Shown one piece after another: positions 1-64,000 of a stretch of 64,000 bases of DNA (its first letter is position 1; each line of letters begins with the position of its first letter). The notes beneath the pieces are model-generated. The model had not been told where the DNA came from, searched no databases, and worked only from the letters and a program-made list of their open reading frames with translations. The position numbers and the translations under genes were made by a program. The DNA lies in NCBI RefSeq assembly GCF_025961575.1, contig NZ_JAOQNX010000014.1, forward strand, positions 1 to 64,000. Direction: 5' to 3'. Source of the DNA: Rhodoblastus acidophilus. GTDB lineage: Bacteria > Pseudomonadota > Alphaproteobacteria > Rhizobiales > Beijerinckiaceae.

Positions 1-1
1 G

Positions 2-79
2 ATAGGCGCGCTCCTGTCAGCTTTCACGCCGCAAGAGTGCGCCAATTTCTTCGCCGCAGCAGGATATGATCCGGATTAA
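2..79 (+). pseudogene. 3' end of an IS630-type transposase
   Basis: The window opens inside a reading frame that ends IGALLSAFTPQECANFFAAAGY plus three more residues before a TAA at 77-79. The FTPxEC-N-(F/Y)F-xxAGY ending is typical of the DDE transposase of IS630-family elements (family knowledge). Only the last 25 codons are visible, so I cannot tell whether the upstream copy is intact. It marks the left edge of the polysaccharide region as a site of insertion-sequence activity. Confidence 0.65.
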
Positions 80-289
80 GTCGAATCCGCTCTAATGTCG
101 GATGGCTAGTGGCGCGATGGTTTCATCAAGCTTCGTTTGGGCCATAGCCGCTCGGCGCTGTCATCCTACCCGAATTCATTTTCGCCAAAGCGGGGCCCTG
201 GCGCTTCATTCAGCCGAGTTTCTTCGGTCCGCCTCTCATTGGTTTTGAACCGCGCCGGGCCGTTTTGTTCACATCAGGCGCGATAGCGG

Positions 290-631
290 TCTGATTGAAG
301 GAGGCGTCATAACGCGCCTCCCACTCGGCTGGCGGGATCTTGCCAATCGGCTCCAGCAGCCTTCGGTGATCGAACCAGTCGACCCGAACTCGACAGCCTC
401 AAAACTCCGCCACGGCCCACGCCGTTAAATCACCTCGGCCTTGTAAAGCCCGTTGAGCGTTTTGGCGATCGCATTGTCGTAGGAATCGCCAACTCTGCCG
501 ACTGACGGATCGATGCCGGCCGCCGCCAGCCGCCGCCAGCCGCTCAATGTCAGCCCATAACGGCTGCCGAGATTGACCAGCGCCGCAATGCCGCCGGTTT
601 CGTTGCCGAGATCGAAATGACCTCTGATCAC
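290..631 (-). pseudogene. Degenerate IS3-family transposase (integrase core) remnant
   Basis: Read on the minus strand, the first part gives GIDPSVGRVGDSYDNAIAKT followed by NGLYKAEVI, the DDE integrase core of IS3-family OrfB, in which E of the triad follows SYDNA. A TAA stop comes directly after EVI. The continuation WFDHRRLLEPIGKIPPAEWE is still recognisable but lies in another frame, so there is a nonsense codon and at least one frameshift. The N-terminal half and the inverted repeats are missing. It is a dead fragment, not a functional element. Confidence 0.8.
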
Positions 632-640
632 ACATGCATC

Positions 641-1492
641 TCAGCCATCTTCGGCGATATAGAGTTCGTGGGATGTCGGGAACCGATTCACTACGCCACT
701 GACCTTCCTGCCGATCACATTAGCCGTATCGCATCGAAGCTCGGGAGCGCCTATAATCTGAATAATCTTTCCGATATCTTCTTGTGAAAAACCATAGTCG
801 TTGACGGGATATGAACTGTCCGTCGCCATCAGCGTAATTTCGAATCCAGCGGCCGACATCATCTCCCCAAGCGTGAAAGGCGTATACTCGCGATTGTGGC
901 GCTCATACAATCGCTCGATACCGAAAGGTCGGCGGAAATGCTGAGCAATTCCAGCCGGCTGAAGTCGTCCAAGCTTGAGGAAGTTTTGAATTGAGGCTGA
1001 ATTTGGCGTGGAAATAAACAAATACCCTCCCGGCTTGAGAATTCGATTTGCGCCAGCAAACAAAGCCATCGGGTCCATTGCCAAATGCTCGACAACCTCA
1101 CAGGCTATAACGACATCATACGACTCTTCGGGAAGAGGCCAAATGTCTTTTTCAACATTAAAGCCGTATTCCTCTACGGTGTAACACTTGCCGTTGACGC
1201 CGATAGTCACATCCCGCCGACTCTCTGGGTTGGCGTATGTCGCCAACGTCAGGTTCTCTCCAAATTCTTGACAAAAAAAAGCAGACATTCCATAGGGACT
1301 TGCTGCGAGTTCAAGAACTTTCATTTTGTCGTTAAACGGTATATTCCCCAAGGCATTCAGGGTTATCGCATATCTTTGGCTGTGGACATCGTGGTAACGC
1401 ATTGCGTTTTCTTGGTCAGAAAATGGCAGCGTCACCGTTTTGAGAAATTCCTTAATGTCGGCGCCGGTATGCTTTTTTCGTGCAAGTTCCAT
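641..1492 (-). CDS. Class I SAM-dependent methyltransferase
   Basis: A 283-residue protein with the Rossmann methyltransferase motifs in order: motif I VLELAASPYG (about 59-68), an acidic CEVVEHL (131-137) and LKPGGYLFISTPN (152-164). This is the Methyltransf_23/11 pattern, acting on small molecules or glycans in the cytoplasm. I chose the ATG at 1492, preceded by AAGGA, over upstream starts in frame. Neighbours are an IS remnant and polysaccharide genes, so methylation of a surface sugar is the likely role (inference). Its base composition looks clearly more AT-rich than the rest of the window, which hints at horizontal transfer. Confidence 0.75.
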   Translation of the reverse strand: MELARKKHTGADIKEFLKTVTLPFSDQENAMRYHDVHSQRYAITLNALGNIPFNDKMKVLELAASPYGMSAFFCQEFGENLTLATYANPESRRDVTIGVNGKCYTVEEYGFNVEKDIWPLPEESYDVVIACEVVEHLAMDPMALFAGANRILKPGGYLFISTPNSASIQNFLKLGRLQPAGIAQHFRRPFGIERLYERHNREYTPFTLGEMMSAAGFEITLMATDSSYPVNDYGFSQEDIGKIIQIIGAPELRCDTANVIGRKVSGVVNRFPTSHELYIAEDG

Positions 1493-1749
1493 TCGTAATT
1501 CCTTTGAACTTTTGCACCGCAAAATCGCAACAAAAAGCGTAAACGTCGCCGTCCACGCCATTGTCACTGCAAACGAACGTTTCCATATCAGTGCGGAACC
1601 GTCAATATAGGGGAATTGTTGACGTCCTGCATTTGACAGCGTCCGCCCCTTGACTATCTGATAACTTATTTTCGGGGGAGTTCAAAGCCCGAACCGGCTT
1701 GCGACGGGCGACGTCGTGCAAAATGCGCGCAGCGCCCGGTGGCGTTGCT

Positions 1750-2295
1750 CTATTGGACGTCCGTGTCGAAATAAGGAAAGTACTTCGTCTTGTAGCGCAA
1801 GTCGCGCGATCTCTCGCCGATCTTCCGCGCGGGGTTGCCGCCCACGATCGTATAGGGCGCCACATCCTTGGTCACGATCGCGCCCGCCGCGACGACCGCC
1901 CCCTCCCCGATGGTGACCCCCGGCAGGATCACCACGCGCGCGCCGATCCACGCATGGTCCATGATCGCCACCGGCCGCTCCAGGCATATGAAATCTGGGT
2001 GCTGCGGATCATGCGTCAGTGTCTGAATGATGCTGTAGTGCGAAATATTGACATTGTTACCGATATACAGAGGCACGCGCCCATCCAGATAGGCAAATCT
2101 GTTGATCGCGGTGTTGTTTCCGATTTTGATCCGCGAGCCTGTGATGAAACAATGCGTGGCGATGCTGGTGTCCCTTCCGATCTGAAGACCGAGACGTCGC
2201 AGATACCAGTGCCTGACCGAATAGGGCGCGAACTTCAGCATGACGTTGTTGGCTATCAGCCATTTGAGCGCCAAAATGAACGACGACATGTTCAT
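1750..2295 (-). CDS. Hexapeptide-repeat acyltransferase (WcaF/colanic-acid type)
   Basis: 181 residues of left-handed beta-helix acetyltransferase. Residues 40-160 show hexapeptide-style repeats, for example WIGARVVILPGVTIGEGAVV (about 116-135), and the closing signature GGNPARKIG (152-160). His95 in THDPQHP fits the usual catalytic histidine position. Such enzymes O-acetylate sugars from acetyl-CoA during exopolysaccharide or LPS synthesis. The ATG lies five bases past the stop of the upstream glycosyltransferase gene, so the two are co-transcribed. The acceptor sugar cannot be deduced. Confidence 0.85.
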   Translation of the reverse strand: MNMSSFILALKWLIANNVMLKFAPYSVRHWYLRRLGLQIGRDTSIATHCFITGSRIKIGNNTAINRFAYLDGRVPLYIGNNVNISHYSIIQTLTHDPQHPDFICLERPVAIMDHAWIGARVVILPGVTIGEGAVVAAGAIVTKDVAPYTIVGGNPARKIGERSRDLRYKTKYFPYFDTDVQ

Positions 2296-2299
2296 CGGT

Positions 2300-4516
2300 T
2301 CACTTCCGAGTCCGTTCCGAGGCGACAGCCTCGAAAATCGGGAAATAGGAGTCGACCACCTGAGAGAAGTCGTATTTTTTCAATATCTTTTCGTGTCCTC
2401 GCTTTCCCGCCCGCTTCCAGTGTTCGGCATTCTTGAAAAAGGACATCATGCCCTGCGCCAGATGAGCGGCCGTGCGAAAACTGCGTCGATTGTAAGCAAT
2501 GTCGTCGAGTAATTCGGAATAGAGAGCTCCTGTTTCGCCGTATTCGTTCGGCAGCAGAATGCCGATGTCGCCGCCCTCGATGACATCTGCGGCGCCTCCG
2601 GTGTCGGTCATCAGAAGCGGCTTGCCGAAGAACATCGCCTCGTTCATCGCGATGCTCCACCCCTCGATCAGCGAAGGCAGCAGGAACGCGTCGCTGATCG
2701 CATGGAGCGGCGCCACTTCCGGGAAATGACCCGGCATCAGGATGTGGGACTCCAGTCCGTTTTCAACCAGATAAGCTTTGAGGGCATCGATATGCGGAGG
2801 AAAAATCGTGTTGCCAACGCAGAGGATCTTGATGCGCCTGGTCTTGGCGAGGACCAGCTTCATCGCCGCGGCCATCAGGTAGTGGTTCTTGTGGAGGTTG
2901 TACGAAGCCACGTTGAGGAAGACGTAGTCATCCGCGTTCAGTCCGAACTGCTCTCGCGTCAGCGGAGTTGCGGCGCGCGCGCGCGCGACGTGCTCGCCGA
3001 CGATCAGGCCGTTCGGAATTGTCACGATCTTCTCCGGGGCCACGTTCAGTCGCGCCACCGCGTAATCTTTCGCCCGCGACGAGACTGAAATATACTTATT
3101 GACCAGCGCGTCGTCATTCCCAAAGTTTTTGAGCGCATCGCCGCTTAGGAATGCGTAGACATTGTGAATGAAGGTGATATTCGGAACGCCAGCGTCAGCG
3201 AAAACGGGATACCCGACTCGCGAGAAATGCGAAATCGCCAGCTTCACGGCGTGTTTCCGCAAGATGTCCGCGTAAAACTCCAGCGGCTTCTGCTCGGGCA
3301 ACTGATAGACGGTAATGCCGTGACTGCGCGCGACTTCGCCCAGAGCGCCGACCCGGCCGCACGAGACGATGATGGACTCAAGCCCGCGCTTCTTCATCAG
3401 GATCGATGTGTCGAGGACGACTTTTTCGAGACCGCCGCGATCGAATGCCGATAATTCCACCACGATCGGGCCGCCCTTGAGCGGCGGCGTTTTCGGAGCG
3501 GCCGGACGGGCCGCCGCGGCTTCGGACGCGCGGTTCGAATGATAGCATCCCTCGGGCTCGGCGCCGTACAGCAAGACGGCCCTGTCCTCGGGACGCTCCA
3601 GATGGTCCATGAGCAGGACGTTGACTTGTGCGTCGCCGAGCGCCCAGCCGAAAAACTCTTCCCGCGTCGAAAAACAATTGCGTTTGGCCATCAGGAAGGG
3701 AAGCAGGTTGCCGAAGCCCTTGTCGGTGAGGGCGACGTCCAGCAAGCCAAGGATCCTTGGGTCGAGACTGTTGCGCCTCAGCAGGCAGTTGGCGAGCGCC
3801 TCAGCCAGCACGCAGGCGATTTCCACCCTGACCTTGAGAATATTTTCCTTGATCGTGTTGGTCTGGTGAATGCGGTAATTCACATGTTCGAACTCATGGT
3901 CGTACAAGACCACGCCGTTGCGCATGGAAGCGAAGCAGAAGTCCAGATCGTGACAATAGCGGAGCGGCTGGAATCCGCCGTTGCGCGCCCACAGCGACTT
4001 GTCGAACACCATGTTCGACGTCGTGACCGCAAAGTTTTCGTTGACGAGCGCGACATCGAGCTGCCCGGCCGCGCCGAGAAAGCGATGCGCGCGCTCGAGC
4101 CAGTCGACGGCTCCCCCTTCGACGATCGCGTCGCCGGCATGGTCGATGAGCGCGACGCGGCCGAAAATCATGTCGACGTCCGGATTGGCGTCGAACAGCT
4201 CGGCGCAGCGCTGCAGCTTGCCCGGTCGGAATTCGTCGTCCGAGTTCAGGACGGCGACGAAGCGGGAGGTCGCAAGATCGATACAACGGTTGATTGTCGT
4301 ATGCGCGCCCGCGTTCGGCTGCTGCAAGACGGTCGCGCAGGGGTGATCTTTAAGCAGCTTGCGCGCGACGACGGCGCCGTCATCGCGCGACCCGTCATCG
4401 ATGATGATGATTTCCCGGGCAGGCAATGTCTGCGCAAGCACGCTGTCCAACGCCGACCCGACATAGGCCTCGTGATTGTAGAGGGGAATGACGACAGTAA
4501 AATCGACGCTGGCCAT
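2300..4516 (-). CDS. Bifunctional GT2-GT4 glycosyltransferase
   Basis: 738 residues holding two glycosyltransferases. The N-terminal half is GT-A fold GT2: VVIPLYNHEAYVGSALDSVL near the start, IIDDGSRDDG, and the metal-binding NSDDEF. The C-terminal half is GT-B fold GT4: a (V/S)SS acceptor-side region, IPNGL, and the EX7E-like block EGWSIAMNEAMFFGKP. A Pro/Ala-rich linker of about 25 residues joins them. The start is placed at the ATG at 4516 because the GT2 domain begins immediately after it. It sits between the acetyltransferase and a second large glycosyltransferase in one minus-strand transcript, consistent with assembly of a surface glycan. Confidence 0.85.
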   Translation of the reverse strand: MASVDFTVVIPLYNHEAYVGSALDSVLAQTLPAREIIIIDDGSRDDGAVVARKLLKDHPCATVLQQPNAGAHTTINRCIDLATSRFVAVLNSDDEFRPGKLQRCAELFDANPDVDMIFGRVALIDHAGDAIVEGGAVDWLERAHRFLGAAGQLDVALVNENFAVTTSNMVFDKSLWARNGGFQPLRYCHDLDFCFASMRNGVVLYDHEFEHVNYRIHQTNTIKENILKVRVEIACVLAEALANCLLRRNSLDPRILGLLDVALTDKGFGNLLPFLMAKRNCFSTREEFFGWALGDAQVNVLLMDHLERPEDRAVLLYGAEPEGCYHSNRASEAAAARPAAPKTPPLKGGPIVVELSAFDRGGLEKVVLDTSILMKKRGLESIIVSCGRVGALGEVARSHGITVYQLPEQKPLEFYADILRKHAVKLAISHFSRVGYPVFADAGVPNITFIHNVYAFLSGDALKNFGNDDALVNKYISVSSRAKDYAVARLNVAPEKIVTIPNGLIVGEHVARARAATPLTREQFGLNADDYVFLNVASYNLHKNHYLMAAAMKLVLAKTRRIKILCVGNTIFPPHIDALKAYLVENGLESHILMPGHFPEVAPLHAISDAFLLPSLIEGWSIAMNEAMFFGKPLLMTDTGGAADVIEGGDIGILLPNEYGETGALYSELLDDIAYNRRSFRTAAHLAQGMMSFFKNAEHWKRAGKRGHEKILKKYDFSQVVDSYFPIFEAVASERTRK

Positions 4517-4576
4517 AGATTGCTCTTCAGGAATGAAATCTCCGGGAGGCGGCCGGCCGGCCGCCAAACGGCGAGG

Positions 4577-7500
4577 TCATGCGTGCGTTGGGGAGGCCGC
4601 CTTGCGGCCGTCGATTTGAGCCATCATGTCCTCGACAATGCGCCGCCCGGAGTCGAGCGAGTACGCATCGGCGATGAACGCGCGCCCCTTGTCGGAAAGA
4701 CCGCGCCAGAGAACGGGATCATCATACAATTCGACGATTCGATCGGCAAAGCTTTCGCTAAGATCCGATACCAGAACCTCGCGCCCGTCCGTCAGCCCCA
4801 TGCCTTCCGCCGCGATCGTCGAAACGACGCAGGGAACGCCGTGACCTAGGCTCGAAACCACCTTGCCCTTGGCGCCCGCGCCGTAGCGAAGCGGCGCGAC
4901 GGTGAGGCGGATTTGGCTGAGTTCCCGTTCGAGATCGGCGACATAGCCGACGAAATCGACACCGGGAATGTCGCGCGCCTTCATTTCGTCCGGCATGTTG
5001 GAGCCGATCACCCTGAAACGGACGCCAGGGCGGAGCGCGGTGACGCGCGGCCAGATCGTCTCGAGGAAATTGTTGACGGCGTCGACGTTGGGCAGGTGCG
5101 AGAACCCTCCCACGAAAGCCACGTCGCGGCGCTGCTCGAAGGGCGGGATTTCGCCCCCCGAGAAGTCCCGGATCAGCGGAATGACGACAACATGCGCGGT
5201 CGGGGCAATCTCGGCCAGCAGATCCTTCTCGACTTCCGAAACCACGACGACGGCATCCGCGCGCGCGGCGAGCGCCAGCTCCCTTTCGCGCGTGCCTCGC
5301 GCCCGCTCCAACAGACCGGGATCATCGTTGATCAGGGCTTGCCGCTCTTCGCGAATGAAATGGAGATCCACCGTATTGAAGACGAGCTGGGCGTTCGGGC
5401 ACAGCCGCCGCGCGGCATCCATCTGAGCGCCGCCAAAGTCCACGCGCGAGGCGAACACAAGCCTGATCCGCTCGTTGTAAAGGAACAAGTAATCCTCGAT
5501 GAAGTCGAACTCGTTCGATCGGATGCACTTGACGCCCAGCTTGTTCAAGTTCCGGACGTAGGTGTAGTTGCTCGGCGCCAGATTGGCGAACTCCACCACC
5601 GAGATGAAGTGGACCTCGTACCCGAGCGACTGGAAAATCCTGACGAAGCTGATCTGGTCGAGTGATCCGGAATCCTGGTCCGGCCGCGGGAACATGGCGT
5701 CGATCATCACCACGATCGGCCCGGCGGACGCTTCGAAGCGCGCTGCTGTCGTAGGTGTCGCGACCGTGTCGCGCGGAACCCTGCCTTCCCGTTCGCCACT
5801 TTCGATGTAATGGGCGAGCGGATCGACGCCATCTTCCGCAATATCCTTGTAAGCCTTGAGATAGAAGTGCGGATCGAACGCCTCGCTCGCGCGCCGCGCT
5901 TCGCGGTAGCCGGCCTCGACATAATGGATCAGCGGATTCATCCCCGCAGCCTTCACGTCCGGATTGGCGCGGAAGTAGTAGTTGGTGTTGAACATCGGGT
6001 GAGGATCGCGTCCCTCACGCCATCCCGCCATGATATAGTGAGCCAGCGGGTTGCGGCCGCAAGCGACAATCTCGGGATTGTTCTGAAGGTAATAAGCTGA
6101 ATCGAAAAGCGTGTTGGCGCTGCAGAAGATATTGTCCAGCCAATGCAGCAGCGGATTGCGTCCGCTGAGGCGGACGTCCGCGTAGCGTTCGCGATATTTG
6201 TTGGTGCTGAACAGGGGATGGGGATCGAAGCCCTTCTGCGCCCCCCATTGCAGGTAATGGAGCGCCGGGCAGGACGCCAAGTGCCGAGCTTCGGGATGAT
6301 GGTCCAGGTAATAGCGTGTGTCGAGGAGCGGATGAACGTTCTTCTCCTCATATCGGCCGATGCGAACGAAATGCGCCAGCGGCGACAGGCCCGATCCCGC
6401 CACATCCGGATACATGGCTATGTATTCGTTATTCCTCAGGAAAGGAAAATCGGCGAGGTGGTCGGTATGACCCATCAGATATTTCAGGATGCGGTCCTGC
6501 CGGCCATCGCGAGACACGCCCACCAGCGACGGATCGAACTCGTCAAGGAACTGCTCGATCACCTTGGAGTCCCGATAAAGCTTCCTCGCCCATCGGTTGT
6601 GAAGTCCGACGGCCCGGAGGATCTTCCCGCCCAGCGTCCGCGACTTGCGGATCTTCCGCTTCATCCGCTCGAACTGCTTCTCCTGCAAGCCGTGGGTCCG
6701 CGACAGGTCCGCCCTCAGCGCCGCCGCCTCCATAGAAGCCGCCAGCATCGTCGATTTGGCGGACCGGCCCTCTTCCTGAGACGAGCCGAGTTTACGCGTG
6801 AGGGCGCTCACCGCATCGTCGAGACGTTCGATCTCCTGCTGGAGCGCGTCTTCGGCAGACGCGGCCGCCTGCAAGGCCGTGCGCGTCTGTGAAAGCTCGC
6901 TCCTGGACGATGCGAGTTCCTGGGCGCGAACGCTCGCCTCGTCCTCAAACCTCGAGATCGCGGCCTTGTGGCTTTCAGCTTCCAGCCGCAACGCCTGTTC
7001 CGCCCCGGCGCAGGCCGCCAGGGCGGCCTGCGCCTCCGAGAGCGCGCCATCAAGCCGTCCCCTGCAGTCCTCGAGCGCGCGCTGCAGAGCGTCGAAGCGA
7101 TCGGGCGAAAAGTCGCGGGTGCGTTCCCTGATTTTCTCGAAGCCAGGACTCGCGGCGCGAACCTCCTGAAGCATCTGGTCGAGACGGGCCTGCTTTTGCT
7201 CGGTCCCGACTTTCTCGATTTCCCGCTTCAGAACCGCCATAAGCCCCTTTTCGCGCAGGAGAAGGGGAGAACGCAGCAGCATCGGCCACAGAGATGGGAT
7301 TTCGATCGCATCGCGAATGTCACGCGCGAAAATGTCGCGCGCATGACTGATGTCATCAGCAAAACAGCAAGGTATTTTGAGGAGAGCCGAAAAATCCTCC
7401 CATTTAAACGGCAGATCCAGATGGCCGTTCGACCAGTAGGCGAAAGGCTTTTCATAAGCAGCCGCGGTCACGGCGCCGTGCAGCGCCCCACAAAGAACGA

Positions 7501-8092
7501 AATCGGCCGAATAGACGGCGTCGATAAATTCGAGAATTGCCGCTTTTTCCTTTCGCAAATTCGGCCGCAGCACAAGATCGCACCCGGATTGCGAAAGAAA
7601 GAACTGGTCAGAGCGCTTGTCATTGTAGTGCGGAATACAAACAGTACGTCCGACAAAGCGAGCATTTTCTCGGGGCGTGTATAGAGCCGGCAACAGCAGC
7701 CCAGGTTCGCCCATCGGCGTGGCGGCGCCAAGATTCAGATCGGAGGCCGATCGCGGGCCACGCACGGCGCGAATGTCGGCCACCGACCTGGCTGCCTCGC
7801 TCAGGCTCCCCGGCTCCCTGACGCCGCAACCCCAGTAAACGATCTTGGTCGATTCGTTGGCGCGCCAGCGGCTGAAGCCATCGCGCTCAATTGGGCCATT
7901 TACAGAAACGAGGCCGTCGGCGATCGTGCTGCCCACAAGGCGTATATCAACATCACCAGCCGAGAAATCATAGAACAACTCGTCGAGCAAGACGAGCGTT
8001 AACGCATCGCCGAAGTTCCACTCGCTCAGATCAGAGCTCCAGAATTTGATGTCATTTGAATAACGTGGACCTTCAAACATCATCTTTTCCAT
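4577..8092 (-). CDS. Giant polysaccharide protein: pyruvyltransferase - coiled coil - repeats - GT4
   Basis: About 1171 residues with four visible parts. (1) Residues 1-290 resemble the polysaccharide pyruvyl transferase domain, with FGDALTLVLLDEL near the start and LHGAVTAAAYEKPF. (2) An Ala/Glu-rich coiled coil follows, about 330-480. (3) Six imperfect repeats of about 45-50 residues with the core (Y)YLxxNPDVxxxGxNPLxHY, encoded at about 5780-6440, like repeats in large glycan-synthesis proteins. (4) A C-terminal GT4 glycosyltransferase of about 370 residues has AFVGGFSHLPNVDAV and PLRYGAGAKGKVVSSLGHGV. The TTG 33 bases upstream is in frame; the ATG at 8092 is preferred. Probably a modular enzyme that pyruvylates and extends a capsule or LPS chain. 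Confidence 0.75.
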   Translation of the reverse strand: MEKMMFEGPRYSNDIKFWSSDLSEWNFGDALTLVLLDELFYDFSAGDVDIRLVGSTIADGLVSVNGPIERDGFSRWRANESTKIVYWGCGVREPGSLSEAARSVADIRAVRGPRSASDLNLGAATPMGEPGLLLPALYTPRENARFVGRTVCIPHYNDKRSDQFFLSQSGCDLVLRPNLRKEKAAILEFIDAVYSADFVLCGALHGAVTAAAYEKPFAYWSNGHLDLPFKWEDFSALLKIPCCFADDISHARDIFARDIRDAIEIPSLWPMLLRSPLLLREKGLMAVLKREIEKVGTEQKQARLDQMLQEVRAASPGFEKIRERTRDFSPDRFDALQRALEDCRGRLDGALSEAQAALAACAGAEQALRLEAESHKAAISRFEDEASVRAQELASSRSELSQTRTALQAAASAEDALQQEIERLDDAVSALTRKLGSSQEEGRSAKSTMLAASMEAAALRADLSRTHGLQEKQFERMKRKIRKSRTLGGKILRAVGLHNRWARKLYRDSKVIEQFLDEFDPSLVGVSRDGRQDRILKYLMGHTDHLADFPFLRNNEYIAMYPDVAGSGLSPLAHFVRIGRYEEKNVHPLLDTRYYLDHHPEARHLASCPALHYLQWGAQKGFDPHPLFSTNKYRERYADVRLSGRNPLLHWLDNIFCSANTLFDSAYYLQNNPEIVACGRNPLAHYIMAGWREGRDPHPMFNTNYYFRANPDVKAAGMNPLIHYVEAGYREARRASEAFDPHFYLKAYKDIAEDGVDPLAHYIESGEREGRVPRDTVATPTTAARFEASAGPIVVMIDAMFPRPDQDSGSLDQISFVRIFQSLGYEVHFISVVEFANLAPSNYTYVRNLNKLGVKCIRSNEFDFIEDYLFLYNERIRLVFASRVDFGGAQMDAARRLCPNAQLVFNTVDLHFIREERQALINDDPGLLERARGTRERELALAARADAVVVVSEVEKDLLAEIAPTAHVVVIPLIRDFSGGEIPPFEQRRDVAFVGGFSHLPNVDAVNNFLETIWPRVTALRPGVRFRVIGSNMPDEMKARDIPGVDFVGYVADLERELSQIRLTVAPLRYGAGAKGKVVSSLGHGVPCVVSTIAAEGMGLTDGREVLVSDLSESFADRIVELYDDPVLWRGLSDKGRAFIADAYSLDSGRRIVEDMMAQIDGRKAASPTHA

Positions 8093-8794
8093 CGCCCATG
8101 TTTTTCTCGACGGTCTTTTGGTCAAGGCGCCAACTTGAACGCAACGGCGCCACCGAATGAAATTATCAAACCAATCTACGGCGTGCTCGACCGAGTAAAT
8201 TCAAAACCTATTTCATCCGAGAATTTTGACATCAGCATATCCGTTTCGACGCTATTCTCAAGGGGACGCCGGGATGAAGCAGGAAGACAGGAACTTGAAC
8301 CGCCACACGTATAAGCATCCTTGATCGTGAACGCAATGCGTTCGCCTCGCCCCCGGGGCAATCGCTCGAATGCTGCGGGGAGCCCGGCTTAGGATTTGCT
8401 GCGATTCATAGAGGGCGTCGAATCATTTAGGCCTTTCATGTCCAAGACGCCGCGCGCCCGGCGCGAAGCCGGCGCAGCCGAAAAGCGCCAAAATTGAAAA
8501 AGTCGCAGCCTCTCAAGGGCGGCGATTCCGATGGCGTGGCAAACTCAAGCGGCATCGACAACACGATCATGCCCGGCTGAAAGGCCGGCTTTGGCATTGC
8601 GGATTCCGATTCAAAGTGTTCAAAATTGAAAATCTTGAATAAAGTCACAAATTCTGAGACCGCATCCCTGGCAATCGAACAGCGAGATGGTCGAAGCATC
8701 CCGCGTTCCAGGACTGGCCTTTCCGGCGTCGATGTCCTATCCAAAATGTTCTGAGAGACAGCAGCGTCAACCGAGCTCCGGAGGGCATGGAAAA
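8093..8794. other. Intergenic region without a supported gene
   Basis: This stretch of about 700 bases lies between divergent genes and should hold both promoters, but I see no clear -35/-10 pair. Two near copies of CAAAATTGAAAA occur at about 8489 and 8623, each inside a longer imperfect repeat that also carries ATTCCGAT. Short open frames here have no recognisable domain or codon signal. Confidence 0.5.
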
Positions 8795-9385
8795 ATGCAA
8801 ATGATTCCCTTCTACGAGCTTAGCTCGGAAGAGCGCCAAGCCCTCACCGAAACGGCCATTCGCGAAAAGCGGACGTTGCTGGAGCGCTGGAAAGCTCTGG
8901 ACAAGCCGGAGGCGCAACACTGGAGCGCTCGCGCGGCTCTGGCGGCGGAATTTCTCAAAGATCATGCCTGCGTAGCAGATTTCGGCTGCGGGACCATGGA
9001 TCTGGCTCATCATTTGCTGCCACAGCAGCGTTACATCCCCGTGGATGTCGTCGCGCGCGACAGCCGAACCCTGGTCTGCGACTTGAATACGCAACTCCCG
9101 CCAGACACGGGAGCGACCGCCGCCGCGCTTCTCGGCGTTCTGGAATATCTCCACGAGCCGCTCTTGGTCTTGAAACACTTGCAACGGCGCTACAAGCTGC
9201 TGGTGACGAGCTATTGCATAACGGACGCTCCAAACCCGCTCTCGAACCGGCGCGAGCATGCCTGGGTCAATGACTTCAGCGAGATTGAAATAAAGGACCT
9301 TTTCATTCAGGCGGGCTGGCATGTCGAGGATGAAAGATTGGTAGACGACATCCAGAAAATTTGGCGCTTGAAGGCGAGCATCTAG
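8795..9385 (+). CDS. Small methyltransferase-like protein
   Basis: 196 residues. The segment VADFGCGTMDLAHHLL resembles motif I (DxGCGxG) of class I methyltransferases, followed by a partner Asp in YIPVDVVARDS and a motif IV-like region ALLGVLEYLHEP. The methyltransferase core is short. The ATG at 8795 follows GGAGG with suitable spacing and is chosen over an earlier in-frame ATG lacking a ribosome binding site. It is a single gene facing away from the glycan cluster. The substrate is unknown; glycan or peptide methylation is possible. Confidence 0.6.
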   Translation: MQMIPFYELSSEERQALTETAIREKRTLLERWKALDKPEAQHWSARAALAAEFLKDHACVADFGCGTMDLAHHLLPQQRYIPVDVVARDSRTLVCDLNTQLPPDTGATAAALLGVLEYLHEPLLVLKHLQRRYKLLVTSYCITDAPNPLSNRREHAWVNDFSEIEIKDLFIQAGWHVEDERLVDDIQKIWRLKASI

Positions 9386-9659
9386 CACGACGGCAGCCCC
9401 GCGCCCGAGGACGCGAGCGACCGCCCTGCGCCTGTCTATGGCGAGACAAAAAGAAGACCGCTCAAACATTCGATGTCGACGATCCATAAAAAGTCGTCGT
9501 CGCCGAAGGGATCGCCGCCCGCCTTGCCCGACCTCACAGCCGTCTTGCGAGCGCCCGGGACCTCAGTTTCGCTGCGAAGTTCAGCTTTCGAGCAAGCTCA
9601 CGATCGACAACAGCGTGACGATCGCGGGCGAGCCGGCAATCTCGCCAAACCATTCCTCG

Positions 9660-12065
9660 TCAGTAAACGGAATCGAGCAGATCGTAATAGGAGAGGTCGA
9701 GGAAACCCGCCTCCTCGCCGCGGCGCCTGAAATTCCATGCGTTGAACCAGTCGAGCGCGGGCCAGAAGCGCGCGCTGTTGCGCAGCACGCCATAGCGGTT
9801 GCGCAACGCCGTCCAGTCCTCGAGGCTCTGGACCGCGCGCAATTCCTTCAGGAAGGCCGGCGCGTCGGCAAGATCGAGCTCCATGAACAGGTTGGGGAAA
9901 CCGCCGACCAGGGTGGGATAGACGCTCATCGTGTCCTCGCCGGGCAGCGCCTCGCCGTTCTGGAAGAACAGATCGAACTGCGTCTTGTAGATACGATTGG
10001 CGATCAGCGAATAGACCCTGGACTCCGAACCATTGTTCAGCCGCAGCAGCACGACGCTCGGGAGAAAGCGCGGGAATTTATAGGCTGTGGTCTGGGTCAG
10101 CAGCGAGACCGCCTCGTCCCATTGGGCGAAGCTGCGAATCGGCGCATCCAGCGCGATCTTCGGCTTGATCCAGGGGTTCAGCCGGTCGACGGGTCCGCTG
10201 ACCTCCGGGCCCATATGCGCCTGGAGACGCTCGACCAGCTCGAGCAAGGGGCGGTCGCCCGTCGCGACTCCACCGGGCAGGTTGCGGTCGGCGAAGGGGA
10301 CCACGGAACGTCCAAGCGCGCCAATGACGCCCTGTGACAAGCGCTGGCGGATCGGTTCGCGGTCCTGCCGGGGCAGCAGCAGCAAGAAATTGTCCTCCAT
10401 CTCCTGGCGAAGGAAATTGAAGAACACCACCGTCTCGATCTTGCCTAGATCGCCCTGCCAATATTTGTAGCTCGCGACCGTGTCATAGTAGAGCCGCTCG
10501 AAGCCGCTGTAGCTGATCAGCCATTGGCTCGGGGGGACGCCGCCCTGCCGGCCCTTCATCACGGAGACATTGGTCTCGTGGCGCAGGACCGTGAGCCAGG
10601 CGTTCGGATTGCTGCGCCCGCCGTTCCACACGGCGTCGATACTCAGCCCCTCGGGCGTCAGTTTCTTCTGCGCCTGGGCATAGGCGACCGCATATTCGGC
10701 ATTGCCGAACGGCGAGCGGTCCATCATCGTCGCCCAGGTCTCCAATCCCAATTTCGGGTCCTGCACCGAGGGGTCGTAACGCGGGTCGAGGAAATAGACC
10801 CAGAACTGGTCCTTGACCGCATAGGTCGCGATCTGGCCCAGGCACACCGGGCCATAGGTGATGCCGCCGACGATCACCTCTGAATTCTCCAGCAGGAACA
10901 GCGCGCGGGCCTCCGCCGGAATGGCCCGATAGATCAGGAACGGATTGCCGACGCCCCAGGGCGGGTCCATGTCCTGGCTCGCATCCCAGGCGCGTCCGAG
11001 AAAAAGCTCTTTGAGATGGGCGAGCGATTTTTGGTTCAGGCGCCAGACGAAATGGTTTTTCTGCATCCTGGGCGCGGTGACTTTCTGCAGGCGATACCAG
11101 AATCTGTCGGCCTTCGCATAGGCGTAGGGGTCGTCGTAGGGGAGCGGCGTGTCGATCACCTTGATCCCGGGATCGCCGGCGCCGCCGCTCGCCGCGCGGG
11201 CCGGCGGAGTCTCGGAGCGGACCAGGCGGAAGAAATCGCCGGGGCTTTCCTCCAAGACGATGCTCGCCTGATAGACGTGGTCGAAAATGTAGCGGGCGAC
11301 CAGCCGGTTGCGCGGATCGGGATCGTTGAGAAAATCCTCCCATGGGGCGACCGCTGCCTCTTGGGCCACCGCGCCGGCCTGGCGCAGCTCCTCCGGCGTC
11401 GGGCCCGGCGACCCCTCGGCCACCCAGGCCTCGAGTTTTTGCAGGTCGGCGGCGTCGAGGGCCGGCAAGCCGAACGGCATGCCCGCGGCGGGATTGGCGT
11501 CCAGGAAGGCGTCGAGGCTTTTGGGGTCCGCCGGGCAGGCGTGGTCATAGCGCTTCGCGTAAAGCGACATCACCGCCTCGCGGGAAAAGCCGGGCTGGTT
11601 ATGCCGGGCGCCGGCGGTCACCATCTTGTGCAGCAGCGACCGGTTCAGACGGTCCGCCGCCGTCCCCTCGCGGTCGAGAACGGGATAGAAGCCGCGCTGG
11701 CGCCATTGCGCAGTGGTCTCGACCACATCCATGCCGACGCGCGGGCTCGCATCGAGGCGACTGCTATAGGGATTGACGCCAAATCCGCCCCGGTCGACGC
11801 CGCGGAACGAGTCGAGCTTGACGTTGCACGGCGAACCCAGACAGCCGTGACAGGCGATGCAGCGGCGGTTGAAGATCGGCTGGATGTCGTTGAGGTAATT
11901 GGGCGCGGCGGCGGGCGTCTGCGCGAGCGCGCCGGTCCCGTCCGCTCCCGACAGGACGACAAGTCCCACGACGAAAGCCGCCAAGACCCTGAAAATCCAA
12001 GACGGTCTCGCCTGATCGATGAAACGCCGCAGCGGCTTCGGGGGAACAGGGCAAGGGTCACGCAT
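9660..12065 (-). CDS. cti: Fatty acid cis/trans isomerase, cytochrome c type
   Basis: 801 residues. A basic N-terminus and hydrophobic stretch (VLAAFVVGLVVLSG) form a signal peptide. A single c-type haem site CIACH follows about 25 residues later, and the remainder matches the large periplasmic Cti family. Cti converts cis-unsaturated membrane fatty acids to trans isomers, giving rapid membrane rigidification under solvent, heat or osmotic stress (established for Pseudomonas and Vibrio). The start is the ATG at 12065, just upstream of the signal peptide; a much longer upstream frame overlaps PPK2 and is rejected. It ends the minus-strand stress/energy block. Confidence 0.85.
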   Translation of the reverse strand: MRDPCPVPPKPLRRFIDQARPSWIFRVLAAFVVGLVVLSGADGTGALAQTPAAAPNYLNDIQPIFNRRCIACHGCLGSPCNVKLDSFRGVDRGGFGVNPYSSRLDASPRVGMDVVETTAQWRQRGFYPVLDREGTAADRLNRSLLHKMVTAGARHNQPGFSREAVMSLYAKRYDHACPADPKSLDAFLDANPAAGMPFGLPALDAADLQKLEAWVAEGSPGPTPEELRQAGAVAQEAAVAPWEDFLNDPDPRNRLVARYIFDHVYQASIVLEESPGDFFRLVRSETPPARAASGGAGDPGIKVIDTPLPYDDPYAYAKADRFWYRLQKVTAPRMQKNHFVWRLNQKSLAHLKELFLGRAWDASQDMDPPWGVGNPFLIYRAIPAEARALFLLENSEVIVGGITYGPVCLGQIATYAVKDQFWVYFLDPRYDPSVQDPKLGLETWATMMDRSPFGNAEYAVAYAQAQKKLTPEGLSIDAVWNGGRSNPNAWLTVLRHETNVSVMKGRQGGVPPSQWLISYSGFERLYYDTVASYKYWQGDLGKIETVVFFNFLRQEMEDNFLLLLPRQDREPIRQRLSQGVIGALGRSVVPFADRNLPGGVATGDRPLLELVERLQAHMGPEVSGPVDRLNPWIKPKIALDAPIRSFAQWDEAVSLLTQTTAYKFPRFLPSVVLLRLNNGSESRVYSLIANRIYKTQFDLFFQNGEALPGEDTMSVYPTLVGGFPNLFMELDLADAPAFLKELRAVQSLEDWTALRNRYGVLRNSARFWPALDWFNAWNFRRRGEEAGFLDLSYYDLLDSVY

Positions 12066-12082
12066 GCAATCGCCTTTTTGGA

Positions 12083-12946
12083 CTATGTCGCCGACGCCAA
12101 TCCGGTCTTGCCCTCTTTCTCGACCTGGCTGTGGTAGAGGCGCCGGATTTTCTGGAGGTCGACCGTCGGCTTCGGCGTCTTCAGCTCCATGTCGTCGAGC
12201 GCGTCCGCGATGATTTGCGACAGCGCGAGATTGCGGAACCATTTGTGGTTCGACGGGATCACGAACCAGGGCGCATGTTTGGTCGCGCAATTGGACAGCG
12301 CCGCCTCGAAAGCCTCGATATAATCGTCCCAGAGGTCGCGTTCGCTGTAATCGCTGGCGCTGATCTTCCACTGCCGCGCCGGGTCGTCGAGGCGCTGCTC
12401 GAAGCGGGCCAGCTGTTCCTCGGGCGAGATATAGAGGAAGAATTTCAGGATCGTCGTGTTGTTTTCGGCGGCGATCAACTTTTCCCATTCGTTGATGAAA
12501 GCGTAACGCGCCTTCCAGACGTTTTTGGGCGCGAGCTTGTGGACGCGCGTCACCAGCACGTCTTCGTAATGCGAGCGGTTGAAGATGGCGACGCGGCCGC
12601 GCGCCGGCGCGTGCGGATGCACGCGCCAGAGGAAATCATGGTCTCTTTCCTCCGGGGTCGGCTGTTTGAAGCCGGCGACATTGACGCCTTGCGGGTCCAT
12701 GGCGCTGATCACGTGCCAACAGGCGCCGTCCTTGCCGGCGCCGTCAATGCCCTGCAGCACGATCAGCAGGCTATGGCTCCGGCTGGCGTAGAGCTTGCGC
12801 TGAAGCTTGGTGATCCGGGCGAGATTGCCGGCGAGTTCGCTCTTCGCCTCCTCCTCGGATTTCCAGTCGCCGTGAAAACCGGGATCGATCTCCGCAAGCT
12901 TGACCTTGGCGCCCGGGTCGACGATCAGCCGTTTCCTCAGGTTCAT
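12083..12946 (-). CDS. ppk2: Polyphosphate kinase 2 family protein
   Basis: 287 residues of the PPK2 family. Walker A GIDGAGKDG lies at about 66-74, followed by NRSHYEDVLVTRVH and the C-terminal RDLWDDYIEAFEAAL block. Single-domain PPK2 enzymes phosphorylate nucleoside mono- or diphosphates with polyphosphate in the cytoplasm. The class (ADP- or AMP-phosphorylating) cannot be assigned by eye. It is only 17 bases upstream of cti on the same strand and downstream of ackA, so it belongs with an energy-salvage module of acetyl phosphate and polyphosphate. Confidence 0.88.
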   Translation of the reverse strand: MNLRKRLIVDPGAKVKLAEIDPGFHGDWKSEEEAKSELAGNLARITKLQRKLYASRSHSLLIVLQGIDGAGKDGACWHVISAMDPQGVNVAGFKQPTPEERDHDFLWRVHPHAPARGRVAIFNRSHYEDVLVTRVHKLAPKNVWKARYAFINEWEKLIAAENNTTILKFFLYISPEEQLARFEQRLDDPARQWKISASDYSERDLWDDYIEAFEAALSNCATKHAPWFVIPSNHKWFRNLALSQIIADALDDMELKTPKPTVDLQKIRRLYHSQVEKEGKTGLASAT

Positions 12947-13053
12947 GGAACGCTCCTCCAGGCGACCGGCCGGCGGCGCGGACGGACAAAGCGCGAGGCG
13001 CGCACCGGCCTGTCACGCCAATGTCATGAAACTCAGACCTGTCTGCGCGCCGG

Positions 13054-14268
13054 TCAAGGCGCCTGCTGCCCGAATTGAGCATGCGCATCGGCCGCGGCGC
13101 CCTCAATGAGCGCCAGCGTGTGCCGCGCGATCATGATTTCCTCGTCGGTCGGAATCACCCAGGCGCGGACTGTGCTGCTTTCCGTCGAAAGTCGCGGGCC
13201 GTTGTTGGCGTTCGCCGCCGCGTCGAAATCGAGGCCCAGCCATTTCAGGCGCGCGCAGACGGCGGCGCGGATCGGCGCGGCGTTTTCGCCGATCCCGGCG
13301 GTGAACACGAAGGCGTCGAGCCCGCCAAGCAGCGCCGCATAGGCGCCGGCGAAATAGACGATGCGATGGACGAAATAATCGATCGCCAGTTTGGCGGCTG
13401 GAGAGTTGCTCGCCAGCAAGGTCCGCACGTCGTTACTGATCCCGGAAAGCCCCTTCAGCCCGGCTTCCTCATACAGCATGTGCTGCAGGCTCTTGTCGTC
13501 GTAAAAACCGCGTCGCAGCAGATAGAGCAGCGCGCCCGCGTCAATGGCGCCGCTGCGCGTGCCCATCGGCAGGCCCTCGATGCCGCTGAACCCCATGGTC
13601 GTCGCGATGCTCTTGCCGTCGAGGATGGCGCACATGCTGGCGCCCGAGCCTAGATGCGCCACGATCACCTTTTTCGCGCCGGCGTCGTAATGCGGCAGCG
13701 TGCGGTTGATGTAGTCGTAGGACGTGCCGTGATAGCCCCAATGTTTTACGCCGGCGTCGTGGACGGTTTTGGGGACCGCGTAAATCTGCGACACCTCCGG
13801 CATGGCGCGATGGAACGAGGTGTCGAACACGGCGACCTGCGGCAGTTCGGGATGGATGCGCGCAATCGCCCGCATGCCCTCGACCTCGGAGGGCTGGTGC
13901 TGCGGTTCGAGCATGGCGAGCCCGTCGAGATAATCGAGCGCCTCGGCGTCGACCAGCGCCGGCCCATGATAGCGCTCGCCGCCCTGGACGAGGCGATGGC
14001 CGCAGGCCGCGAGCGGAACCGCGCCGCGATTTTTATTGAGCCAGTCGAGCAGGACGCGCAGGCCGGTTTCGGCGTCGATGGGCTTGGGCCAGCTTTGCGC
14101 GCCGATCTCCGCGCCGGTTTTGTCGCGCACGACGAATCGCGGCGCGGTCATCATCGCCTCGATCTCGCCATGGCAGGACACGTCGAGTTTTTCGCCGCCG
14201 CCGTGCTGGTACAGCGCGAATTTCAGGCTCGATGAGCCCGCGTTCAGCACCAAAATCCCCTTGTCCAT
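13054..14268 (-). CDS. ackA: Acetate kinase
   Basis: 404 residues. The N-terminal LVLNAGSSSLKFALY, VFDTSFHRAMP and GTRSGAIDAGALLYL are hallmark acetate kinase motifs of the ASKHA fold. It interconverts acetyl phosphate plus ADP with acetate plus ATP. The ATG at 14268 is two bases from the stop of the phosphotransacylase gene, showing translational coupling. Together they form the Pta-Ack substrate-level phosphorylation pair. Butyrate or propionate as substrate is possible because the partner is of the phosphate butyryltransferase type. Confidence 0.93.
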   Translation of the reverse strand: MDKGILVLNAGSSSLKFALYQHGGGEKLDVSCHGEIEAMMTAPRFVVRDKTGAEIGAQSWPKPIDAETGLRVLLDWLNKNRGAVPLAACGHRLVQGGERYHGPALVDAEALDYLDGLAMLEPQHQPSEVEGMRAIARIHPELPQVAVFDTSFHRAMPEVSQIYAVPKTVHDAGVKHWGYHGTSYDYINRTLPHYDAGAKKVIVAHLGSGASMCAILDGKSIATTMGFSGIEGLPMGTRSGAIDAGALLYLLRRGFYDDKSLQHMLYEEAGLKGLSGISNDVRTLLASNSPAAKLAIDYFVHRIVYFAGAYAALLGGLDAFVFTAGIGENAAPIRAAVCARLKWLGLDFDAAANANNGPRLSTESSTVRAWVIPTDEEIMIARHTLALIEGAAADAHAQFGQQAP

Positions 14269-14269
14269 G

Positions 14270-15250
14270 TCACTCTCCCGAGGGCGAGTCGAGCAGGGTC
14301 TTGTCGCGGCGCAGCGCCTCGGCGACGATGACGGCGAGCGCCGCCGAAAGCGTGCGGGTTTCCGCACTGTCGGCCCGGCTGGTGAGGATGATCGGCACGC
14401 GGGCGCCCATCACGCAGCAGGCCGCCTGCGCGCCGGCCATGAACAAGAATTCCTTGTACATGGCGTTGGCCGCGTCGATGTTCGAGGCGATCAACACATC
14501 GGCGCAGCCGGCGACCGGCGAGTCGATTTTTTTGACCCGCGCCGCCTCGGGATCGACGGCGCCGTCGAGATCGAGCGGTCCGTCGACAATGCCGCCGACG
14601 ATCTGGCGCCGGTCCGCCATTTTGGCCAGCGCGGCGCCGTCGACGGTCGACGGCATTTTGGAGCGCACCAGTTCGACGGCGGAAATGATCGCGACCTTCG
14701 GCGTCTCAATGCCGATAGCGCGGCCGAGGACGATGGCGTTCTGGCAAATGTCGCGCTTCTGGTCGAGATCGGGCGCGATATTGATGGCGGGGTCCGACAG
14801 GATGATGCGGCGGCCATAGGCGGGCGAAAAAATCAGCGCGCAATGGCTCAGCAGCCGCCCAGTGCGCAGGCCCGCCTCCTTCTGAACCACCGCGTGCAAA
14901 AGCGCGTCCGTGTGCAGGCTGCCCTTCATCAGCGTCTGCACTTCCCCCTTCCCCGCCATGCGGCAGGCAATCGCCGCCGCGTCCTCGGCGTCCGGCGCAT
15001 CGACGATCCGGCATGTCGTCAGATCGGCCTTTTCCTTATCGGCCAGCGCGCGGATCGCGTCGGCGGGGCCGACCAGAACCGGCTCGATCAGCCCGTCCTG
15101 TGCCGCCTCCACCGCGCCGAGCAGGGCGTCGGCGCTGAGCGGATAGACGACGCCGGTCGGCAGCGGTTTTGTTTGCCGCCCGCGCGCGATCAGATCGTCG
15201 AGCCGTTGCGGGTGTTCGGCGATATGGCTGGGAATGGGCGTGTTCGCCAT
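14270..15250 (-). CDS. Phosphate acetyl/butyryl transferase
   Basis: 326 residues of the PTA_PTB family: EPVLVGPADAIRALAD near residue 60, TLMKGSLHTDALLHAV, LSDPAINIAPDLDQK and VKKIDSPVAGCADVL. The enzyme moves the acyl group between CoA and orthophosphate. The family includes both acetyl- and butyryl-specific members, and the N-terminal hydratase domain found in some is absent. It overlaps in function and transcription with ackA immediately downstream, and is preceded by the H+-ATPase gene 12 bases away. Confidence 0.88.
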   Translation of the reverse strand: MANTPIPSHIAEHPQRLDDLIARGRQTKPLPTGVVYPLSADALLGAVEAAQDGLIEPVLVGPADAIRALADKEKADLTTCRIVDAPDAEDAAAIACRMAGKGEVQTLMKGSLHTDALLHAVVQKEAGLRTGRLLSHCALIFSPAYGRRIILSDPAINIAPDLDQKRDICQNAIVLGRAIGIETPKVAIISAVELVRSKMPSTVDGAALAKMADRRQIVGGIVDGPLDLDGAVDPEAARVKKIDSPVAGCADVLIASNIDAANAMYKEFLFMAGAQAACCVMGARVPIILTSRADSAETRTLSAALAVIVAEALRRDKTLLDSPSGE

Positions 15251-15262
15251 GGCTCCCTCCGT

Positions 15263-17857
15263 TCAGGCCAAAGGCATGGCGTTGGCCGTCAGCGGCGTCG
15301 GATTTTTCGGCGGCCGCGTCACCCGGTCGTAGACCATTTTTACGAGGTCGGTGAGCACGGTCCAGGCGATGACATAGGCCCAGACCACGCCGATCAGGCT
15401 CCAGGGCAGTTTCGGCACCAGGATGCCGAACCCGCACATCAAGACCGCGATCAATTGCGTCGCGACGATCGCCAGAAACAGCGGCGCAGACGGATAGGGT
15501 TTGGACAGCATCATCCGGCGCGACCGCACCACGAACAGCAGCATGTGGCCGCCGGCGGCGAGCTGCAGGAACAGCATGGTTTGCAGATGCGCGGGATCGA
15601 CATGGATCCAGTTCATCATGATGGGATCACGCATCCACTCGATGCCGAGCAGCACCAGGCCAAAACTCTGCGCCGTCGCCATCAGGCCCATCAGTCCGGA
15701 GAAGACCAGGATGTGATGCATGTTCCAGCGCACCGGACGCGGCGCCGCCTTCACATTGTCATAGGCGATGGTCATGATCGGAATGTCGTCGAGCAAAGCG
15801 AGCACGACGATCATGATCGCGGTCAACGGCTGGATCTTGAAGATCACACTGGAGAGCACGACCACCAGCATGATCGCGATGGTCATGGCGATGCGGTAAT
15901 AGACATAGCTCTGGATGCGCTCGAAGATGCATCGCGCTTCGATGATGGCGTTGACAATGGTCGACAGGCCCGGCGCGGTGAGGATCAGCGCCGCAGCGCT
16001 TCGGGCGGCGTCGGTGGCGCCGCTGACGGCGACGCCGCAATCCGCCTGTTTCAGCGCCGGCGCGTCGTTCACGCCATCGCCGGTCATGGCGACGATATGG
16101 CCGAGGCTCTGCAGGCTCTTGACGATCTCGAACTTGTGCTCGGGGAAGACGCGACCAAAGCCGTCGGCGCGCTCCACCGCATGGGCGGCCTCGATGGAGA
16201 TGTTTTTCGGATCGGTGTTTTTGGGAAACACATCGCCGGCGACCAGCAGATGCGCGCCAATGCCGAGTTGGCCGGCGATCTCGCCGCCGATGGCGACATC
16301 ATCGCCGGTCACCATTTTGACGCTCAGGCCGAGACGCTTGGCGCTGGCGATGGTTTGCTTGGCGTCGGGGCGCGGCGGATCGAGCAGCGGCAGCAGGCCG
16401 AGCAGGGTCCAGGTCTGGCCGTCGTCCTTGGAACTCGCCACGCCCAGCGCGCGATAGCCGCGCATCGCCAGTTCATGCACCTTGCCGTCATAGGCGCCTT
16501 CGGTGGCGGGGTCGAGATGGCAAAGCGCCGAAATCGCCTGCGGCGCGCCCTTGGCGTAGGACCACAGTTCGCCTTGCGTGTCCTTGACCACGGTGAGCGT
16601 GCGCTTGCTGACGGGATCGAACGGGACGAGTTTTTGCAGCGCGAATTTGTCGAGCGCTTCGGGATGTTTCACCGCGCCGAGCACGGCGAGGTCGATGGCG
16701 TCCTCGCTGTCGCGCTTGGTCGCCAGCGCCGCGGCGAAGACGATGTCGTCGGACTTGGCGCCGCCGAAGGGAATGGGGTCCGACAAGGTCAGCTTGTTCA
16801 TCGTCAGCGTGCCGGTCTTGTCGCTGCACAAAATGTCGACGCCGGCGAGTTCGTCGATGGCCGACAGCCGGGAGACGATGGCTTTTTGTTTTGACAATGC
16901 CAGCGCGCCGAGCGCCAGCGTGACCGACATCACCGCCGGAAGCGCAACGGGCACGGAGGCGACGAGGAGGACGAGGACAAACTGCGCGATGTCGCCCGCC
17001 GCAGAAAGACTCCAGGCGCCCGGCTCGACCATGGTGCGATAGACTTGGACGCCGACCAGCAGCACGGCGAGCGCCGCCGCCAGCAGGATCAAAAAGTCAC
17101 CGATCTGGACGACGGCTTTTTGCGAATGGGACATGGCGCCGGCGGAGGCGACGAGTTTGGCGGTGCGGCCGAAGAAAGTGGCGTTGCCGATGGCGGTGAC
17201 GACGCCCTGCATGTCGCCCTGCTTGGCGACGCTGCCGGAATAGGCGGTGTCGCCGACCGCCTTGCTGACCGGCAGCGACTCGCCGGTGAGCGCCGCCTGG
17301 TCGATGGACAGATACGAGCCGCCGATCAGCAGCAGGTCGGCGGGCACGATCTCCCCGGCGACGACATCGGTGATGTCGCCGACCACGAGATCGGCGGCGT
17401 CCACATTGATCCACTTGCCGTCGCGCAGCACCCGCGCCTTCAGGGCGAGACCTTTTTTCAGCGCCGCGAGCGCGCTCGCCGCCTTGGCGTCCTGCCAAAA
17501 ACCGACGCCCGCATTGTAGAGCAGCAGCGTGGTCACGACGATGAAATCCGGCCAGTCCCGGCGCAGCAGCGAGATGATCGCCGCCGCCTCGATCATCCAG
17601 GCGATCGGGCCCCAGAAATAGCCGAGCAGCTTGCGCCACAGCGGCTCCTCATGCGCGACAATGGCGTTGGGGCCGTTCTTTTCCAGCCGCGCCGCGGCTT
17701 CCGCCGCGCTGAGCCCCTTGGGACTCGTGTCGAGTTCGGCCAGTTTGGCGGTGATGGCGGCCGGCCCCAGCCGTCCCGGCTTCTGCTCGGCCCCCGCGTC
17801 CTCCTGGCCGGCGGAGGGTGTGTCGGGTTGCGCGATCTCAGCTGTCAGGGTCGCCAT
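15263..17857 (-). CDS. P3-type H+-transporting ATPase
   Basis: 864 residues with the P-type ATPase order: cation ATPase N-terminal domain, TGESLPVSK actuator loop, phosphorylation motif DKTGTLTMNK and hinge GDGVNDAPALKQADCGVAVS. About ten membrane segments surround these. Absence of an N-terminal metal-binding domain and the form of the TM region fit the P3A proton pump group, related to plasma-membrane H+-ATPases. It would use ATP to export protons or, under acid stress, control pH. The start is set at ATG 17857; an ATG 15 bases upstream is also possible. It lies in the conserved DUF3141-ATPase-ptb-ack-ppk2 arrangement. Confidence 0.88.
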   Translation of the reverse strand: MATLTAEIAQPDTPSAGQEDAGAEQKPGRLGPAAITAKLAELDTSPKGLSAAEAAARLEKNGPNAIVAHEEPLWRKLLGYFWGPIAWMIEAAAIISLLRRDWPDFIVVTTLLLYNAGVGFWQDAKAASALAALKKGLALKARVLRDGKWINVDAADLVVGDITDVVAGEIVPADLLLIGGSYLSIDQAALTGESLPVSKAVGDTAYSGSVAKQGDMQGVVTAIGNATFFGRTAKLVASAGAMSHSQKAVVQIGDFLILLAAALAVLLVGVQVYRTMVEPGAWSLSAAGDIAQFVLVLLVASVPVALPAVMSVTLALGALALSKQKAIVSRLSAIDELAGVDILCSDKTGTLTMNKLTLSDPIPFGGAKSDDIVFAAALATKRDSEDAIDLAVLGAVKHPEALDKFALQKLVPFDPVSKRTLTVVKDTQGELWSYAKGAPQAISALCHLDPATEGAYDGKVHELAMRGYRALGVASSKDDGQTWTLLGLLPLLDPPRPDAKQTIASAKRLGLSVKMVTGDDVAIGGEIAGQLGIGAHLLVAGDVFPKNTDPKNISIEAAHAVERADGFGRVFPEHKFEIVKSLQSLGHIVAMTGDGVNDAPALKQADCGVAVSGATDAARSAAALILTAPGLSTIVNAIIEARCIFERIQSYVYYRIAMTIAIMLVVVLSSVIFKIQPLTAIMIVVLALLDDIPIMTIAYDNVKAAPRPVRWNMHHILVFSGLMGLMATAQSFGLVLLGIEWMRDPIMMNWIHVDPAHLQTMLFLQLAAGGHMLLFVVRSRRMMLSKPYPSAPLFLAIVATQLIAVLMCGFGILVPKLPWSLIGVVWAYVIAWTVLTDLVKMVYDRVTRPPKNPTPLTANAMPLA

Positions 17858-17891
17858 GGCCGGTCTCCACAAATCGCTCTGCGTCTACATG

Positions 17892-20174
17892 TCAGTCCTT
17901 CGGCGAGACGGGCGCGCCGAGCTTTTTCGCCGGCGCCTCGATCACTGGCGCGGCGCTCGCCTCGACCGCGCGCGGCGCCGGCGTTGCGAGAATCTGCTCG
18001 AGCACGCCGATGCGACGCGCCGTCTCCGGATGCGGCACCCCCGCCGCGGCGACGACCGCCCGGACTTCGCCGAGCACGGTCTTGCGGCTGGCGGCGTCGG
18101 GCGCCATGACCAGAAGGCTGCGCAGCGCATGCTCGGGATCGAGCTGCAGCGCAAAGAACTGGTGGCGCACCTTGGCTTTCAAATCCGCCTCGGTCATGTC
18201 GGCGCGTTTGGACGCGATCCGGCCCAGGGCGAATGCGGAGCGCTCGTCCAGGCTGCGCTCCGCCGCCAGCACGAACATCACCGCGCGCAGCATGGCCTCG
18301 AACGGGCCGCCCTTGTCGATGTCGGCGCGATAGCGCGCCATGGTCTGCGCGATCGCCTCGCGCTCCCCAGGGGTTTTCGCGCGTTGCGGGCGAACATTGT
18401 CGTCGGAGACGCCGACCATGGCCTGCACCAGCGGCGAGCCATAGATGGCGTAGAACAATTTCTCCTCGAACTGGTCGCGCGTGTCGCGAAACCCGTCCCA
18501 AAAGGCGGTGATCGCCTGCGCCGCCTGCTCCTGCATGAGCAGGAAGGGATTGTCGGGCGCCGCGGGCGCGCGCGCCGCGCGCACGCGTTCGGCCGCGCCA
18601 GCGACTTGCGCCATCCACGGCTTGTCCGAGGCGAACAGCGTATATTGCGCGCGCACCGGATTCATGGCGCGCATGGCCGCGGCCGCCTGCTCGCTCGCCA
18701 GGGAGCGGATCAGCGGCTGCAACACCGCCTTGTACATGGCGCGATTGATTTCAGACACCCGCTCCACCGCGGCGAAGGCGCGGTCATCCTCGGCGCTGTT
18801 GCGGCCGAAGGCGCGTATGTCGTCGAGCGTGCGCGTCTCGAAGCGGGCCAGGAATTCGCTGTCCACCAGATCGGCGCCCGCCTCCCCCTCCTGCTTGGGC
18901 GTGACCACCATTTCATAGAGACCGGGCGGCAGCACGTCGATGATGTCCATGGTCTGCATGAACGCCTGATGCTCGCGCAGCGCCACTTTGGGCGAGACGA
19001 AAATGGCGAGATGGCCGACTTTGGGATCAATGCAATAAACGATCACCTTGCCCTGCGCGCGGATGTCGTCCACGGACTCGTAGATGTCGAGAATCCAGCC
19101 CAAAGTCTGCTGCGGCGGGCTGATGTTGTCGCCGAGCGAGGTGAAGACGATGATCGGCGAGGTGACGTTGCGAATGTCGAAACGCCGGCCGTCCTCGGTG
19201 GCGATTTCGCCGCGCGCCAGCTTGTCGCCGATAAAATGCTTGTCGACGAGATATTGAATCTCGGCGCCGTTCATCAGGATGAAATCGCCCCACCATTTCT
19301 CGAAGCCGAGAAAGCGCGGGCCCTCCGTGTCGACATTCTTGTAGACGTTGTAGAGCTTGCCGAACAACGTGTTGGCGGGATTGAGATTGTCGAAATTCGA
19401 GATCAGATAGGCGCCGTCGAACTTGCCGTGTCCCAAATCGCTGGTCAATTCGGTGAGCCAGGAGCCGCCGAACAGGCCGCCGGCGTAGCGCATCGGATTC
19501 TTGCCATGCACGCCCTGCCAATAGGAGATCGGCGAACCCGGCATCAGGACGGGACCGAACAGGTCGGGCCGCAGCATGGCCACCATCAGCGTCTGGTAGC
19601 CGGCCTGGCAATTGCCGACGGCGAGCGGACGCGGGCTGTTGGGATGTAGCTCGGCGATGCGCTCGAAAAACGCCACCTGGCCCTCGACCACGTCGAAAAA
19701 CGTCTGGTCCGGTTCGGGCTCGGCGGAAAAGCCGATGAAATAGACGGGGTGTCCGGCGGCGAAGGCGTCGCCGATCTCGCTGGCGGCGTGAAAGCCGCCG
19801 ATGCCGGGCCCCTGCCCCGCGCGCGGATCGACGATGACGACGGGACGCTTGGCGGGATCGATTTTCGCGTCCGCCGGCGGGATCACCCGCGACAGCGCGT
19901 AATTGATCGGCTTGCGCAATGCGGCGCCGCTCATCAGGATTTCATGGTCGAAGGTCAGCACCGTCGCCAGGGGACGGCTGGTCATTTGCGCCTGCTCGTC
20001 GCCTCTTTGGCGCAGCACATCCATCAACAGCGCCGAGCGCTGCAGCGCGTCGACGACATAGGGTTGCAGCGACGAAAAGAACCGCGTGGGATCCTCGAAT
20101 TTGGGCGCGAATGTGAAGGCGGAAAACGGGTCCGCCGCCTTGTCGGACGGCGCGGCTTGAGATGAATCTGTCAT
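17892..20174 (-). CDS. DUF3141 protein, PhaC-like alpha/beta hydrolase
   Basis: 760 residues of the DUF3141 family. The N-terminal half looks like polyhydroxyalkanoate synthase: a lipase-box-like GNCQAG with a Cys nucleophile, a plausible Asp in FTSLGDNISPP and a His in PKVGHLAIF. The C-terminal 300 residues are helical and without a known fold. Similarity to PhaC suggests acyl-CoA or polyester chemistry, but activity has not been assigned in this family to my knowledge. It leads the minus-strand block with the proton ATPase and phosphotransacylase, and this grouping recurs in Proteobacteria that store PHB (recollection, not checked). Confidence 0.78.
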   Translation of the reverse strand: MTDSSQAAPSDKAADPFSAFTFAPKFEDPTRFFSSLQPYVVDALQRSALLMDVLRQRGDEQAQMTSRPLATVLTFDHEILMSGAALRKPINYALSRVIPPADAKIDPAKRPVVIVDPRAGQGPGIGGFHAASEIGDAFAAGHPVYFIGFSAEPEPDQTFFDVVEGQVAFFERIAELHPNSPRPLAVGNCQAGYQTLMVAMLRPDLFGPVLMPGSPISYWQGVHGKNPMRYAGGLFGGSWLTELTSDLGHGKFDGAYLISNFDNLNPANTLFGKLYNVYKNVDTEGPRFLGFEKWWGDFILMNGAEIQYLVDKHFIGDKLARGEIATEDGRRFDIRNVTSPIIVFTSLGDNISPPQQTLGWILDIYESVDDIRAQGKVIVYCIDPKVGHLAIFVSPKVALREHQAFMQTMDIIDVLPPGLYEMVVTPKQEGEAGADLVDSEFLARFETRTLDDIRAFGRNSAEDDRAFAAVERVSEINRAMYKAVLQPLIRSLASEQAAAAMRAMNPVRAQYTLFASDKPWMAQVAGAAERVRAARAPAAPDNPFLLMQEQAAQAITAFWDGFRDTRDQFEEKLFYAIYGSPLVQAMVGVSDDNVRPQRAKTPGEREAIAQTMARYRADIDKGGPFEAMLRAVMFVLAAERSLDERSAFALGRIASKRADMTEADLKAKVRHQFFALQLDPEHALRSLLVMAPDAASRKTVLGEVRAVVAAAGVPHPETARRIGVLEQILATPAPRAVEASAAPVIEAPAKKLGAPVSPKD

Positions 20175-20469
20175 GGCGCAACTCCGAGGCGCTCAAGAAC
20201 CTTAAGGTTGGGCTGACGATACGGCGCGCGGAAAAAGGCGACAATGAGGATTGCGGCAATTACGCTGCGGAACATGCTCAATCTGGGCGGGGCCGCGCAT
20301 GGATGCGTAGCGCGGTCCGAGCGCTGTGGCGGCCTTGCGCGCCGACAGTGAGTCGCGTTTTTGAGGGTTCCGGCGGGGGAGCGCGTCCGCCTGTTCTTTT
20401 AACGCGTCGACGTGCGCCGGCGCGTCGATGTGTGTGGCGCCATCAGGGATGACGCGCCGAAACGCCCGA
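20175..20469. other. Gap between the energy block and the vnf cofactor operon
   Basis: About 295 bases, with genes on both sides reading leftwards, so it holds the 3' end of the cofactor operon and the promoter of the DUF3141 gene. Two similar segments built around GCGTCGACGTGCGCCGGC and GCGTCGATGTG lie at about 20403-20432. I see no hairpin with a convincing T-run. Confidence 0.4.
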
Positions 20470-20820
20470 TCAGGACGGTTTGGCGCAGGAGCAGGAGCCC
20501 GCCGGTTTTGACGCGCAACCGGCGGCCTGCTCTTCGGTCGGCAGCGTCAGCGCGAAATTGAAGCCGAGATTGTCCGGGTCGTCGGAATAATCCACGGTGG
20601 CGCCAGCCAGAATGGTCGCCGACTCCTGGTCGATGAAGACGCGGACGTCGCGAATTTCGACCACGGTGTCGTTGGGCGCCGGGTCCGGCTCGATATGCAT
20701 GGAATATTTCGGGCCGGAGCATCCGGCTTCCGCCGTGATGCGCACGCCCTGCCCCTGCCTGCCATTGGCGAGCAGCGAGGCCTCGATCGCCGAAATGGCG
20801 GGGCGGGTGAGGATCAGCAT
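20470..20820 (-). CDS. IscA/HesB-type Fe-S carrier of the nif type
   Basis: 116 residues of the A-type carrier family with Cys34 in GCSGPKY and C-terminal cysteines at about 102, 110 and 112. The C-terminal tail carries extra cysteines (GSCSC) compared with housekeeping IscA. A-type carriers hold Fe-S clusters for delivery to apo-proteins. As last gene of the vnfE-to-iscA operon it probably supplies clusters to NifB, VnfEN or nitrogenase itself. In many nif clusters the equivalent gene sits beside nifB-fdxN, as here. Confidence 0.85.
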   Translation of the reverse strand: MLILTRPAISAIEASLLANGRQGQGVRITAEAGCSGPKYSMHIEPDPAPNDTVVEIRDVRVFIDQESATILAGATVDYSDDPDNLGFNFALTLPTEEQAAGCASKPAGSCSCAKPS

Positions 20821-20949
20821 GGTCTCTCTCCTGTCGGGAGGGCGCCCTGTGCAAGGCGCCCGGTTGTCTGCGTCGCCGGAGCCCTCGCCCGGAGGCGCCC
20901 GCGCGGCGGGCGCCTCGATGCGCGAGGAGCGGCGTCCTAGGCCCTGGCC

Positions 20950-21138
20950 TCACGCCTTGACGATGGTCTTTTCGACCGGGCAGACGCCGATGCAGCGCGG
21001 CTCCTCGCCCTCGCATTCCGTGCATTTGGCGGCGGCGATGGCGAAGCCGTCGCCCTTCATGGCGATGGCGGCGTTGGGGCATTCGAATTCACAGGCGCCG
21101 CAGGCGGAGCACTGGGAAGCGACAATCTTGTAGGCCAT
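20950..21138 (-). CDS. fdxN: 2[4Fe-4S] ferredoxin, FdxN type
   Basis: 62 residues with two cluster motifs. The first is CxxCxxCxxxCP (Cys10, 13, 16, 20). The second is CxxC-x6-CxxxCP (Cys39, 42, 49, 53), with the longer spacing characteristic of Alvin/FdxN-type ferredoxins. Such ferredoxins give electrons for nitrogenase or for NifB cofactor synthesis. The gene begins 25 bases after nifB ends, the usual nifB-fdxN order in alphaproteobacteria. An AGGAG site precedes the ATG. Confidence 0.92.
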
Positions 21139-21162
21139 TTTTCTCTCCTTCGGTTTTAAGCT

Positions 21163-22584
21163 TTACGCATCGGCCGGCGCATCGGCGCAACGCTTGGCGT
21201 AAAGCGCGGCGATGGAGGGCTCGATGAACTCGTGGGCGTAATCGTCGATCGGCTCGATGCCGGCGGCCGCGAGTTCGCCCCACGGGCAGCCGCCGATCTT
21301 GGCGCACAGCATGGCGTCGCAATCGCGGATCAGGGCGACGATGCGCGACAGCGAGGAGTCCTCGCCCAGCCCGCCCTGGCAATACTGGTCGTCGATTTTC
21401 CGCGCGCCCAGAAAGGACACGCCGAGCGCGTCGGCGCGATAGATCAGGAATTCCTTCGCATGACCAAAATGCTGGTTGATGAGATTGTCGCCCTTGGTGG
21501 CGACGGCGACGGTCAGCACGCGACTGGGCTTGGTCTCCATGGGCTTGACCTCCATGCGGGCGAAGGCGGCGAGTTCGCGCTTGGCCTCGATCTGCCGGCG
21601 ATAGGCCTCGCGCCGGGCGAAGTCGATTTCAATCGTCTCCGGCAGCTTGTCCAGCGTGAACTCCTGGCCGCGATCCTCGCCGAGCATGCCGACCGCATCG
21701 GCGCGGCACTGGCGGCAATGGCGCATCAGTTTTGTTCCGCCCTCGCAGGCGTCCTGCACTTTTTTAAGCTCTTCGGCGGTCGGCCCGCGCTGGCCGGTCA
21801 GGCCGAAATGCGTGCCATGGGCGGCGTCGGAAATCAGCGGCATGACATTGTGCAAGAAGGCGCCGCGTTTTTTCACCTCGCGGTTGACCTCAATCAGATG
21901 TTCGTCGTTGACGCCGGGGATGAGAACCGAATTCACCTTCACCAGCACGCCGCGCGCCACCAGCATGTCGAGGCCGAGCATCTGGCGCTCGTGCAGAATG
22001 CGCGCCGCCTCTAGGCCCTCGTAGCGTTTGTGCTGATGGAAAATCCAGGGATAGATTTTCGCGCCGATCTCGGGATCGATCATGTTGATGGTGATGGTGA
22101 CATGATCGATGTTCATGGCGACGATTTCGTCGACATGGTCGGGCAGCGCCAGGCCATTGGTGGAGAGGCACAGTTTGATGTCCGGCAGCTCCTTCACCAC
22201 GGCGTCAAAAGTCGCCTTGGTCTTCTTCCAGTCGTAGAGCGCATCGCCCGGCCCGGCTATGCCGAGCACAGAAAGCTGCGGCACGCTCGCCGCCACCGCC
22301 AAAACCTTTCGCACGCCCTGCTCGGGGGTCAGCCGCTCCGACACCACGCCCGGCCGGCTCTCATTGGCGCAATCATATTTGCGGTTGCAATAATTGCACT
22401 GGATGTTGCAGGCGGGCGCGACCGCGACATGCATGCGGGCGAAATAATGATGCGCCTCCTCCGAATAGCACGGATGGTTCTTGACCTTGGCCCAGACCTC
22501 CGGCGCCATATCTTCCGGCGCGGCGGCGGACCCGCAGGCGGAGGCCGAGCATCCGCCCGAGGCGGTCAGATTGGGCGACATCAT
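21163..22584 (-). CDS. nifB: NifB, FeMo/FeV cofactor precursor (NifB-co) synthase
   Basis: 473 residues. The radical-SAM motif CNIQCNYC (Cys59, 63, 66) is followed by the NifB core; the C-terminal 120 residues form a NifX-like cofactor-binding domain (TVAVATKGDNLINQHFGHAKEF). NifB fuses [4Fe-4S] units and inserts the carbide to make the 8Fe core shared by all nitrogenases, so it is needed for FeV-co. The first codon is the ATG at 22584; its ribosome binding site overlaps the stop of the NifA-like gene, giving tight translational coupling. Being inside the vnf operon, it may be the copy dedicated to V-nitrogenase. Confidence 0.95.
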   Translation of the reverse strand: MMSPNLTASGGCSASACGSAAAPEDMAPEVWAKVKNHPCYSEEAHHYFARMHVAVAPACNIQCNYCNRKYDCANESRPGVVSERLTPEQGVRKVLAVAASVPQLSVLGIAGPGDALYDWKKTKATFDAVVKELPDIKLCLSTNGLALPDHVDEIVAMNIDHVTITINMIDPEIGAKIYPWIFHQHKRYEGLEAARILHERQMLGLDMLVARGVLVKVNSVLIPGVNDEHLIEVNREVKKRGAFLHNVMPLISDAAHGTHFGLTGQRGPTAEELKKVQDACEGGTKLMRHCRQCRADAVGMLGEDRGQEFTLDKLPETIEIDFARREAYRRQIEAKRELAAFARMEVKPMETKPSRVLTVAVATKGDNLINQHFGHAKEFLIYRADALGVSFLGARKIDDQYCQGGLGEDSSLSRIVALIRDCDAMLCAKIGGCPWGELAAAGIEPIDDYAHEFIEPSIAALYAKRCADAPADA

Positions 22585-22594
22585 TGTTCTCTCC

Positions 22595-23869
22595 TCACGA
22601 AGCCGTCCCCTGCGCCCGGCGGGCGCGACGCAGGCGAGCGGAAAAGCAGCGGCCCTGGCGGCAGGCGAAATCGCTTTCGCAAATCTCGGCGCCGGTGGTC
22701 AGCGCCGCCGCGCCGCGCACGCAATTTTCGAGTTCACGGATGTTGCCGGGATAGCCGCACGCGCCGATCATGGTTTTCGAACGCGGGTTGAAGCGCAAAG
22801 CGCGGCCGTTCTCGGCGTTGAACCGCGCCAGGAACAGATCGGCCAAAGCCGGAATGTCCTCGCGCCTTTCGCGCAAGGCCGGCAGGCGCACGGGCGCGGC
22901 GCACAGCCGATAATAGAGATCGGCCCGGAATCTTTTGGCGCGCACCAGAGCTTCGAGGTCGCGATGGGTGGCGGCGATGACGCGGACGTCCACCTGCAAA
23001 GTCCTGACGCCGCCGACGCGCTCGAACGCGCCCTGCGCGATCACGCGCAGCAGCTTCGCCTGAAAGGCTTGGGAAATGTCGCCGATCTCGTCGAGCAGAA
23101 TGGTGCCGCCATCGGCGAGCATGAACCGGCCCTCGCGGCGGCTGTCGGCGCCGGTGAAGGCGCCGCGCTCATGGCCGAACAGCTCGCTCTCCAGCAGGCC
23201 TTCCGGCAGGGCCGCGCAATTCACCTTGATGAAGGGCCTTTTTTCTCGCGGCGAGGCGTCGTGGATGAATTGCGCGACAACCTCCTTGCCGGAGCCGCTC
23301 TCGCCGCGCAGCAAGACCGGGAGGTCGGTCGGCGCCACGCGGCGCGCCTCTTCGAGGGCGGCGCAAAAGGCGGGGCTGTCGCCGATGATCGCCTTCCTAT
23401 CAGGCGCGGCGGCGAGGCCGGCGCCGTCGCGCGCGGCGATCAGCGCGGGGCCGAGCAGATTGGCGACCAGGGCCAGGCGCATCAGATCGCCCTCGCTGAA
23501 GGGGCGCCCGCAGACGCGCGCGACCAGCAGCCCGACATTGGCTTCGCCCATGCGAATGGGCGCGCCCAGCGTCGGCGATTTTTCGTTGCGCAACACGCCG
23601 GCCGCGCCGCGCGCCAAAAATTGCCTCACCCGCGCGGTCATCACGTTGGGCGGCGCGTCGGCGGCGCGCCCGGCGACGCCATGCAACAGCCTTCCCTCGA
23701 CCCGGGCCACTCCGGCGTCTCTGAGGCCGATCTCGCCCAGCAGCGCCATCACCCGCCGCAGCGAGTCCAGCGCGCCGCCCGCCCCCGCCAGCGTCGCGGC
23801 GATCTTTTCGATCACCGCCAGAGCGGGATCGAAAAGATCGCTGACGGCGAGGCGGGCGTGCGCGTTCAT
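22595..23869 (-). CDS. NifA-like sigma-54 activator lacking its DNA-binding domain
   Basis: 424 residues. An N-terminal GAF-like domain (about 1-145) is followed by an AAA+ sigma-54 activator domain with Walker A GESGSGKE, the sigma-54 contact loop GAFTGA and DEIGDISQAFQAKLLRV. After the AAA+ domain comes CESDFACRQGRCFSARL, which matches the Cys-rich linker of oxygen-sensitive alphaproteobacterial NifA. The protein then stops within 12 residues, so the usual helix-turn-helix of about 50 residues is missing. The stop overlaps the nifB ribosome binding site, so the truncation looks fixed rather than a sequencing error. It may activate from solution, form mixed oligomers, or titrate other activators. 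Confidence 0.82.
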   Translation of the reverse strand: MNAHARLAVSDLFDPALAVIEKIAATLAGAGGALDSLRRVMALLGEIGLRDAGVARVEGRLLHGVAGRAADAPPNVMTARVRQFLARGAAGVLRNEKSPTLGAPIRMGEANVGLLVARVCGRPFSEGDLMRLALVANLLGPALIAARDGAGLAAAPDRKAIIGDSPAFCAALEEARRVAPTDLPVLLRGESGSGKEVVAQFIHDASPREKRPFIKVNCAALPEGLLESELFGHERGAFTGADSRREGRFMLADGGTILLDEIGDISQAFQAKLLRVIAQGAFERVGGVRTLQVDVRVIAATHRDLEALVRAKRFRADLYYRLCAAPVRLPALRERREDIPALADLFLARFNAENGRALRFNPRSKTMIGACGYPGNIRELENCVRGAAALTTGAEICESDFACRQGRCFSARLRRARRAQGTAS

Positions 23870-23873
23870 GGGA

Positions 23874-24110
23874 TCACGCCATGACCGGAACGACCATCAA
23901 CGGACGGTCGATGCGCTGCATGATCTTTTTGCGGATTGCGCCGAGGGTCTGGCCGGCCAATCCACAGGTGAGACATTTGCCCGTGAGTTTGACTTCGACG
24001 CGCTGGCCCTTCACCCCCAGAAATTCGATGTCGCCGCCGTCGGACTGGATGCCGGGACGCGCCTCGTCGATGCATTGTGCGATCACGGAGAGAATCTCGT
24101 CGTCAGACAT
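23874..24110 (-). CDS. NifU C-terminal (Nfu) domain protein
   Basis: 78 residues matching the Nfu/NifU C-terminal domain, with the cluster-binding CxxC at Cys46-Cys49 in GKCLTCG and the preceding IQSDGGDIEFLGV. Nfu proteins bind a [4Fe-4S] cluster at a dimer interface and pass it to targets. The ATG at 24108-24110 follows AGGAGG and overlaps the end of the TIM-barrel gene. In this operon it is likely to feed clusters to the cofactor-assembly proteins. Confidence 0.88.
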   Translation of the reverse strand: MSDDEILSVIAQCIDEARPGIQSDGGDIEFLGVKGQRVEVKLTGKCLTCGLAGQTLGAIRKKIMQRIDRPLMVVPVMA

Positions 24111-24948
24111 GGAACGTCCTCCTGTTGCGAAAATCCTGGCGGTAGATCGCCTTGAACCCGCGCACCGAGCGGAACACGAGATCGGTCGGCGACAGTCCGC
24201 TTCGCAGGCGCTGCACCACCGAGCACCAGCCGGTGTAGGAGATCGCGCTGAGGTGGCGGCGCACGTCGGCGTGATCGACTTTTCCGGACGCCCCGAGCGC
24301 GACAAGGCCGGGCTCGTCGATATGGACATGATCGAGCCGCCCGCGCCGCGCCGCAAAATTCTTGTGGCCGGTCTCGCCATTGGCGGCGAAGGCGGCGGTG
24401 GCGACGTGCAGTCCAAGACTTTGGTGGTCCAGCGCATTGGCCAGCATGAACAGCTCCGGCGCCAGCCGGCAGAAATCGCCCTGCTCCGGCGCCAAAGGCG
24501 CGAGGCACAGCACGGTTCCGTGGCCCTCAATGCGCGGCAGCAGTTTTTCCAGGAAGGCGCGGCATTGCCAGAACGCATCCTTGCGCGTCATGTCGCGCGC
24601 CCAGCGCGAGTCGAGGATCAGCGTGCGCCCGCCGAGGTCGCGGCACACCTCCGAGAGATGGACCAGATGGCTGATCGTGTGGTGGCGAATGTCGGCGTCG
24701 CCAAAAATGTCGAGTTCGGGCCGCCCGCCGAGCAGCGCGTGCAGACCGACCACTTGGAGACCGGCGAGCCGCGCCGTCTGGCCATAGGTCGCGACCTCGC
24801 GCGCACAAAAATCCTTGCCGAAATGCGGGCGGCGAAACGTGTGGTCGGGCGCGATCTCGATGCCCTGGACGCCGAAGGCGGCGAGGTCCGGCAGGAAATG
24901 CAGATGGTCGAAGGCCGGAAGGGTCAGGTTGGAAAAGGCGAGGCGCAT
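24103..24948 (-). CDS. Xylose-isomerase-like TIM barrel protein in the vnf operon
   Basis: 281 residues of the sugar phosphate isomerase / AP endonuclease family 2 fold: MRLAFSNLTLPAFDHL at the start, GVQGIEIAPDHTF, a DSRWARDM strand end and HVHIDEPGLVALG with His and Asp/Glu residues expected to bind metal. Members isomerise sugars or act as epimerases or endonucleases, and the substrate cannot be read from sequence. The gene lies between nifX and the Nfu gene with 4-8 base spacings, so it is part of the cofactor operon. A role in making an organic ligand or in carbon supply is possible but unproven. Confidence 0.7.
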   Translation of the reverse strand: MRLAFSNLTLPAFDHLHFLPDLAAFGVQGIEIAPDHTFRRPHFGKDFCAREVATYGQTARLAGLQVVGLHALLGGRPELDIFGDADIRHHTISHLVHLSEVCRDLGGRTLILDSRWARDMTRKDAFWQCRAFLEKLLPRIEGHGTVLCLAPLAPEQGDFCRLAPELFMLANALDHQSLGLHVATAAFAANGETGHKNFAARRGRLDHVHIDEPGLVALGASGKVDHADVRRHLSAISYTGWCSVVQRLRSGLSPTDLVFRSVRGFKAIYRQDFRNRRTFHV

Positions 24949-24952
24949 GGCG

Positions 24953-25429
24953 TCAGTCCAGTTCTTCGACGGAGGCGATGAGCTTGCGGCTCTCGGCTTT
25001 GTTTTCGGGCGCCGCGGACGCGCTGGAGGCCTCGGCCTTCTTCTTCGCCTTGTCCACCCAGGGCAGGCCGCCATAGACCAGCGCCAGGCTCACCTCGTTG
25101 AGCAGATCGACGATGTCGTGGCCCTCGTCGACGACAATGGGCTGGATGCCGGCCTTCATCAGCCGGCGCACCGAATTGGCGCCGATCGAGGCGGCATAGA
25201 CGGCCGCGCAGCCGTCGACGAATTCCAGCTTGGGAATGACCTTGTCCTGCACGGTCTCGGTCATGCCGGCGCGCCCGGCCTCGCCGACCTGCTCGGCCTT
25301 GACGAATTCCATGACGCCGACCAGATCGGCGCGGCCCGGCGACACGTCATAGATGACGAGGCGCTCGGCCCCGCCAAAATGCATGTCGACCTTTTCCTGG
25401 TCTGTGGAGGCGAAGGCGATTTTCAGCAT
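24953..25429 (-). CDS. vnfX: NifX/VnfX family cofactor carrier
   Basis: 158 residues. The N-terminal 105 form a dinitrogenase iron-molybdenum cofactor binding domain (MLKIAFASTDQEKVDMHFGG, VIYDVSPGRADLVG). A Lys/Ala/Glu-rich tail of about 50 residues follows. NifX and VnfX bind NifB-co and later cofactor intermediates and pass them between NifB, NifEN and apo-nitrogenase. The ATG overlaps the stop of vnfN, giving the classic E-N-X order. The charged tail is longer than in simple NifX. Confidence 0.85.
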   Translation of the reverse strand: MLKIAFASTDQEKVDMHFGGAERLVIYDVSPGRADLVGVMEFVKAEQVGEAGRAGMTETVQDKVIPKLEFVDGCAAVYAASIGANSVRRLMKAGIQPIVVDEGHDIVDLLNEVSLALVYGGLPWVDKAKKKAEASSASAAPENKAESRKLIASVEELD

Positions 25430-26778
25430 GACGCCGCCGTCCGTTTGTAGAGGGACACGTAGGGTCTCAGCTCCTGGTAATGCGCGGCGAGGAGGTTGGC
25501 GGCGCAAAAGATCAGCCGGCGCGTCCCGCCATAGCCGATCCAGGCGTCGGCATGGGCGCCGTAGCTGTCGTAGATCGGAAATCCCGCGCGCAAGAACGCC
25601 GCGCCGGTGCGGCGCGCGACTTCGGCGCCGTGCGAGTTGGTGACGATCAGGTCGGCCTCGCGGTCGCGCGCCAGAATCTCGAAATCCTCGAGATCGCCGA
25701 CCACCACATCCTCGATGGGCAGATCGGCGAGCCGGCACGCGCGCGCCGACGCGACGGCGGCGACGATTTTCGCGCCCATGCCGTGGAAAAAATCGACCAG
25801 AGCGGCGAGAAGATCGCTGTCGCCGGCGACGCCCAGTTTCGCGCCGCCGAACTGGAACTGGCAGTCGACCATGGCGTCGGTGAGCTGCGCCCGCTTGCGC
25901 GCAAATTTTTCAGGCACGGCGCGCCCGGAAATTTCCGAGAGCACCTGGGTGAAGGCGTCGGAGGCCTGCAAGCCGATCAACTGGTCGAAGCGAAAATCCG
26001 GCGTTCCCGTCTGCGCCTGAAGCGCGTCGGCGGCGCGGCTCATCGAGCGGCCGATCACCAGCGTGGCGGCTGAATCCGCCATGCTCTCGATCTCCTCGCG
26101 GCTGACGCCGCCATAGGTGAGGGTCGAAAACCCCTGGTCGATGAGATGGCCGTCGAGGGACGCGCCGATGTCGGGCAGCAGGATCGGCGTGAGGCCAAAC
26201 GCCTCGATCCAGGCGCGCAATTCCTCCAAATCGCCGGGGCTCAAGGCGGAGGAGGCGAGCACGTTGACTTGGCGCGGATTTTTCCGGCTTGTGGGACGGT
26301 GCGGGACCAGGGTGCGGACGATGGCCTCGACCGCCGCGGCAAAGCCGGTTTCCAGGCAGCCCAGCGTGTCGCTGGCGCTGACCGGCACGACCGCGACATG
26401 ACGGAACTCCGGATGTTTTGTGCGGAATTCCTTCACCGTGCGCGGCACGTCGGCGCCCTGCATTTCCGACAGGCCGGTGGTGACCAGCCCGATCACTTTC
26501 GGCTTGTTCTTCGCGCAAATGGTCGCCAGCGCCTCGACCACATTGTCGTCGGCGCCGAGCACCGTCGTGGTCTGGTCCATCGCCGTGGTCTGCAAGGCGA
26601 TAGGCTCATTGAAATGGCGCATGAAGTAGAGCTTGTTGAACGAGGTGCAGCCGCGCGCGCCATGTTCGAGCGGCATGCAATCGGCGATGCCGAGAAAGGC
26701 CAGCGACGCCCCGATCGGCTGGCTCGCCTTCAACGGATTGACGCTGAGCGGTTTGGTGGGGGTGAGGACTTCAGCCAT
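25423..26778 (-). CDS. vnfN: VnfN, FeV-co scaffold subunit
   Basis: 451 residues of the NifN/VnfN group of the nitrogenase component 1 superfamily. It shows the N-terminal PLKASQPIGASLAFLGI typical of NifN, the cluster-ligand region MPLEHGARGCTSFNKLYF and VTTGLSEMQGADV. With VnfE it forms the scaffold on which NifB-co gains vanadium and homocitrate. It starts 9 bases after vnfE and overlaps vnfX. NifN and VnfN are hard to separate by eye; the assignment follows the neighbouring vnfHDGK genes. Confidence 0.88.
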   Translation of the reverse strand: MAEVLTPTKPLSVNPLKASQPIGASLAFLGIADCMPLEHGARGCTSFNKLYFMRHFNEPIALQTTAMDQTTTVLGADDNVVEALATICAKNKPKVIGLVTTGLSEMQGADVPRTVKEFRTKHPEFRHVAVVPVSASDTLGCLETGFAAAVEAIVRTLVPHRPTSRKNPRQVNVLASSALSPGDLEELRAWIEAFGLTPILLPDIGASLDGHLIDQGFSTLTYGGVSREEIESMADSAATLVIGRSMSRAADALQAQTGTPDFRFDQLIGLQASDAFTQVLSEISGRAVPEKFARKRAQLTDAMVDCQFQFGGAKLGVAGDSDLLAALVDFFHGMGAKIVAAVASARACRLADLPIEDVVVGDLEDFEILARDREADLIVTNSHGAEVARRTGAAFLRAGFPIYDSYGAHADAWIGYGGTRRLIFCAANLLAAHYQELRPYVSLYKRTAASC

Positions 26779-26787
26779 TTTTGCCCC

Positions 26788-28191
26788 TCACGCCGCCGCG
26801 CGCGGGCGTGGGCGCGCTGGCGCGGCGGCCCATGACGGCGTTGAGCGCACCTGCGCCCAAACCGGCGAATGCACGGCGTGGTCGAGGTTTCTGGCGAGCT
26901 CGATCAGACCGTCATAGCCGGCATAGCCGATGCGGCGGACGTGATCGATGTCGAGGAAGGGAATGCGCGATTTCAGCGTCGGATAGATGTAGCGGTCGCC
27001 GGCGATGAGAATGTCGGCCCTGGTCTCGTGGAACACGTCGATCAGCGCGAGTTGATCATTGTCGGAAATCATGCGGGCCTCGTCGCCCATCAGCGCCTTG
27101 ATGCGCGCCTTGTCTTCCTCGGTGGATTTTTCCGTGCCGGTCGCGACCACGATCATGCCGAGATCCTGCATGGCCGAGACCACCGACCAGCTCTTGTAGC
27201 CGCCGGTGAAGATCAGCACGCGCTTGCCCCGCAATTTTTCCCGCAAGGGGTTTAAAGCCGCCTCGACCCGCGCCTCCTCGCGCGCGACAAGGTTTTCGAC
27301 GCGCGCACTCAGATCGGAATCGTTGAGCAGGCGCGCGAAACCGCGAAACGCTTCGGAGGTGTCGCGCAGGCCGTAGAACGAGCCCTCGAACCAGGGGATT
27401 TGATAAGCGTCTTCGAGCTTGCGCGCGACGGCGAGCATGGCCTTGGAGCAGACCACCATATTGGCTTCCGCGCGATGCATGGTCTGAACTTCAGCGAAAC
27501 GGCTGTCGCCGGAAAAGCTGCAGAGCACGCGCAGGCCAAGTTCATCGAACAGCGGCGCGACATTCCAAAACTCGCCGCCGACATTCCACTCGCCGACCAG
27601 ATTGACGTCATGGCGTTTCACGCCGGGAATTTCGTAGGCGGGCGCCTCAGGCTCGCGCGTTCCGATGATGTATTTGATGGTGGCGTCGCCGGCGACGCGG
27701 TTGCCGAGATTCTTGTTGCCGTAAAAACCGGCGCAATCCACGGGGATGACCGCGACGCCGAATTTTTCCTGCGCCGCCTTGGCGACCGCTTCGATGTCGT
27801 CGCCCTGCAAGGCGGGGACGCAGGTGTTGTAGACGAACACGGCGGCCGGCTTGTGCGTCTCCACCGCCTGCTTGATCGACTGGTACAGGCGCTTTTCGCC
27901 CCGCCCCATGATCACGTCCATGTCGGTGAGGTCGGTGGTCATGCCAATTCGAAAGGTATCGGGACCGGAGGAGCGCGTGCCGCGATTGTCCCAGGAGGAA
28001 CCGGCGCAGCCGATCGGGCCGTGGACGATATGGGCGACATCGGCGATCGGCAGCAGGGCGTTGCGGGCGCCGTCGAAACAGCAGCCGCCTTGCGTCGCCC
28101 CTGGCGCAGGCTTGGCGCAGCCGGACTTGCTCTTGTTGTTATGGGCGCAGGCCGGCTCGTTCAGCAGCGCCGCGATCTCTTCCGGCTTCAT
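26788..28191 (-). CDS. vnfE: VnfE, FeV-co scaffold subunit
   Basis: 467 residues of the NifE/VnfE group. The N-terminal [18 protein letters not shown] and GGCCFDGAR precede the cluster-ligand stretch [32 protein letters not shown] and [16 protein letters not shown] supply further conserved residues. VnfEN completes the vanadium cofactor before transfer to VnfDGK. The ATG at 28191 follows GGAGG by five bases and is chosen over an upstream in-frame Leu/Met. It leads a nine-gene operon preceded by a sigma-54 promoter about 35 bases upstream. Confidence 0.9.
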
Positions 28192-28225
28192 GCGATCCTC
28201 CGGTAAATTCGTTCGCAAAGGGTTC

Positions 28226-28241
28226 AGCAAGCGCTGGGCCA
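28226..28241 (-). promoter_or_regulatory. Sigma-54 promoter of the vnfE operon
   Basis: On the minus strand the sequence is TGGCCCAGCGCTTGCT, close to the consensus TGGCAC-N5-TTGC(A/T), with GG and GC ten bases apart. Transcription would begin near 28215, leaving a leader of about 25 bases before the vnfE ATG. Confidence 0.75.
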
Positions 28242-28326
28242 GTTTGACGAAATCCGGAAAACAGTCGTCATTTCACCCTGTTGCACAGCCGACGCGGGGA
28301 GAAGCGGCCTCTCCCAATCAACACGC

Positions 28327-28364
28327 CGGTACAAAAATCCGCAGCCCTGTCGGCATTTGTACCG
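28327..28364. promoter_or_regulatory. Perfect 9-bp dyad CGGTACAAA...TTTGTACCG
   Basis: The arms at 28327-28335 and 28356-28364 are perfect inverse complements separated by 20 bases, and each contains GTAC. A. vinelandii VnfA is known to bind GTAC-containing dyads. The site lies midway between the divergent vnfE and vnfA sigma-54 promoters, where an upstream activator site is expected. The half-site spacing here is wider than in Azotobacter. Confidence 0.6.
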
Positions 28365-28366
28365 CT

Positions 28367-28383
28367 ATGTAACAAGATTACAT
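28367..28383. promoter_or_regulatory. Dyad ATGTAA-N5-TTACAT
   Basis: A perfect 6-bp inverted repeat with a five-base spacer, directly beside the GTAC dyad. ATGTAA or its complement recurs upstream of vnfD and of the DUF364 operon. An AT-rich hexamer is rare in this GC-rich sequence, so it may be a second regulator's operator. Confidence 0.45.
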
Positions 28384-28472
28384 TGACAACTTTTTCCGCG
28401 CGCTTTATCCGCATTTCCAGAGCAGTTCGCAACGTAAATGTGATCTCACAATATGTTGCGTCGATTACGCCG

Positions 28473-28488
28473 TGGCGCCAAACTTGCT
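28473..28488 (+). promoter_or_regulatory. Sigma-54 promoter of vnfA
   Basis: TGGCGCCAAACTTGCT, with GG and GC ten bases apart and a full TTGCT -12 element. The start of transcription is expected near 28499, about 87 bases before the vnfA ATG at 28586. This implies that vnfA is itself sigma-54 dependent, controlled by NifA or by its own product. It also rules out the longer GTG-initiated frame at 28472. Confidence 0.7.
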
Positions 28489-28585
28489 GCCAAGCCAAAC
28501 GAACGACACCAGCCGACGACGCCCCGAGCGCCCTGCGCGGGTTGACGCCCGGGCGGCGCCTCTCCATCACGAGATTGGACATTGC

Positions 28586-30205
28586 ATGGGAAAGAGAGAG
28601 TCCGTATCCACCGCCATGGATGAGGATTTGGAAGATTTCTCGCATTGTTTTACCGGCGAATGCCGCATCAACGTCTTGCCGACGCTCTACAAGGTCAGTC
28701 AGGTTATTTCGGCGAGCGAAGATTTGGAACACTCGCTCGACATCATCCTCGGGATCATGCGCAAGCGGTTAAAAATCACCCGCGGCGCGGTCACGCTCTA
28801 TGACCGCAAGTCCGAGACCATTTCCATTCACCGCAGTTTCGGTCTCAGCGACGTCGAACGGTCGCGCGGCGTCTATTCGCCCGGCGAAGGCATCACCGGC
28901 GAGGTCGTGGAATCCGGCGAGGCCATCATGGTCCCGCACATTTGCGACGACCAGCGTTTCCTGGATCGCACCAAGGCGCATAGCGACGGCGCCGGACTGA
29001 ACGCCTCATTCTTCTGCGTGCCGATCACCCATGCGCGCAAGGTGCTGGGCGCCATCTCGGCGGAGCGCGTCTATCACAACCGCACGCTGATGAAGCAGGA
29101 TATGGAGCTGGTCGCGACGCTCGGCTCGATGATCGCGCCCGCCGTCGAGCTCTACATGCTCGAAAACGTGGAAAAGGTGCGGTTGGAAAACGAGAACCGC
29201 CGCCTGCAGAACGAGCTGAAGAAGAAATACAAGCCCGAAAACATCATCGGCAATTCCAAGCCGATGCAGGACATTTACCAGCTCATCGAAAAGGTCTCGG
29301 CGACCAAGGCCACCGTGCTGGTGCTCGGCGAAAGCGGCGTCGGCAAGGAACTGGTGGCGAGCGCCATCCACTACAACAGCCCGAGCGCCGACGGCCCCTT
29401 CGTCGTCTTCAACTGCGCCGCGCTTCCGGAAAGCATTGTCGAAAGCGAGCTGTTCGGCCACGAAAAGGGCTCGTTCACCGGCGCCGTCGCCCAGCGCAAA
29501 GGCCGCTTCGAAATGGCCGACGGCGGCACGATCTTTTTGGACGAAGTCGGCGAACTGAGCCTGCCGCTGCAAGCCAAATTGCTGCGCGTGTTGCAGCAGA
29601 AAACCTTTGAGCGCGTGGGCGGTTCAAAACCGGTGCGGGTGGATTTGCGCATCATCGCCGCCACCAATCGCGACCTCCCCGACATGATCTCGAAAAACCT
29701 GTTCCGCGAGGACCTCTACTATCGCCTCAACGTCTTCCCCATCACCATTCCGCCGCTGCGCGAACGCGCCAGCGACGTGATCCTGCTCGCGGATCATTTC
29801 GTCACCAAAAGCGCGCAGGAAATGAGCAAGGAGGTCAAGCGCATCTCCACGCCGGCGCTCAACATGCTGATGACCTATCATTGGCCGGGCAATGTGCGCG
29901 AACTCGAAAACGTCATCGAGCGTGCGGTGATCCTCGCCGACGACGGCGTGATCCACGGCTACAATCTGCCGCCGTCGCTGCAAACCTCCGCCGAAACCGG
30001 CACGAGTTTCGGCTGCGGACTCGAGGCGAAGATCCAGGCGGTCGAATATGAGATGATCGTCGAAGCGCTGAAGAGCCACAACGGCAACACCACGGAAGCC
30101 GCCAAGGAGCTGGGCCTGACCCGCCGCATCCTCGGCCTGCGCATGGAAAAATACAACATCAACTACAAGACCTATCGACGCGGCGCCGCCGCGCAAGGAG
30201 AGTGA
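28586..30205 (+). CDS. vnfA: VnfA, sigma-54-dependent activator of V-nitrogenase genes
   Basis: About 539 residues (ATG 28586; ATG 28616 also possible). An N-terminal Cys motif CFTGEC comes first; VnfA/AnfA proteins carry Cys residues here that hold an oxygen-labile Fe-S cluster in Azotobacter VnfA. A GAF domain follows (about 40-190), then an AAA+ domain with Walker A GESGVGKE, the variant sigma-54 loop GSFTGA and DEVGELSLPLQAKLLRV. The C-terminal helix-turn-helix is NTTEAAKELGLTRRILGLRM. It is expected to bind dyads upstream of vnfE, vnfD and the NifX-vnfH operon. AnfA is the main alternative, but no Fe-only nitrogenase genes are present. Confidence 0.9.
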   Translation: MGKRESVSTAMDEDLEDFSHCFTGECRINVLPTLYKVSQVISASEDLEHSLDIILGIMRKRLKITRGAVTLYDRKSETISIHRSFGLSDVERSRGVYSPGEGITGEVVESGEAIMVPHICDDQRFLDRTKAHSDGAGLNASFFCVPITHARKVLGAISAERVYHNRTLMKQDMELVATLGSMIAPAVELYMLENVEKVRLENENRRLQNELKKKYKPENIIGNSKPMQDIYQLIEKVSATKATVLVLGESGVGKELVASAIHYNSPSADGPFVVFNCAALPESIVESELFGHEKGSFTGAVAQRKGRFEMADGGTIFLDEVGELSLPLQAKLLRVLQQKTFERVGGSKPVRVDLRIIAATNRDLPDMISKNLFREDLYYRLNVFPITIPPLRERASDVILLADHFVTKSAQEMSKEVKRISTPALNMLMTYHWPGNVRELENVIERAVILADDGVIHGYNLPPSLQTSAETGTSFGCGLEAKIQAVEYEMIVEALKSHNGNTTEAAKELGLTRRILGLRMEKYNINYKTYRRGAAAQGE

Positions 30206-30206
30206 C

Positions 30207-30542
30207 ATGGAACTGACCAACCAACAGTTTTTCAATCTCCTGCTGGCGGATATCGCCATGGCCGGCGCCATCCAGGCCGTGCAGGGCGCGTTCGTCGCGC
30301 CGGACGATTACGAGCCGGGAAAAATCCGCACCGAATGGATCGCGACCCACAGCGACCAGGTCCTGCAACGCCGGGTGTTCGCGCTGGCCAATGCGGGGTT
30401 GGCGTCGCTCCAGGGCGTCGACGATGAACAATTGGTGCGGGTCGCGGACAAATATGGCGTGCCGATCGACGCCGGGCTCGCGGAAAAGATCACGCAATTC
30501 TTCGCCGACAAACGCCAGGCGGTGATCCGCTACCGGAGCTAA
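30207..30542 (+). CDS. Small conserved-looking protein co-transcribed with vnfA
   Basis: 111 residues, no domain recognised. The sequence is mostly helical with no signal peptide or membrane segment: MELTNQQFFNLLLADIAMAG at the start and FFADKRQAVIRY near the end. An AGGAG site overlaps the end of vnfA and the ATG lies one base past its stop, so expression is coupled. A strong terminator follows. It could be a VnfA partner or a nitrogenase-linked small protein; nothing in the sequence decides. Confidence 0.75.
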   Translation: MELTNQQFFNLLLADIAMAGAIQAVQGAFVAPDDYEPGKIRTEWIATHSDQVLQRRVFALANAGLASLQGVDDEQLVRVADKYGVPIDAGLAEKITQFFADKRQAVIRYRS

Positions 30543-30569
30543 AGGTCCTTCTTGAGGCGCGAGCAACTC

Positions 30570-30594
30570 GCGGCGCGCAAGCGCCGCTTTTTTT
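30570..30594 (+). terminator. Rho-independent terminator of the vnfA operon
   Basis: A perfect 7-bp stem GCGGCGC/GCGCCGC with a GCAA tetraloop is followed by seven T residues. It ends the vnfA transcript 28 bases after the small downstream gene. Confidence 0.92.
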
Positions 30595-30607
30595 GCGCCT
30601 CGACGAC

Positions 30608-30637
30608 AAAAAGGGCGCGACAGCGCGCGCCCTCTTT
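30608..30637. terminator. Terminator of the vnfH-Nif11 transcript (bidirectional)
   Basis: The stem GGGCGCG/CGCGCCC (30613-30619 and 30626-30632) has a T-run on either side depending on the strand read. On the minus strand it ends the transcript 27 bases past the Nif11 gene. Confidence 0.85.
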
Positions 30638-30658
30638 TTCCATTCGCGAACGACGTGA

Positions 30659-30856
30659 TCACATCGGCGTAATGCCGTGCTCCTCGTAGATCGCTTCCTG
30701 CGCCTTCTTGAATTCGCTCATGGAGAATTCGTAGCCGGACTCTTTTATGGCGGCCCAACTGGCGGCCTCGTCCTCGGAGAGGTCGTTCATTTTCTTGCGA
30801 AAATCCTCGTCCGAACGCATGCGCTTGATATAGGCGACAGCGGATTCAACTGACAT
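30659..30856 (-). CDS. Nif11-family small protein
   Basis: 65 residues matching the Nif11 domain: MSVESAVAYIKRM, then DEDFRKKMNDL, then a Gly-Tyr-(E/D)-F-S turn in ESGYEFSMSEFKKA. Nif11 proteins were named from nitrogen fixation clusters and are of unknown function there; in other bacteria the same fold serves as leader peptide of ribosomal natural products. No core-peptide extension follows the domain here. The GGAGGG site and ATG at 30856 set the start, rejecting a longer upstream frame. It is the last gene of the NifX-VOC/vnfH operon. Confidence 0.85.
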   Translation of the reverse strand: MSVESAVAYIKRMRSDEDFRKKMNDLSEDEAASWAAIKESGYEFSMSEFKKAQEAIYEEHGITPM

Positions 30857-30909
30857 CGCGGCCCTCCACAAAACGGTCGGCCCGGACAAAAAGTCCGGGC
30901 CGTCATGCA

Positions 30910-31923
<1,014 letters not shown>

Positions 31924-32778
31924 CTAAGCTGTGACCGCCTGTTCGGGCGTCGGCGCTTGAACCAGTTCGATCCGGTAACCATCGGGATCGACGATGAAGG
32001 CGACGATGTTTTCACCATGTCGTTGCGCGCGCGGCGGGCGCGGCATGGGCACGCCCCGAGCCGCGAGACGGTCGCAAAGACGCATGATGTTTTTCACGCC
32101 GATGGCGATGTGGCCGAAGGCGTCCCCGACGACATAAGCCTCCTCGCGCTGCCAGTTCTGGACGAGCTCGATGGTCATGCCGGGGCCGGCTGAGCCGGCG
32201 CTTCCAGCGCCGGCGACATAGCCGAGATAGGCCTGGGAGAACTGGTTCTTCTTGTGCTCGCGGCGCTCCAGCAGAGTCATGCCGAGCTTTTCCGTGTAGA
32301 AGGCGATGGACTCGTCGAGGTTTCTGACGCGCAGCATGGCGTGCAGCAGCGCGAATTCGCTGGCGTCGATCGAGCTGTCCTCGGCGGCGGCTGTCTTGGC
32401 GACAAAAAGTTCGCGCAGGGCCTCATCAACCCCTTTGCCGGCGTAAAGATTGGTGGCCTCGATGCCGATCTTGCTCAGCGCCTCCTGCGGCGCGGCGCCG
32501 ACCTTGGCGACCAGCAGCACCTGGCAATCCGCGATCATGCGATAGATGGTGGCGCGGACGTCTTCCTCTTCATCAAGGGCGTGTTCCGCGATCGCGCGCG
32601 CCGCCACCGGGCGAACGCCATTCGCGTCGACATCATAGACAGAGAAGACCGCGGCATGGCCGAAATGCAGATCGACCTTCTCGCCATCGCGCGTGGCGAC
32701 GGCGACGCGCAGACGCAAGCCCGCGTCGGTTTTGCCTTCAGCGGCGTCAACAGTCTTTTCCAGCACTTCATCCAGCAT
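31924..32778 (-). CDS. NifX - glyoxalase (VOC) fusion protein
   Basis: 284 residues with two domains. Residues about 20-125 are a NifX-type cofactor-binding domain (RVAVATRDGEKVDLHFGH, VYDVDANG). Residues about 143-275 are a glyoxalase I-like VOC domain that keeps all four metal-ligand positions: His in HAMLRV, Glu in TIELVQN, His in GHIAIGV and Glu in YRIELVQ. It leads the operon with vnfH from a near-perfect sigma-54 promoter. Fusion of a cofactor carrier with a metal-binding VOC domain suggests handling of a cofactor or its organic ligand; ordinary methylglyoxal detoxification is the alternative. Confidence 0.85.
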   Translation of the reverse strand: MLDEVLEKTVDAAEGKTDAGLRLRVAVATRDGEKVDLHFGHAAVFSVYDVDANGVRPVAARAIAEHALDEEEDVRATIYRMIADCQVLLVAKVGAAPQEALSKIGIEATNLYAGKGVDEALRELFVAKTAAAEDSSIDASEFALLHAMLRVRNLDESIAFYTEKLGMTLLERREHKKNQFSQAYLGYVAGAGSAGSAGPGMTIELVQNWQREEAYVVGDAFGHIAIGVKNIMRLCDRLAARGVPMPRPPRAQRHGENIVAFIVDPDGYRIELVQAPTPEQAVTA

Positions 32779-32812
32779 GGCGCATCCCCGGCGTTTGCTC
32801 GCGCCAAGTCAT

Positions 32813-32828
32813 TGCAACAGCCGTGCCA
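32813..32828 (-). promoter_or_regulatory. Sigma-54 promoter of the NifX-VOC/vnfH operon
   Basis: The minus-strand sequence TGGCACGGCTGTTGCA is a perfect match to the consensus. Transcription would start near 32801, about 23 bases before the ATG at 32778. It is the strongest sigma-54 site in the window. Confidence 0.92.
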
Positions 32829-32900
32829 AGTAGAAATCGCCAATCAATCCTGACGTTTTCGCCGCTTTCTTCAGTATCTCGTACAGAAAGGCAAAATTTC

Positions 32901-32914
32901 GCACGTTCGCGTGC
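32901..32914. promoter_or_regulatory. Palindrome GCACG-TTCG-CGTGC between divergent vnf promoters
   Basis: A 5-bp dyad inside the region expected to hold activator sites. The related word GTTCGCAC occurs on the minus strand at about 32960 and within the palindrome at 44674-44689 between the peptide operon and the importer. The protein that binds is unknown. Confidence 0.35.
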
Positions 32915-33061
32915 AATCCGCTCGGCGTCCGAAACGAACGCCGCGCGCCTCCTTCTTACATGTGCGAACTTTCCCCACGCCTTTCTTGAACGGCCTGAAG
33001 TGGCGCTCAAAAAAAATTCTAAGAAAAATCAGGAGATAGCGCCGGTTTTGCACTCATCAAT

Positions 33062-33087
33062 ATGTAAGTGGAATAAATTGGATGTAA
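33062..33087 (+). promoter_or_regulatory. Direct ATGTAA repeats upstream of the vnfD promoter
   Basis: ATGTAA at 33062-33067 and 33082-33087 are 20 bases apart, two helical turns, ending just before the -24 element. A further TTACAT lies at 32956-32961. The same hexamer forms a dyad between vnfE and vnfA, so a shared regulator is plausible. Confidence 0.4.
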
Positions 33088-33089
33088 CT

Positions 33090-33105
33090 TGGCACGCTTC
33101 CTGCG
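33090..33105 (+). promoter_or_regulatory. Sigma-54 promoter of vnfDGK
   Basis: TGGCACGCTTCCTGCG has the full TGGCAC -24 element and GG-N10-GC spacing; the -12 element is CTGC rather than TTGC. Transcription would start near 33116, leaving a leader of about 90 bases before vnfD. Confidence 0.82.
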
Positions 33106-33194
33106 ATCCTCCTTCGCAACGGCGCCGGAGCCAGTCCAATCCTTTTCCGCCGCCGGTACCCGCGAGAGCGACGACTGCAACTCACACTCCGTGA

Positions 33195-36498
<3,304 letters not shown>

Positions 36499-36502
36499 GG
36501 TG

Positions 36503-36549
36503 TTTTTTCGCACGGGCGCGTGATTGCCCTCCGAGCCCGTGCGAAAAAA
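36503..36549. other. 15-bp stem immediately after vnfK
   Basis: A perfect inverted repeat TTTTTTCGCACGGGC/GCCCGTGCGAAAAAA with a 17-base loop begins four bases after the vnfK stop. The T-run is on the 5' side in both directions, so it is not a classical terminator. It would form a long RNA hairpin that could protect the vnfDGK message from 3' exonucleases. Confidence 0.75.
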
Positions 36550-36581
36550 TGGCGCGTCGCCGTTCCAACCGTCGCGCCAAC

Positions 36582-36627
36582 CCCTCTCCCCGCGTCTTGC
36601 GGACATCCTGCGCGGGGAGAGGGTTTT
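36582..36627 (+). terminator. Probable terminator after vnfDGK
   Basis: A 13-bp stem CCCTCTCCCCGCG/CGCGGGGAGAGGG with a 16-base loop is followed by TTTTG. It is strong in stem but has only four T residues, so partial read-through into the next gene 25 bases on is likely. Confidence 0.6.
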
Positions 36628-36652
36628 GTATCGCGCTGCATCGAGGTTCGAC

Positions 36653-37549
36653 ATGGGGTTCACAGCAAAACTCTTCGCCAATCCTGACTTCGGCTGGTCG
36701 AACAAAGTGCGGCCGCCCGAGCACCGCCAGATCGAACTCTATACAAAACCGCGCATCCTCACTTTTGATGAGCCGCCGCTCCCCGAAGAGGCGCCGCTGG
36801 AGCGCATTGCGGCGGTGGCCCGCGCGGCCGTTGTGTTCGAGGCGACGCTCGCCGGCCTCTATCCCACCGACCTCCCCCTGACCTCCTGGGCGCGCGCCAA
36901 AGACCTGCCCAAGACGACAATGGTGGAAAAAGTCGCGCTGCAATTGCACCGCGTCACCCGCATCCTCCGCCTGATCGCCTTTCATCCGCACGGGCAGGTC
37001 GAAATGCGCAATGGCGTGATCTGCATGGGCGGCGTGATCGGCAAGGAGGTTTATTATTTCGACATCACCAGCGCTGGCCTCGACCTGATCGAGACCATGG
37101 TCGCCTACTGGTTTTCCGCCCGCGACAGCGTCTATCCGCAAGCTTACGTCGCCTGGGTGTTTTCGGAAATGTTTTTTGATCTCGGCGGCGAAATCCGGCG
37201 CTATTCGGACGAGGGCCGCACGCTCTACCAGTTCCAGCGCAAGGGTCCGTTCAACCGCCATTTCCGCTTCGACTGCGACAATCCGAAAGCGACGTTCGCC
37301 GGCGATTTCGTCGAGATCGACATTCCCGCGCCCTATCGCGACAGCGCGCGCTACGCCATCGATTTCTACGCCGTGCTGCATGATGTGCTGCACATCATCC
37401 CGGTTGAGGCGCTGAAGGACGGCAAGATCGCCCGCGAAAAACTGCCGGAATGGGAGGCGCGTACGAAAAAAGATCCAATGTCTCTGCCGGCGGCGTTCCA
37501 GCAAAAATTCGGGCGGCTGAAGCCCAACATCAACCAGCCGATGACCTAA
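36653..37549 (+). CDS. Unknown protein downstream of vnfK
   Basis: 298 residues with no recognised domain, signal peptide or clear membrane segment. Notable features are a Trp/Tyr-rich central part (SAGLDLIETMVAYWFSARDS), a charged RRYSDEGRTLYQFQRKG segment and HDVLHIIPVEALKDGK near the end. The ATG at 36653 has GAGG upstream; an earlier in-frame TTG would start inside the vnfK hairpin and is rejected. Lying between vnfK and another nifX-like gene on the same strand, it is probably linked to V-nitrogenase, perhaps as an assembly or protection factor (inference only). Confidence 0.8.
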   Translation: MGFTAKLFANPDFGWSNKVRPPEHRQIELYTKPRILTFDEPPLPEEAPLERIAAVARAAVVFEATLAGLYPTDLPLTSWARAKDLPKTTMVEKVALQLHRVTRILRLIAFHPHGQVEMRNGVICMGGVIGKEVYYFDITSAGLDLIETMVAYWFSARDSVYPQAYVAWVFSEMFFDLGGEIRRYSDEGRTLYQFQRKGPFNRHFRFDCDNPKATFAGDFVEIDIPAPYRDSARYAIDFYAVLHDVLHIIPVEALKDGKIAREKLPEWEARTKKDPMSLPAAFQQKFGRLKPNINQPMT

Positions 37550-37638
37550 CCGTCATTGCGAGGAGCCGAAGGCGACGAAGCCATCCACGTTTCGTGCAAG
37601 CCGCAGGGTGGATTGCTTCGCTTCGCTCGCAATGACGG
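37550..37638. repeat. Intergenic palindromic repeat
   Basis: CCGTCATTGCGAG at 37550-37562 pairs with CTCGCAATGACGG at 37626-37638. The inner part (AGCCGAAGGCGACGAAGCCATCCA... GGTGGATTGCTTCG) is a second imperfect inverted repeat. This family of mobile palindromes is widespread between genes in Hyphomicrobiales. It fills the gap between the unknown gene and the nifX-like gene. Confidence 0.85.
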
Positions 37639-37669
37639 TGGTCGCCTTACCAGCATCAAGGAGCCCATC

Positions 37670-38152
37670 ATGGAAGGCCCACATCTGCGCATCGCCATCA
37701 CCACCGACAGTTTGACCGATCTCGACGCGCAATTCGTCGCGGCCAAAAACTTCGTCGTCTATGACGTCTCGGCCGACGAGTCCGAATTCATCGACGCCCT
37801 GCAATTTTCCCGGCGCGGCAAGGGCAAGGCGGCCGGTGGCGGCCGTGAGGCCAATGGCGGGCGTTGCGTGATGGACGACATGGAGAATGACGACGGCACG
37901 GGCGTCGATCCGCTGACCGAGCGGGTGGATTCGCTTGCGGGCGTGTCGATCCTGTTCACCATGGGGCTATCCGACCTCGCCGCCGTGCGGGTGCAGGCCC
38001 TAAAAGTGTTTCCGGTGAAATCGGCGCGGCATCGGGCGATCGACGATGTCATCGCCCAGGTGCAGGCGATGATGGCGGGCGTGCAACCTCTATGGATGCG
38101 CCGCGCCATCGCACGCCGCACCGGCGAGGAATTGGCGGAGCAATATGCGTAG
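37670..38152 (+). CDS. NifX-type cofactor-binding protein
   Basis: 160 residues of the NifX family. The start is LRIAITTDSLTDLDAQFVAA and the end follows the NifX pattern VFPVKSARHRAIDDVIAQVQ...LWMRRAIARR. Between them is a Gly/Lys/Arg-rich insert of about 25 residues (about 50-75) that is unusual. The ATG at 37670 follows AAGGAG. It is the fourth NifX-type domain in the cluster, besides NifB, VnfX and the VOC fusion, and is placed with the structural genes, so a role in inserting or storing FeV-co is likely. Confidence 0.82.
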   Translation: MEGPHLRIAITTDSLTDLDAQFVAAKNFVVYDVSADESEFIDALQFSRRGKGKAAGGGREANGGRCVMDDMENDDGTGVDPLTERVDSLAGVSILFTMGLSDLAAVRVQALKVFPVKSARHRAIDDVIAQVQAMMAGVQPLWMRRAIARRTGEELAEQYA

Positions 38153-38211
38153 CGCGCGTTTGCCGCCCTGGTGAAGGCGCGTTAGAATTTTCGCCGGAAT
38201 GAGAGGCGGCG

Positions 38212-38703
38212 ATGAAACGCAACATCTGGCTGGCGATTTTTGGATTCACGCCCGGTCTGGCGTTGGCGCAGGAGGCCTCCGGCTGCGGTCAGTTCAAATG
38301 GCCGGTCGATCGCGAACGGACCGCGCTCGCGCAGGCGCGGGCAATGGTTGAGACGGGCGGCGCTGTCGAAGTGGGAACGCCTGTTGTCGCCCATCTCGCT
38401 TCGGTCGGCGCGATCCGTTTCGACAACCCGCCCGAACGCGCGCCGGCTGAAGACTCCTTCGGCGCGATTCTCAAACTCAAACCGGCGGCCGGCGTCTATA
38501 CGATCGCGCTATCGGCGCCGGGATGGATCGACGTGCTCCAAGACGGGGCGCCCATCAAACCGGCGGCGTTCAGCGGCGTCCGCGATTGCGCCGGCATTCG
38601 AAAAATCCTGAAATATGAGCTGGACGCCAAACCGACCATTGTTCAGCTTTCCAACGCCCGGGACGCGTCGGTCGCGATCGTCATCCTGCCCTCGACGCGC
38701 TGA
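38212..38703 (+). CDS. Secreted protein of unknown function
   Basis: 163 residues. A signal peptide of about 20 residues (MKRNIWLAIFGFTPGLALAQ, cleavage after ALA) precedes a mature domain of beta character with two Cys (CGQFKW and VRDCAG) that could form a disulphide. It resembles small periplasmic proteins with a homopolymer-like GPWIDV... region, but I cannot name a family. It reads towards the nitroreductase and has no evident link to nitrogenase beyond position. Confidence 0.75.
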   Translation: MKRNIWLAIFGFTPGLALAQEASGCGQFKWPVDRERTALAQARAMVETGGAVEVGTPVVAHLASVGAIRFDNPPERAPAEDSFGAILKLKPAAGVYTIALSAPGWIDVLQDGAPIKPAAFSGVRDCAGIRKILKYELDAKPTIVQLSNARDASVAIVILPSTR

Positions 38704-38708
38704 GCGGC

Positions 38709-39257
38709 TCACAAATAGCGGGTGAAACCAGCGGGATCGGGCGCGGGCAGCGGCGGATAGGGTTTTGTCGCGCTGCCGAGATAGAGAAAGCCGACGATGC
38801 GGTCGTGTTTCTGCAGGCCGAGCAGCCGGCCCAGATTCTCGTCATGCATCGGCCAGCCCGAGCGCCACACGCCGGCGAAACCTTGCGCAAAAGCGGCCAT
38901 CTGCATGGCCATGACCGCGCAGCCCGCGGCGAGCCGCTGGTCGAACAACGGCACGACCTTGCTCTCCCTCGCGCGCGCCACCACCACGATCACCAGCGGC
39001 GCCCGCAGCGGCATTTTGGGCGCGCGCGAAATATTTTCCTCGGGGCGGTTTGAGGCGATGGCCGCGCGCTGCATCAGCGCGCCGAGACGCTCGCGGCCCT
39101 CGCCTTCGGCCACCAGGAATTCGAACGGTTTCAAATTCTGGAAATCCGGCACGCGCAACGCCGCGCGCAAGATCACGTCCAGTTGGGCGGCGTCAGGACC
39201 GGGCTCCTGGAGCGCATGCGCGGATTGACGGGTGAGCAAGAGATCGAGGGCGTTCAT
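38709..39257 (-). CDS. Nitroreductase family FMN protein (YdjA type)
   Basis: 182 residues of the short YdjA-like nitroreductase group. RQSAHALQEPGPDAAQLDVIL at the N-terminus and RVPDFQNLKPFEFLV bind FMN; GFAGVWRSGW and LGLQKHDRIVGFLYLG are characteristic. Such enzymes reduce or oxidise small molecules and include flavin-dependent tailoring enzymes of peptides. The ATG overlaps the ABC ATPase stop by four bases, so it is the last gene of the seven-gene overlapping operon headed by the DUF2478-DUF364 gene. Confidence 0.85.
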   Translation of the reverse strand: MNALDLLLTRQSAHALQEPGPDAAQLDVILRAALRVPDFQNLKPFEFLVAEGEGRERLGALMQRAAIASNRPEENISRAPKMPLRAPLVIVVVARARESKVVPLFDQRLAAGCAVMAMQMAAFAQGFAGVWRSGWPMHDENLGRLLGLQKHDRIVGFLYLGSATKPYPPLPAPDPAGFTRYL

Positions 39258-40273
39258 TCCAGACTTCCAAAGGGCAAGGGCAGTGTTTCGAGCCGCGCGC
39301 CATGGCGCAGATTTTCGCGCAACTCGCTCATCAGCCGATCGTAATGCTCCAGCGTGGCGAGATGCGCGCGCTCGGTGTCGCTGGTTTCGATCACCTCCAG
39401 AACGGCGCCGGCGGCAATGACGATGCGCTTGTGCGCGTGCAGCGCCAGGATCGGATCATGCGTGGACATCAGGACGATCTTGTCGCTGGCGACCAGCAGG
39501 TCGAGCGCCTGGCGGCGGTTGATGCCGGCGTTCTCGATCTCGTCGATCAGCACGATGGGCGAGGTCGAGAGCAGCGCCACATCGGCGATCATCAGCGCGC
39601 GGCTTTGGCCGCCGCTGAGCTGGGTGAGCGAGGTGGCGGCGGAAAATTTTTCCCCCGCGAGTTGGTTGGCGCAGGCGATCACTTCCGCGGCCGCCTGTTC
39701 CGGATTGTCCACCGCGCGGCATTCCGCGTGCATTTCGACGAAATCGCCGACGGTGAGATCGACGACGAAATTCATGTTCTGCGACAGCTGCGCCACCAGC
39801 TTGCCGCTCGCCGCCCAGCGCCGCGCCGGATCGGGAATCTCGCCGTCGATGAGGATGCGCCGGCCCGACGGCGTATCCCCCTGCGCCAGGCATTCGATGT
39901 CGCCGAGCAGCCGGCTTTTGCCGGAGCCGGTCGGGCCGACGACGCTGACGATCGCGCCGGGGCGCAGGTCCAGATCGAGATTTTCGGCGGCCCCGGTCTT
40001 GTCGCGCCCGCCAAGAATGCGCAGCGATTTGATGCGCGTGACCGGATTTCGAAATCCTTGGGCGTCCTGGATCAGCGCCAGCAGATGCGCCTCCAGCTCC
40101 ACGCGCGAAAATTTGAGGCGATCGAGATCGCCGGAATCGAGCGACGCCAGCCAGTCGGCCAGCGACAGATCGGGTTTCGGCGTCGGGCCGATCAGCGTGG
40201 CGAAGGCGGGGTTGAGCCTTTGCGCCTCGTCGAGACGCAGGGACAGATTGGCGGGGCTCATATGCGCGCTCAT
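39254..40273 (-). CDS. ABC-type ATPase without a membrane partner
   Basis: 339 residues. After an N-terminal extension of about 95 residues comes an ABC ATPase domain: Walker A GPTGSGKS, signature LSGGQS, Walker B VLIDEIENAG and switch His in STHDPI. No permease gene lies anywhere in this operon, and the operon's binding-protein-like gene lacks a signal peptide. ABC ATPases without a membrane part act in Fe-S assembly (SufC) or enzyme activation, so a cytosolic metal or cofactor loading role fits. The start ATG overlaps the GTPase stop as ATGA. Confidence 0.85.
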   Translation of the reverse strand: MSAHMSPANLSLRLDEAQRLNPAFATLIGPTPKPDLSLADWLASLDSGDLDRLKFSRVELEAHLLALIQDAQGFRNPVTRIKSLRILGGRDKTGAAENLDLDLRPGAIVSVVGPTGSGKSRLLGDIECLAQGDTPSGRRILIDGEIPDPARRWAASGKLVAQLSQNMNFVVDLTVGDFVEMHAECRAVDNPEQAAAEVIACANQLAGEKFSAATSLTQLSGGQSRALMIADVALLSTSPIVLIDEIENAGINRRQALDLLVASDKIVLMSTHDPILALHAHKRIVIAAGAVLEVIETSDTERAHLATLEHYDRLMSELRENLRHGARLETLPLPFGSLE

Positions 40274-40968
40274 GCCAAGACCTCGGGAAAACGCATTTTG
40301 CGCACATTGCCGCGCTGGTGGTTTTCGCCGATGCAGGTTTCGCCGATGCAATAGGAGCAGATCGCCGAGGGCATGGGAAAGCGCAGCCGGCGCCCTTCCA
40401 GCGTCTCGATGTCGGGCGCGCCGCGCATGTGAAAGGCGAGTTCGCCGGCCCCCTGCCCCGTCAGCCCGTTGAAGGCGACGATCTGCGCCTGCGGATTGGC
40501 GCGCCAGACATTGTGGGCAAACACTTCGCGCTCGGCCTGCGAGACGATGTCCCCCTTGGTGATCGCGACGACATCGGCCATTTTCAGCATGGGGCCGATT
40601 TTCTTCGGCGTGTGTACGCCGGACAGATTGTCAACCACGCAGACGGCGAGCGCGCCCTGCACATGCGGCGAACAGCGGTTGCACAGGCCGGCGCTTTCCG
40701 CGATCAACAGGTCCGCGCCGATGTCTTGGGCCCATTGCAGGCAATCGTCGATGTTGGAGACGAAAAAATGGTCGGGGCAGACCGAGCCGGCGAGCCCCGC
40801 CGCCACCGGAATCTTTTCGCGGCGGTAAAGCAGATCGTCGTCGGTGGAGAGACAGTCGAATTTGACCACCGCGAGTTTCTGACCCTCCTCGCGCAGGGTT
40901 TTTGCGAGCTTCAGGATCAGCGAGGTTTTTCCCACGGAGGGCGGGCCGGCGACGGTGATCACGCGCAT
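40270..40968 (-). CDS. SIMIBI GTPase with Cys motifs, HypB/UreG-like
   Basis: 232 residues. Walker A GPPSVGKTS lies at about 8-16, followed by SAGLCNRCSPH and a KxD guanine motif in VVAITKGDI. The C-terminal tail has CSYCIGETCIGENHQRG, a Cys/His cluster likely to bind metal or an Fe-S cluster. The family includes metallochaperone GTPases HypB, UreG and CooC, which drive nickel insertion. The gene overlaps its neighbours by 4 and 10 bases. A role in delivering a metal (vanadium, iron or nickel) is inferred from family and context. Confidence 0.82.
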   Translation of the reverse strand: MRVITVAGPPSVGKTSLILKLAKTLREEGQKLAVVKFDCLSTDDDLLYRREKIPVAAGLAGSVCPDHFFVSNIDDCLQWAQDIGADLLIAESAGLCNRCSPHVQGALAVCVVDNLSGVHTPKKIGPMLKMADVVAITKGDIVSQAEREVFAHNVWRANPQAQIVAFNGLTGQGAGELAFHMRGAPDIETLEGRRLRFPMPSAICSYCIGETCIGENHQRGNVRKMRFPEVLA

Positions 40969-42041
40969 AGGCTTTCCCCCCTGTCGAGTTTTTCCGTGGC
41001 GGCATGGAACAGGCGCGTGATCCGCTTGATCTCGGAGGCGGTGGCGCGCGCGCGGAAAAAATCCCAGCCGGGCCACGCCAACCCTGCGCCTTCGGGCAAT
41101 CCGGCGCCGGTCGGCGCCAGCGAGGGATAGCGGTTGTGGTCGAGCCAGCGCGCAGTCCGTGGCGCGAAGAAATAATCGGCGAGCGGGGCGACGCGGTCGC
41201 GATGCGCGGATTGCGCCGTCATCCACAGCGGAAAAGCCAAGGCGCCCTCGCCCGGCCAGACGATTTCGGTGCGATCGCGGCGCGGGCACATGTCGGCAAG
41301 CGCCCAGGGCAAGATGTAGATGGCGGCGAGCGAATTCGGCGTACCGGCGAGGCGCGGCATTTGCGCGGAATGGGCGAGCCCCGCGAGATTGGCCAGCACC
41401 TCGCGCAATATCTTGTCGCCGAGCAGGCGCGCGACGGCGACGAGGAAGAACTGGTTGAAGGCCCGCCATTGCTGCGCGCCCTCCGGCCGCCAGCCGGACA
41501 GCGCGATTTCGCCGCGATAGGCGGGGTCGGCGAGATCGGCCCAGTTTTGCGGGATTTTGCGCCCGCCCAATCGGGCGCGGTCCACCAGCATGACGAAGGG
41601 GGCGACGGCATAGACGCCGATCCAGCCGCGCGGATCGATCAGCCCGGCCTCTGCAAAGGCGGGCGAGGCGCCCGAAGGCTGCGGCGCGGCAAAGGCGCCG
41701 GTCTCGACATGGCGGGCGTGGAAGGCGCGGTTGAAGGCGTTGCCGTGGTCGGCGGAAACAAGCAGTTTGGGAAAATCGTCCAAGTCGCGGATGTGGCGCA
41801 GCCGCTCGAACGGGGTGCGGCCGCCCTGGCCCATGGGCATGCAGCCCTTCAGCTTTTCACCGCGCTGGCGATGGATGTCGCGCAAGAGGTCGGCGAGTTC
41901 GTCGCGCATGCGCATGCGAAGCGGCGCGGGACAGGACCCCAAAAAGTCCCAGCCTCGCGCCGTCGCGCGCGGCGCATGCGCGGCGCCGAAGGCGCGCGGC
42001 GGCGGCTCGACCGCCAGCTGGAGCGAGGTCACCGCACCCAT
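40959..42041 (-). CDS. Solute-binding-protein fold without a signal peptide
   Basis: 360 residues that resemble the extracellular solute-binding protein family of iron/thiamine/polyamine ABC importers: SPAFAEAGLIDPRGWIGVYA, PQNWADLADPAYRGEIALSG and GAQQWRAFNQFF. The N-terminus (MGAVTSLQLAVEPPPRAFGA) has no Lys/Arg-then-hydrophobic signal, and no permease follows, so it is probably cytoplasmic. It overlaps ATP-grasp by 13 bases and the GTPase by 10. A periplasmic binding protein turned into an intracellular carrier for a metal or small ligand is the interesting reading. Confidence 0.75.
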   Translation of the reverse strand: MGAVTSLQLAVEPPPRAFGAAHAPRATARGWDFLGSCPAPLRMRMRDELADLLRDIHRQRGEKLKGCMPMGQGGRTPFERLRHIRDLDDFPKLLVSADHGNAFNRAFHARHVETGAFAAPQPSGASPAFAEAGLIDPRGWIGVYAVAPFVMLVDRARLGGRKIPQNWADLADPAYRGEIALSGWRPEGAQQWRAFNQFFLVAVARLLGDKILREVLANLAGLAHSAQMPRLAGTPNSLAAIYILPWALADMCPRRDRTEIVWPGEGALAFPLWMTAQSAHRDRVAPLADYFFAPRTARWLDHNRYPSLAPTGAGLPEGAGLAWPGWDFFRARATASEIKRITRLFHAATEKLDRGESLCA

Positions 42042-43054
42042 TTGCGCGTCTCCACGGCGCGCCAGTGCCGGCGCAAGGCATATTCGACGATATGGCCGAG
42101 CAAGTCGGCCTGGCTCAGACCTTTTTGCGACGCGGCGAGGCAGATGGCGCCGCTGCGGCCGATGTGGCAGCAGATGTTGAATTCGAGAAAGACCCGCTGG
42201 CCCGTCTTCTCGTCGAAGCGATAATCGAGCCGCAGATAGTCGATCGGCCCCGCCCCGGCCCAAAGTTTTTTCGCGTCCTCCGCGAAGGCGCCGTAAGCCG
42301 GGCCGGCGTCGAACAAAGCATAGCCCAGTGGATCGTCGCGCTTCAGATCCTCGGTGATGATCTCGCCGGCGCGGTCGGAGCGCGGCTGAACGAGATCGAG
42401 GATGATGGGCTCGTCGGCGCCGATCACCGGCAGGGTGACGTCGACGCCCGGCGCATAACGCTCGACCAGCACCGCCATGCCGCGTGAAAAGAGCTTTTCC
42501 GCCGCCTTTTTCGCGCCCTCCCAATCGTCCTGGATCGAGTCCTCCGAAATGCCTTCGGAGGCCGCGCCAAAGCGGTTTTTTACAAAATAGGGACCGGCGA
42601 AGGGAGGCGGCGCCAAATCCTCGGGACGCGAATAGATCGCGCCCTCGCTGACCGGCAGGCCGAGGGACTTCACAAAATTCTTCGTCATCCACTTATCCTC
42701 GGCCAGCGCCCTGATGTTCGGCTTGGCCCCGATCATCGGCAGATGCAGGAACTCGCAGGTCGCGGCGACGAAGACTTCCGGATTGTCGATCGCCATGCGG
42801 TTGTAAAGCGAGAACACCAGATCGATCTCGTGGGCTTCCGTATAGAGCGCGCGGCACTGGTTCGAGGTGGCGACGCGATAGCCGATGTCGCGCAGGGCGT
42901 GATAGATGCGGTGGTAATAGGCGGGATAGCCGCCGTCGCCCGGATAGCTGGCCACGGCGTAATCGGGCGCGAGCGGCGCCGAGCGCGCGAGAAAGAAAAT
43001 GCGCGTCGCCTGGGCGTTCACGGGCCGCAAGATTTTTTGCTTCAGATCGTTCAT
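42029..43054 (-). CDS. ATP-grasp ligase, D-Ala-D-Ala ligase-like
   Basis: 341 residues with the ATP-grasp order: a pre-ATP-grasp domain, AEDKWMTKNFVKSLGLPVSE, PYFVKNRFGAASEGIS (nucleotide loop), VERYAPGVDVTLPVI and EFNICCHIGRSGAI (metal-binding Glu/Asn). The D-Ala-D-Ala ligase subgroup forms amide bonds between carboxylates and amines, and includes peptide ligases of natural-product pathways. It follows the 18-residue peptide gene after a hairpin and overlaps the next gene. This makes it the most likely enzyme to use or extend that peptide. Confidence 0.85.
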   Translation of the reverse strand: MNDLKQKILRPVNAQATRIFFLARSAPLAPDYAVASYPGDGGYPAYYHRIYHALRDIGYRVATSNQCRALYTEAHEIDLVFSLYNRMAIDNPEVFVAATCEFLHLPMIGAKPNIRALAEDKWMTKNFVKSLGLPVSEGAIYSRPEDLAPPPFAGPYFVKNRFGAASEGISEDSIQDDWEGAKKAAEKLFSRGMAVLVERYAPGVDVTLPVIGADEPIILDLVQPRSDRAGEIITEDLKRDDPLGYALFDAGPAYGAFAEDAKKLWAGAGPIDYLRLDYRFDEKTGQRVFLEFNICCHIGRSGAICLAASQKGLSQADLLGHIVEYALRRHWRAVETRKWVR

Positions 43055-43140
43055 CGGAATGTCCTTCCGCGCGCCTTTACGGGAGCAAGCGCCGGGCCAG
43101 CGATTTTGCCGCGAAAACCGCGCGATTGTGCACCCAAACG

Positions 43141-43166
43141 TGCGAAACGCCGAAAAGGCGTTCGCA
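43141..43166 (-). other. Hairpin between the short peptide ORF and the ATP-grasp gene
   Basis: On the minus strand TGCGAACGCC, loop TTTTC, GGCGTTTCGCA forms a stem of ten pairs with one bulge, five bases past the peptide stop. There is no T-run. Such leaky hairpins commonly lie between precursor-peptide genes and biosynthesis genes and let the precursor be made in excess. Confidence 0.7.
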
Positions 43167-43171
43167 TCGGA

Positions 43172-43228
43172 TCAGGCGCGCGCGCGCATGGCGGCGACAC
43201 TTGTGTTGACGAGCATTTTTGGGCGCAT
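43172..43228 (-). CDS. 18-residue peptide with a strong ribosome binding site
   Basis: The encoded peptide is MRPKMLVNTSVAAMRARA. The site GGAGGAG lies six bases before the ATG, the best match to anti-Shine-Dalgarno in this operon, while the next gene has only a modest site. The peptide is basic, with three Met, Asn-Thr-Ser in the middle and Arg-Ala-Arg-Ala at the end, no Cys, and no similarity that I recognise. Placed between the DUF2478-DUF364 gene and the ATP-grasp gene, it could be a substrate peptide. A regulatory leader ORF controlling the hairpin by translation is the main alternative. Confidence 0.6.
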   Translation of the reverse strand: MRPKMLVNTSVAAMRARA

Positions 43229-43320
43229 GTCGGTCTCCTCCCGCCGGAAGGGCGCCGGCGGCGTTGCGGGAAACGGCTCATGCCGCGTCGGACGCTTGTT
43301 TCGCGTCGGGGGGTGTCGCC

Positions 43321-44562
43321 TCAGCGCTTTGACAGCGCCGAAGCCTTGTCGCTGAGATGAATATAACGGCCGAATTTGGAAAAATCCTTTGGCGCGGCGC
43401 CGGCGCGCACCGCCTGCGCCAGACCGTCGATGTCGCGCGCGACAAAGCCGCCGAGCACGGCGAGGCCGTAATCGTGCAGGCGCGGCGTCAGCGGCGTCGA
43501 CGGGCCGATCAGCGCCACGGGGCGATGGCGCGCGAGACGCAGGATGCGCGTGAGGCCGCGGTTGATGAGCGCCGAAGAATTGACGATGGCGCCGCCGCAG
43601 CCGGGCAGCAGCGATTCCATCGCCGCCACCGGATATTCGCCGGGGCGCGGATCGGTCTCGATAATGGCGCAATTCTGCAGGATCGAATCGACGCCGGGAA
43701 AGGCGCCGACCACGACCACAGGCCCCGGCGCGCCGCGAAATCCACGAACCCCGTTGCCGCTGGCGCCCTCGAGATCGGCGCGGTTGTAAAAGGCGTTGAG
43801 CGCGGCGACGCCCAGCGCCGCTTCGAGCGGGTTCCATGATTGCGACAATTGCGCCAGCGCCCGCAGCGACAGTTTCGACAGCTCGGGCAAGCGCGGCAGC
43901 AGGTCGCGCGGGTGGCGCGGCAGATAGGCGAGGCCGGCCCCATGCGGCCCCTCGACCATCAGCCAGCGCGGGCCGCAGACGATGCGACGGGCTTCGACCT
44001 CGTCGACGCCGAGCGCGAGATCGTCGTAGAGCCGCTCGGCGCCCCACCATTCCCAGAGCGCGCGGCGGTTGGGCGCGATCATCGAGCCCTCATGGCGCAC
44101 GAACTGGTGCCAATGATGGATGGCGCCGCCGGCTATGGTGGTGAGCAAAGGCAGGCCGCGCCCCGCCCCGGCGCCGACCGGCAGTTTCGACGCGCGCGCC
44201 GCATCGGTGCAGCCGGGGAAGCGGCCGATGGCGAACAGGTCGGCGCCGTCGCGGATTGCGCGGGCGAGATGGATTTCGGCGGATTGCGGGGTTTCGACAA
44301 ACGTCTTGCCGGTGGAGAGATCGATGGAGAGCGGCGCCTCGCCGATCACCACCGCGCCTTTTCGCGCATAGCCGCCGACGCCAAAACCTCGCGCGGAAAG
44401 TTCGGCGGCGAAATCGACGATCAGCCGATCGACGGTGACGGAGGGGTCGTGAACGACGACGCCGGGGCGCAGCCAGCTGGGCGCCTGGGCGGGGGCCGCT
44501 TGGGGCGTTGGCGGCGTTTGGGGCGTTCGCGGCGTTTGGGGGCGATGAGAGCTTTCGGGCAT
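43321..44562 (-). CDS. DUF2478 - DUF364 (putative heavy-metal chelation) fusion
   Basis: 413 residues. After a Pro-rich N-terminus, residues about 35-185 match DUF2478: VVHDPSVTVDRLIVDFAAEL, SIDLSTGKTF, DLFAIGRFPGCT and GLPLLTTIAGG. DUF2478 genes often accompany molybdate transport and nif genes. Residues about 230-410 match DUF364, annotated as a putative heavy-metal chelation domain: NPLEAALGVAALNAFYNR, GPVVVVGAFPG and GGAIVNSSALINRGLTRIL. The fusion of both is unusual. It is first in the operon, 30 bases downstream of a sigma-54 promoter, and likely binds a metal or metal-complex. Confidence 0.8.
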   Translation of the reverse strand: MPESSHRPQTPRTPQTPPTPQAAPAQAPSWLRPGVVVHDPSVTVDRLIVDFAAELSARGFGVGGYARKGAVVIGEAPLSIDLSTGKTFVETPQSAEIHLARAIRDGADLFAIGRFPGCTDAARASKLPVGAGAGRGLPLLTTIAGGAIHHWHQFVRHEGSMIAPNRRALWEWWGAERLYDDLALGVDEVEARRIVCGPRWLMVEGPHGAGLAYLPRHPRDLLPRLPELSKLSLRALAQLSQSWNPLEAALGVAALNAFYNRADLEGASGNGVRGFRGAPGPVVVVGAFPGVDSILQNCAIIETDPRPGEYPVAAMESLLPGCGGAIVNSSALINRGLTRILRLARHRPVALIGPSTPLTPRLHDYGLAVLGGFVARDIDGLAQAVRAGAAPKDFSKFGRYIHLSDKASALSKR

Positions 44563-44591
44563 GGGCGATCCAGAATATGTAATTTGACTAC

Positions 44592-44607
44592 AGCAATAGC
44601 CGGGCCA
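44592..44607 (-). promoter_or_regulatory. Sigma-54 promoter of the DUF364-peptide operon
   Basis: The minus-strand sequence TGGCCCGGCTATTGCT keeps TGGC, TTGCT and GG-N10-GC, and is almost the same as the vnfE promoter TGGCCCAGCGCTTGCT. Transcription would start near 44581, about 18 bases before the ATG. An ATGTAA hexamer at 44577-44582, part of TGTAATTTGACTACA, overlaps the start point and may be an operator. Confidence 0.72.
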
Positions 44608-44673
44608 GAGTCGAGAGCCTTGAATAAAAGCCGGAAAGCGTTGGGTTGGCGGCGCGTCGGCGCCGGGGCGACG

Positions 44674-44689
44674 CGTTCGCACGCGAACG
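44674..44689. promoter_or_regulatory. Palindrome CGTTCGC-AC-GCGAACG
   Basis: Perfect 7-bp arms with a two-base spacer, about 70 bases upstream of the DUF364 operon promoter, a suitable distance for an activator or repressor. Related words lie upstream of the NifX-VOC/vnfH and vnfD promoters. Confidence 0.5.
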
Positions 44690-44935
44690 TCTGTTTCACG
44701 GAAATGTACGTTTTGGAGCGCCCGGGCCGTTGTGATGGCCATGGTTCGAGACGGCGGCTGCGCCGCCTCCTCACCATGAGGGGGATCTCTCTATCGACGA
44801 TTCAATAGCCCTCATCTGAGGAGCCTGCGTCAGCAGCGCTGAGCTTGCCGAAGCGTCTAGGGACGAGGGCGGTCCAGGCATTTCCTCCTCCAGGGATTTC
44901 ACCCCCTCCGGGGATCGCGCCGGGGCTGGCGGTTC

Positions 44936-44951
44936 TGGCGCCGATCCTGCT
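44936..44951 (+). promoter_or_regulatory. Candidate sigma-54 promoter of the PhnCDE-like importer
   Basis: TGGCGCCGATCCTGCT has GG and GC ten bases apart and resembles the vnfA and vnfD promoters, but the -24 element is TGGCGC and the -12 is CTGC. It would give a leader of about 125 bases. A chance match is possible in such GC-rich DNA. Confidence 0.45.
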
Positions 44952-45087
44952 AACATCGAAACGCTCGGCCCCCCGGCCGAAGCGCCGTCGCGGGTGCAAA
45001 AAATCGCGCGACCGATCCCGGCATGAGCCGTCCTCGAATTGGCGAATTCCCCCCGAAAAATTTGGGGTGGTTCGTCGTGGAGACCTC

Positions 45088-45885
45088 ATGTCGATGCTGC
45101 ATCTCGTCCCGACGCCCGCCTTCCCGCCCGCAGCGCCAGCGCTGAGCGTGGACGACCTGTGCGTGGCGCGCGGCGGCCGAGCGATCCTGCGCAATGTCTC
45201 CACCTCTTTCGCCGCCGGTGCGGTGACCGTGGTGGTCGGCCCCTCCGGCGCCGGCAAGACCACGCTGCTCAATGTGCTCAACGGACTGGTCGAGCCCAGC
45301 AGCGGCGAGCTGTTCGCGACCGAACTCGGGCCGCTGCGCGGCGCCGACGCCTGGGCGGCTTTGCGCGCCCATACCGCGACCATTTTTCAGGATCACGCCC
45401 TGATCGGCCGGCTGAGCGCTTTCGAAAATGTGCTGCTCGCCTTCGCCGAATCCCGCCATCCGCTGTCGCTGTTGCCCTGGCCCCGTTTCGCGCGGGAGGC
45501 GGCGGCCAAGGCGCTGGAGGAGGTCGGCCTGCTCGACCGCGCCTTCGAGCGGGTCGAGAATTTTTCCGGCGGCGAGCGCCAGCGCATCGGCATCGCCCGC
45601 GCCCTGGCGCGGGGGCCGCGCCTGCTGCTCGGCGACGAACCGTTTTCCTCGCTCGATCAGCCGCTGGCGCGCCGCCTCGGCGCCGAGCTCCGCACGCTGG
45701 CCGTGCGAAAGGGCGTCACGCTGGTGCTGGTCCTGCACCAGATCGCGCTCGCCCGGGCGCTCGCCGACCGCATCGTCGCCCTCAACGATGGCCGCGTGGT
45801 GTTCGACGGTCCCGCCGAAACGTTCGACGAGGCCGCGGAACAGATGGTTTTCACGCTTTCCCCCAGCCATAGAAAAGGATGCTGA
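45088..45885 (+). CDS. ABC importer ATPase, PhnC-like
   Basis: 265 residues with Walker A GPSGAGKTT, Q-loop FQDHALIGRLSAFENVL, signature FSGGERQR and Walker B LLLGDEPFSSLD. The form is that of phosphonate/phosphite importers (PhnC/PtxA). The ATG at 45088 follows GGAG; a longer frame upstream is rejected. It drives import with the permease and binding protein that follow at 1-4 base spacings. Confidence 0.85.
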   Translation: MSMLHLVPTPAFPPAAPALSVDDLCVARGGRAILRNVSTSFAAGAVTVVVGPSGAGKTTLLNVLNGLVEPSSGELFATELGPLRGADAWAALRAHTATIFQDHALIGRLSAFENVLLAFAESRHPLSLLPWPRFAREAAAKALEEVGLLDRAFERVENFSGGERQRIGIARALARGPRLLLGDEPFSSLDQPLARRLGAELRTLAVRKGVTLVLVLHQIALARALADRIVALNDGRVVFDGPAETFDEAAEQMVFTLSPSHRKGC

Positions 45886-45886
45886 C

Positions 45887-46789
45887 ATGATGAGATGGTC
45901 CCGTCGCCTGGCGCTCGCGGCGCTGGGTTTTGCGCTCGCCGGACCGGCGCTCGCGCAGGACACGCCCGCGCGTCCGAAAAAGCTGGTCATCGGCCTGTTG
46001 CCGACGGAATCCGCGCCGACGGTGATGCGGCTCAACGAGCCGCTGCGCGCCTATCTCCAGGAGACGCTGCACCTGCCGGTGGAAGTGGTGGTCGGCGCCA
46101 ATTACGCCGCCACTTCGGAGGCGCTGCGCTTCGGGCGCATCGACATCGCCTATCTCGGCCCGGTCACCTATATCCTGCAATCCAAACATGCGGGCTTGCA
46201 GCCCTTCGCGCGGCCGAGCCATCCCGGCGTCGGCCCGACCTTCCAGGCGACCATCATCGTCCCCGCCGACAGCAAGGCGCAAAAGCTCACCGATCTCAAG
46301 GGCGGCGAAATCGCCTTCGGCGACCCCGCCTCGACCTCGGGCACCTGGGTTCCGCGCTGGCAACTGCTTCACGAGGGGCTGATTTCCGAGCGGGATTACA
46401 AGCTGCGCGTGCTCGGCGCCCATGACGCCGTGGCGCTGGCCGTCGCCAACGGAAAAGTCGCCGCCGGCGGTCTGTCGAAACCGGTGTTCAATCGGCTGAT
46501 CAAGGAAGGCAAGATCGACGCGGCGAAAGTGCGCATCCTGCAGGATTCCCCGCCGATCCCCGAATATATGTGGACGTTTAGAGACGGGCTCGACCCCGCC
46601 TTCAAGGAAGAGGTGCGCAAGGCTTTCATCGAGGTCAAGGACCCCGCCGCCCTGGCCGTGTTCCGCGCCGAAGCTTTTATTCCCGCCGTGGACGCCGACG
46701 TCGACCGGGTGCGCCAGTGGATCGCCGCGATCCAGGCGGTGAGCGCGCAGACCGCGTGGAAGCCCGGCGAAGCCCCGGCCGCGCAATGA
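45887..46789 (+). CDS. PhnD-like oxyanion-binding protein
   Basis: 300 residues. A signal peptide (MMRWSRRLALAALGFALAGPALAQ) exports it to the periplasm. The mature part matches the phosphate/phosphite/phosphonate-binding PhnD family: GLLPTESAPTVMRLNEPL, ALRFGRIDIAYLGPVTYIL and ADSKAQKLTDLKGGEIAFGD with the Ser-Thr-Ser-Gly binding loop DPASTSGTW. Vanadate is a phosphate analogue, and the location beside the vnf genes suggests vanadate uptake, which is inference. Phosphite or phosphonate uptake is the alternative; no C-P lyase or ptxD is nearby. Confidence 0.85.
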   Translation: MMRWSRRLALAALGFALAGPALAQDTPARPKKLVIGLLPTESAPTVMRLNEPLRAYLQETLHLPVEVVVGANYAATSEALRFGRIDIAYLGPVTYILQSKHAGLQPFARPSHPGVGPTFQATIIVPADSKAQKLTDLKGGEIAFGDPASTSGTWVPRWQLLHEGLISERDYKLRVLGAHDAVALAVANGKVAAGGLSKPVFNRLIKEGKIDAAKVRILQDSPPIPEYMWTFRDGLDPAFKEEVRKAFIEVKDPAALAVFRAEAFIPAVDADVDRVRQWIAAIQAVSAQTAWKPGEAPAAQ

Positions 46790-47595
46790 CCGAAGCCGCT
46801 TACGCCGCGCTCGCCGGTGAATGGCGGCGCCGGCAGACGCGCCGGCAAGCGGCCTTGGCTCTGGCGGCGGCGGCGATCCTCGCCGCCTTCGCCTATGCCG
46901 GCGCGCTCGATCTGTCGCGCTATGCCGACGCTCTGCCCACCATCGCGCAATTGGCGAACGAATCTTTTCCGCCGGATTTTTCGCGCTGGCGCGAATGGGG
47001 ACGGCCGCTGCTGGAAACCCTGGCGACCGGCGTCGCCGGCACGGCGCTGGGCGCGGTTCTGGCGCTGCCGCTGGCCTCGCTCGCCGCCCGCAACGCCGGG
47101 GCGCCGGTCTGGCTCAACGAGATCGTGCGTTTCGGTCTTGGCGCGGTGCGCTCGCTGCCCGGCCTGATCTGGGGCGTGATTTTTGTTGCGGCGGTCGGGT
47201 TTGGGCCGCTGCCGGGCGTGCTGGCGCTCGGCGTGCATTCCACGGGGATGCTGGGAAAACTGTTTTTTGAAGCACTTGAGCATGTCGAGCCCGGCCCCGG
47301 CGCAGCTTTACGGGCTCAAGGCGCGTCACGACTCGGGGTGTTCCGTTTCGCCCTGCTGCCGCAGGCGCTGCCGCGCCTGACCGACGCGCTGATCTACCGG
47401 TTGGAGCACAATCTGCGCGCCGCGACGACGCTGGGCATTGTCGGCGCAGGCGGCTTTGGTCTGGAGATCGTCACCGCCTTCCACCTGTTCGAATATCGCG
47501 AGGCCTCGGCGCTGATCCTGGTGCTGCTGGGCCTGATCACCACGGTGAATTTTTTTGGCGCGCGTTTGCGGCGGATCATGTTGCGCGGGCATTGA
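46786..47595 (+). CDS. PhnE-like ABC importer permease
   Basis: 269 residues with about six membrane segments; the first is ALALAAAAILAAFAYAGAL. The coupling segment EHVEPGPGAALRAQGASRLGVFRFALLPQALP is the EAA loop of PhnE-type permeases. It overlaps the binding protein gene by four bases. A very strong 18-bp inverted repeat follows the stop by about 47 bases. Confidence 0.85.
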   Translation: MTEAAYAALAGEWRRRQTRRQAALALAAAAILAAFAYAGALDLSRYADALPTIAQLANESFPPDFSRWREWGRPLLETLATGVAGTALGAVLALPLASLAARNAGAPVWLNEIVRFGLGAVRSLPGLIWGVIFVAAVGFGPLPGVLALGVHSTGMLGKLFFEALEHVEPGPGAALRAQGASRLGVFRFALLPQALPRLTDALIYRLEHNLRAATTLGIVGAGGFGLEIVTAFHLFEYREASALILVLLGLITTVNFFGARLRRIMLRGH

Positions 47596-47641
47596 CGCCG
47601 GCTAAACCTCGCCTTCGTAGAAGTTTGATCGCGACATCCGC

Positions 47642-47683
47642 TAGAGCCCGTTCGGTGAAATCTCGTTCACCGAACGGGCTCTA
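47642..47683. terminator. 18-bp perfect inverted repeat after the importer operon
   Basis: TAGAGCCCGTTCGGTGAA pairs with TTCACCGAACGGGCTCTA around a 6-base loop. It has no long T-run (AATTCTTG follows), yet its stem makes termination or transcript protection very likely. It adjoins a dispersed repeat. Confidence 0.7.
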
Positions 47684-47684
47684 A

Positions 47685-47730
47685 ATTCTTGTTTGACCGC
47701 ATTTTCTTCACGCGCTCGAAAATGCTCTAA
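47685..47730. repeat. Dispersed intergenic repeat, shorter copy
   Basis: The core GCATTTTCTTCACGCG...CTCGAAAATGCTCTAA is shared with a longer copy at 59250-59312. This copy lacks the inner AACCGGAAACCGCTTCG. The ends GCATTTTC/GAAAATGC are inverted, so the element can fold into a hairpin. It is probably a small non-autonomous palindromic element. Confidence 0.8.
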
Positions 47731-47856
47731 TGGCTGAGCGGGGACACCGCCGCCTCGGCATCGCGCATCCACCCCGAACAATCGATAGGCCGGCGCGCGG
47801 CTGAGAGCGACACAGCCGAAATAGTCCGGGCGCTGCGCCAAAAACCAAGACAGTCT

Positions 47857-48903
47857 TCAGTTCGGCGCGGTCGCATAGCGCAGCAGAATATTGAGTTGGG
47901 GCTTGTCTCGCCCATCTTTCGGCTCAATCGAAAACATATAGTCGCCCCACCAAGGGCCGGCAGCCCAATAGGTCCAGCCGAGCCAAACGTCGCGGTTACG
48001 CGCCATATAGCCGACCAGAGCGCGGGCTTCGGCGAGCGCCTGCGGCGAAGAGGAAAACCCGAACTCACCGAGAAAGCCGCGCGCCTTCTCGCGCCGGGCC
48101 CATTCGGTGAAGGCGGCAAGGCGGGTGGCGCCAGCGCCGGGCGTGACATTCGGCGAGCCGCCAGAACTGTCGCCGTCGAGATATTGATGGACCTCGTAAG
48201 CGAAATTGTCGGCGGGATCCTCGAGCTTCTTCATCACCGCGGCATTGTCCGTGACGGTCCAGGAATGGGCGCCGCTCCAGTAGGAGCCGGGCGCAAGAAC
48301 AAGCTGTTTCGCGCCGGCTTTTCGGATGGCGGCGATCGCCGCATTGGCCGCGCCAAGCCATTCGGCCGCGGTCTGCTCGTGCGGTTCGTTCATCAAGCCG
48401 AAGATGACATTGGGTTTGTCGCGCAAGGCCATTGCGGCGCTCGCCCAGGCTAGGACGAAGCTGCGGGTCGCGGCGGCGTCGCGCCCAATCAGGCCCTCCC
48501 TGGTTCGTCCGAATTGGTGGAAGTCGACGATGATCTCGGCGTCGGCCGTGGCCGCATCGTCGATGAGCGCCACGAGCGCGCGCCAGTCGTCGGACGGCAT
48601 GGCCTGTCCGCCATCGGCGGAGATGACGAACAGACGCTCCATCAGCACGGGAATGCGGAAGACGCGAAGGCCTTGGCGGCGAAAATGCCGGATTTCTGCG
48701 ATCGTAGGAACGACGTAGTCGAAGTTGATGCGATCGCGGCCTGGGTTGAGCTCGGCGCCAGACAAATTTACGCCGGTCTTCCAGCGGTTTAGAGATCGGG
48801 GGTCTTCGGCGAGGGCCGGAGCGACCGCAAGCATCGCCAGCGAGGCGATCGGCAAGACAAACGCCACGATGCTTCTGCGGCCTTTTCGAAAGGAGGCGTT
48901 CAC
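47857..48903 (-). CDS. Secreted GH5 family glycoside hydrolase
   Basis: 348 residues starting at GTG 48903, which overlaps the acyltransferase stop as GTGA. A signal peptide (RSIVAFVLPIASLAMLAVAPALA) is followed by a cellulase (GH5) barrel: the general acid in FGLMNEPHEQ and the nucleophile Glu in GFLGEFGF, with VDFHQF between. GH5 enzymes cut beta-1,4-glucans or mannans. In a non-plant-degrading bacterium it most likely trims its own exopolysaccharide, fitting the adjacent acyltransferase gene. Confidence 0.87.
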   Translation of the reverse strand: MNASFRKGRRSIVAFVLPIASLAMLAVAPALAEDPRSLNRWKTGVNLSGAELNPGRDRINFDYVVPTIAEIRHFRRQGLRVFRIPVLMERLFVISADGGQAMPSDDWRALVALIDDAATADAEIIVDFHQFGRTREGLIGRDAAATRSFVLAWASAAMALRDKPNVIFGLMNEPHEQTAAEWLGAANAAIAAIRKAGAKQLVLAPGSYWSGAHSWTVTDNAAVMKKLEDPADNFAYEVHQYLDGDSSGGSPNVTPGAGATRLAAFTEWARREKARGFLGEFGFSSSPQALAEARALVGYMARNRDVWLGWTYWAAGPWWGDYMFSIEPKDGRDKPQLNILLRYATAPN

Positions 48904-49997
48904 GTCAGCGCGCTGCTCGGCCGCCGACGAAGGAGCGAAAGTGATTTCAGCGCCATCGCGGGTTTTTCGATGAAGTGCCACGAGAAACTCGCGGGAACGA
49001 GCGTCAGAACAAAGGCGGCGATCGCTTGCTGCAGCGGATGCCATCCCGGCGTCGCCGAGATGATCATCTGTTGAATGGGATAGGCATAGATGTAGATGCC
49101 GTAGGAATAGTCGGGCAAGGAGCTGATCGCCGCCAAAGCCCTGTTTCGGCGGAAGGCGACCCAGAGCGTGAACAGCGAAATGGTGGCCGCCGCCAGCACG
49201 GTGTAAAGCGCGGTTCCCGAAAAGCAGGCCGCCAGCGCCACCGCGCCAAGGCATGCAAAGAGTGTCGGAGTCGATTTGGCGCGCGCCTGGAACCAGGCTC
49301 CGATCGCGAACGGAAAAAACAGCGAGAGAATGTTGGTGATCTGCACCGGCGTGGCGCGACCGCTGAACACAATGAGCGCATGCGCCGTTGCGCAGGCCAG
49401 GCCGGCCGTCAGTATCGCGTGAGCGAAATTCAGCCGGCTCGCGCGCGTCGCCACATAGATCAGGAAGACCGCCAGATAGCAGGCGACCTCGTAGCGCAAC
49501 GTCCACAACGAACCGTTCACCTGGGTCGAGACATTGTGCTGAAACACGCCGGGCAGCGCATATTCAGTCCCCAGAAGCGTTCCCGTGCCGAACACAAATT
49601 TCAGCGTCTGACCGCTCGACAGATAGGTCCTGAGATCGACGTCCGAAAAAGGAAAAACGATCAGCGCTGTCAGCGTCGTGCAAACCAGCAGGCCAGGGAG
49701 AATGCGCAGCGCGCGCGCTTTCCAGAAATCGGCTGCGCTGCGGCGCTGCGCGGACCCGCAGATCAGATAGCCGCTGAGCGTGAAGAATATGACGACGGCC
49801 GACCAACCAAGATCGAGGCCGGTTGCGCGGCCATAGAGCCCGTCCAATCCGCGCAGGCCCCAGGCATGCGCAACGATGACGGCCGATGCAGCGATCCAGC
49901 GAAGCGCCTCGAAATTGTTTGCCGCGCCGCGACGGTGATCGGCCGCGCGCGGCCGGGCCGTCCCGGACTCGTCTGGATCAACACGGGTCATGAGCAT
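48900..49997 (-). CDS. Acyltransferase family 3 membrane protein
   Basis: 365 residues with about ten membrane segments and the Acyl_transf_3 motifs NNFEALRWIAASAVIVAHAW at the N-terminus, FFTLSGYLICG and RALRILPGL. Members acetylate or succinylate sugars of LPS, exopolysaccharide or Nod factors, moving acyl groups across the membrane. Two close ATGs (49997 and 49991) are possible; GAGG lies upstream of both. It is translationally coupled to the GH5 gene, so the pair probably acts on one extracellular glycan. Confidence 0.85.
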   Translation of the reverse strand: MLMTRVDPDESGTARPRAADHRRGAANNFEALRWIAASAVIVAHAWGLRGLDGLYGRATGLDLGWSAVVIFFTLSGYLICGSAQRRSAADFWKARALRILPGLLVCTTLTALIVFPFSDVDLRTYLSSGQTLKFVFGTGTLLGTEYALPGVFQHNVSTQVNGSLWTLRYEVACYLAVFLIYVATRASRLNFAHAILTAGLACATAHALIVFSGRATPVQITNILSLFFPFAIGAWFQARAKSTPTLFACLGAVALAACFSGTALYTVLAAATISLFTLWVAFRRNRALAAISSLPDYSYGIYIYAYPIQQMIISATPGWHPLQQAIAAFVLTLVPASFSWHFIEKPAMALKSLSLLRRRPSSALT

Positions 49998-50414
49998 AAT
50001 CCTCGTCGAGACCGGCAAATATCGCAGAAAAGAAAACCCGGCCGCGCCATTGCGCGGTTTCCCCTCGGATCTCAAACATTCAAATTTGAACGCCCGAAGA
50101 CTATCTCTCCGATGGTTGCCGCCAGCAAGAGACGTGCGCGCGCGTTCGTGGAAAGTGGTAAACTTCATCGGGCTCTCGTCGAAGCCAAGGGCGCACGCCC
50201 ATGACAAAGCAGATCGCGCCCGCGCGCGCAGCGCCAGGAGATTGCACATCAGCCGATAAACGATGTTCGGAAATTGGTTCGGCCGCAGGGCGCTTGCGTT
50301 CAAGAACAAATGAAATCCGCAGGCGCCTGTCGCTACGGCGCTCCCAGACTGGAATTTGCGAGCGGCCAGCGGAGATTTCGGCGGCTTGACGTTCCCTCCA
50401 GGCTGAGCGCCACC
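49998..50414. other. Gap of about 417 bases without a supported gene
   Basis: Both flanking genes read leftwards. The part near 49998 should hold the acyltransferase promoter and the part near 50414 the AraC 3' end. I see no hairpin with T-run, no repeat and no coding signal. Confidence 0.4.
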
Positions 50415-51488
50415 TCAGGCGCCGCCCTCCGTCGCCTTCCACCCCGACTTGAATTCGACAGGGCTCAATCCTGTCGCCTTCTGAAACGCCCGACGAAAGC
50501 TGCGCGCGTCGGAATAGCCCAAAAATTCCGCGGTCCGCTCCACGGTTTCGCCGTCACGCAAAAAACTTTTCGCCTTGCGGATGCGCTGCAGCGCGACCAT
50601 TTCGGAGAAGCGCACGCCCTCGCGCGCCAAGAGCCTGTCGAGCGAGCGCTCGCTAATGCCCAGTTCTGCGGAAACCTCCCGTCGTCCGCGCAGCGTCCCA
50701 TCCCGGGCGACGATGCGCTCGACCAGGCCGCGCGCGTCGATCCGGCCGAGGGCGGCCAGCTCCCGGTCGGCCGTGCGGCGCAGCATGTGCGCGGCGGCGG
50801 GATCGGGAAAACGCAAGGGCGCGCACAGGTCGCGGCTGCGATAGACGATGCAGGAGCGGTCGGCGTCATCGAGGATGCGCGCCGAGAGCCGCCGCGCCAA
50901 AATCGCCTTGAGACCACGTTCCAGGCGTCCCTCGATTTCGAAGCGGATGGGCTCGGGCGTTGCGCCGGGCAGCTGGCGCAGCAGGTGGACGACGGAGAGC
51001 AGGTGATCGAGGCGCCAGAATTGCCCGAGTTCGTCGTCTGCGTAGAGGTCGCGGGCGACGACCGCCGTCTCCTCGCCGCAGGTCTCCATCTCCAGCCGCA
51101 ACACCGAGCCGGCGAGCGTCTGATAGGCGAGCGCGAAGCGCAGCGCGGCTTCGGCGGAGGCTTGCACCATGGCGCCGAGCCCGACGATGCCGTAATTGGC
51201 GATGGATTTGCGAAACGCATGTTCGACGGCGAGTTCCTGGCCGAGCATGCGCCGGGCGCGAACGTAAGCCTGCCGCGCCTCCATATAGCTGAAGCGCCGG
51301 CCGTCGTCGGCGGGATGCGTCCCCTCGAACTCGAGGAAAGGAAAGATCTCGCGCGCGTTCCAGCCGCGCTCGACGGCATGGGCGATCAGCGGCGACAGGA
51401 CATGCAGCGGCACCACCCGGTCATGCGCCGAGGCGAACGGACCGCGCTCCGACTTTCCGGCCAAAACTGTCCCCTTTTCTGGCGGCAT
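50415..51488 (-). CDS. AraC-family transcriptional regulator
   Basis: 357 residues. The N-terminal 200 resemble the arabinose-binding-like regulatory domain of the OruR/GbdR group (PLHVLSPLIAHAVERGWNAR, IANYGIVGLGAMVQASAEAAL). The C-terminal 100 contain the AraC HTH pair: VSAELGISERSLDRLLAREG and VERTAEFLGYSDARSFRRAF. The ATG at 51488 is used; a frame continuing upstream has no support. It is divergent from the small secreted protein and DUF1254 genes, which it may control. Confidence 0.87.
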   Translation of the reverse strand: MPPEKGTVLAGKSERGPFASAHDRVVPLHVLSPLIAHAVERGWNAREIFPFLEFEGTHPADDGRRFSYMEARQAYVRARRMLGQELAVEHAFRKSIANYGIVGLGAMVQASAEAALRFALAYQTLAGSVLRLEMETCGEETAVVARDLYADDELGQFWRLDHLLSVVHLLRQLPGATPEPIRFEIEGRLERGLKAILARRLSARILDDADRSCIVYRSRDLCAPLRFPDPAAAHMLRRTADRELAALGRIDARGLVERIVARDGTLRGRREVSAELGISERSLDRLLAREGVRFSEMVALQRIRKAKSFLRDGETVERTAEFLGYSDARSFRRAFQKATGLSPVEFKSGWKATEGGA

Positions 51489-51742
51489 CTGTCCTTGGCC
51501 CCCGTCCCAGGTTTCCTTAGCGTTTGATCGAAGCGTCACTGACCGGCCCCGATCCGCATCATGCAGCGGAAAGGACCGGGACGCAATTTGGGCTGTTTTC
51601 GCGACATTTTGAAATGAACGGGGAGCCGCGGGGTGAACAATCCCGGCGCGTGACGTGGGCGCGCGCGCCGTTCCGCAGGGGCTGCCGCAACGATTTTCAC
51701 CGGGTCCGCCGCCAAACGGCGGTCGCAGCAGAGGGATGGGCA

Positions 51743-51937
51743 ATGAAGAAATTTCTGTTTGCTTTCGGCGTGGTCGCGCTCCTCGTCGAACCGGCTTCCG
51801 CCGCCGGTGTGATCCTCGCCAATCCGGCCGACGCCGTGGTCGGCGTCCAGCCGGAACAGACGGTGACCCGCGCCGGCGTCGCGCATCGCTCGTCGCGCCG
51901 CACGGCCCGCCGGGTCAATCGACGCCACGCCTATTGA
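51743..51937 (+). CDS. Small secreted basic protein
   Basis: 64 residues. A signal peptide MKKFLFAFGVVALLVEPASA is followed by a short mature part ending in an Arg/His-rich tail (RSSRRTARRVNRRHAY). A GAGGGATGG-type site precedes the ATG at 51743. No family is recognised. The mature peptide of about 43 residues is strongly basic; it could bind polyanions or the cell wall. Confidence 0.6.
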   Translation: MKKFLFAFGVVALLVEPASAAGVILANPADAVVGVQPEQTVTRAGVAHRSSRRTARRVNRRHAY

Positions 51938-52075
51938 TCCGCAACAACCAGCGCGCGGCCGCCTCCGCCTGAAATGCGGGGGCGGCTTGCCTTTCTGCGC
52001 GCGACGGCGCGGCCGCCTCCCGGGGCCGGGGCCTATCTGATCCGTGACTTCACTCGTCAAACCTATGAGGCTTAC

Positions 52076-53500
52076 GTGGATTTTGACAGACGCGCCGCCA
52101 TGATCGGCGGCATCGGACTGCTCACTGGCGCCGCGGTCGCGCCGCGCGCGGCGCTCGCCTTCGACCATCCGCTCGCCGACCTCGTCGAAGGCGCCGAGGA
52201 TTTTCATATCGCCTCCGACGCCTATGTTTTCGGCTATCCGCTGGTCACCATGGAGATGACCCGGCGCGTGATGACCAATGTGGCCGAGCCCGCCGGGACC
52301 CGCGCGCCGATGGGACAGCTGATCAAGGCGCGCGAATATCCGACCGCCAAATTTCGCGACGTCACCGCACCCAATGCCGACACGCTCTACACCATGTCAT
52401 TCTTCGACGTCGGCGCCGAGCCCTGGGTGGTCAGCATTCCCGACATGAAGGGCCGCTACTTCCTGCTGCCGTTCCTCGACGGATGGACCAATGTCTTCGC
52501 CGCTCCCGGCAGCCGCACGACCGGAACTGACGCACAAACTTTTGTCATCACTGGTCCAGGCTGGAGCGGGGCCGTGCCCGCCGGCGCAACCCAGCTCAAG
52601 TCGCCCACTGCGATCGTCTGGATGCTCGGCCGCATCTATTGCACCGGCACGCCCGAGGATTACGCGGCGGTGCATGCGCTTCAGGACGCGTTCAAGGTGC
52701 AGCCGCTCAGCACGTGGGGCAAGGATTACAAGCCGCCGGCGGGAACCGTCGATCCCTCGGTCGACATGAAGACGCCGGTCCGCGACCAGGTCAACAAGCT
52801 GTCCGCACGCGACTATTTCACTCTGCTCGCCGAGCTGCTGAAGCGGAACCCACCCGCCGCCGCGGACGCTCCCGCGCTGGAGCGATTTAAAGAGATCGGA
52901 TTGGAGGCCGGAAAGAGTTTTAATTCGGAGGCCCTCGACCACCGCTATGACGAGCGCCTGCCGCGGCTGGCCTACGATCGCATCCTCCTGCAACTGACCT
53001 CGCTCAAGCGGGAGCACGGCTGGCTGTTCACCACCAAGACCGGCTCCTACGGGACCGACTATCTGCAACGCGCCTTCATCACGGCGATCGGCCTCGGCGC
53101 CAACCTGCCGCAGGACGCCGTCTATCCGATGTCGCAGCGCGCCTCGCTGCTCCACGCCTACGAGGGCGCGCACAATTACGAACTTCGGTTCGCAAAGGGC
53201 GAGCTTCCGCCGGTCAAGGGGTTCTGGTCGCTGACCATGTACGACGAGGAGATGTTCTTCGTCGCCAATCCGATCAACCGCTATTCCATGAGCGTGCGCA
53301 CCAATCCGAAATACGAGCCGGACGGGTCTCTGGTGATCTACATCCAGAACGAAAGCCCCGGCGCGGAGAAGGAAGCCAACTGGCTGCCCGCGCCAAAAGG
53401 CAAATTCCACCTGATGCTGCGTCTTTACTGGCCCAGCGAGAACGATCCATCGATTCTCAACGGCTCCTGGGAGCCGCCGGCGGTGAAGCGCGCGCGCTAA
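52076..53500 (+). CDS. DUF1254/DUF1214 protein
   Basis: 474 residues with an N-terminal export signal (DRRAAMIGGIGLLTGAAVAPRAALA). The DUF1254 part (SDAYVFGYPLVTMEMTRR, PNADTLYTMSFFDV) is followed by the DUF1214 part (NRYSMSVRTNPKYEPDGSL, NWLPAPKGKFHLMLRLYWP). Function is unknown; the family is common in the periplasm. I take GTG 52076, with GAGG five bases upstream, as the start. It is followed 31 bases later by an HdeA-like gene on the same strand. Confidence 0.85.
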   Translation: MDFDRRAAMIGGIGLLTGAAVAPRAALAFDHPLADLVEGAEDFHIASDAYVFGYPLVTMEMTRRVMTNVAEPAGTRAPMGQLIKAREYPTAKFRDVTAPNADTLYTMSFFDVGAEPWVVSIPDMKGRYFLLPFLDGWTNVFAAPGSRTTGTDAQTFVITGPGWSGAVPAGATQLKSPTAIVWMLGRIYCTGTPEDYAAVHALQDAFKVQPLSTWGKDYKPPAGTVDPSVDMKTPVRDQVNKLSARDYFTLLAELLKRNPPAAADAPALERFKEIGLEAGKSFNSEALDHRYDERLPRLAYDRILLQLTSLKREHGWLFTTKTGSYGTDYLQRAFITAIGLGANLPQDAVYPMSQRASLLHAYEGAHNYELRFAKGELPPVKGFWSLTMYDEEMFFVANPINRYSMSVRTNPKYEPDGSLVIYIQNESPGAEKEANWLPAPKGKFHLMLRLYWPSENDPSILNGSWEPPAVKRAR

Positions 53501-53531
53501 AAACCGGTTTTTCATAATGCGGGGGATTTTC

Positions 53532-53885
53532 ATGAAACATGCGCTGGCTCTCGGAATTTTCGCCGCAGTTGCGTCAATGGGCGCGGCCAAGGCCGATCCG
53601 GTCGAACTCACGGCCTATACCGACGCCAAGGGATGGATCGACGTGCAGGAGCTGACCTGCGCGCAACTGGCCAACACCTTTCAGGAAGACGCCGATTATC
53701 TGACCGTCTGGTACAGCGGCTGGTACAATGGCCTGGCCCACAAGCATTTCATGAAGCCGGACCGCGCCAAGGCGCTCGAACACAATCTGATCATGTATTG
53801 CAAGGCGAACCAGGACAAGAAGATCATCCAGGGCCTGGAAGTGGTCTTCAAGGAATGGCGCGAGAAGAACGGCATCCGCGAGTAA
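53532..53885 (+). CDS. HdeA/HdeB-like periplasmic acid-stress protein
   Basis: 117 residues. The signal peptide MKHALALGIFAAVASMGAAKA leads to a mature HdeA/B-type domain with two Cys (ELTCAQLAN and MYCKANQDKK) that would form the family's disulphide; DYLTVWYSGWYNGLA is the hydrophobic centre. HdeA-type chaperones hold periplasmic proteins soluble at low pH. The GGGGGA site sets the ATG at 53532. Co-transcription with the DUF1254 gene is likely. Confidence 0.82.
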   Translation: MKHALALGIFAAVASMGAAKADPVELTAYTDAKGWIDVQELTCAQLANTFQEDADYLTVWYSGWYNGLAHKHFMKPDRAKALEHNLIMYCKANQDKKIIQGLEVVFKEWREKNGIRE

Positions 53886-53927
53886 GGTTTTCGATCCCGG
53901 CGGCGGTCGCCGCCGCCGGGATTTCCG

Positions 53928-55178
53928 TCATTTTGAACGCCGGATCTCGGCGGCGAGGCGCTCCACCGCCGGCAGCGCGTGCTTGAAGAATTTTCGCAGA
54001 CCCGAACACAGATAGTTCAAGCCGGGCTCGCCGTCCGGCGCGCGGATCAGGCGGTTACGCGGGCACTCGCCCCAGCAGTCGATCTTGAACGGGCATTCGC
54101 GGCAATAAAGCGGCAAAGTCTCCGATTTGGCGAAGCCGAATTTGACCTGATCCGGCGAGAACACCATTTTGTCGAGCGGCGTCTCGCGCAGCGATCCCAG
54201 CCGATATTCCGGATAGACGTAATGGTCGCAGGCGTAGAGCCCGCCATCGTGCTCCAGTGCGAGACTCTTGCCGCAGTACTCGCTGTAAACGCACATTTGC
54301 GAGGGCATTTCGAGATGCTGCGCGACCAGCGTTTCGAAATGCGTGACCAGCACTTTTCCCACGTCTTTGCGCAGCCATTCGTCGAAGGCGCGCGACAGGA
54401 AATAGCCGTAGTCCTCGGGATCGACCGACCAATCGGTGACGATGGAGTTTTCGTGACCCGGTCGCGCCTGCGGAGTGCCGAGGATCGGCAATTCCGCCTG
54501 ACGGCGCGACTGGGGCGCCGCGACCTCAAAATTTTTCGGCTCGACGACGGGAATGAACTGGATGGTCGTCGACCCCACGTCCTTTCGCAGGAAACGGTAG
54601 ACGTCGAGCGGGCGCTTGGCGTTGCCGCGATGCACGCAGGTGAGCGTGGTGAAGCGCACGTTTTGCGCGCGCAAAACTTCGACCGCCGCCATCACCTTGT
54701 CAAAAGTCGGGGCGCCGCCCTTGTTGACGCGATAAAGGTCGTGCAACTCGCGCGGCCCATCGATGCTCAGGCCGACGAGGAAACGATTTTCGCGCAGGAA
54801 CTTCGCCCAGTCCTCATCGATCAGCACGCCATTGGTTTGCAGGTCGTTCTCGATCCTCTGGCCGGGCCGGGCGTATTTCTTCTGCAAGGCGACGACGCGG
54901 CGGAAGAAATCGAGGCCGCGCAAGGTCGGCTCGCCACCCTGCCAGGTGAACACCACCTCGGGACCGGTGACCCCTTCGATGTACTGCCGGACGAAGAGGT
55001 CGAGCGTCTCGTCGCTCATCTCTCCCGCGCCGGGTCCCCCGGCCAGGCGCTCCTTGCTGAGATAAAAACAATAGGCGCAATCGAGATTGCAGGTGGAGCC
55101 CGCGGGCTTCGCCACGATGTGAAAGGCGCGATGCCCCGCCGCGCCTAGCTGTTGCGGAATGCTGTATTTGTCGATCAT
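53928..55178 (-). CDS. Anaerobic sulfatase-maturating enzyme (radical SAM)
   Basis: 416 residues. The radical SAM motif CNLDCAYCFY near residue 34, the SPASM-type auxiliary-cluster cysteines near the C-terminus (CVYSEYCGKSL, CRECPFKIDCWGECPRN) and TWQGGEPTL are those of AtsB/anSME. It oxidises the active-site Ser or Cys of sulfatases to formylglycine. The partner is the sulfatase gene starting on the same strand immediately upstream, which has the Ser-type motif. The ATG at 55178 is chosen because the conserved region begins about 14 residues later. Confidence 0.9.
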   Translation of the reverse strand: MIDKYSIPQQLGAAGHRAFHIVAKPAGSTCNLDCAYCFYLSKERLAGGPGAGEMSDETLDLFVRQYIEGVTGPEVVFTWQGGEPTLRGLDFFRRVVALQKKYARPGQRIENDLQTNGVLIDEDWAKFLRENRFLVGLSIDGPRELHDLYRVNKGGAPTFDKVMAAVEVLRAQNVRFTTLTCVHRGNAKRPLDVYRFLRKDVGSTTIQFIPVVEPKNFEVAAPQSRRQAELPILGTPQARPGHENSIVTDWSVDPEDYGYFLSRAFDEWLRKDVGKVLVTHFETLVAQHLEMPSQMCVYSEYCGKSLALEHDGGLYACDHYVYPEYRLGSLRETPLDKMVFSPDQVKFGFAKSETLPLYCRECPFKIDCWGECPRNRLIRAPDGEPGLNYLCSGLRKFFKHALPAVERLAAEIRRSK

Positions 55179-55268
55179 CGCAGGCTCGGTCGGCGCACAC
55201 GGTTTTAACGCATGCGGGGGCTCGCAAGCCCCCGCTGTCACGGGCGGTTCGCCCGCCTGAACCAGAGA

Positions 55269-57977
55269 TTATTTCACACAGTCGCGCACGAACTTGATGC
55301 GGTCAACGACATCGAGCTTTTCGGCAATCGCCTTCTCGCGGCATTCCTTGATTTTGTCCACCTTCAGCTCCAGCCGCTGCACCGTGTCCAGCTCATCCGA
55401 AACCGGGCCGTCGGCGGCGGCCGACTTGGCGCCCTCGAGTTTCTTGATGTCCTCCGGGGTCAATTGCGGCCGATCCAGTTTGATCGTCAGCTTTTCCAGT
55501 TTCGCCGTCAGCGGGAACGGCGGCTGGTAATCGGCGTCGTTGACGCCGGTCAGCGTGTCGGAGCCGATGTCAAAACTCTCGTCCCATTGCAGGATCAGCG
55601 GAAGGGTGCGCTCCATTTTTTCGGTCGCCACGACCTGGCCGTCGACCTTCAGCTCGCCGACGCCGGAACGGCCAATGCCGGAGAAATTGTTGAAGGCGAG
55701 CGTGCCGGCGCCGAGCCCGTCATATTTGAAATCGAACGCGACCGTATGCTTGCCCGGCGTCAGCGCGTCCGCGCCCTCCCATTTGATGCGCTTGAGATCG
55801 ACGAGGTTCCACAGGAACACCGGCTTGCCCTTGAGCAGATAAAAGCCATAGCCGCCGAAGCGCCCGCCCGAGGTGAGGATCATGCCTTCGGCGCCCTGCT
55901 GCGGCACGTCGAGTTCGGCGGTGATCGTATAGGAGGTGTTCAACAGCGAGGGCGAGTCGCCTTGCGGCAGGCCGGTCATCGGCCGCGTGTAGACGAAGTC
56001 CGTCCGCCCCGCCGTGATGTTCGGGCGCGGCTGCACCAGACGGGAGGCGACCGAGGCGTCGAGCGGGAACACCTGATATTTCTTCGCCTCCTCGACGAAC
56101 AGCTCGCGCAGCTCGGCGACCCTGGCGGGGTGCTGGGCGGCGACATCGTCGGTCTGGTTCCAGTTCTTCCGCAAATCGTAGAGCTGGAACACCTGATTGT
56201 TGAGCGGATCGGGATTGGCGGGTCCGAACGCCTCCCAGGGGGCGCGATTGACCTTGGTGCTGAGCAGCCAGCCGTCATTGTAGAGCGCCCACTGGCCCAT
56301 CATTTCAAAATATTGGCGCTTGTGGCGCGAGGGCGCCTTGGCGTTCTCGGCGTCGAACGTATAGGCGAAACTCGTCCCCTCGATGGGGGCCTGCTTGATG
56401 CCGTCGACGGAATCGGGCGCCTTGACGCCCGCGACTTCGAGGATGGTCGGCATGACATCGATGACATGGGCGAATTGCTCGCGCACCGCGCCCCTGTCCT
56501 TGATCCGCGTCGGCCAGGACACCACCATGTTCTGGTTGATGCCGCCGAGCCGCGAGGCGTTCTGCTTGAACCAGTCGAACGGCGTGTCGAAGGCCCAGGA
56601 CCAGCCGGCCGACATATGATTGTAGGTCTGCTCGGTGCCCCAGACGTCATAGAATTTCATCTGCACTTCAGCGGGGATTTCGTTGAGGCCGTTGAAGAAG
56701 GCGACCTCGTTGGGCGTGCCCAGCGGCCCGCCTTCGGCGCTCGTTCCATTGTCGCCGTTGATATAGATGACCAAAGTGTTGTCGGGATCGAAAGACTTCA
56801 TCGCCTCGACGACGCGGCCGACCTCATAATCGTTATAGGCGGCATAGGCTGCGAACACCTCGACCTGCCGGATGAACAGTTTTTTCTCGACATCCGTCAG
56901 CTGGTCCCAGGGTTTGATCTTGTCGGCCGGCCAGGGCGTCAGCGTGGCGTCCTGGGGCACGATGCCGAGCTTCTTCTGGTTTGCAAAAATCCGTTCGCGC
57001 AGCTTTTCATAGCCGTCGTCGAACAGATGCAGGGCGTGGATCTTGTCGACCCATTCCTGGGTCGGATGATGCGGCGCATGGGTCGCGCCCGGCGCATATT
57101 TGACGAACAGCGGTTTGGCGGGATCGGTCTGACGCATCCGCGTCATCCAGTCGATGGCGTCATCGGCCATCGCCGTGATCAGGTTCCAGCTTCCCGGCGG
57201 TTTTCCCAGGAATGGGTAGATTTGCGTGGTGTTGCGGAACAGATTGGGTTGCCACTGGTTGGCGTCGCCGCCGACGAAACCGTAGAAATATTCAAAACCC
57301 ATCCCGGTCGGCCACTGGTCGAACGGACCGGCTTCGCTCGCGGAAAAGGCGGGCGTGTTGTGGTCCTTGCCGAACCAGGAGGTGTGATAGCCGTTGTCGA
57401 GCAGGACGCGCCCGATCGTCGCCTTATCCTTGCCGATAATGCTGTTGTAGCCGGGGAAGCCGGTCGACTGTTCGGAAATGACGCCGAAACCGGCGGAATG
57501 GTGGTTGCGCCCGGTGATCAGCGCCGCGCGGGTCGGCGAGGACAGCGCGGTCGAGAACATGCGGGTGTAGCGCAGGCCCTCCTGCGCGACCTTGTCCATG
57601 GTCGGCGCCGGAATGACGCCGCCGAACGTGCTGGGCACGCCGAAACCGGCGTCGTCCGTGATGACCAGCAGCACATTGGGCGCGCCCTTGGGCGGGACAA
57701 TGCGCGGCGCCCACCACGCCTTGGATTGCAGCGCGTCATGCTTGATCTCGCCGCCGAATTTCGGGTCGGGCGGCGGCAATTGCTTTCCGTCGATGGTCGT
57801 GGTGGCGGCGGGCGAACCGAGCACGCCCGTGACCTCCTGCGCGGCGGCTGGGGCGTCGCCCCCCGCGACGGCGAGAGCAAAGGCGCTGAGCGCCAGCAGG
57901 GAGGCGCCGCGCCTCCATTTCGCCGGGCTGGCGCATGTGAACGAGAGCTTGGGAGTTGCCGCCGGGTCCTTGATCAT
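55269..57977 (-). CDS. Secreted Ser-type arylsulfatase
   Basis: 902 residues with a signal peptide (LLALSAFALAVAGGDAPAAAQ). Metal ligands Asp108-Asp109 are in LLVITDDAGFG. The formylglycine motif is Ser146-Ser-Pro-Thr-Arg, (C/S)xPxR with serine, which needs an AtsB-type radical SAM maturase; that gene lies next door. The C-terminal 250 residues are a beta-rich accessory domain. It would release sulfate from sulfate esters in the periplasm, a sulfur-scavenging function. Four tandem repeats containing the ribosome binding site precede the ATG at 57977. Confidence 0.92.
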   Translation of the reverse strand: MIKDPAATPKLSFTCASPAKWRRGASLLALSAFALAVAGGDAPAAAQEVTGVLGSPAATTTIDGKQLPPPDPKFGGEIKHDALQSKAWWAPRIVPPKGAPNVLLVITDDAGFGVPSTFGGVIPAPTMDKVAQEGLRYTRMFSTALSSPTRAALITGRNHHSAGFGVISEQSTGFPGYNSIIGKDKATIGRVLLDNGYHTSWFGKDHNTPAFSASEAGPFDQWPTGMGFEYFYGFVGGDANQWQPNLFRNTTQIYPFLGKPPGSWNLITAMADDAIDWMTRMRQTDPAKPLFVKYAPGATHAPHHPTQEWVDKIHALHLFDDGYEKLRERIFANQKKLGIVPQDATLTPWPADKIKPWDQLTDVEKKLFIRQVEVFAAYAAYNDYEVGRVVEAMKSFDPDNTLVIYINGDNGTSAEGGPLGTPNEVAFFNGLNEIPAEVQMKFYDVWGTEQTYNHMSAGWSWAFDTPFDWFKQNASRLGGINQNMVVSWPTRIKDRGAVREQFAHVIDVMPTILEVAGVKAPDSVDGIKQAPIEGTSFAYTFDAENAKAPSRHKRQYFEMMGQWALYNDGWLLSTKVNRAPWEAFGPANPDPLNNQVFQLYDLRKNWNQTDDVAAQHPARVAELRELFVEEAKKYQVFPLDASVASRLVQPRPNITAGRTDFVYTRPMTGLPQGDSPSLLNTSYTITAELDVPQQGAEGMILTSGGRFGGYGFYLLKGKPVFLWNLVDLKRIKWEGADALTPGKHTVAFDFKYDGLGAGTLAFNNFSGIGRSGVGELKVDGQVVATEKMERTLPLILQWDESFDIGSDTLTGVNDADYQPPFPLTAKLEKLTIKLDRPQLTPEDIKKLEGAKSAAADGPVSDELDTVQRLELKVDKIKECREKAIAEKLDVVDRIKFVRDCVK

Positions 57978-57980
57978 CGG

Positions 57981-58033
57981 ATGTCCCTCTTGGAATGTCC
58001 CCTTGGAATGTCCCTTGGGATGTCCCTCTTGGG
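57981..58033 (-). repeat. Four tandem repeats carrying a Shine-Dalgarno-like sequence
   Basis: On the minus strand units of 14, 12, 13 and 14 bases, each ending AAGRGGGACAT or close to it, stand in tandem directly upstream of the sulfatase ATG. The last unit supplies the functional GAGGG site seven bases from the ATG. Copy number could vary by slippage. Confidence 0.85.
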
Positions 58034-58418
58034 CGGGTCGTGGCGAATGGGCGCGACCGGGTTTCGAACAAAGCTTCGCAGGATGATCCTGTCCATGCCG
58101 GGCGCCGGGTCAAGGACGGTTTGCGCCAGAAACCGGGACATTTCCCGCCAGCGGGCGGGTGGGACGCAATGTCAGCGCGGGCGCCGAGCGGTTTCGTCCC
58201 GCTTCACCCAGGCCTGTTACTCAGTTCGGTCCATGGCGATCAAAGACTTATCGCCAAGTCTACGATAGCTTCTCGCCTGTTGCTTCAATTCTGCTTGTGG
58301 CGTCCGTGCAACATGAGCTCGGATTATAGGGAAGGAACGGCCGGAGCGGCGATTCGCGCTGGCCTTTTGCAACGCCTTCGCTCAACGTGAACGAGACTTT
58401 ATCGAGGAGTTTCATCGC
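58034..58418. other. Divergent intergenic region of about 385 bases
   Basis: It separates the sulfatase and outer-membrane protein genes and should contain both promoters. I see no gene, no strong hairpin and no clear -35/-10 pair; TTGCAACG...TATCG near 58366-58403 is only suggestive. Confidence 0.4.
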
Positions 58419-59249
58419 TTGCGGAAGATCTTGTTGAGCAGCAGCGCCGTCCTTGCGCTCACCGCCATGTCTTCGGCGTCCGCTCTCGCCGCCGACCTGC
58501 CGTCGCTCAAGGAGGCGCCCGTTCTGGCGCCCGCGCCCAGCGCCTGGCGCTTCGAGGCGACCATCAACGGCTGGGCGCCGAGCCTCATCGCCAATGTGGG
58601 CGTGCGCAATCTGCCGACCTCGTCAGCCGATGTCGGCTTTTTCAAACTGCTCCAGCATCTCAATTATGTCGTGCCCCTCAGCGTCGTCGCCCGCAACGAC
58701 GATTTCATCGGCGGCCTCGACCTCTACGCCACCGGCGTGACCGCGGGCGCGAGCTTCCATGGCCAGCCCGGGGGACTCGGACAATTCGGCGGCGTCCACG
58801 CCAACCTGCATCTGCAGGAGACCGTGCTGACCGGCTTCGCCGGCGCGCGCCTCGCCGTGCCGGTCCCCGGCCTGACCCTGTTCGGCATTGCCGGCGCGCG
58901 CTATTTCGGCGTGCATGCGGATGTGACGCTGAGCACGGCGGTGCTCGGCTACGGCGTCAAGACCTCGCAGAGCAAGGACTGGGTGGACCCGATCATCGGC
59001 GCGGTCGCCCGATATGACTTGAACGACACCTGGTTCCTCAAGGGCGAGGCGGACATCGGCGGCTACACCAACAGCCTGACCTGGCAGACCTTTGGCGCCC
59101 TGGGCTATAACTGGACGCCGCACACGTCGCTGACCCTCGGCTTCCGGGCGCTCTACGCCTACGAAAAGCAGGACAACGGCCTCGCTGGCAGCTTCCGCTT
59201 CCAGCAGACCATGCTCGGGCCGCAATTCACCATCGGATACACATTCTAG
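58419..59249 (+). CDS. Outer-membrane beta-barrel protein
   Basis: 276 residues, TTG start at 58419 with GAGGAG eight bases upstream. Signal peptide RKILLSSSAVLALTAMSSASALA, then alternating beta strands ending in the outer-membrane signature GPQFTIGYTF with C-terminal Phe. It resembles OmpW/Omp25-type small porin-like proteins of Hyphomicrobiales. A passive or adhesion role is likely; no ligand is apparent. Confidence 0.8.
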   Translation: MRKILLSSSAVLALTAMSSASALAADLPSLKEAPVLAPAPSAWRFEATINGWAPSLIANVGVRNLPTSSADVGFFKLLQHLNYVVPLSVVARNDDFIGGLDLYATGVTAGASFHGQPGGLGQFGGVHANLHLQETVLTGFAGARLAVPVPGLTLFGIAGARYFGVHADVTLSTAVLGYGVKTSQSKDWVDPIIGAVARYDLNDTWFLKGEADIGGYTNSLTWQTFGALGYNWTPHTSLTLGFRALYAYEKQDNGLAGSFRFQQTMLGPQFTIGYTF

Positions 59250-59312
59250 TTCTTTGTTTTGACGCATTTTCTTCACGCGAACCGGAAACCGCTTCGCTCG
59301 AAAATGCTCTAA
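59250..59312. repeat. Dispersed intergenic repeat, longer copy
   Basis: The same core as the element at 47685-47730 with an additional AACCGGAAACCGCTTCG in the middle. Inverted ends GCATTTTC/GAAAATGC allow a hairpin. It lies between the outer-membrane protein gene and the Hint-domain gene. Confidence 0.8.
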
Positions 59313-59363
59313 CCGGATGAGCCGGGGCGACCGCCCCGGCCCAGATCGAGGCCAGCCGCATGG

Positions 59364-60983
59364 TCACGCTGCGGCTGGCGTCGCCTTCGCCCGTTCGGCG
59401 ATCAGCCTGCGCACCGCCGCTGGAAGCTGACGGGCCGATTTCGCCCGCGGATACTCCATTTCGGCCACCGGCTTGCCCTGAGGCCACAGCGCCTCGTGCT
59501 CCGCCCAATTGTCGAAGGCCATGCGCTCCACCGTATCGACGAACGTCTCCGCCGGCGTATTCTCCGCCAGGATCAGCGCATGGTCGTCGAGCTCCACGTG
59601 ATAATAGGTGAAGCGTTCCGGCGCCTCGGTCTCGCGTAGAATCGTGGTCCCGTTGACCAGCGCGCCCGCGTGAACCAGCACGCCGCAGACCAGCAGCGCG
59701 TGATCGGGCGAGAGCCGCAGGTCGCGCGCGGGAATATTTTCGCCGAGCGCCCCGGCCGTGACCCGGATCGGCCAGCAGCGCGCCGGATCGGCGAAGCGCG
59801 ACGCCACCGTGCGCATCCCGATCCAGGCCACCGGACGAATCTCGCCGGCGCTCGTCATCACCAGATCGCCGCGCTTCAAATCCCGCACCGCGGTCTCGCC
59901 GTCGGGCGTGCGGATCAGGGTCTCCGGCAGGAAGCACGGCGCGGCGCTGGTGAGAAACGTGCCGCCATTCGTGCTGGTGGTGTCGGCGCGAACCGCGAAG
60001 AGGCTGGCGTCGTAGACGCCGGCGAAGGTCAGCGTGTAATCGACGATGGAGCCGTTGGGGTCGAAGCCGTCGAGCCGCACGACCGTGTGCAGGCCGTCAT
60101 TGGTCACCGAGGCGATGGTCGCGCTGCTCGACGCGCCCCCCGCCCCTTGAAGACCGGCGAGGTCGATGGTGTCGCCGGAGCCGAAATCCGAGATCAGCGG
60201 AGCAAAGCTTTTGCTCAGATCGTAGACGCCCGAGGTCAGCGCCAGCGTTCCGCCGCTGCCGGTGAAATCGACGGACAAGGTGGCGGCGGCGGGATTGTAG
60301 AGATTGAGGACGCCTTGCGCGGCGATTTTCAGCACGCCCGAACCGGACAGCGCGCCATAGAGGTCCTCGGCGCCCTTGTCGGCCTCCAGCACGCCGTCGA
60401 TGATGATGTCCGAGGCCTGGATGGCGCCGCTGCCGGAGAGCGTCTGACCGGCGTCGAGCGCGAACTGGCCCGCCGCGGCGGCGCCTGCGGTCGGGCCCAG
60501 TTCGATCCATGACGTCGAATCGCTCACGGTGAAATATTTGATCACCGCCGCGTCGCTGGCGACGCCGCCGAGCCAGATGGCTCCGCCATTGGAGGCGGTA
60601 TAGGCGTCGCCATTGGCGAAGCCCGCGAGCGTCGCCGTTCCCGTAACGGTGAAGGCGCCGCCCGTGGCGTAGACCATGTCATTGGCGCCGCCGAAGTCGC
60701 CGTTCACGGTCAGGGCGCCGCCGTAAAGCGTATAGGTCACGGCGGAGCCGCCGATCTCCGAGAGCGCGCCGAGAGTCAGGGCGTTGCTGGAGAGGGTGAG
60801 GCTGGAGGTTCCCGAAAAGCTCAGCGAAGCCGCCGCGCCGTCCGGGCCGTTGAACAAGACGTCCGCCGCATCCACGCTTGCGGAATCGATTGATGTCGGG
60901 ACGACATTGCCGTCCCAGTTCGCCCCATTCGACCAGTCCTGGTCGAAGCCCGCTCCAGTCCATGTCAGCTTTGCGCCTGCCAT
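59364..60983 (-). CDS. Surface protein with C-terminal Hint domain
   Basis: 539 residues. The N-terminal 330 are Gly/Ala/Ser-rich beta-roll-like repeats (GADFGGAN..., SGSGVLKIAAQGVLNLYNP) of autotransporter/adhesin style. The C-terminal 190 form a Hint_2 domain: CFLPETLIRTPDGETAVRDL, GDLVMTSAGEIRPVAWIG, LSPDHALLVCGVLV. Bacterial Hint_2 domains are related to inteins and may self-process. The ATG at 60983 has AAGGGG at a better spacing than the ATG six bases upstream. It is next to the large Ig-like protein and probably exported by the same route. Confidence 0.85.
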   Translation of the reverse strand: MAGAKLTWTGAGFDQDWSNGANWDGNVVPTSIDSASVDAADVLFNGPDGAAASLSFSGTSSLTLSSNALTLGALSEIGGSAVTYTLYGGALTVNGDFGGANDMVYATGGAFTVTGTATLAGFANGDAYTASNGGAIWLGGVASDAAVIKYFTVSDSTSWIELGPTAGAAAAGQFALDAGQTLSGSGAIQASDIIIDGVLEADKGAEDLYGALSGSGVLKIAAQGVLNLYNPAAATLSVDFTGSGGTLALTSGVYDLSKSFAPLISDFGSGDTIDLAGLQGAGGASSSATIASVTNDGLHTVVRLDGFDPNGSIVDYTLTFAGVYDASLFAVRADTTSTNGGTFLTSAAPCFLPETLIRTPDGETAVRDLKRGDLVMTSAGEIRPVAWIGMRTVASRFADPARCWPIRVTAGALGENIPARDLRLSPDHALLVCGVLVHAGALVNGTTILRETEAPERFTYYHVELDDHALILAENTPAETFVDTVERMAFDNWAEHEALWPQGKPVAEMEYPRAKSARQLPAAVRRLIAERAKATPAAA

Positions 60984-61083
60984 TCCCATTCCCCTTATTG
61001 GCCGGGTGCGAAACCTGGCCTAATTGCGCCAATCGAAAACCACAGCGTAAAGCCTAAAGATTAACCTTTACGGTAAAATCCTC

Positions 61084-64000
61084 TCACTCCACCGCGATCC
61101 AGTCGACGACGCCCTGGTCCGAATGCGCGGACAGCGGCAGATCGACGCCGTCATCGTCTCCGGGGTCTTCTGGGTCTTGGAACCGGTCCTCGATCATGTC
61201 GTAGAGAACGAGGTCCGGCTTGCCGGCGCGCCGCGTGGCCAAGCCGCGCGCCAACGGCGCGAAGCCGATCAGCGCCGCCTCCAGCGCCCGCGAACGCGCG
61301 GCTTCGCCGAACATCCGGTCCAGGTCCGCGCGCGGCGAAGCCGGCGGCGCGCCCAGCATCAAGCCCAGTCGAGGCTCCCGCAAAGCGGCGCGCTCGGGCG
61401 TCGCCGCCGGCTGGCCCGCGCCGTCGTCGCGCGGCGGCGGCGCGCCAGCGCTCGACTCGGGCGCGTCGTCGCCGCCTCCGCCGCCGCCCGGCGATGCGTT
61501 CGCGCGGGGGATGGCGTGGAAGGCGACGCCCGATGAAGAGCTGACCGGAACAGAGACGAAGCTCAGGCCGCCCTCGGCGGCGCGGCTGGCGCCCGTCGGC
61601 GCCGGCGCGACGCTCGCCGCCGGAGCGCGGACGCTATCGGCGAGGACGACGCGCGCGTTTGCGCCAACCGGGCCGAGGCGCGTCCGTTCGACGGTCGCGT
61701 ACGAGGTCCCGCGCGGACTGGCCGTTTCGCTTTGCGGCGGCGCGGCGGGCGCCGCCTTCGCCAGCGTAACGCGCGCGACGGGAACGGACGTCGCGGCGAT
61801 CTCGGGCGCCGCAGAAACCGGCGCCGCTGGAACGCTCGGCTGTGGAGCCTGAGCAGGCGCGGCGACGAGACTCGCGGCGGCGACGGTCGGCGCGGCGTCG
61901 GCGGTCGAAAGCGTCACTGTCGCCGGCGCGGCGAAGGACATGATCGAGGCCGCCGCCAGGGGCTGGCCGGCCTTGGTGTAATAGGTCGTGCTCAGGACCG
62001 CGCCGTTCGCGGCATATTTGACCAGAACGGAGGCGTAGACCTGGGCGTTGTAGACGCCAGCGGCGAAGGTCTGAATGCTGTAGCTCAGGTCGGGGGCGAC
62101 CACCTTCTTCTGGTGCAGCGCGCCGCCGACGGTGATGACATAGCCGCCGTTGGCGGAGAAGGTTTCCACCGCCGCGACCACCGGCGCGGCGCCGGGGGCG
62201 CTCACCCGCCACCAGGTCTCGCTGGTGCGCGCGCGGCTCGCATTATAGGCGATGTCGTAATAGCTGTAGCTGACGTTCCAGACCTGCCCGGGCGCATAGG
62301 TGCGATCGACATAGCTGCCGTTTGCGTTCACCGTCCTCGACTGGACCACCGCGCCATTGACCGTGAGCGTGTAGCCGATGTTGGGATTGGACCCGTTCTG
62401 CTGGTTGGTCCGCACCACCACCGCATGGCCGTTGGCGTCATACCAGATCTGCTGGGTGCGGAAGCCGGTCGGCAGATAATCGGATTCCGAGGAGGCGTAG
62501 GTCTGCCCCTGCATGGTCCCGCCGGCGGCGACGATTGCGGTCTTCACCGCGCCGTTCGCGTAAAAAGTCTGGGTCTGGGCGCTTGTGGCGTTGAACGGCA
62601 GAACCAGCGACAGGCCGGCGCCGCCGATCGCGGCGCGCTGCTGGGCGGTGAAGGCGGGCGCGGCGTCGAGCGCGTGCAACCGGGTCACGCCCAGCGCGGC
62701 GAGACCGGAGATTTCGGCGACGCTCAGGCCGGCGAGCGCGGCGGCCTTGTCGGCGACCACCAGCTTCGCGCCGGGGACATTGAGGGTCAACGCGCCGCTT
62801 TCCGCCTGCAGCGCCTGCGCGACGGTGATCTCGGCCGGATCGGTGGTGATGACGCCGACCGTCGGCGCGAGCGCGACGCCCGAGACTATTGCCGGATTGC
62901 CGTCGGCGTCGATGATGGCGGCGCCGTTGAGAACCAGGCCCGACACCGCCAGCGCCGGCGTGTCCTGACCCGCCCCGACCGTATAGTCGAAGGCCAGCGC
63001 CGCGCCGCCGAGCTTGGCGGAGGCCTGGGCGTCATAGGTTGCGGCGCCGCCATTGCCGAGGCTGAGCGTCGGACTTCCGCCCGAAACCGTGACCGGCTTG
63101 CTCAGGGTGACGACGATGGTGATCTTCGCCCCCGCGCCGAGCAGCGCGGCGCCGCCGGCGCTGACCGAGACGACCGATGGCGCGACCGTATCGACCGCGA
63201 AGGCGGCGGAGTCGGCGCCCGCGCCGGCGAAACCCTCGGCATGCCAGACGCCGGCGGTCACGCTTACCGAGGCGTTGTGGATGGCGACGCCGGAGGCGGC
63301 GGTGAAGGTCGCGGTATAGGTGAGGCCGGAGCCCGCGAGATGGCTCAGGGTTCCACCGGCGGCGGTCACATCGGCGAGCGTGAAATCGCTCGGCGCCTGG
63401 CTGAAGGCGAAGGTGACGGTGGTTGTGGGCTGCGCGAGCGTGAGCAGGGTCGCGCCGATCCCGACCGTCACGGTCGGCGTGATCGCCACAGTGATCGTGG
63501 CGGTCTTGGCGCTGGAAATGTCCTGTCCGCCATTGGCGGTTCCGCCGCTGTTCTGCACGGCGAAGCTGAAGCTCGCATAGGCCAGGCCAAAGCCGCCGGC
63601 GGCGGGCGTGAAGACCAGTTTCCCGGCGGCGATGTCGGCGGCGGCCACCGCCTGCCCGATCTGCACCGCCGCGCCCTTGTCGGTCAAAGCCCCGAGCGCG
63701 GGCAGGCTTTCGACGATCACCGCCTTGAGCGCGGTCGGCGCGCCGTTTTGCGCGTCCGAATAGGGGAAGTCCGAGAGCTTGAACACATAGGGCGTGTCGT
63801 GGGGCGTCGCGATCGTCGTGTCGGCGGTCGTCGGCGCCTGGTTCACGGTGATCACGCTCAGGCTGACGGTCGCCGGCGCGCTGGTGACGCCGGGATTGAG
63901 CGAACCGGGCGGGCTGCCGGTGTCCGTCCAGGCGAAGGTGAAGGAATCCGGCCCGGAATAGCCCGCGTTCGCCTTGTAGGAAAGGGTGTTCTGGCCGGTG
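61084..64000 (-). CDS. Large Ig-like/cadherin-like surface protein, 5' end outside window
   Basis: At least 972 codons, still open at the window edge, so the N-terminus is missing. The visible part carries repeated Ig-like beta modules (VTVGIGATLLTLAQPTTTVT; VVSVSAGGAALLGAGAKITI), a Tyr/Asn-rich repeat section (residues about 500-680 of the visible part, e.g. TYASSESDYLPTGFRTQQIW), and a Pro/Ala-rich tail with acidic end (DLPLSAHSDQGVVDWIAVE). No LPXTG or autotransporter barrel is seen. Probably a type I- or other-secreted adhesin; the Ala/Pro tail is unlike the usual RTX nonapeptides. Confidence 0.75.
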   Translation of the reverse strand, partial: TGQNTLSYKANAGYSGPDSFTFAWTDTGSPPGSLNPGVTSAPATVSLSVITVNQAPTTADTTIATPHDTPYVFKLSDFPYSDAQNGAPTALKAVIVESLPALGALTDKGAAVQIGQAVAAADIAAGKLVFTPAAGGFGLAYASFSFAVQNSGGTANGGQDISSAKTATITVAITPTVTVGIGATLLTLAQPTTTVTFAFSQAPSDFTLADVTAAGGTLSHLAGSGLTYTATFTAASGVAIHNASVSVTAGVWHAEGFAGAGADSAAFAVDTVAPSVVSVSAGGAALLGAGAKITIVVTLSKPVTVSGGSPTLSLGNGGAATYDAQASAKLGGAALAFDYTVGAGQDTPALAVSGLVLNGAAIIDADGNPAIVSGVALAPTVGVITTDPAEITVAQALQAESGALTLNVPGAKLVVADKAAALAGLSVAEISGLAALGVTRLHALDAAPAFTAQQRAAIGGAGLSLVLPFNATSAQTQTFYANGAVKTAIVAAGGTMQGQTYASSESDYLPTGFRTQQIWYDANGHAVVVRTNQQNGSNPNIGYTLTVNGAVVQSRTVNANGSYVDRTYAPGQVWNVSYSYYDIAYNASRARTSETWWRVSAPGAAPVVAAVETFSANGGYVITVGGALHQKKVVAPDLSYSIQTFAAGVYNAQVYASVLVKYAANGAVLSTTYYTKAGQPLAAASIMSFAAPATVTLSTADAAPTVAAASLVAAPAQAPQPSVPAAPVSAAPEIAATSVPVARVTLAKAAPAAPPQSETASPRGTSYATVERTRLGPVGANARVVLADSVRAPAASVAPAPTGASRAAEGGLSFVSVPVSSSSGVAFHAIPRANASPGGGGGGDDAPESSAGAPPPRDDGAGQPAATPERAALREPRLGLMLGAPPASPRADLDRMFGEAARSRALEAALIGFAPLARGLATRRAGKPDLVLYDMIEDRFQDPEDPGDDDGVDLPLSAHSDQGVVDWIAVE

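Follow-up and report, generated by a model that had tools for sequence, protein, structure and literature searches.

A vnf-linked operon of Rhodoblastus acidophilus encoding a cytosolic solute-binding-fold protein, a GTPase and a permease-less ABC ATPase: a possible route of vanadium to the FeV-cofactor

What could a solute-binding protein (SBP) without a signal peptide and an ABC ATPase without a permease do beside the genes of a vanadium nitrogenase? We examined this question in a 64,000-nucleotide stretch of the R. acidophilus genome (hereafter the window), in which an operon at 38709-44562 on the minus strand lies beside vnfDGK, as an initial annotation had stated (Table 1). The reading frames and domains given there were confirmed by profile matches to the encoded proteins, as was the overlapping minus-strand run of ATP-grasp, SBP, GTPase, ABC ATPase and nitroreductase (NR) genes. 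The ATP-grasp and SBP genes overlap by 13 nt, the SBP and GTPase genes by 10 nt and the ABC ATPase and NR genes by 4 nt, and the ATGA start of the ABC ATPase gene, read from the sequence, overlaps the GTPase stop; analyses of the ABC ATPase were run on a shorter frame, 39254-40261 instead of 39254-40273. The protein encoded upstream of this run matched DUF364 (E 2.6e-27), DUF4213 (E 1.3e-14) and DUF2478 (E 9.4e-9) as well as PDB entry 3l5o (E 5.2e-28). A search for RNA families returned none at gathering thresholds.

Table 1. Features of the operon and its surroundings in the window
Feature	Position	Strand	Basis
vnfD, vnfG, vnfK	33207-36498	+	VNFD 972.6 bits vs cut-off 823.1
NAD(P)H nitroreductase family flavoprotein (NF008088)	38709-39257	-	193.2 bits vs cut-off 183
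Permease-less ABC ATPase, extra N-terminal helical domain	39254-40273	-	Profile, alignment, structure matches
HypB/UreG-like SIMIBI GTPase (CobW/HypB)	40270-40968	-	Profile, alignment
Cytosolic solute-binding-fold protein (SBP_bac_6), ferric-binding-protein-like fold	40959-42041	-	Profile, hydrophobicity, structure model
ATP-grasp ligase, D-Ala-D-Ala-ligase-like	42029-43054	-	Domain match, below curated family cut-offs
Sigma54 (-24/-12) promoter-like site CTGGCCCGGCGCTTGCT, 30 bp before ATP-grasp gene	43084-43100	-	One mismatch to consensus
Candidate activator site (lead only), TCGCAC-N6-GTGCGA-like, 2 mismatches	43128-43145		Pattern scan
18-aa ORF, decayed small-gene remnant	43172-43228	-	Comparison with L011, L012
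DUF2478 (C-terminal half)-DUF4213-DUF364 protein, putative heavy-metal chelation family	43321-44562	-	Profile matches
Sigma54 (-24/-12) promoter-like site CTGGCCCGGCTATTGCT, 30 bp before DUF364 gene	44592-44608	-	One mismatch to YTGGCACRNNNNTTGCW
Importer ABC ATPase (ORF limits; true start probably later)	44845-45885	+	Profile match
Importer periplasmic phosphonate-type SBP, vodA-like, signal-peptide-like start	45887-46789	+	Phosphonate-bd E 5.2e-64
Importer permease	46717-47595	+	BPD_transp_1

Two details of the proposed layout had to be given up. The seven genes had been taken to form one transcript, which we reject because sigma54-like sites precede both the DUF364 and the ATP-grasp genes; two transcripts are predicted instead, the DUF364 gene probably having its own start. 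In the R. acidophilus locus L011 a single transcript is likely. Since the number of sigma54-like sites in the whole window is not above chance (11 against 8.6 expected), the evidence for these two sites lies in their position and conservation: with up to two mismatches, such a site occurs near the operon start in 20 of 30 loci with NR versus 2 of 50 without. The second detail is the 18-aa peptide, counted as a working part of the set. It corresponds to the shortened beginning of an ORF found whole between the DUF364 and ATP-grasp genes of L011 (7446-7784) and at the same position in R. sphagnicola L012 (7463-7798, stop to stop), so a functional peptide, such as a RiPP-type substrate, is rejected in favor of a decayed remnant. 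We also looked for activator sites. The Azotobacter vinelandii-type VnfA motif GTAC-N6-GTAC has two one-mismatch matches in the window (chance mean 2.9), and none at the operon with up to one mismatch. A palindrome, TCGCAC-N6-GTGCGA, is a candidate regulatory site and no more than a lead: with up to three mismatches it is found in 4/4 promoter regions, a level that random 230-bp segments reach in 12% of cases, while the pattern was derived from the window's promoter and that of L012, and its total in the window is below chance (40 vs. 74).

Judged by hydrophobicity, the SBP lacks a signal peptide: it has no strongly hydrophobic N-terminus, and its 12-residue Kyte-Doolittle maximum is 1.05, compared to 2.18 for the adjoining periplasmic-type SBP and 0.04-1.55 across 30 relatives. 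There is likewise no permease among the operon's genes. SBPs of the ferric-binding-protein class bind metal by twin tyrosines. The operon's SBP has neither the signal-peptide-like start nor, in the operon, the partner permease of this class, and its predicted model (pLDDT 87.4) has a ferric-binding fold, a resemblance at the level of fold only (best match 1y9u, E 1e-11, TM 0.52-0.59). Ferric- or metal-citrate-binding proteins made up 36 of 50 among the Foldseek matches listed, many of them one protein repeated; the matches also included sugar-phosphate and polyamine binders, and TM-scores were only 0.45-0.69. The fold bears on the idea that the carbonate or homocitrate of the FeV-cofactor is what this operon provides, for example by ATP-dependent carboxylate activation. 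We know of no carboxylating chemistry among GCS2 enzymes, the ligases found in some relatives of this operon, and the resemblance to proteins that hold synergistic carbonate or citrate (the matches 2owt and MctA) is again one of fold, so that even with carbonate proposed in the FeV-cofactor this explanation seems extremely improbable.

The two NTPases look active. Across 35 aligned sequences the catalytic motifs of the ABC ATPase vary little or not at all, and its structure matches are the nucleotide-binding domains of many transporters, with the SufC-like SmsC2 (9h7x) at rank 32. In the GTPase, Cys64, His67, Cys96, Cys99, Cys204 and Cys207 are invariant in 38 aligned sequences. It scored well below the curated cut-offs of both HypB (49.1 vs. 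121.2 bits) and UreG (32.1 vs. 204.2 bits).

The proposed link to vanadium nitrogenase was supported by the distribution of these genes. A genome scan found 531 relatives of the GTPase, many of them in anaerobes with other neighbors; among the best 80 of these 531, which were the ones examined, all 32 NR-linked GTPases fell in one clade (35 rows, 97/91), and VnfD exceeded its cut-off in 33/35 of the genomes. The window's GTPase lies inside this clade, with vnfD in the same genome, and NR is present in L133 and L141. Among 297 genomes of the same order, the GTPase occurs in two, the same two that carry vnf, and two anf-only genomes lack it; among 385 genomes sampled across the class, AnfG/VnfG was found in only two, the window's own and G389. 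Of 50 genomes tested, 16 gave no AnfG/VnfG match, and of these 16 only two are in the NR clade, each of them a MAG. The initial annotation would have taken it as a refutation if the operon were widespread in genomes without an alternative nitrogenase. The SBP-GTPase-ABC core is indeed widespread, also in such genomes, but few of them belong to the vnf-linked NR clade. The association has exceptions. In a search confined to the plasmids, three Nostoc plasmids with vnfD gave no GTPase match, and in four VnfD-bearing Bacillota genomes the only GTPase lies outside the clade, with no NR in the DNA examined; vanadium nitrogenase may therefore work without this operon. The distant anf-only genomes G337 and G346 carry a non-clade GTPase, and one locus inside the clade, L036, has no ABC ATPase or NR gene within 1.5 kb after the GTPase. 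The same observations bear on whether the cargo may be something else that cells require under vnf conditions, such as iron, nickel or an organic compound. Ferric-binding proteins come closest to the SBP in fold, HypB and UreG are nearest to the GTPase, and away from vnf this core is also found close to Fec-type importers or hybrid-cluster protein; however, the NR clade tracks vnfD and the order's two anf-only genomes lack the GTPase, and we consider another cargo quite unlikely.

The ligase is the variable part of the operon. ATP-grasp and GCS2 proteins both belong to ATP-dependent carboxylate-amine ligase families. The ATP-grasp protein occurs in 17 of the 35 clade genomes (E below 1e-100) and a GCS2 ligase in 15, never together, so that 32 have exactly one type; G316, where a contig ends after the first 28 aa of GCS2, is the 33rd with a trace of a ligase, and neither was found in G311 (an isolate) or G322 (a MAG). 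The tree places a single change between the two, and the swap, as read from these sequences, is one evolutionary event; independent repeated swaps are rejected. The window's protein scored far below the cut-offs for D-Ala-D-Ala ligases (51.7 vs. 243 and 40.1 vs. 245.65). R-x-D and E-x-N are catalytic Mg/substrate residues of Ddl, and since both motifs align with Ddl the protein probably works like an ATP-grasp ligase. The exclusive presence of one ligase would fit a pathway in which ligase and nitroreductase synthesize a small vanadium ligand of peptide or amide type, the SBP, GTPase and ABC ATPase only handling the complex, and structural and contextual evidence has tied DUF364 to the synthesis of metal ligands. 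However, the swap being a single change, the two genomes with neither ligase, the location of ATP-grasp about 2 Mb from the operon in G139 and its presence in relatives without vnf all make such a pathway unlikely. In G030, G073 and G190, all vnf-less, ATP-grasp stands alone, next to genes that by eye resemble lysA and argH, and strict vanadium specificity of this enzyme is rejected.

We tentatively favor a reading that we judge to fall just short of an even chance, that the operon encodes a membrane-less, ATP- and GTP-driven cytosolic route, a counterpart of an ABC importer, that hands imported vanadium to FeV-cofactor assembly; what we infer is that vanadium is the cargo, which way it is passed and what each enzyme does. 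Vanadate would enter through the adjoining vodABC-like importer; in the R. palustris vnf region, RPA1385, annotated as a phosphonate-type SBP, binds vanadate in vitro (PMC3223731). The FbpA-fold SBP would capture the metal in the cytosol, perhaps with a synergistic anion, while the nitroreductase and the ligase product (of ATP-grasp here, of GCS2 in beta/gamma relatives) may hold it in a reduced or chelated form. The HypB-like GTPase, with its Cys/His set, and the soluble ABC ATPase would then spend GTP and ATP to pass the metal on, the presumed recipient being the VnfEN/VnfX cofactor-assembly line. This delivery role is favored by the linkage of the clade to vnfD, VnfA1 control in Azotobacter, the sigma54-like sites, the phosphonate-type importer, the conservation of the Cys/His and ABC residues and the SBP fold. 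It is weakened by the Nostoc, Bacillota, L036 and G337/G346 cases, the stand-alone ATP-grasp, the mixed, low-TM Foldseek matches and the genes named as needed for the FeV-cofactor in the excerpt of PMC8406325, which do not include those of this operon. A module that measures or buffers cytosolic vanadium instead of loading the cofactor has a precedent in VnfZ, a signal-less SBP that is the partner of the regulator VnfA3 in Azotobacter and for which vanadium sensing or buffering has been proposed. VnfZ is, however, homologous to the phosphonate-type SBP VodA and not of the SBP_bac_6 type, and a sensor would hardly need a flavoprotein and a ligase on top of two NTPases that look active; we regard this function as very unlikely.

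The specificity of the molybdenum and vanadium systems is called a conundrum in the same excerpt (PMC8406325), and a vanadium-linked module that combines a metal-type GTPase with a cytosolic binder offers a direct candidate for vanadium selection in FeV-cofactor assembly. A broader proposal, conceivable if somewhat unlikely, is that the conserved GTPase and ABC ATPase form the engine of a general membrane-less ABC machine that loads metals or complexes into metallo-cofactors through interchangeable cytosolic binders, with vanadium nitrogenase as one client, the anaerobe copies serving others and the ligase swappable between two families. Such a machine would answer how vanadium reaches VnfEN specifically, and were the core to serve such general loading, a testable role would emerge for hundreds of genes so far unexplained (the 531 GTPase relatives).

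Finally, we compared the operon with known systems. It had been described as undescribed-looking, a view that does not hold, as an SBP-GTPase-ABC-NR core has been published for A. vinelandii: in the excerpt of PMC9542535, Avin_02430-02390 is an operon controlled by VnfA1 and left unexplained, and its last gene, GCS2, is reported as not conserved elsewhere. A literature search found nothing under the names vnfP1/vnfP2. The window's operon is an alphaproteobacterial form of Avin_02430-02390 with one ligase of a different kind. The two share the SBP-GTPase-ABC-NR order on one strand, the GTPase clade, the vnf linkage and, as a promoter-like site in the window, a sigma54-type promoter, and identities to G728, taken for A. 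vinelandii, are 37% (SBP), 66% (GTPase), 57% (ABC ATPase) and 57% (NR). In contrast to the Azotobacter operon, which ends in GCS2, that of the window begins with ATP-grasp, which has no match in G728, and has DUF364 upstream; no GCS2 relative was found in the window's genome at E 1e-10. The terminal GCS2 gene is not a required feature, and the window's operon is thus a variant. The broad SBP-GTPase-ABC core of Deferribacteres, Cloacimonadota, Clostridia, Fusobacteria, methanogens and others has a GTPase 58-65% identical to that of the window, the ABC motifs and an SBP of the same family, but the SBP is only 20-28% identical (with an N-terminal DUF1858 in one confirmed case), no NR match was found in the examined loci outside the clade, and the neighbors, named by eye, include hybrid-cluster protein and FecB/FecC with a methyltransferase. 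Some of HypB's cysteines bind nickel. The window's GTPase shares the P-loop GTPase superfamily with the nickel metallochaperones HypB and UreG and has cysteines in stretches aligned with those of HypB, but differs in an extra C-terminal CxxC and in its place within an SBP/ABC set. Like SufC, the ABC ATPase has no permease; unlike SufC, it has no SufB/SufD partner in the operon and carries the extra N-terminal helical domain. Newly seen in this analysis are the single NR-linked clade with its vnfD linkage, the broad range of GTPase relatives with a variable binder, and the ligase swap.

We scanned one genome for each species for relatives of the operon's GTPase, found 531 and kept the best 80. 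Among these, the closest came from R. acidophilus (95% identity) and R. sphagnicola (94%); nearer records may be absent from the scan. An ABC ATPase was found by frame clustering in 75 of the 80 loci. In a tree of 89 GTPases, all 32 rows linked to a nitroreductase (present also in loci L133 and L141) fell within one clade of 35 (support 97/91). As for the other three, the contigs of L019 and L025 end in or before the ABC gene, and L036 had no ABC or nitroreductase match in the 1.5 kb beyond its GTPase. Of the 35 clade genomes, 33 have a VnfD that scores above the curated cut-off; the exceptions are two MAGs, G305 (L019), with vnfK on its contig, and G322 (L036; 1.7 Mb). Across the 297 genomes of the order, the GTPase occurred in two and AnfG/VnfG in four; the two vnf genomes are the two with the GTPase, and the two anf-only genomes lack it. 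The proposed link to V-nitrogenase is supported by the clade and by the anf-only genomes. Co-occurrence largely held for the clade but not for the relatives at large: 34 of the 50 locus genomes tested (of 80) had AnfG/VnfG and 16 did not.

The VnfD test also covered 11 genomes other than the 35. In four Bacillota (G327, G329, G331, G332), VnfD occurs together with a GTPase that falls outside the clade, and neither a nitroreductase nor an operon of this type was seen in their DNA examined. G337, G346, G030 and G190 gave an anf-level match only, the first two with a GTPase outside the clade, and G073, G318 and G340 had neither vnf nor anf matches. Further evidence against a general role comes from three Nostoc plasmids that carry vnfD; the GTPase is absent from all three (in a search of plasmids), and at E 1e-30 the whole plasmid set yielded one Fusobacterium record only. 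The one Nostoc vnf region viewed has a transporter and no module of the SBP-GTPase-ABC-nitroreductase type. Vnf genomes can hold a second SBP-GTPase-ABC set without nitroreductase; three such copies (L004, L150, L146) group together (100/99), and that of G139 sits among Fec-type importer genes.

The ligase divides the clade. ATP-grasp (E below 1e-100) was found in 17 of the 35 genomes and the GCS2 ligase in 15 (an 88-aa piece in G309), and at these levels none had both; G325, a GCS2 genome, gave a distant ATP-grasp match (3.7e-11). Three had neither; in one of them, G316 (L030), a contig end carries the N-terminal 28 residues of a GCS2, so that the isolate G311 and the MAG G322 are left with neither ligase. 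This distribution maps onto the tree as one change, and therefore the swap was one event; many independent swaps are ruled out by the same mapping. The tie between ATP-grasp and vanadium is not strict: three genomes without vnf (G030, G073 and G190) carry the gene in unrelated surroundings, and the G139 copy is 2 Mb away from the operon. DUF364 relatives occurred in 13 of 15 loci with ATP-grasp versus 0 of 13 with GCS2 in the locus DNA examined, and DUF364 has been linked by context to RPA1384/1385 (passage in PMC2954201).

Judged from alignments, the GTPase and ABC ATPase form a common engine and the SBP a variable binder, because the window's GTPase is 58-65% identical to members outside the clade versus 20-28% for the SBP, and key residues of the engine are kept. 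Across 38 GTPases, Cys64, His67, Cys96, Cys99, Cys204 and Cys207 never vary, and 35 ABC proteins show no or almost no variation in Walker A, Walker B, LSGGQ and the switch His. Against beta/gamma clade members, identities are 61-66% for the GTPase and 31-36% for the SBP. Such a pattern would be expected if the binder set the cargo. The SBP, which lacks a signal, has a predicted model (pLDDT 87.4) matching the ferric-binding-protein class; the 50 matches listed, many being repeat entries for one protein, comprise 30 ferric-binding, 6 metal-citrate, 6 polyamine (PotD), 5 AfuA (sugar-phosphate) and 3 others. The ABC model (pLDDT 90.2) matches NBDs of many transporters and has an extra helical region within its first 70 residues.

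Outside the clade, the core often lies beside a hybrid-cluster protein, or Fec-type importers and a methyltransferase, names read by eye from sequences rather than by family search; DUF1858 was confirmed on one SBP with such neighbours. The hybrid-cluster protein is close to the core in L056, L057, L059, L062, L074, L075, L085 and others, and 14 tree rows carry that label. In L064 (Clostridium ljungdahlii), one cluster holds FecB/FecC-like genes, the core GTPase-ABC, a methyltransferase, a cytosolic SBP and two DUF364 relatives.

Frames in the window overlap at the grasp-SBP, SBP-GTPase and ABC-nitroreductase junctions, and by ATGA between GTPase and ABC. The initial annotation read all seven genes as one transcript; two sigma54-like sites point instead to two units, which is probably the arrangement here. 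Among loci with nitroreductase, 20 of 30 had such a site (<=2 mismatches) close to the start of the operon, versus 2 of 50 among those without (80 of 83 loci scored; L041, L046 and L061, with no usable GTPase label, left out), and one of those two, L036, belongs to the nitroreductase-linked clade. The ten nitroreductase loci without a site are L011, L015, L034, L038, L063, L079 and, with ATP-grasp on the opposite strand, L021, L022, L026 and L027. In L011 (R. acidophilus), one transcript is likely, because an intact small gene (no Pfam match at 0.01) joins DUF364 to ATP-grasp with no site there; in L012 (R. sphagnicola) it is likewise intact, with the site lying after it. The 18-aa peptide, formerly counted as part of the operon, is a decayed remnant of this gene. 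TCGCAC-N6-GTGCGA-like palindromes occur in 4 of 4 vnf-region promoter gaps examined, possibly an activator site of the genus.

Coordinates of features (window unless a locus or genome is named)
Feature	Position	Strand	Remark
DUF2478(part)-DUF4213-DUF364 protein, 18-aa frame, ATP-grasp, SBP_bac_6, CobW/HypB GTPase, ABC ATPase, nitroreductase	44562 to 38709	-	
ABC ATPase start, given ATGA overlap	40273	-	read from sequence
sigma54 -24/-12-like site	43084-43100		one mismatch; 30 bp before ATP-grasp
sigma54 -24/-12-like site	44592-44608		one mismatch; 30 bp before DUF364
Intact small gene between DUF364 and ATP-grasp	L011 7446-7784; L012 7463-7798		
Palindromes	28444, 32899, 43128, 44677		
NifX-like/glyoxalase-type fusion	31924-32778	-	upstream of vnfH
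341-aa ORF	36524-37549	+	after vnfK
Second sets	L004 (G139) 569-571.6 kb; L150 (G728) 46-49 kb; L146 (G319)		
L064 cluster	0-16 kb		
Avin_02430-02390-type set	G728 229-233 kb		
vnfDGK	G728 248-251 kb		

Divergent from DUF364 is an importer whose phosphonate-type SBP has a signal-peptide-like start. R. palustris RPA1385, an SBP annotated as phosphonate-type and located in that species' vnf region, bound vanadate (PMC3223731); the passages seen give A. vinelandii vodABC as the predicted counterpart of such an importer (PMC9542535) and a similar transporter after vnfDGK in both Azotobacter genomes compared (PMC4465626). The window also encodes a fusion of a NifX-like (Nitro_FeMo-Co) and a glyoxalase-type domain, with relatives next to vnf in G139 and at several further loci, and a 341-aa ORF (no Pfam match at 0.001) whose relatives come after vnfK in Azotobacter (G728) and at other loci.

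The host assembly (80 contigs, 4.9 Mb) has nif, vnf and anf systems. Its operon had looked undescribed, a view overturned by the passages seen of PMC9542535, which report one VnfA1-dependent A. vinelandii operon of Avin_02430 (SBP), 02420 ('nickel binding GTPase'), 02410 (ABC ATPase), 02400 (nitroreductase) and 02390 (glutamate-cysteine ligase) and, citing Addo and Dos Santos 2020, describe all but its last gene as conserved in V-nitrogenase-bearing Proteobacteria. Our literature search, with subscription papers mostly outside its reach, found no statement of the operon's function, and its genes are not named in what was seen of PMC8406325 about the genes required for FeV-cofactor. G728, a congener of A. 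chroococcum that holds both vnf and anf and is taken for A. vinelandii, carries the same type of set. The operon is genuine, vanadium-linked and already on record in Azotobacter, and the comparison connects this module with a far larger unexplained family; the window holds a variant whose ligase differs from that of the Azotobacter operon.
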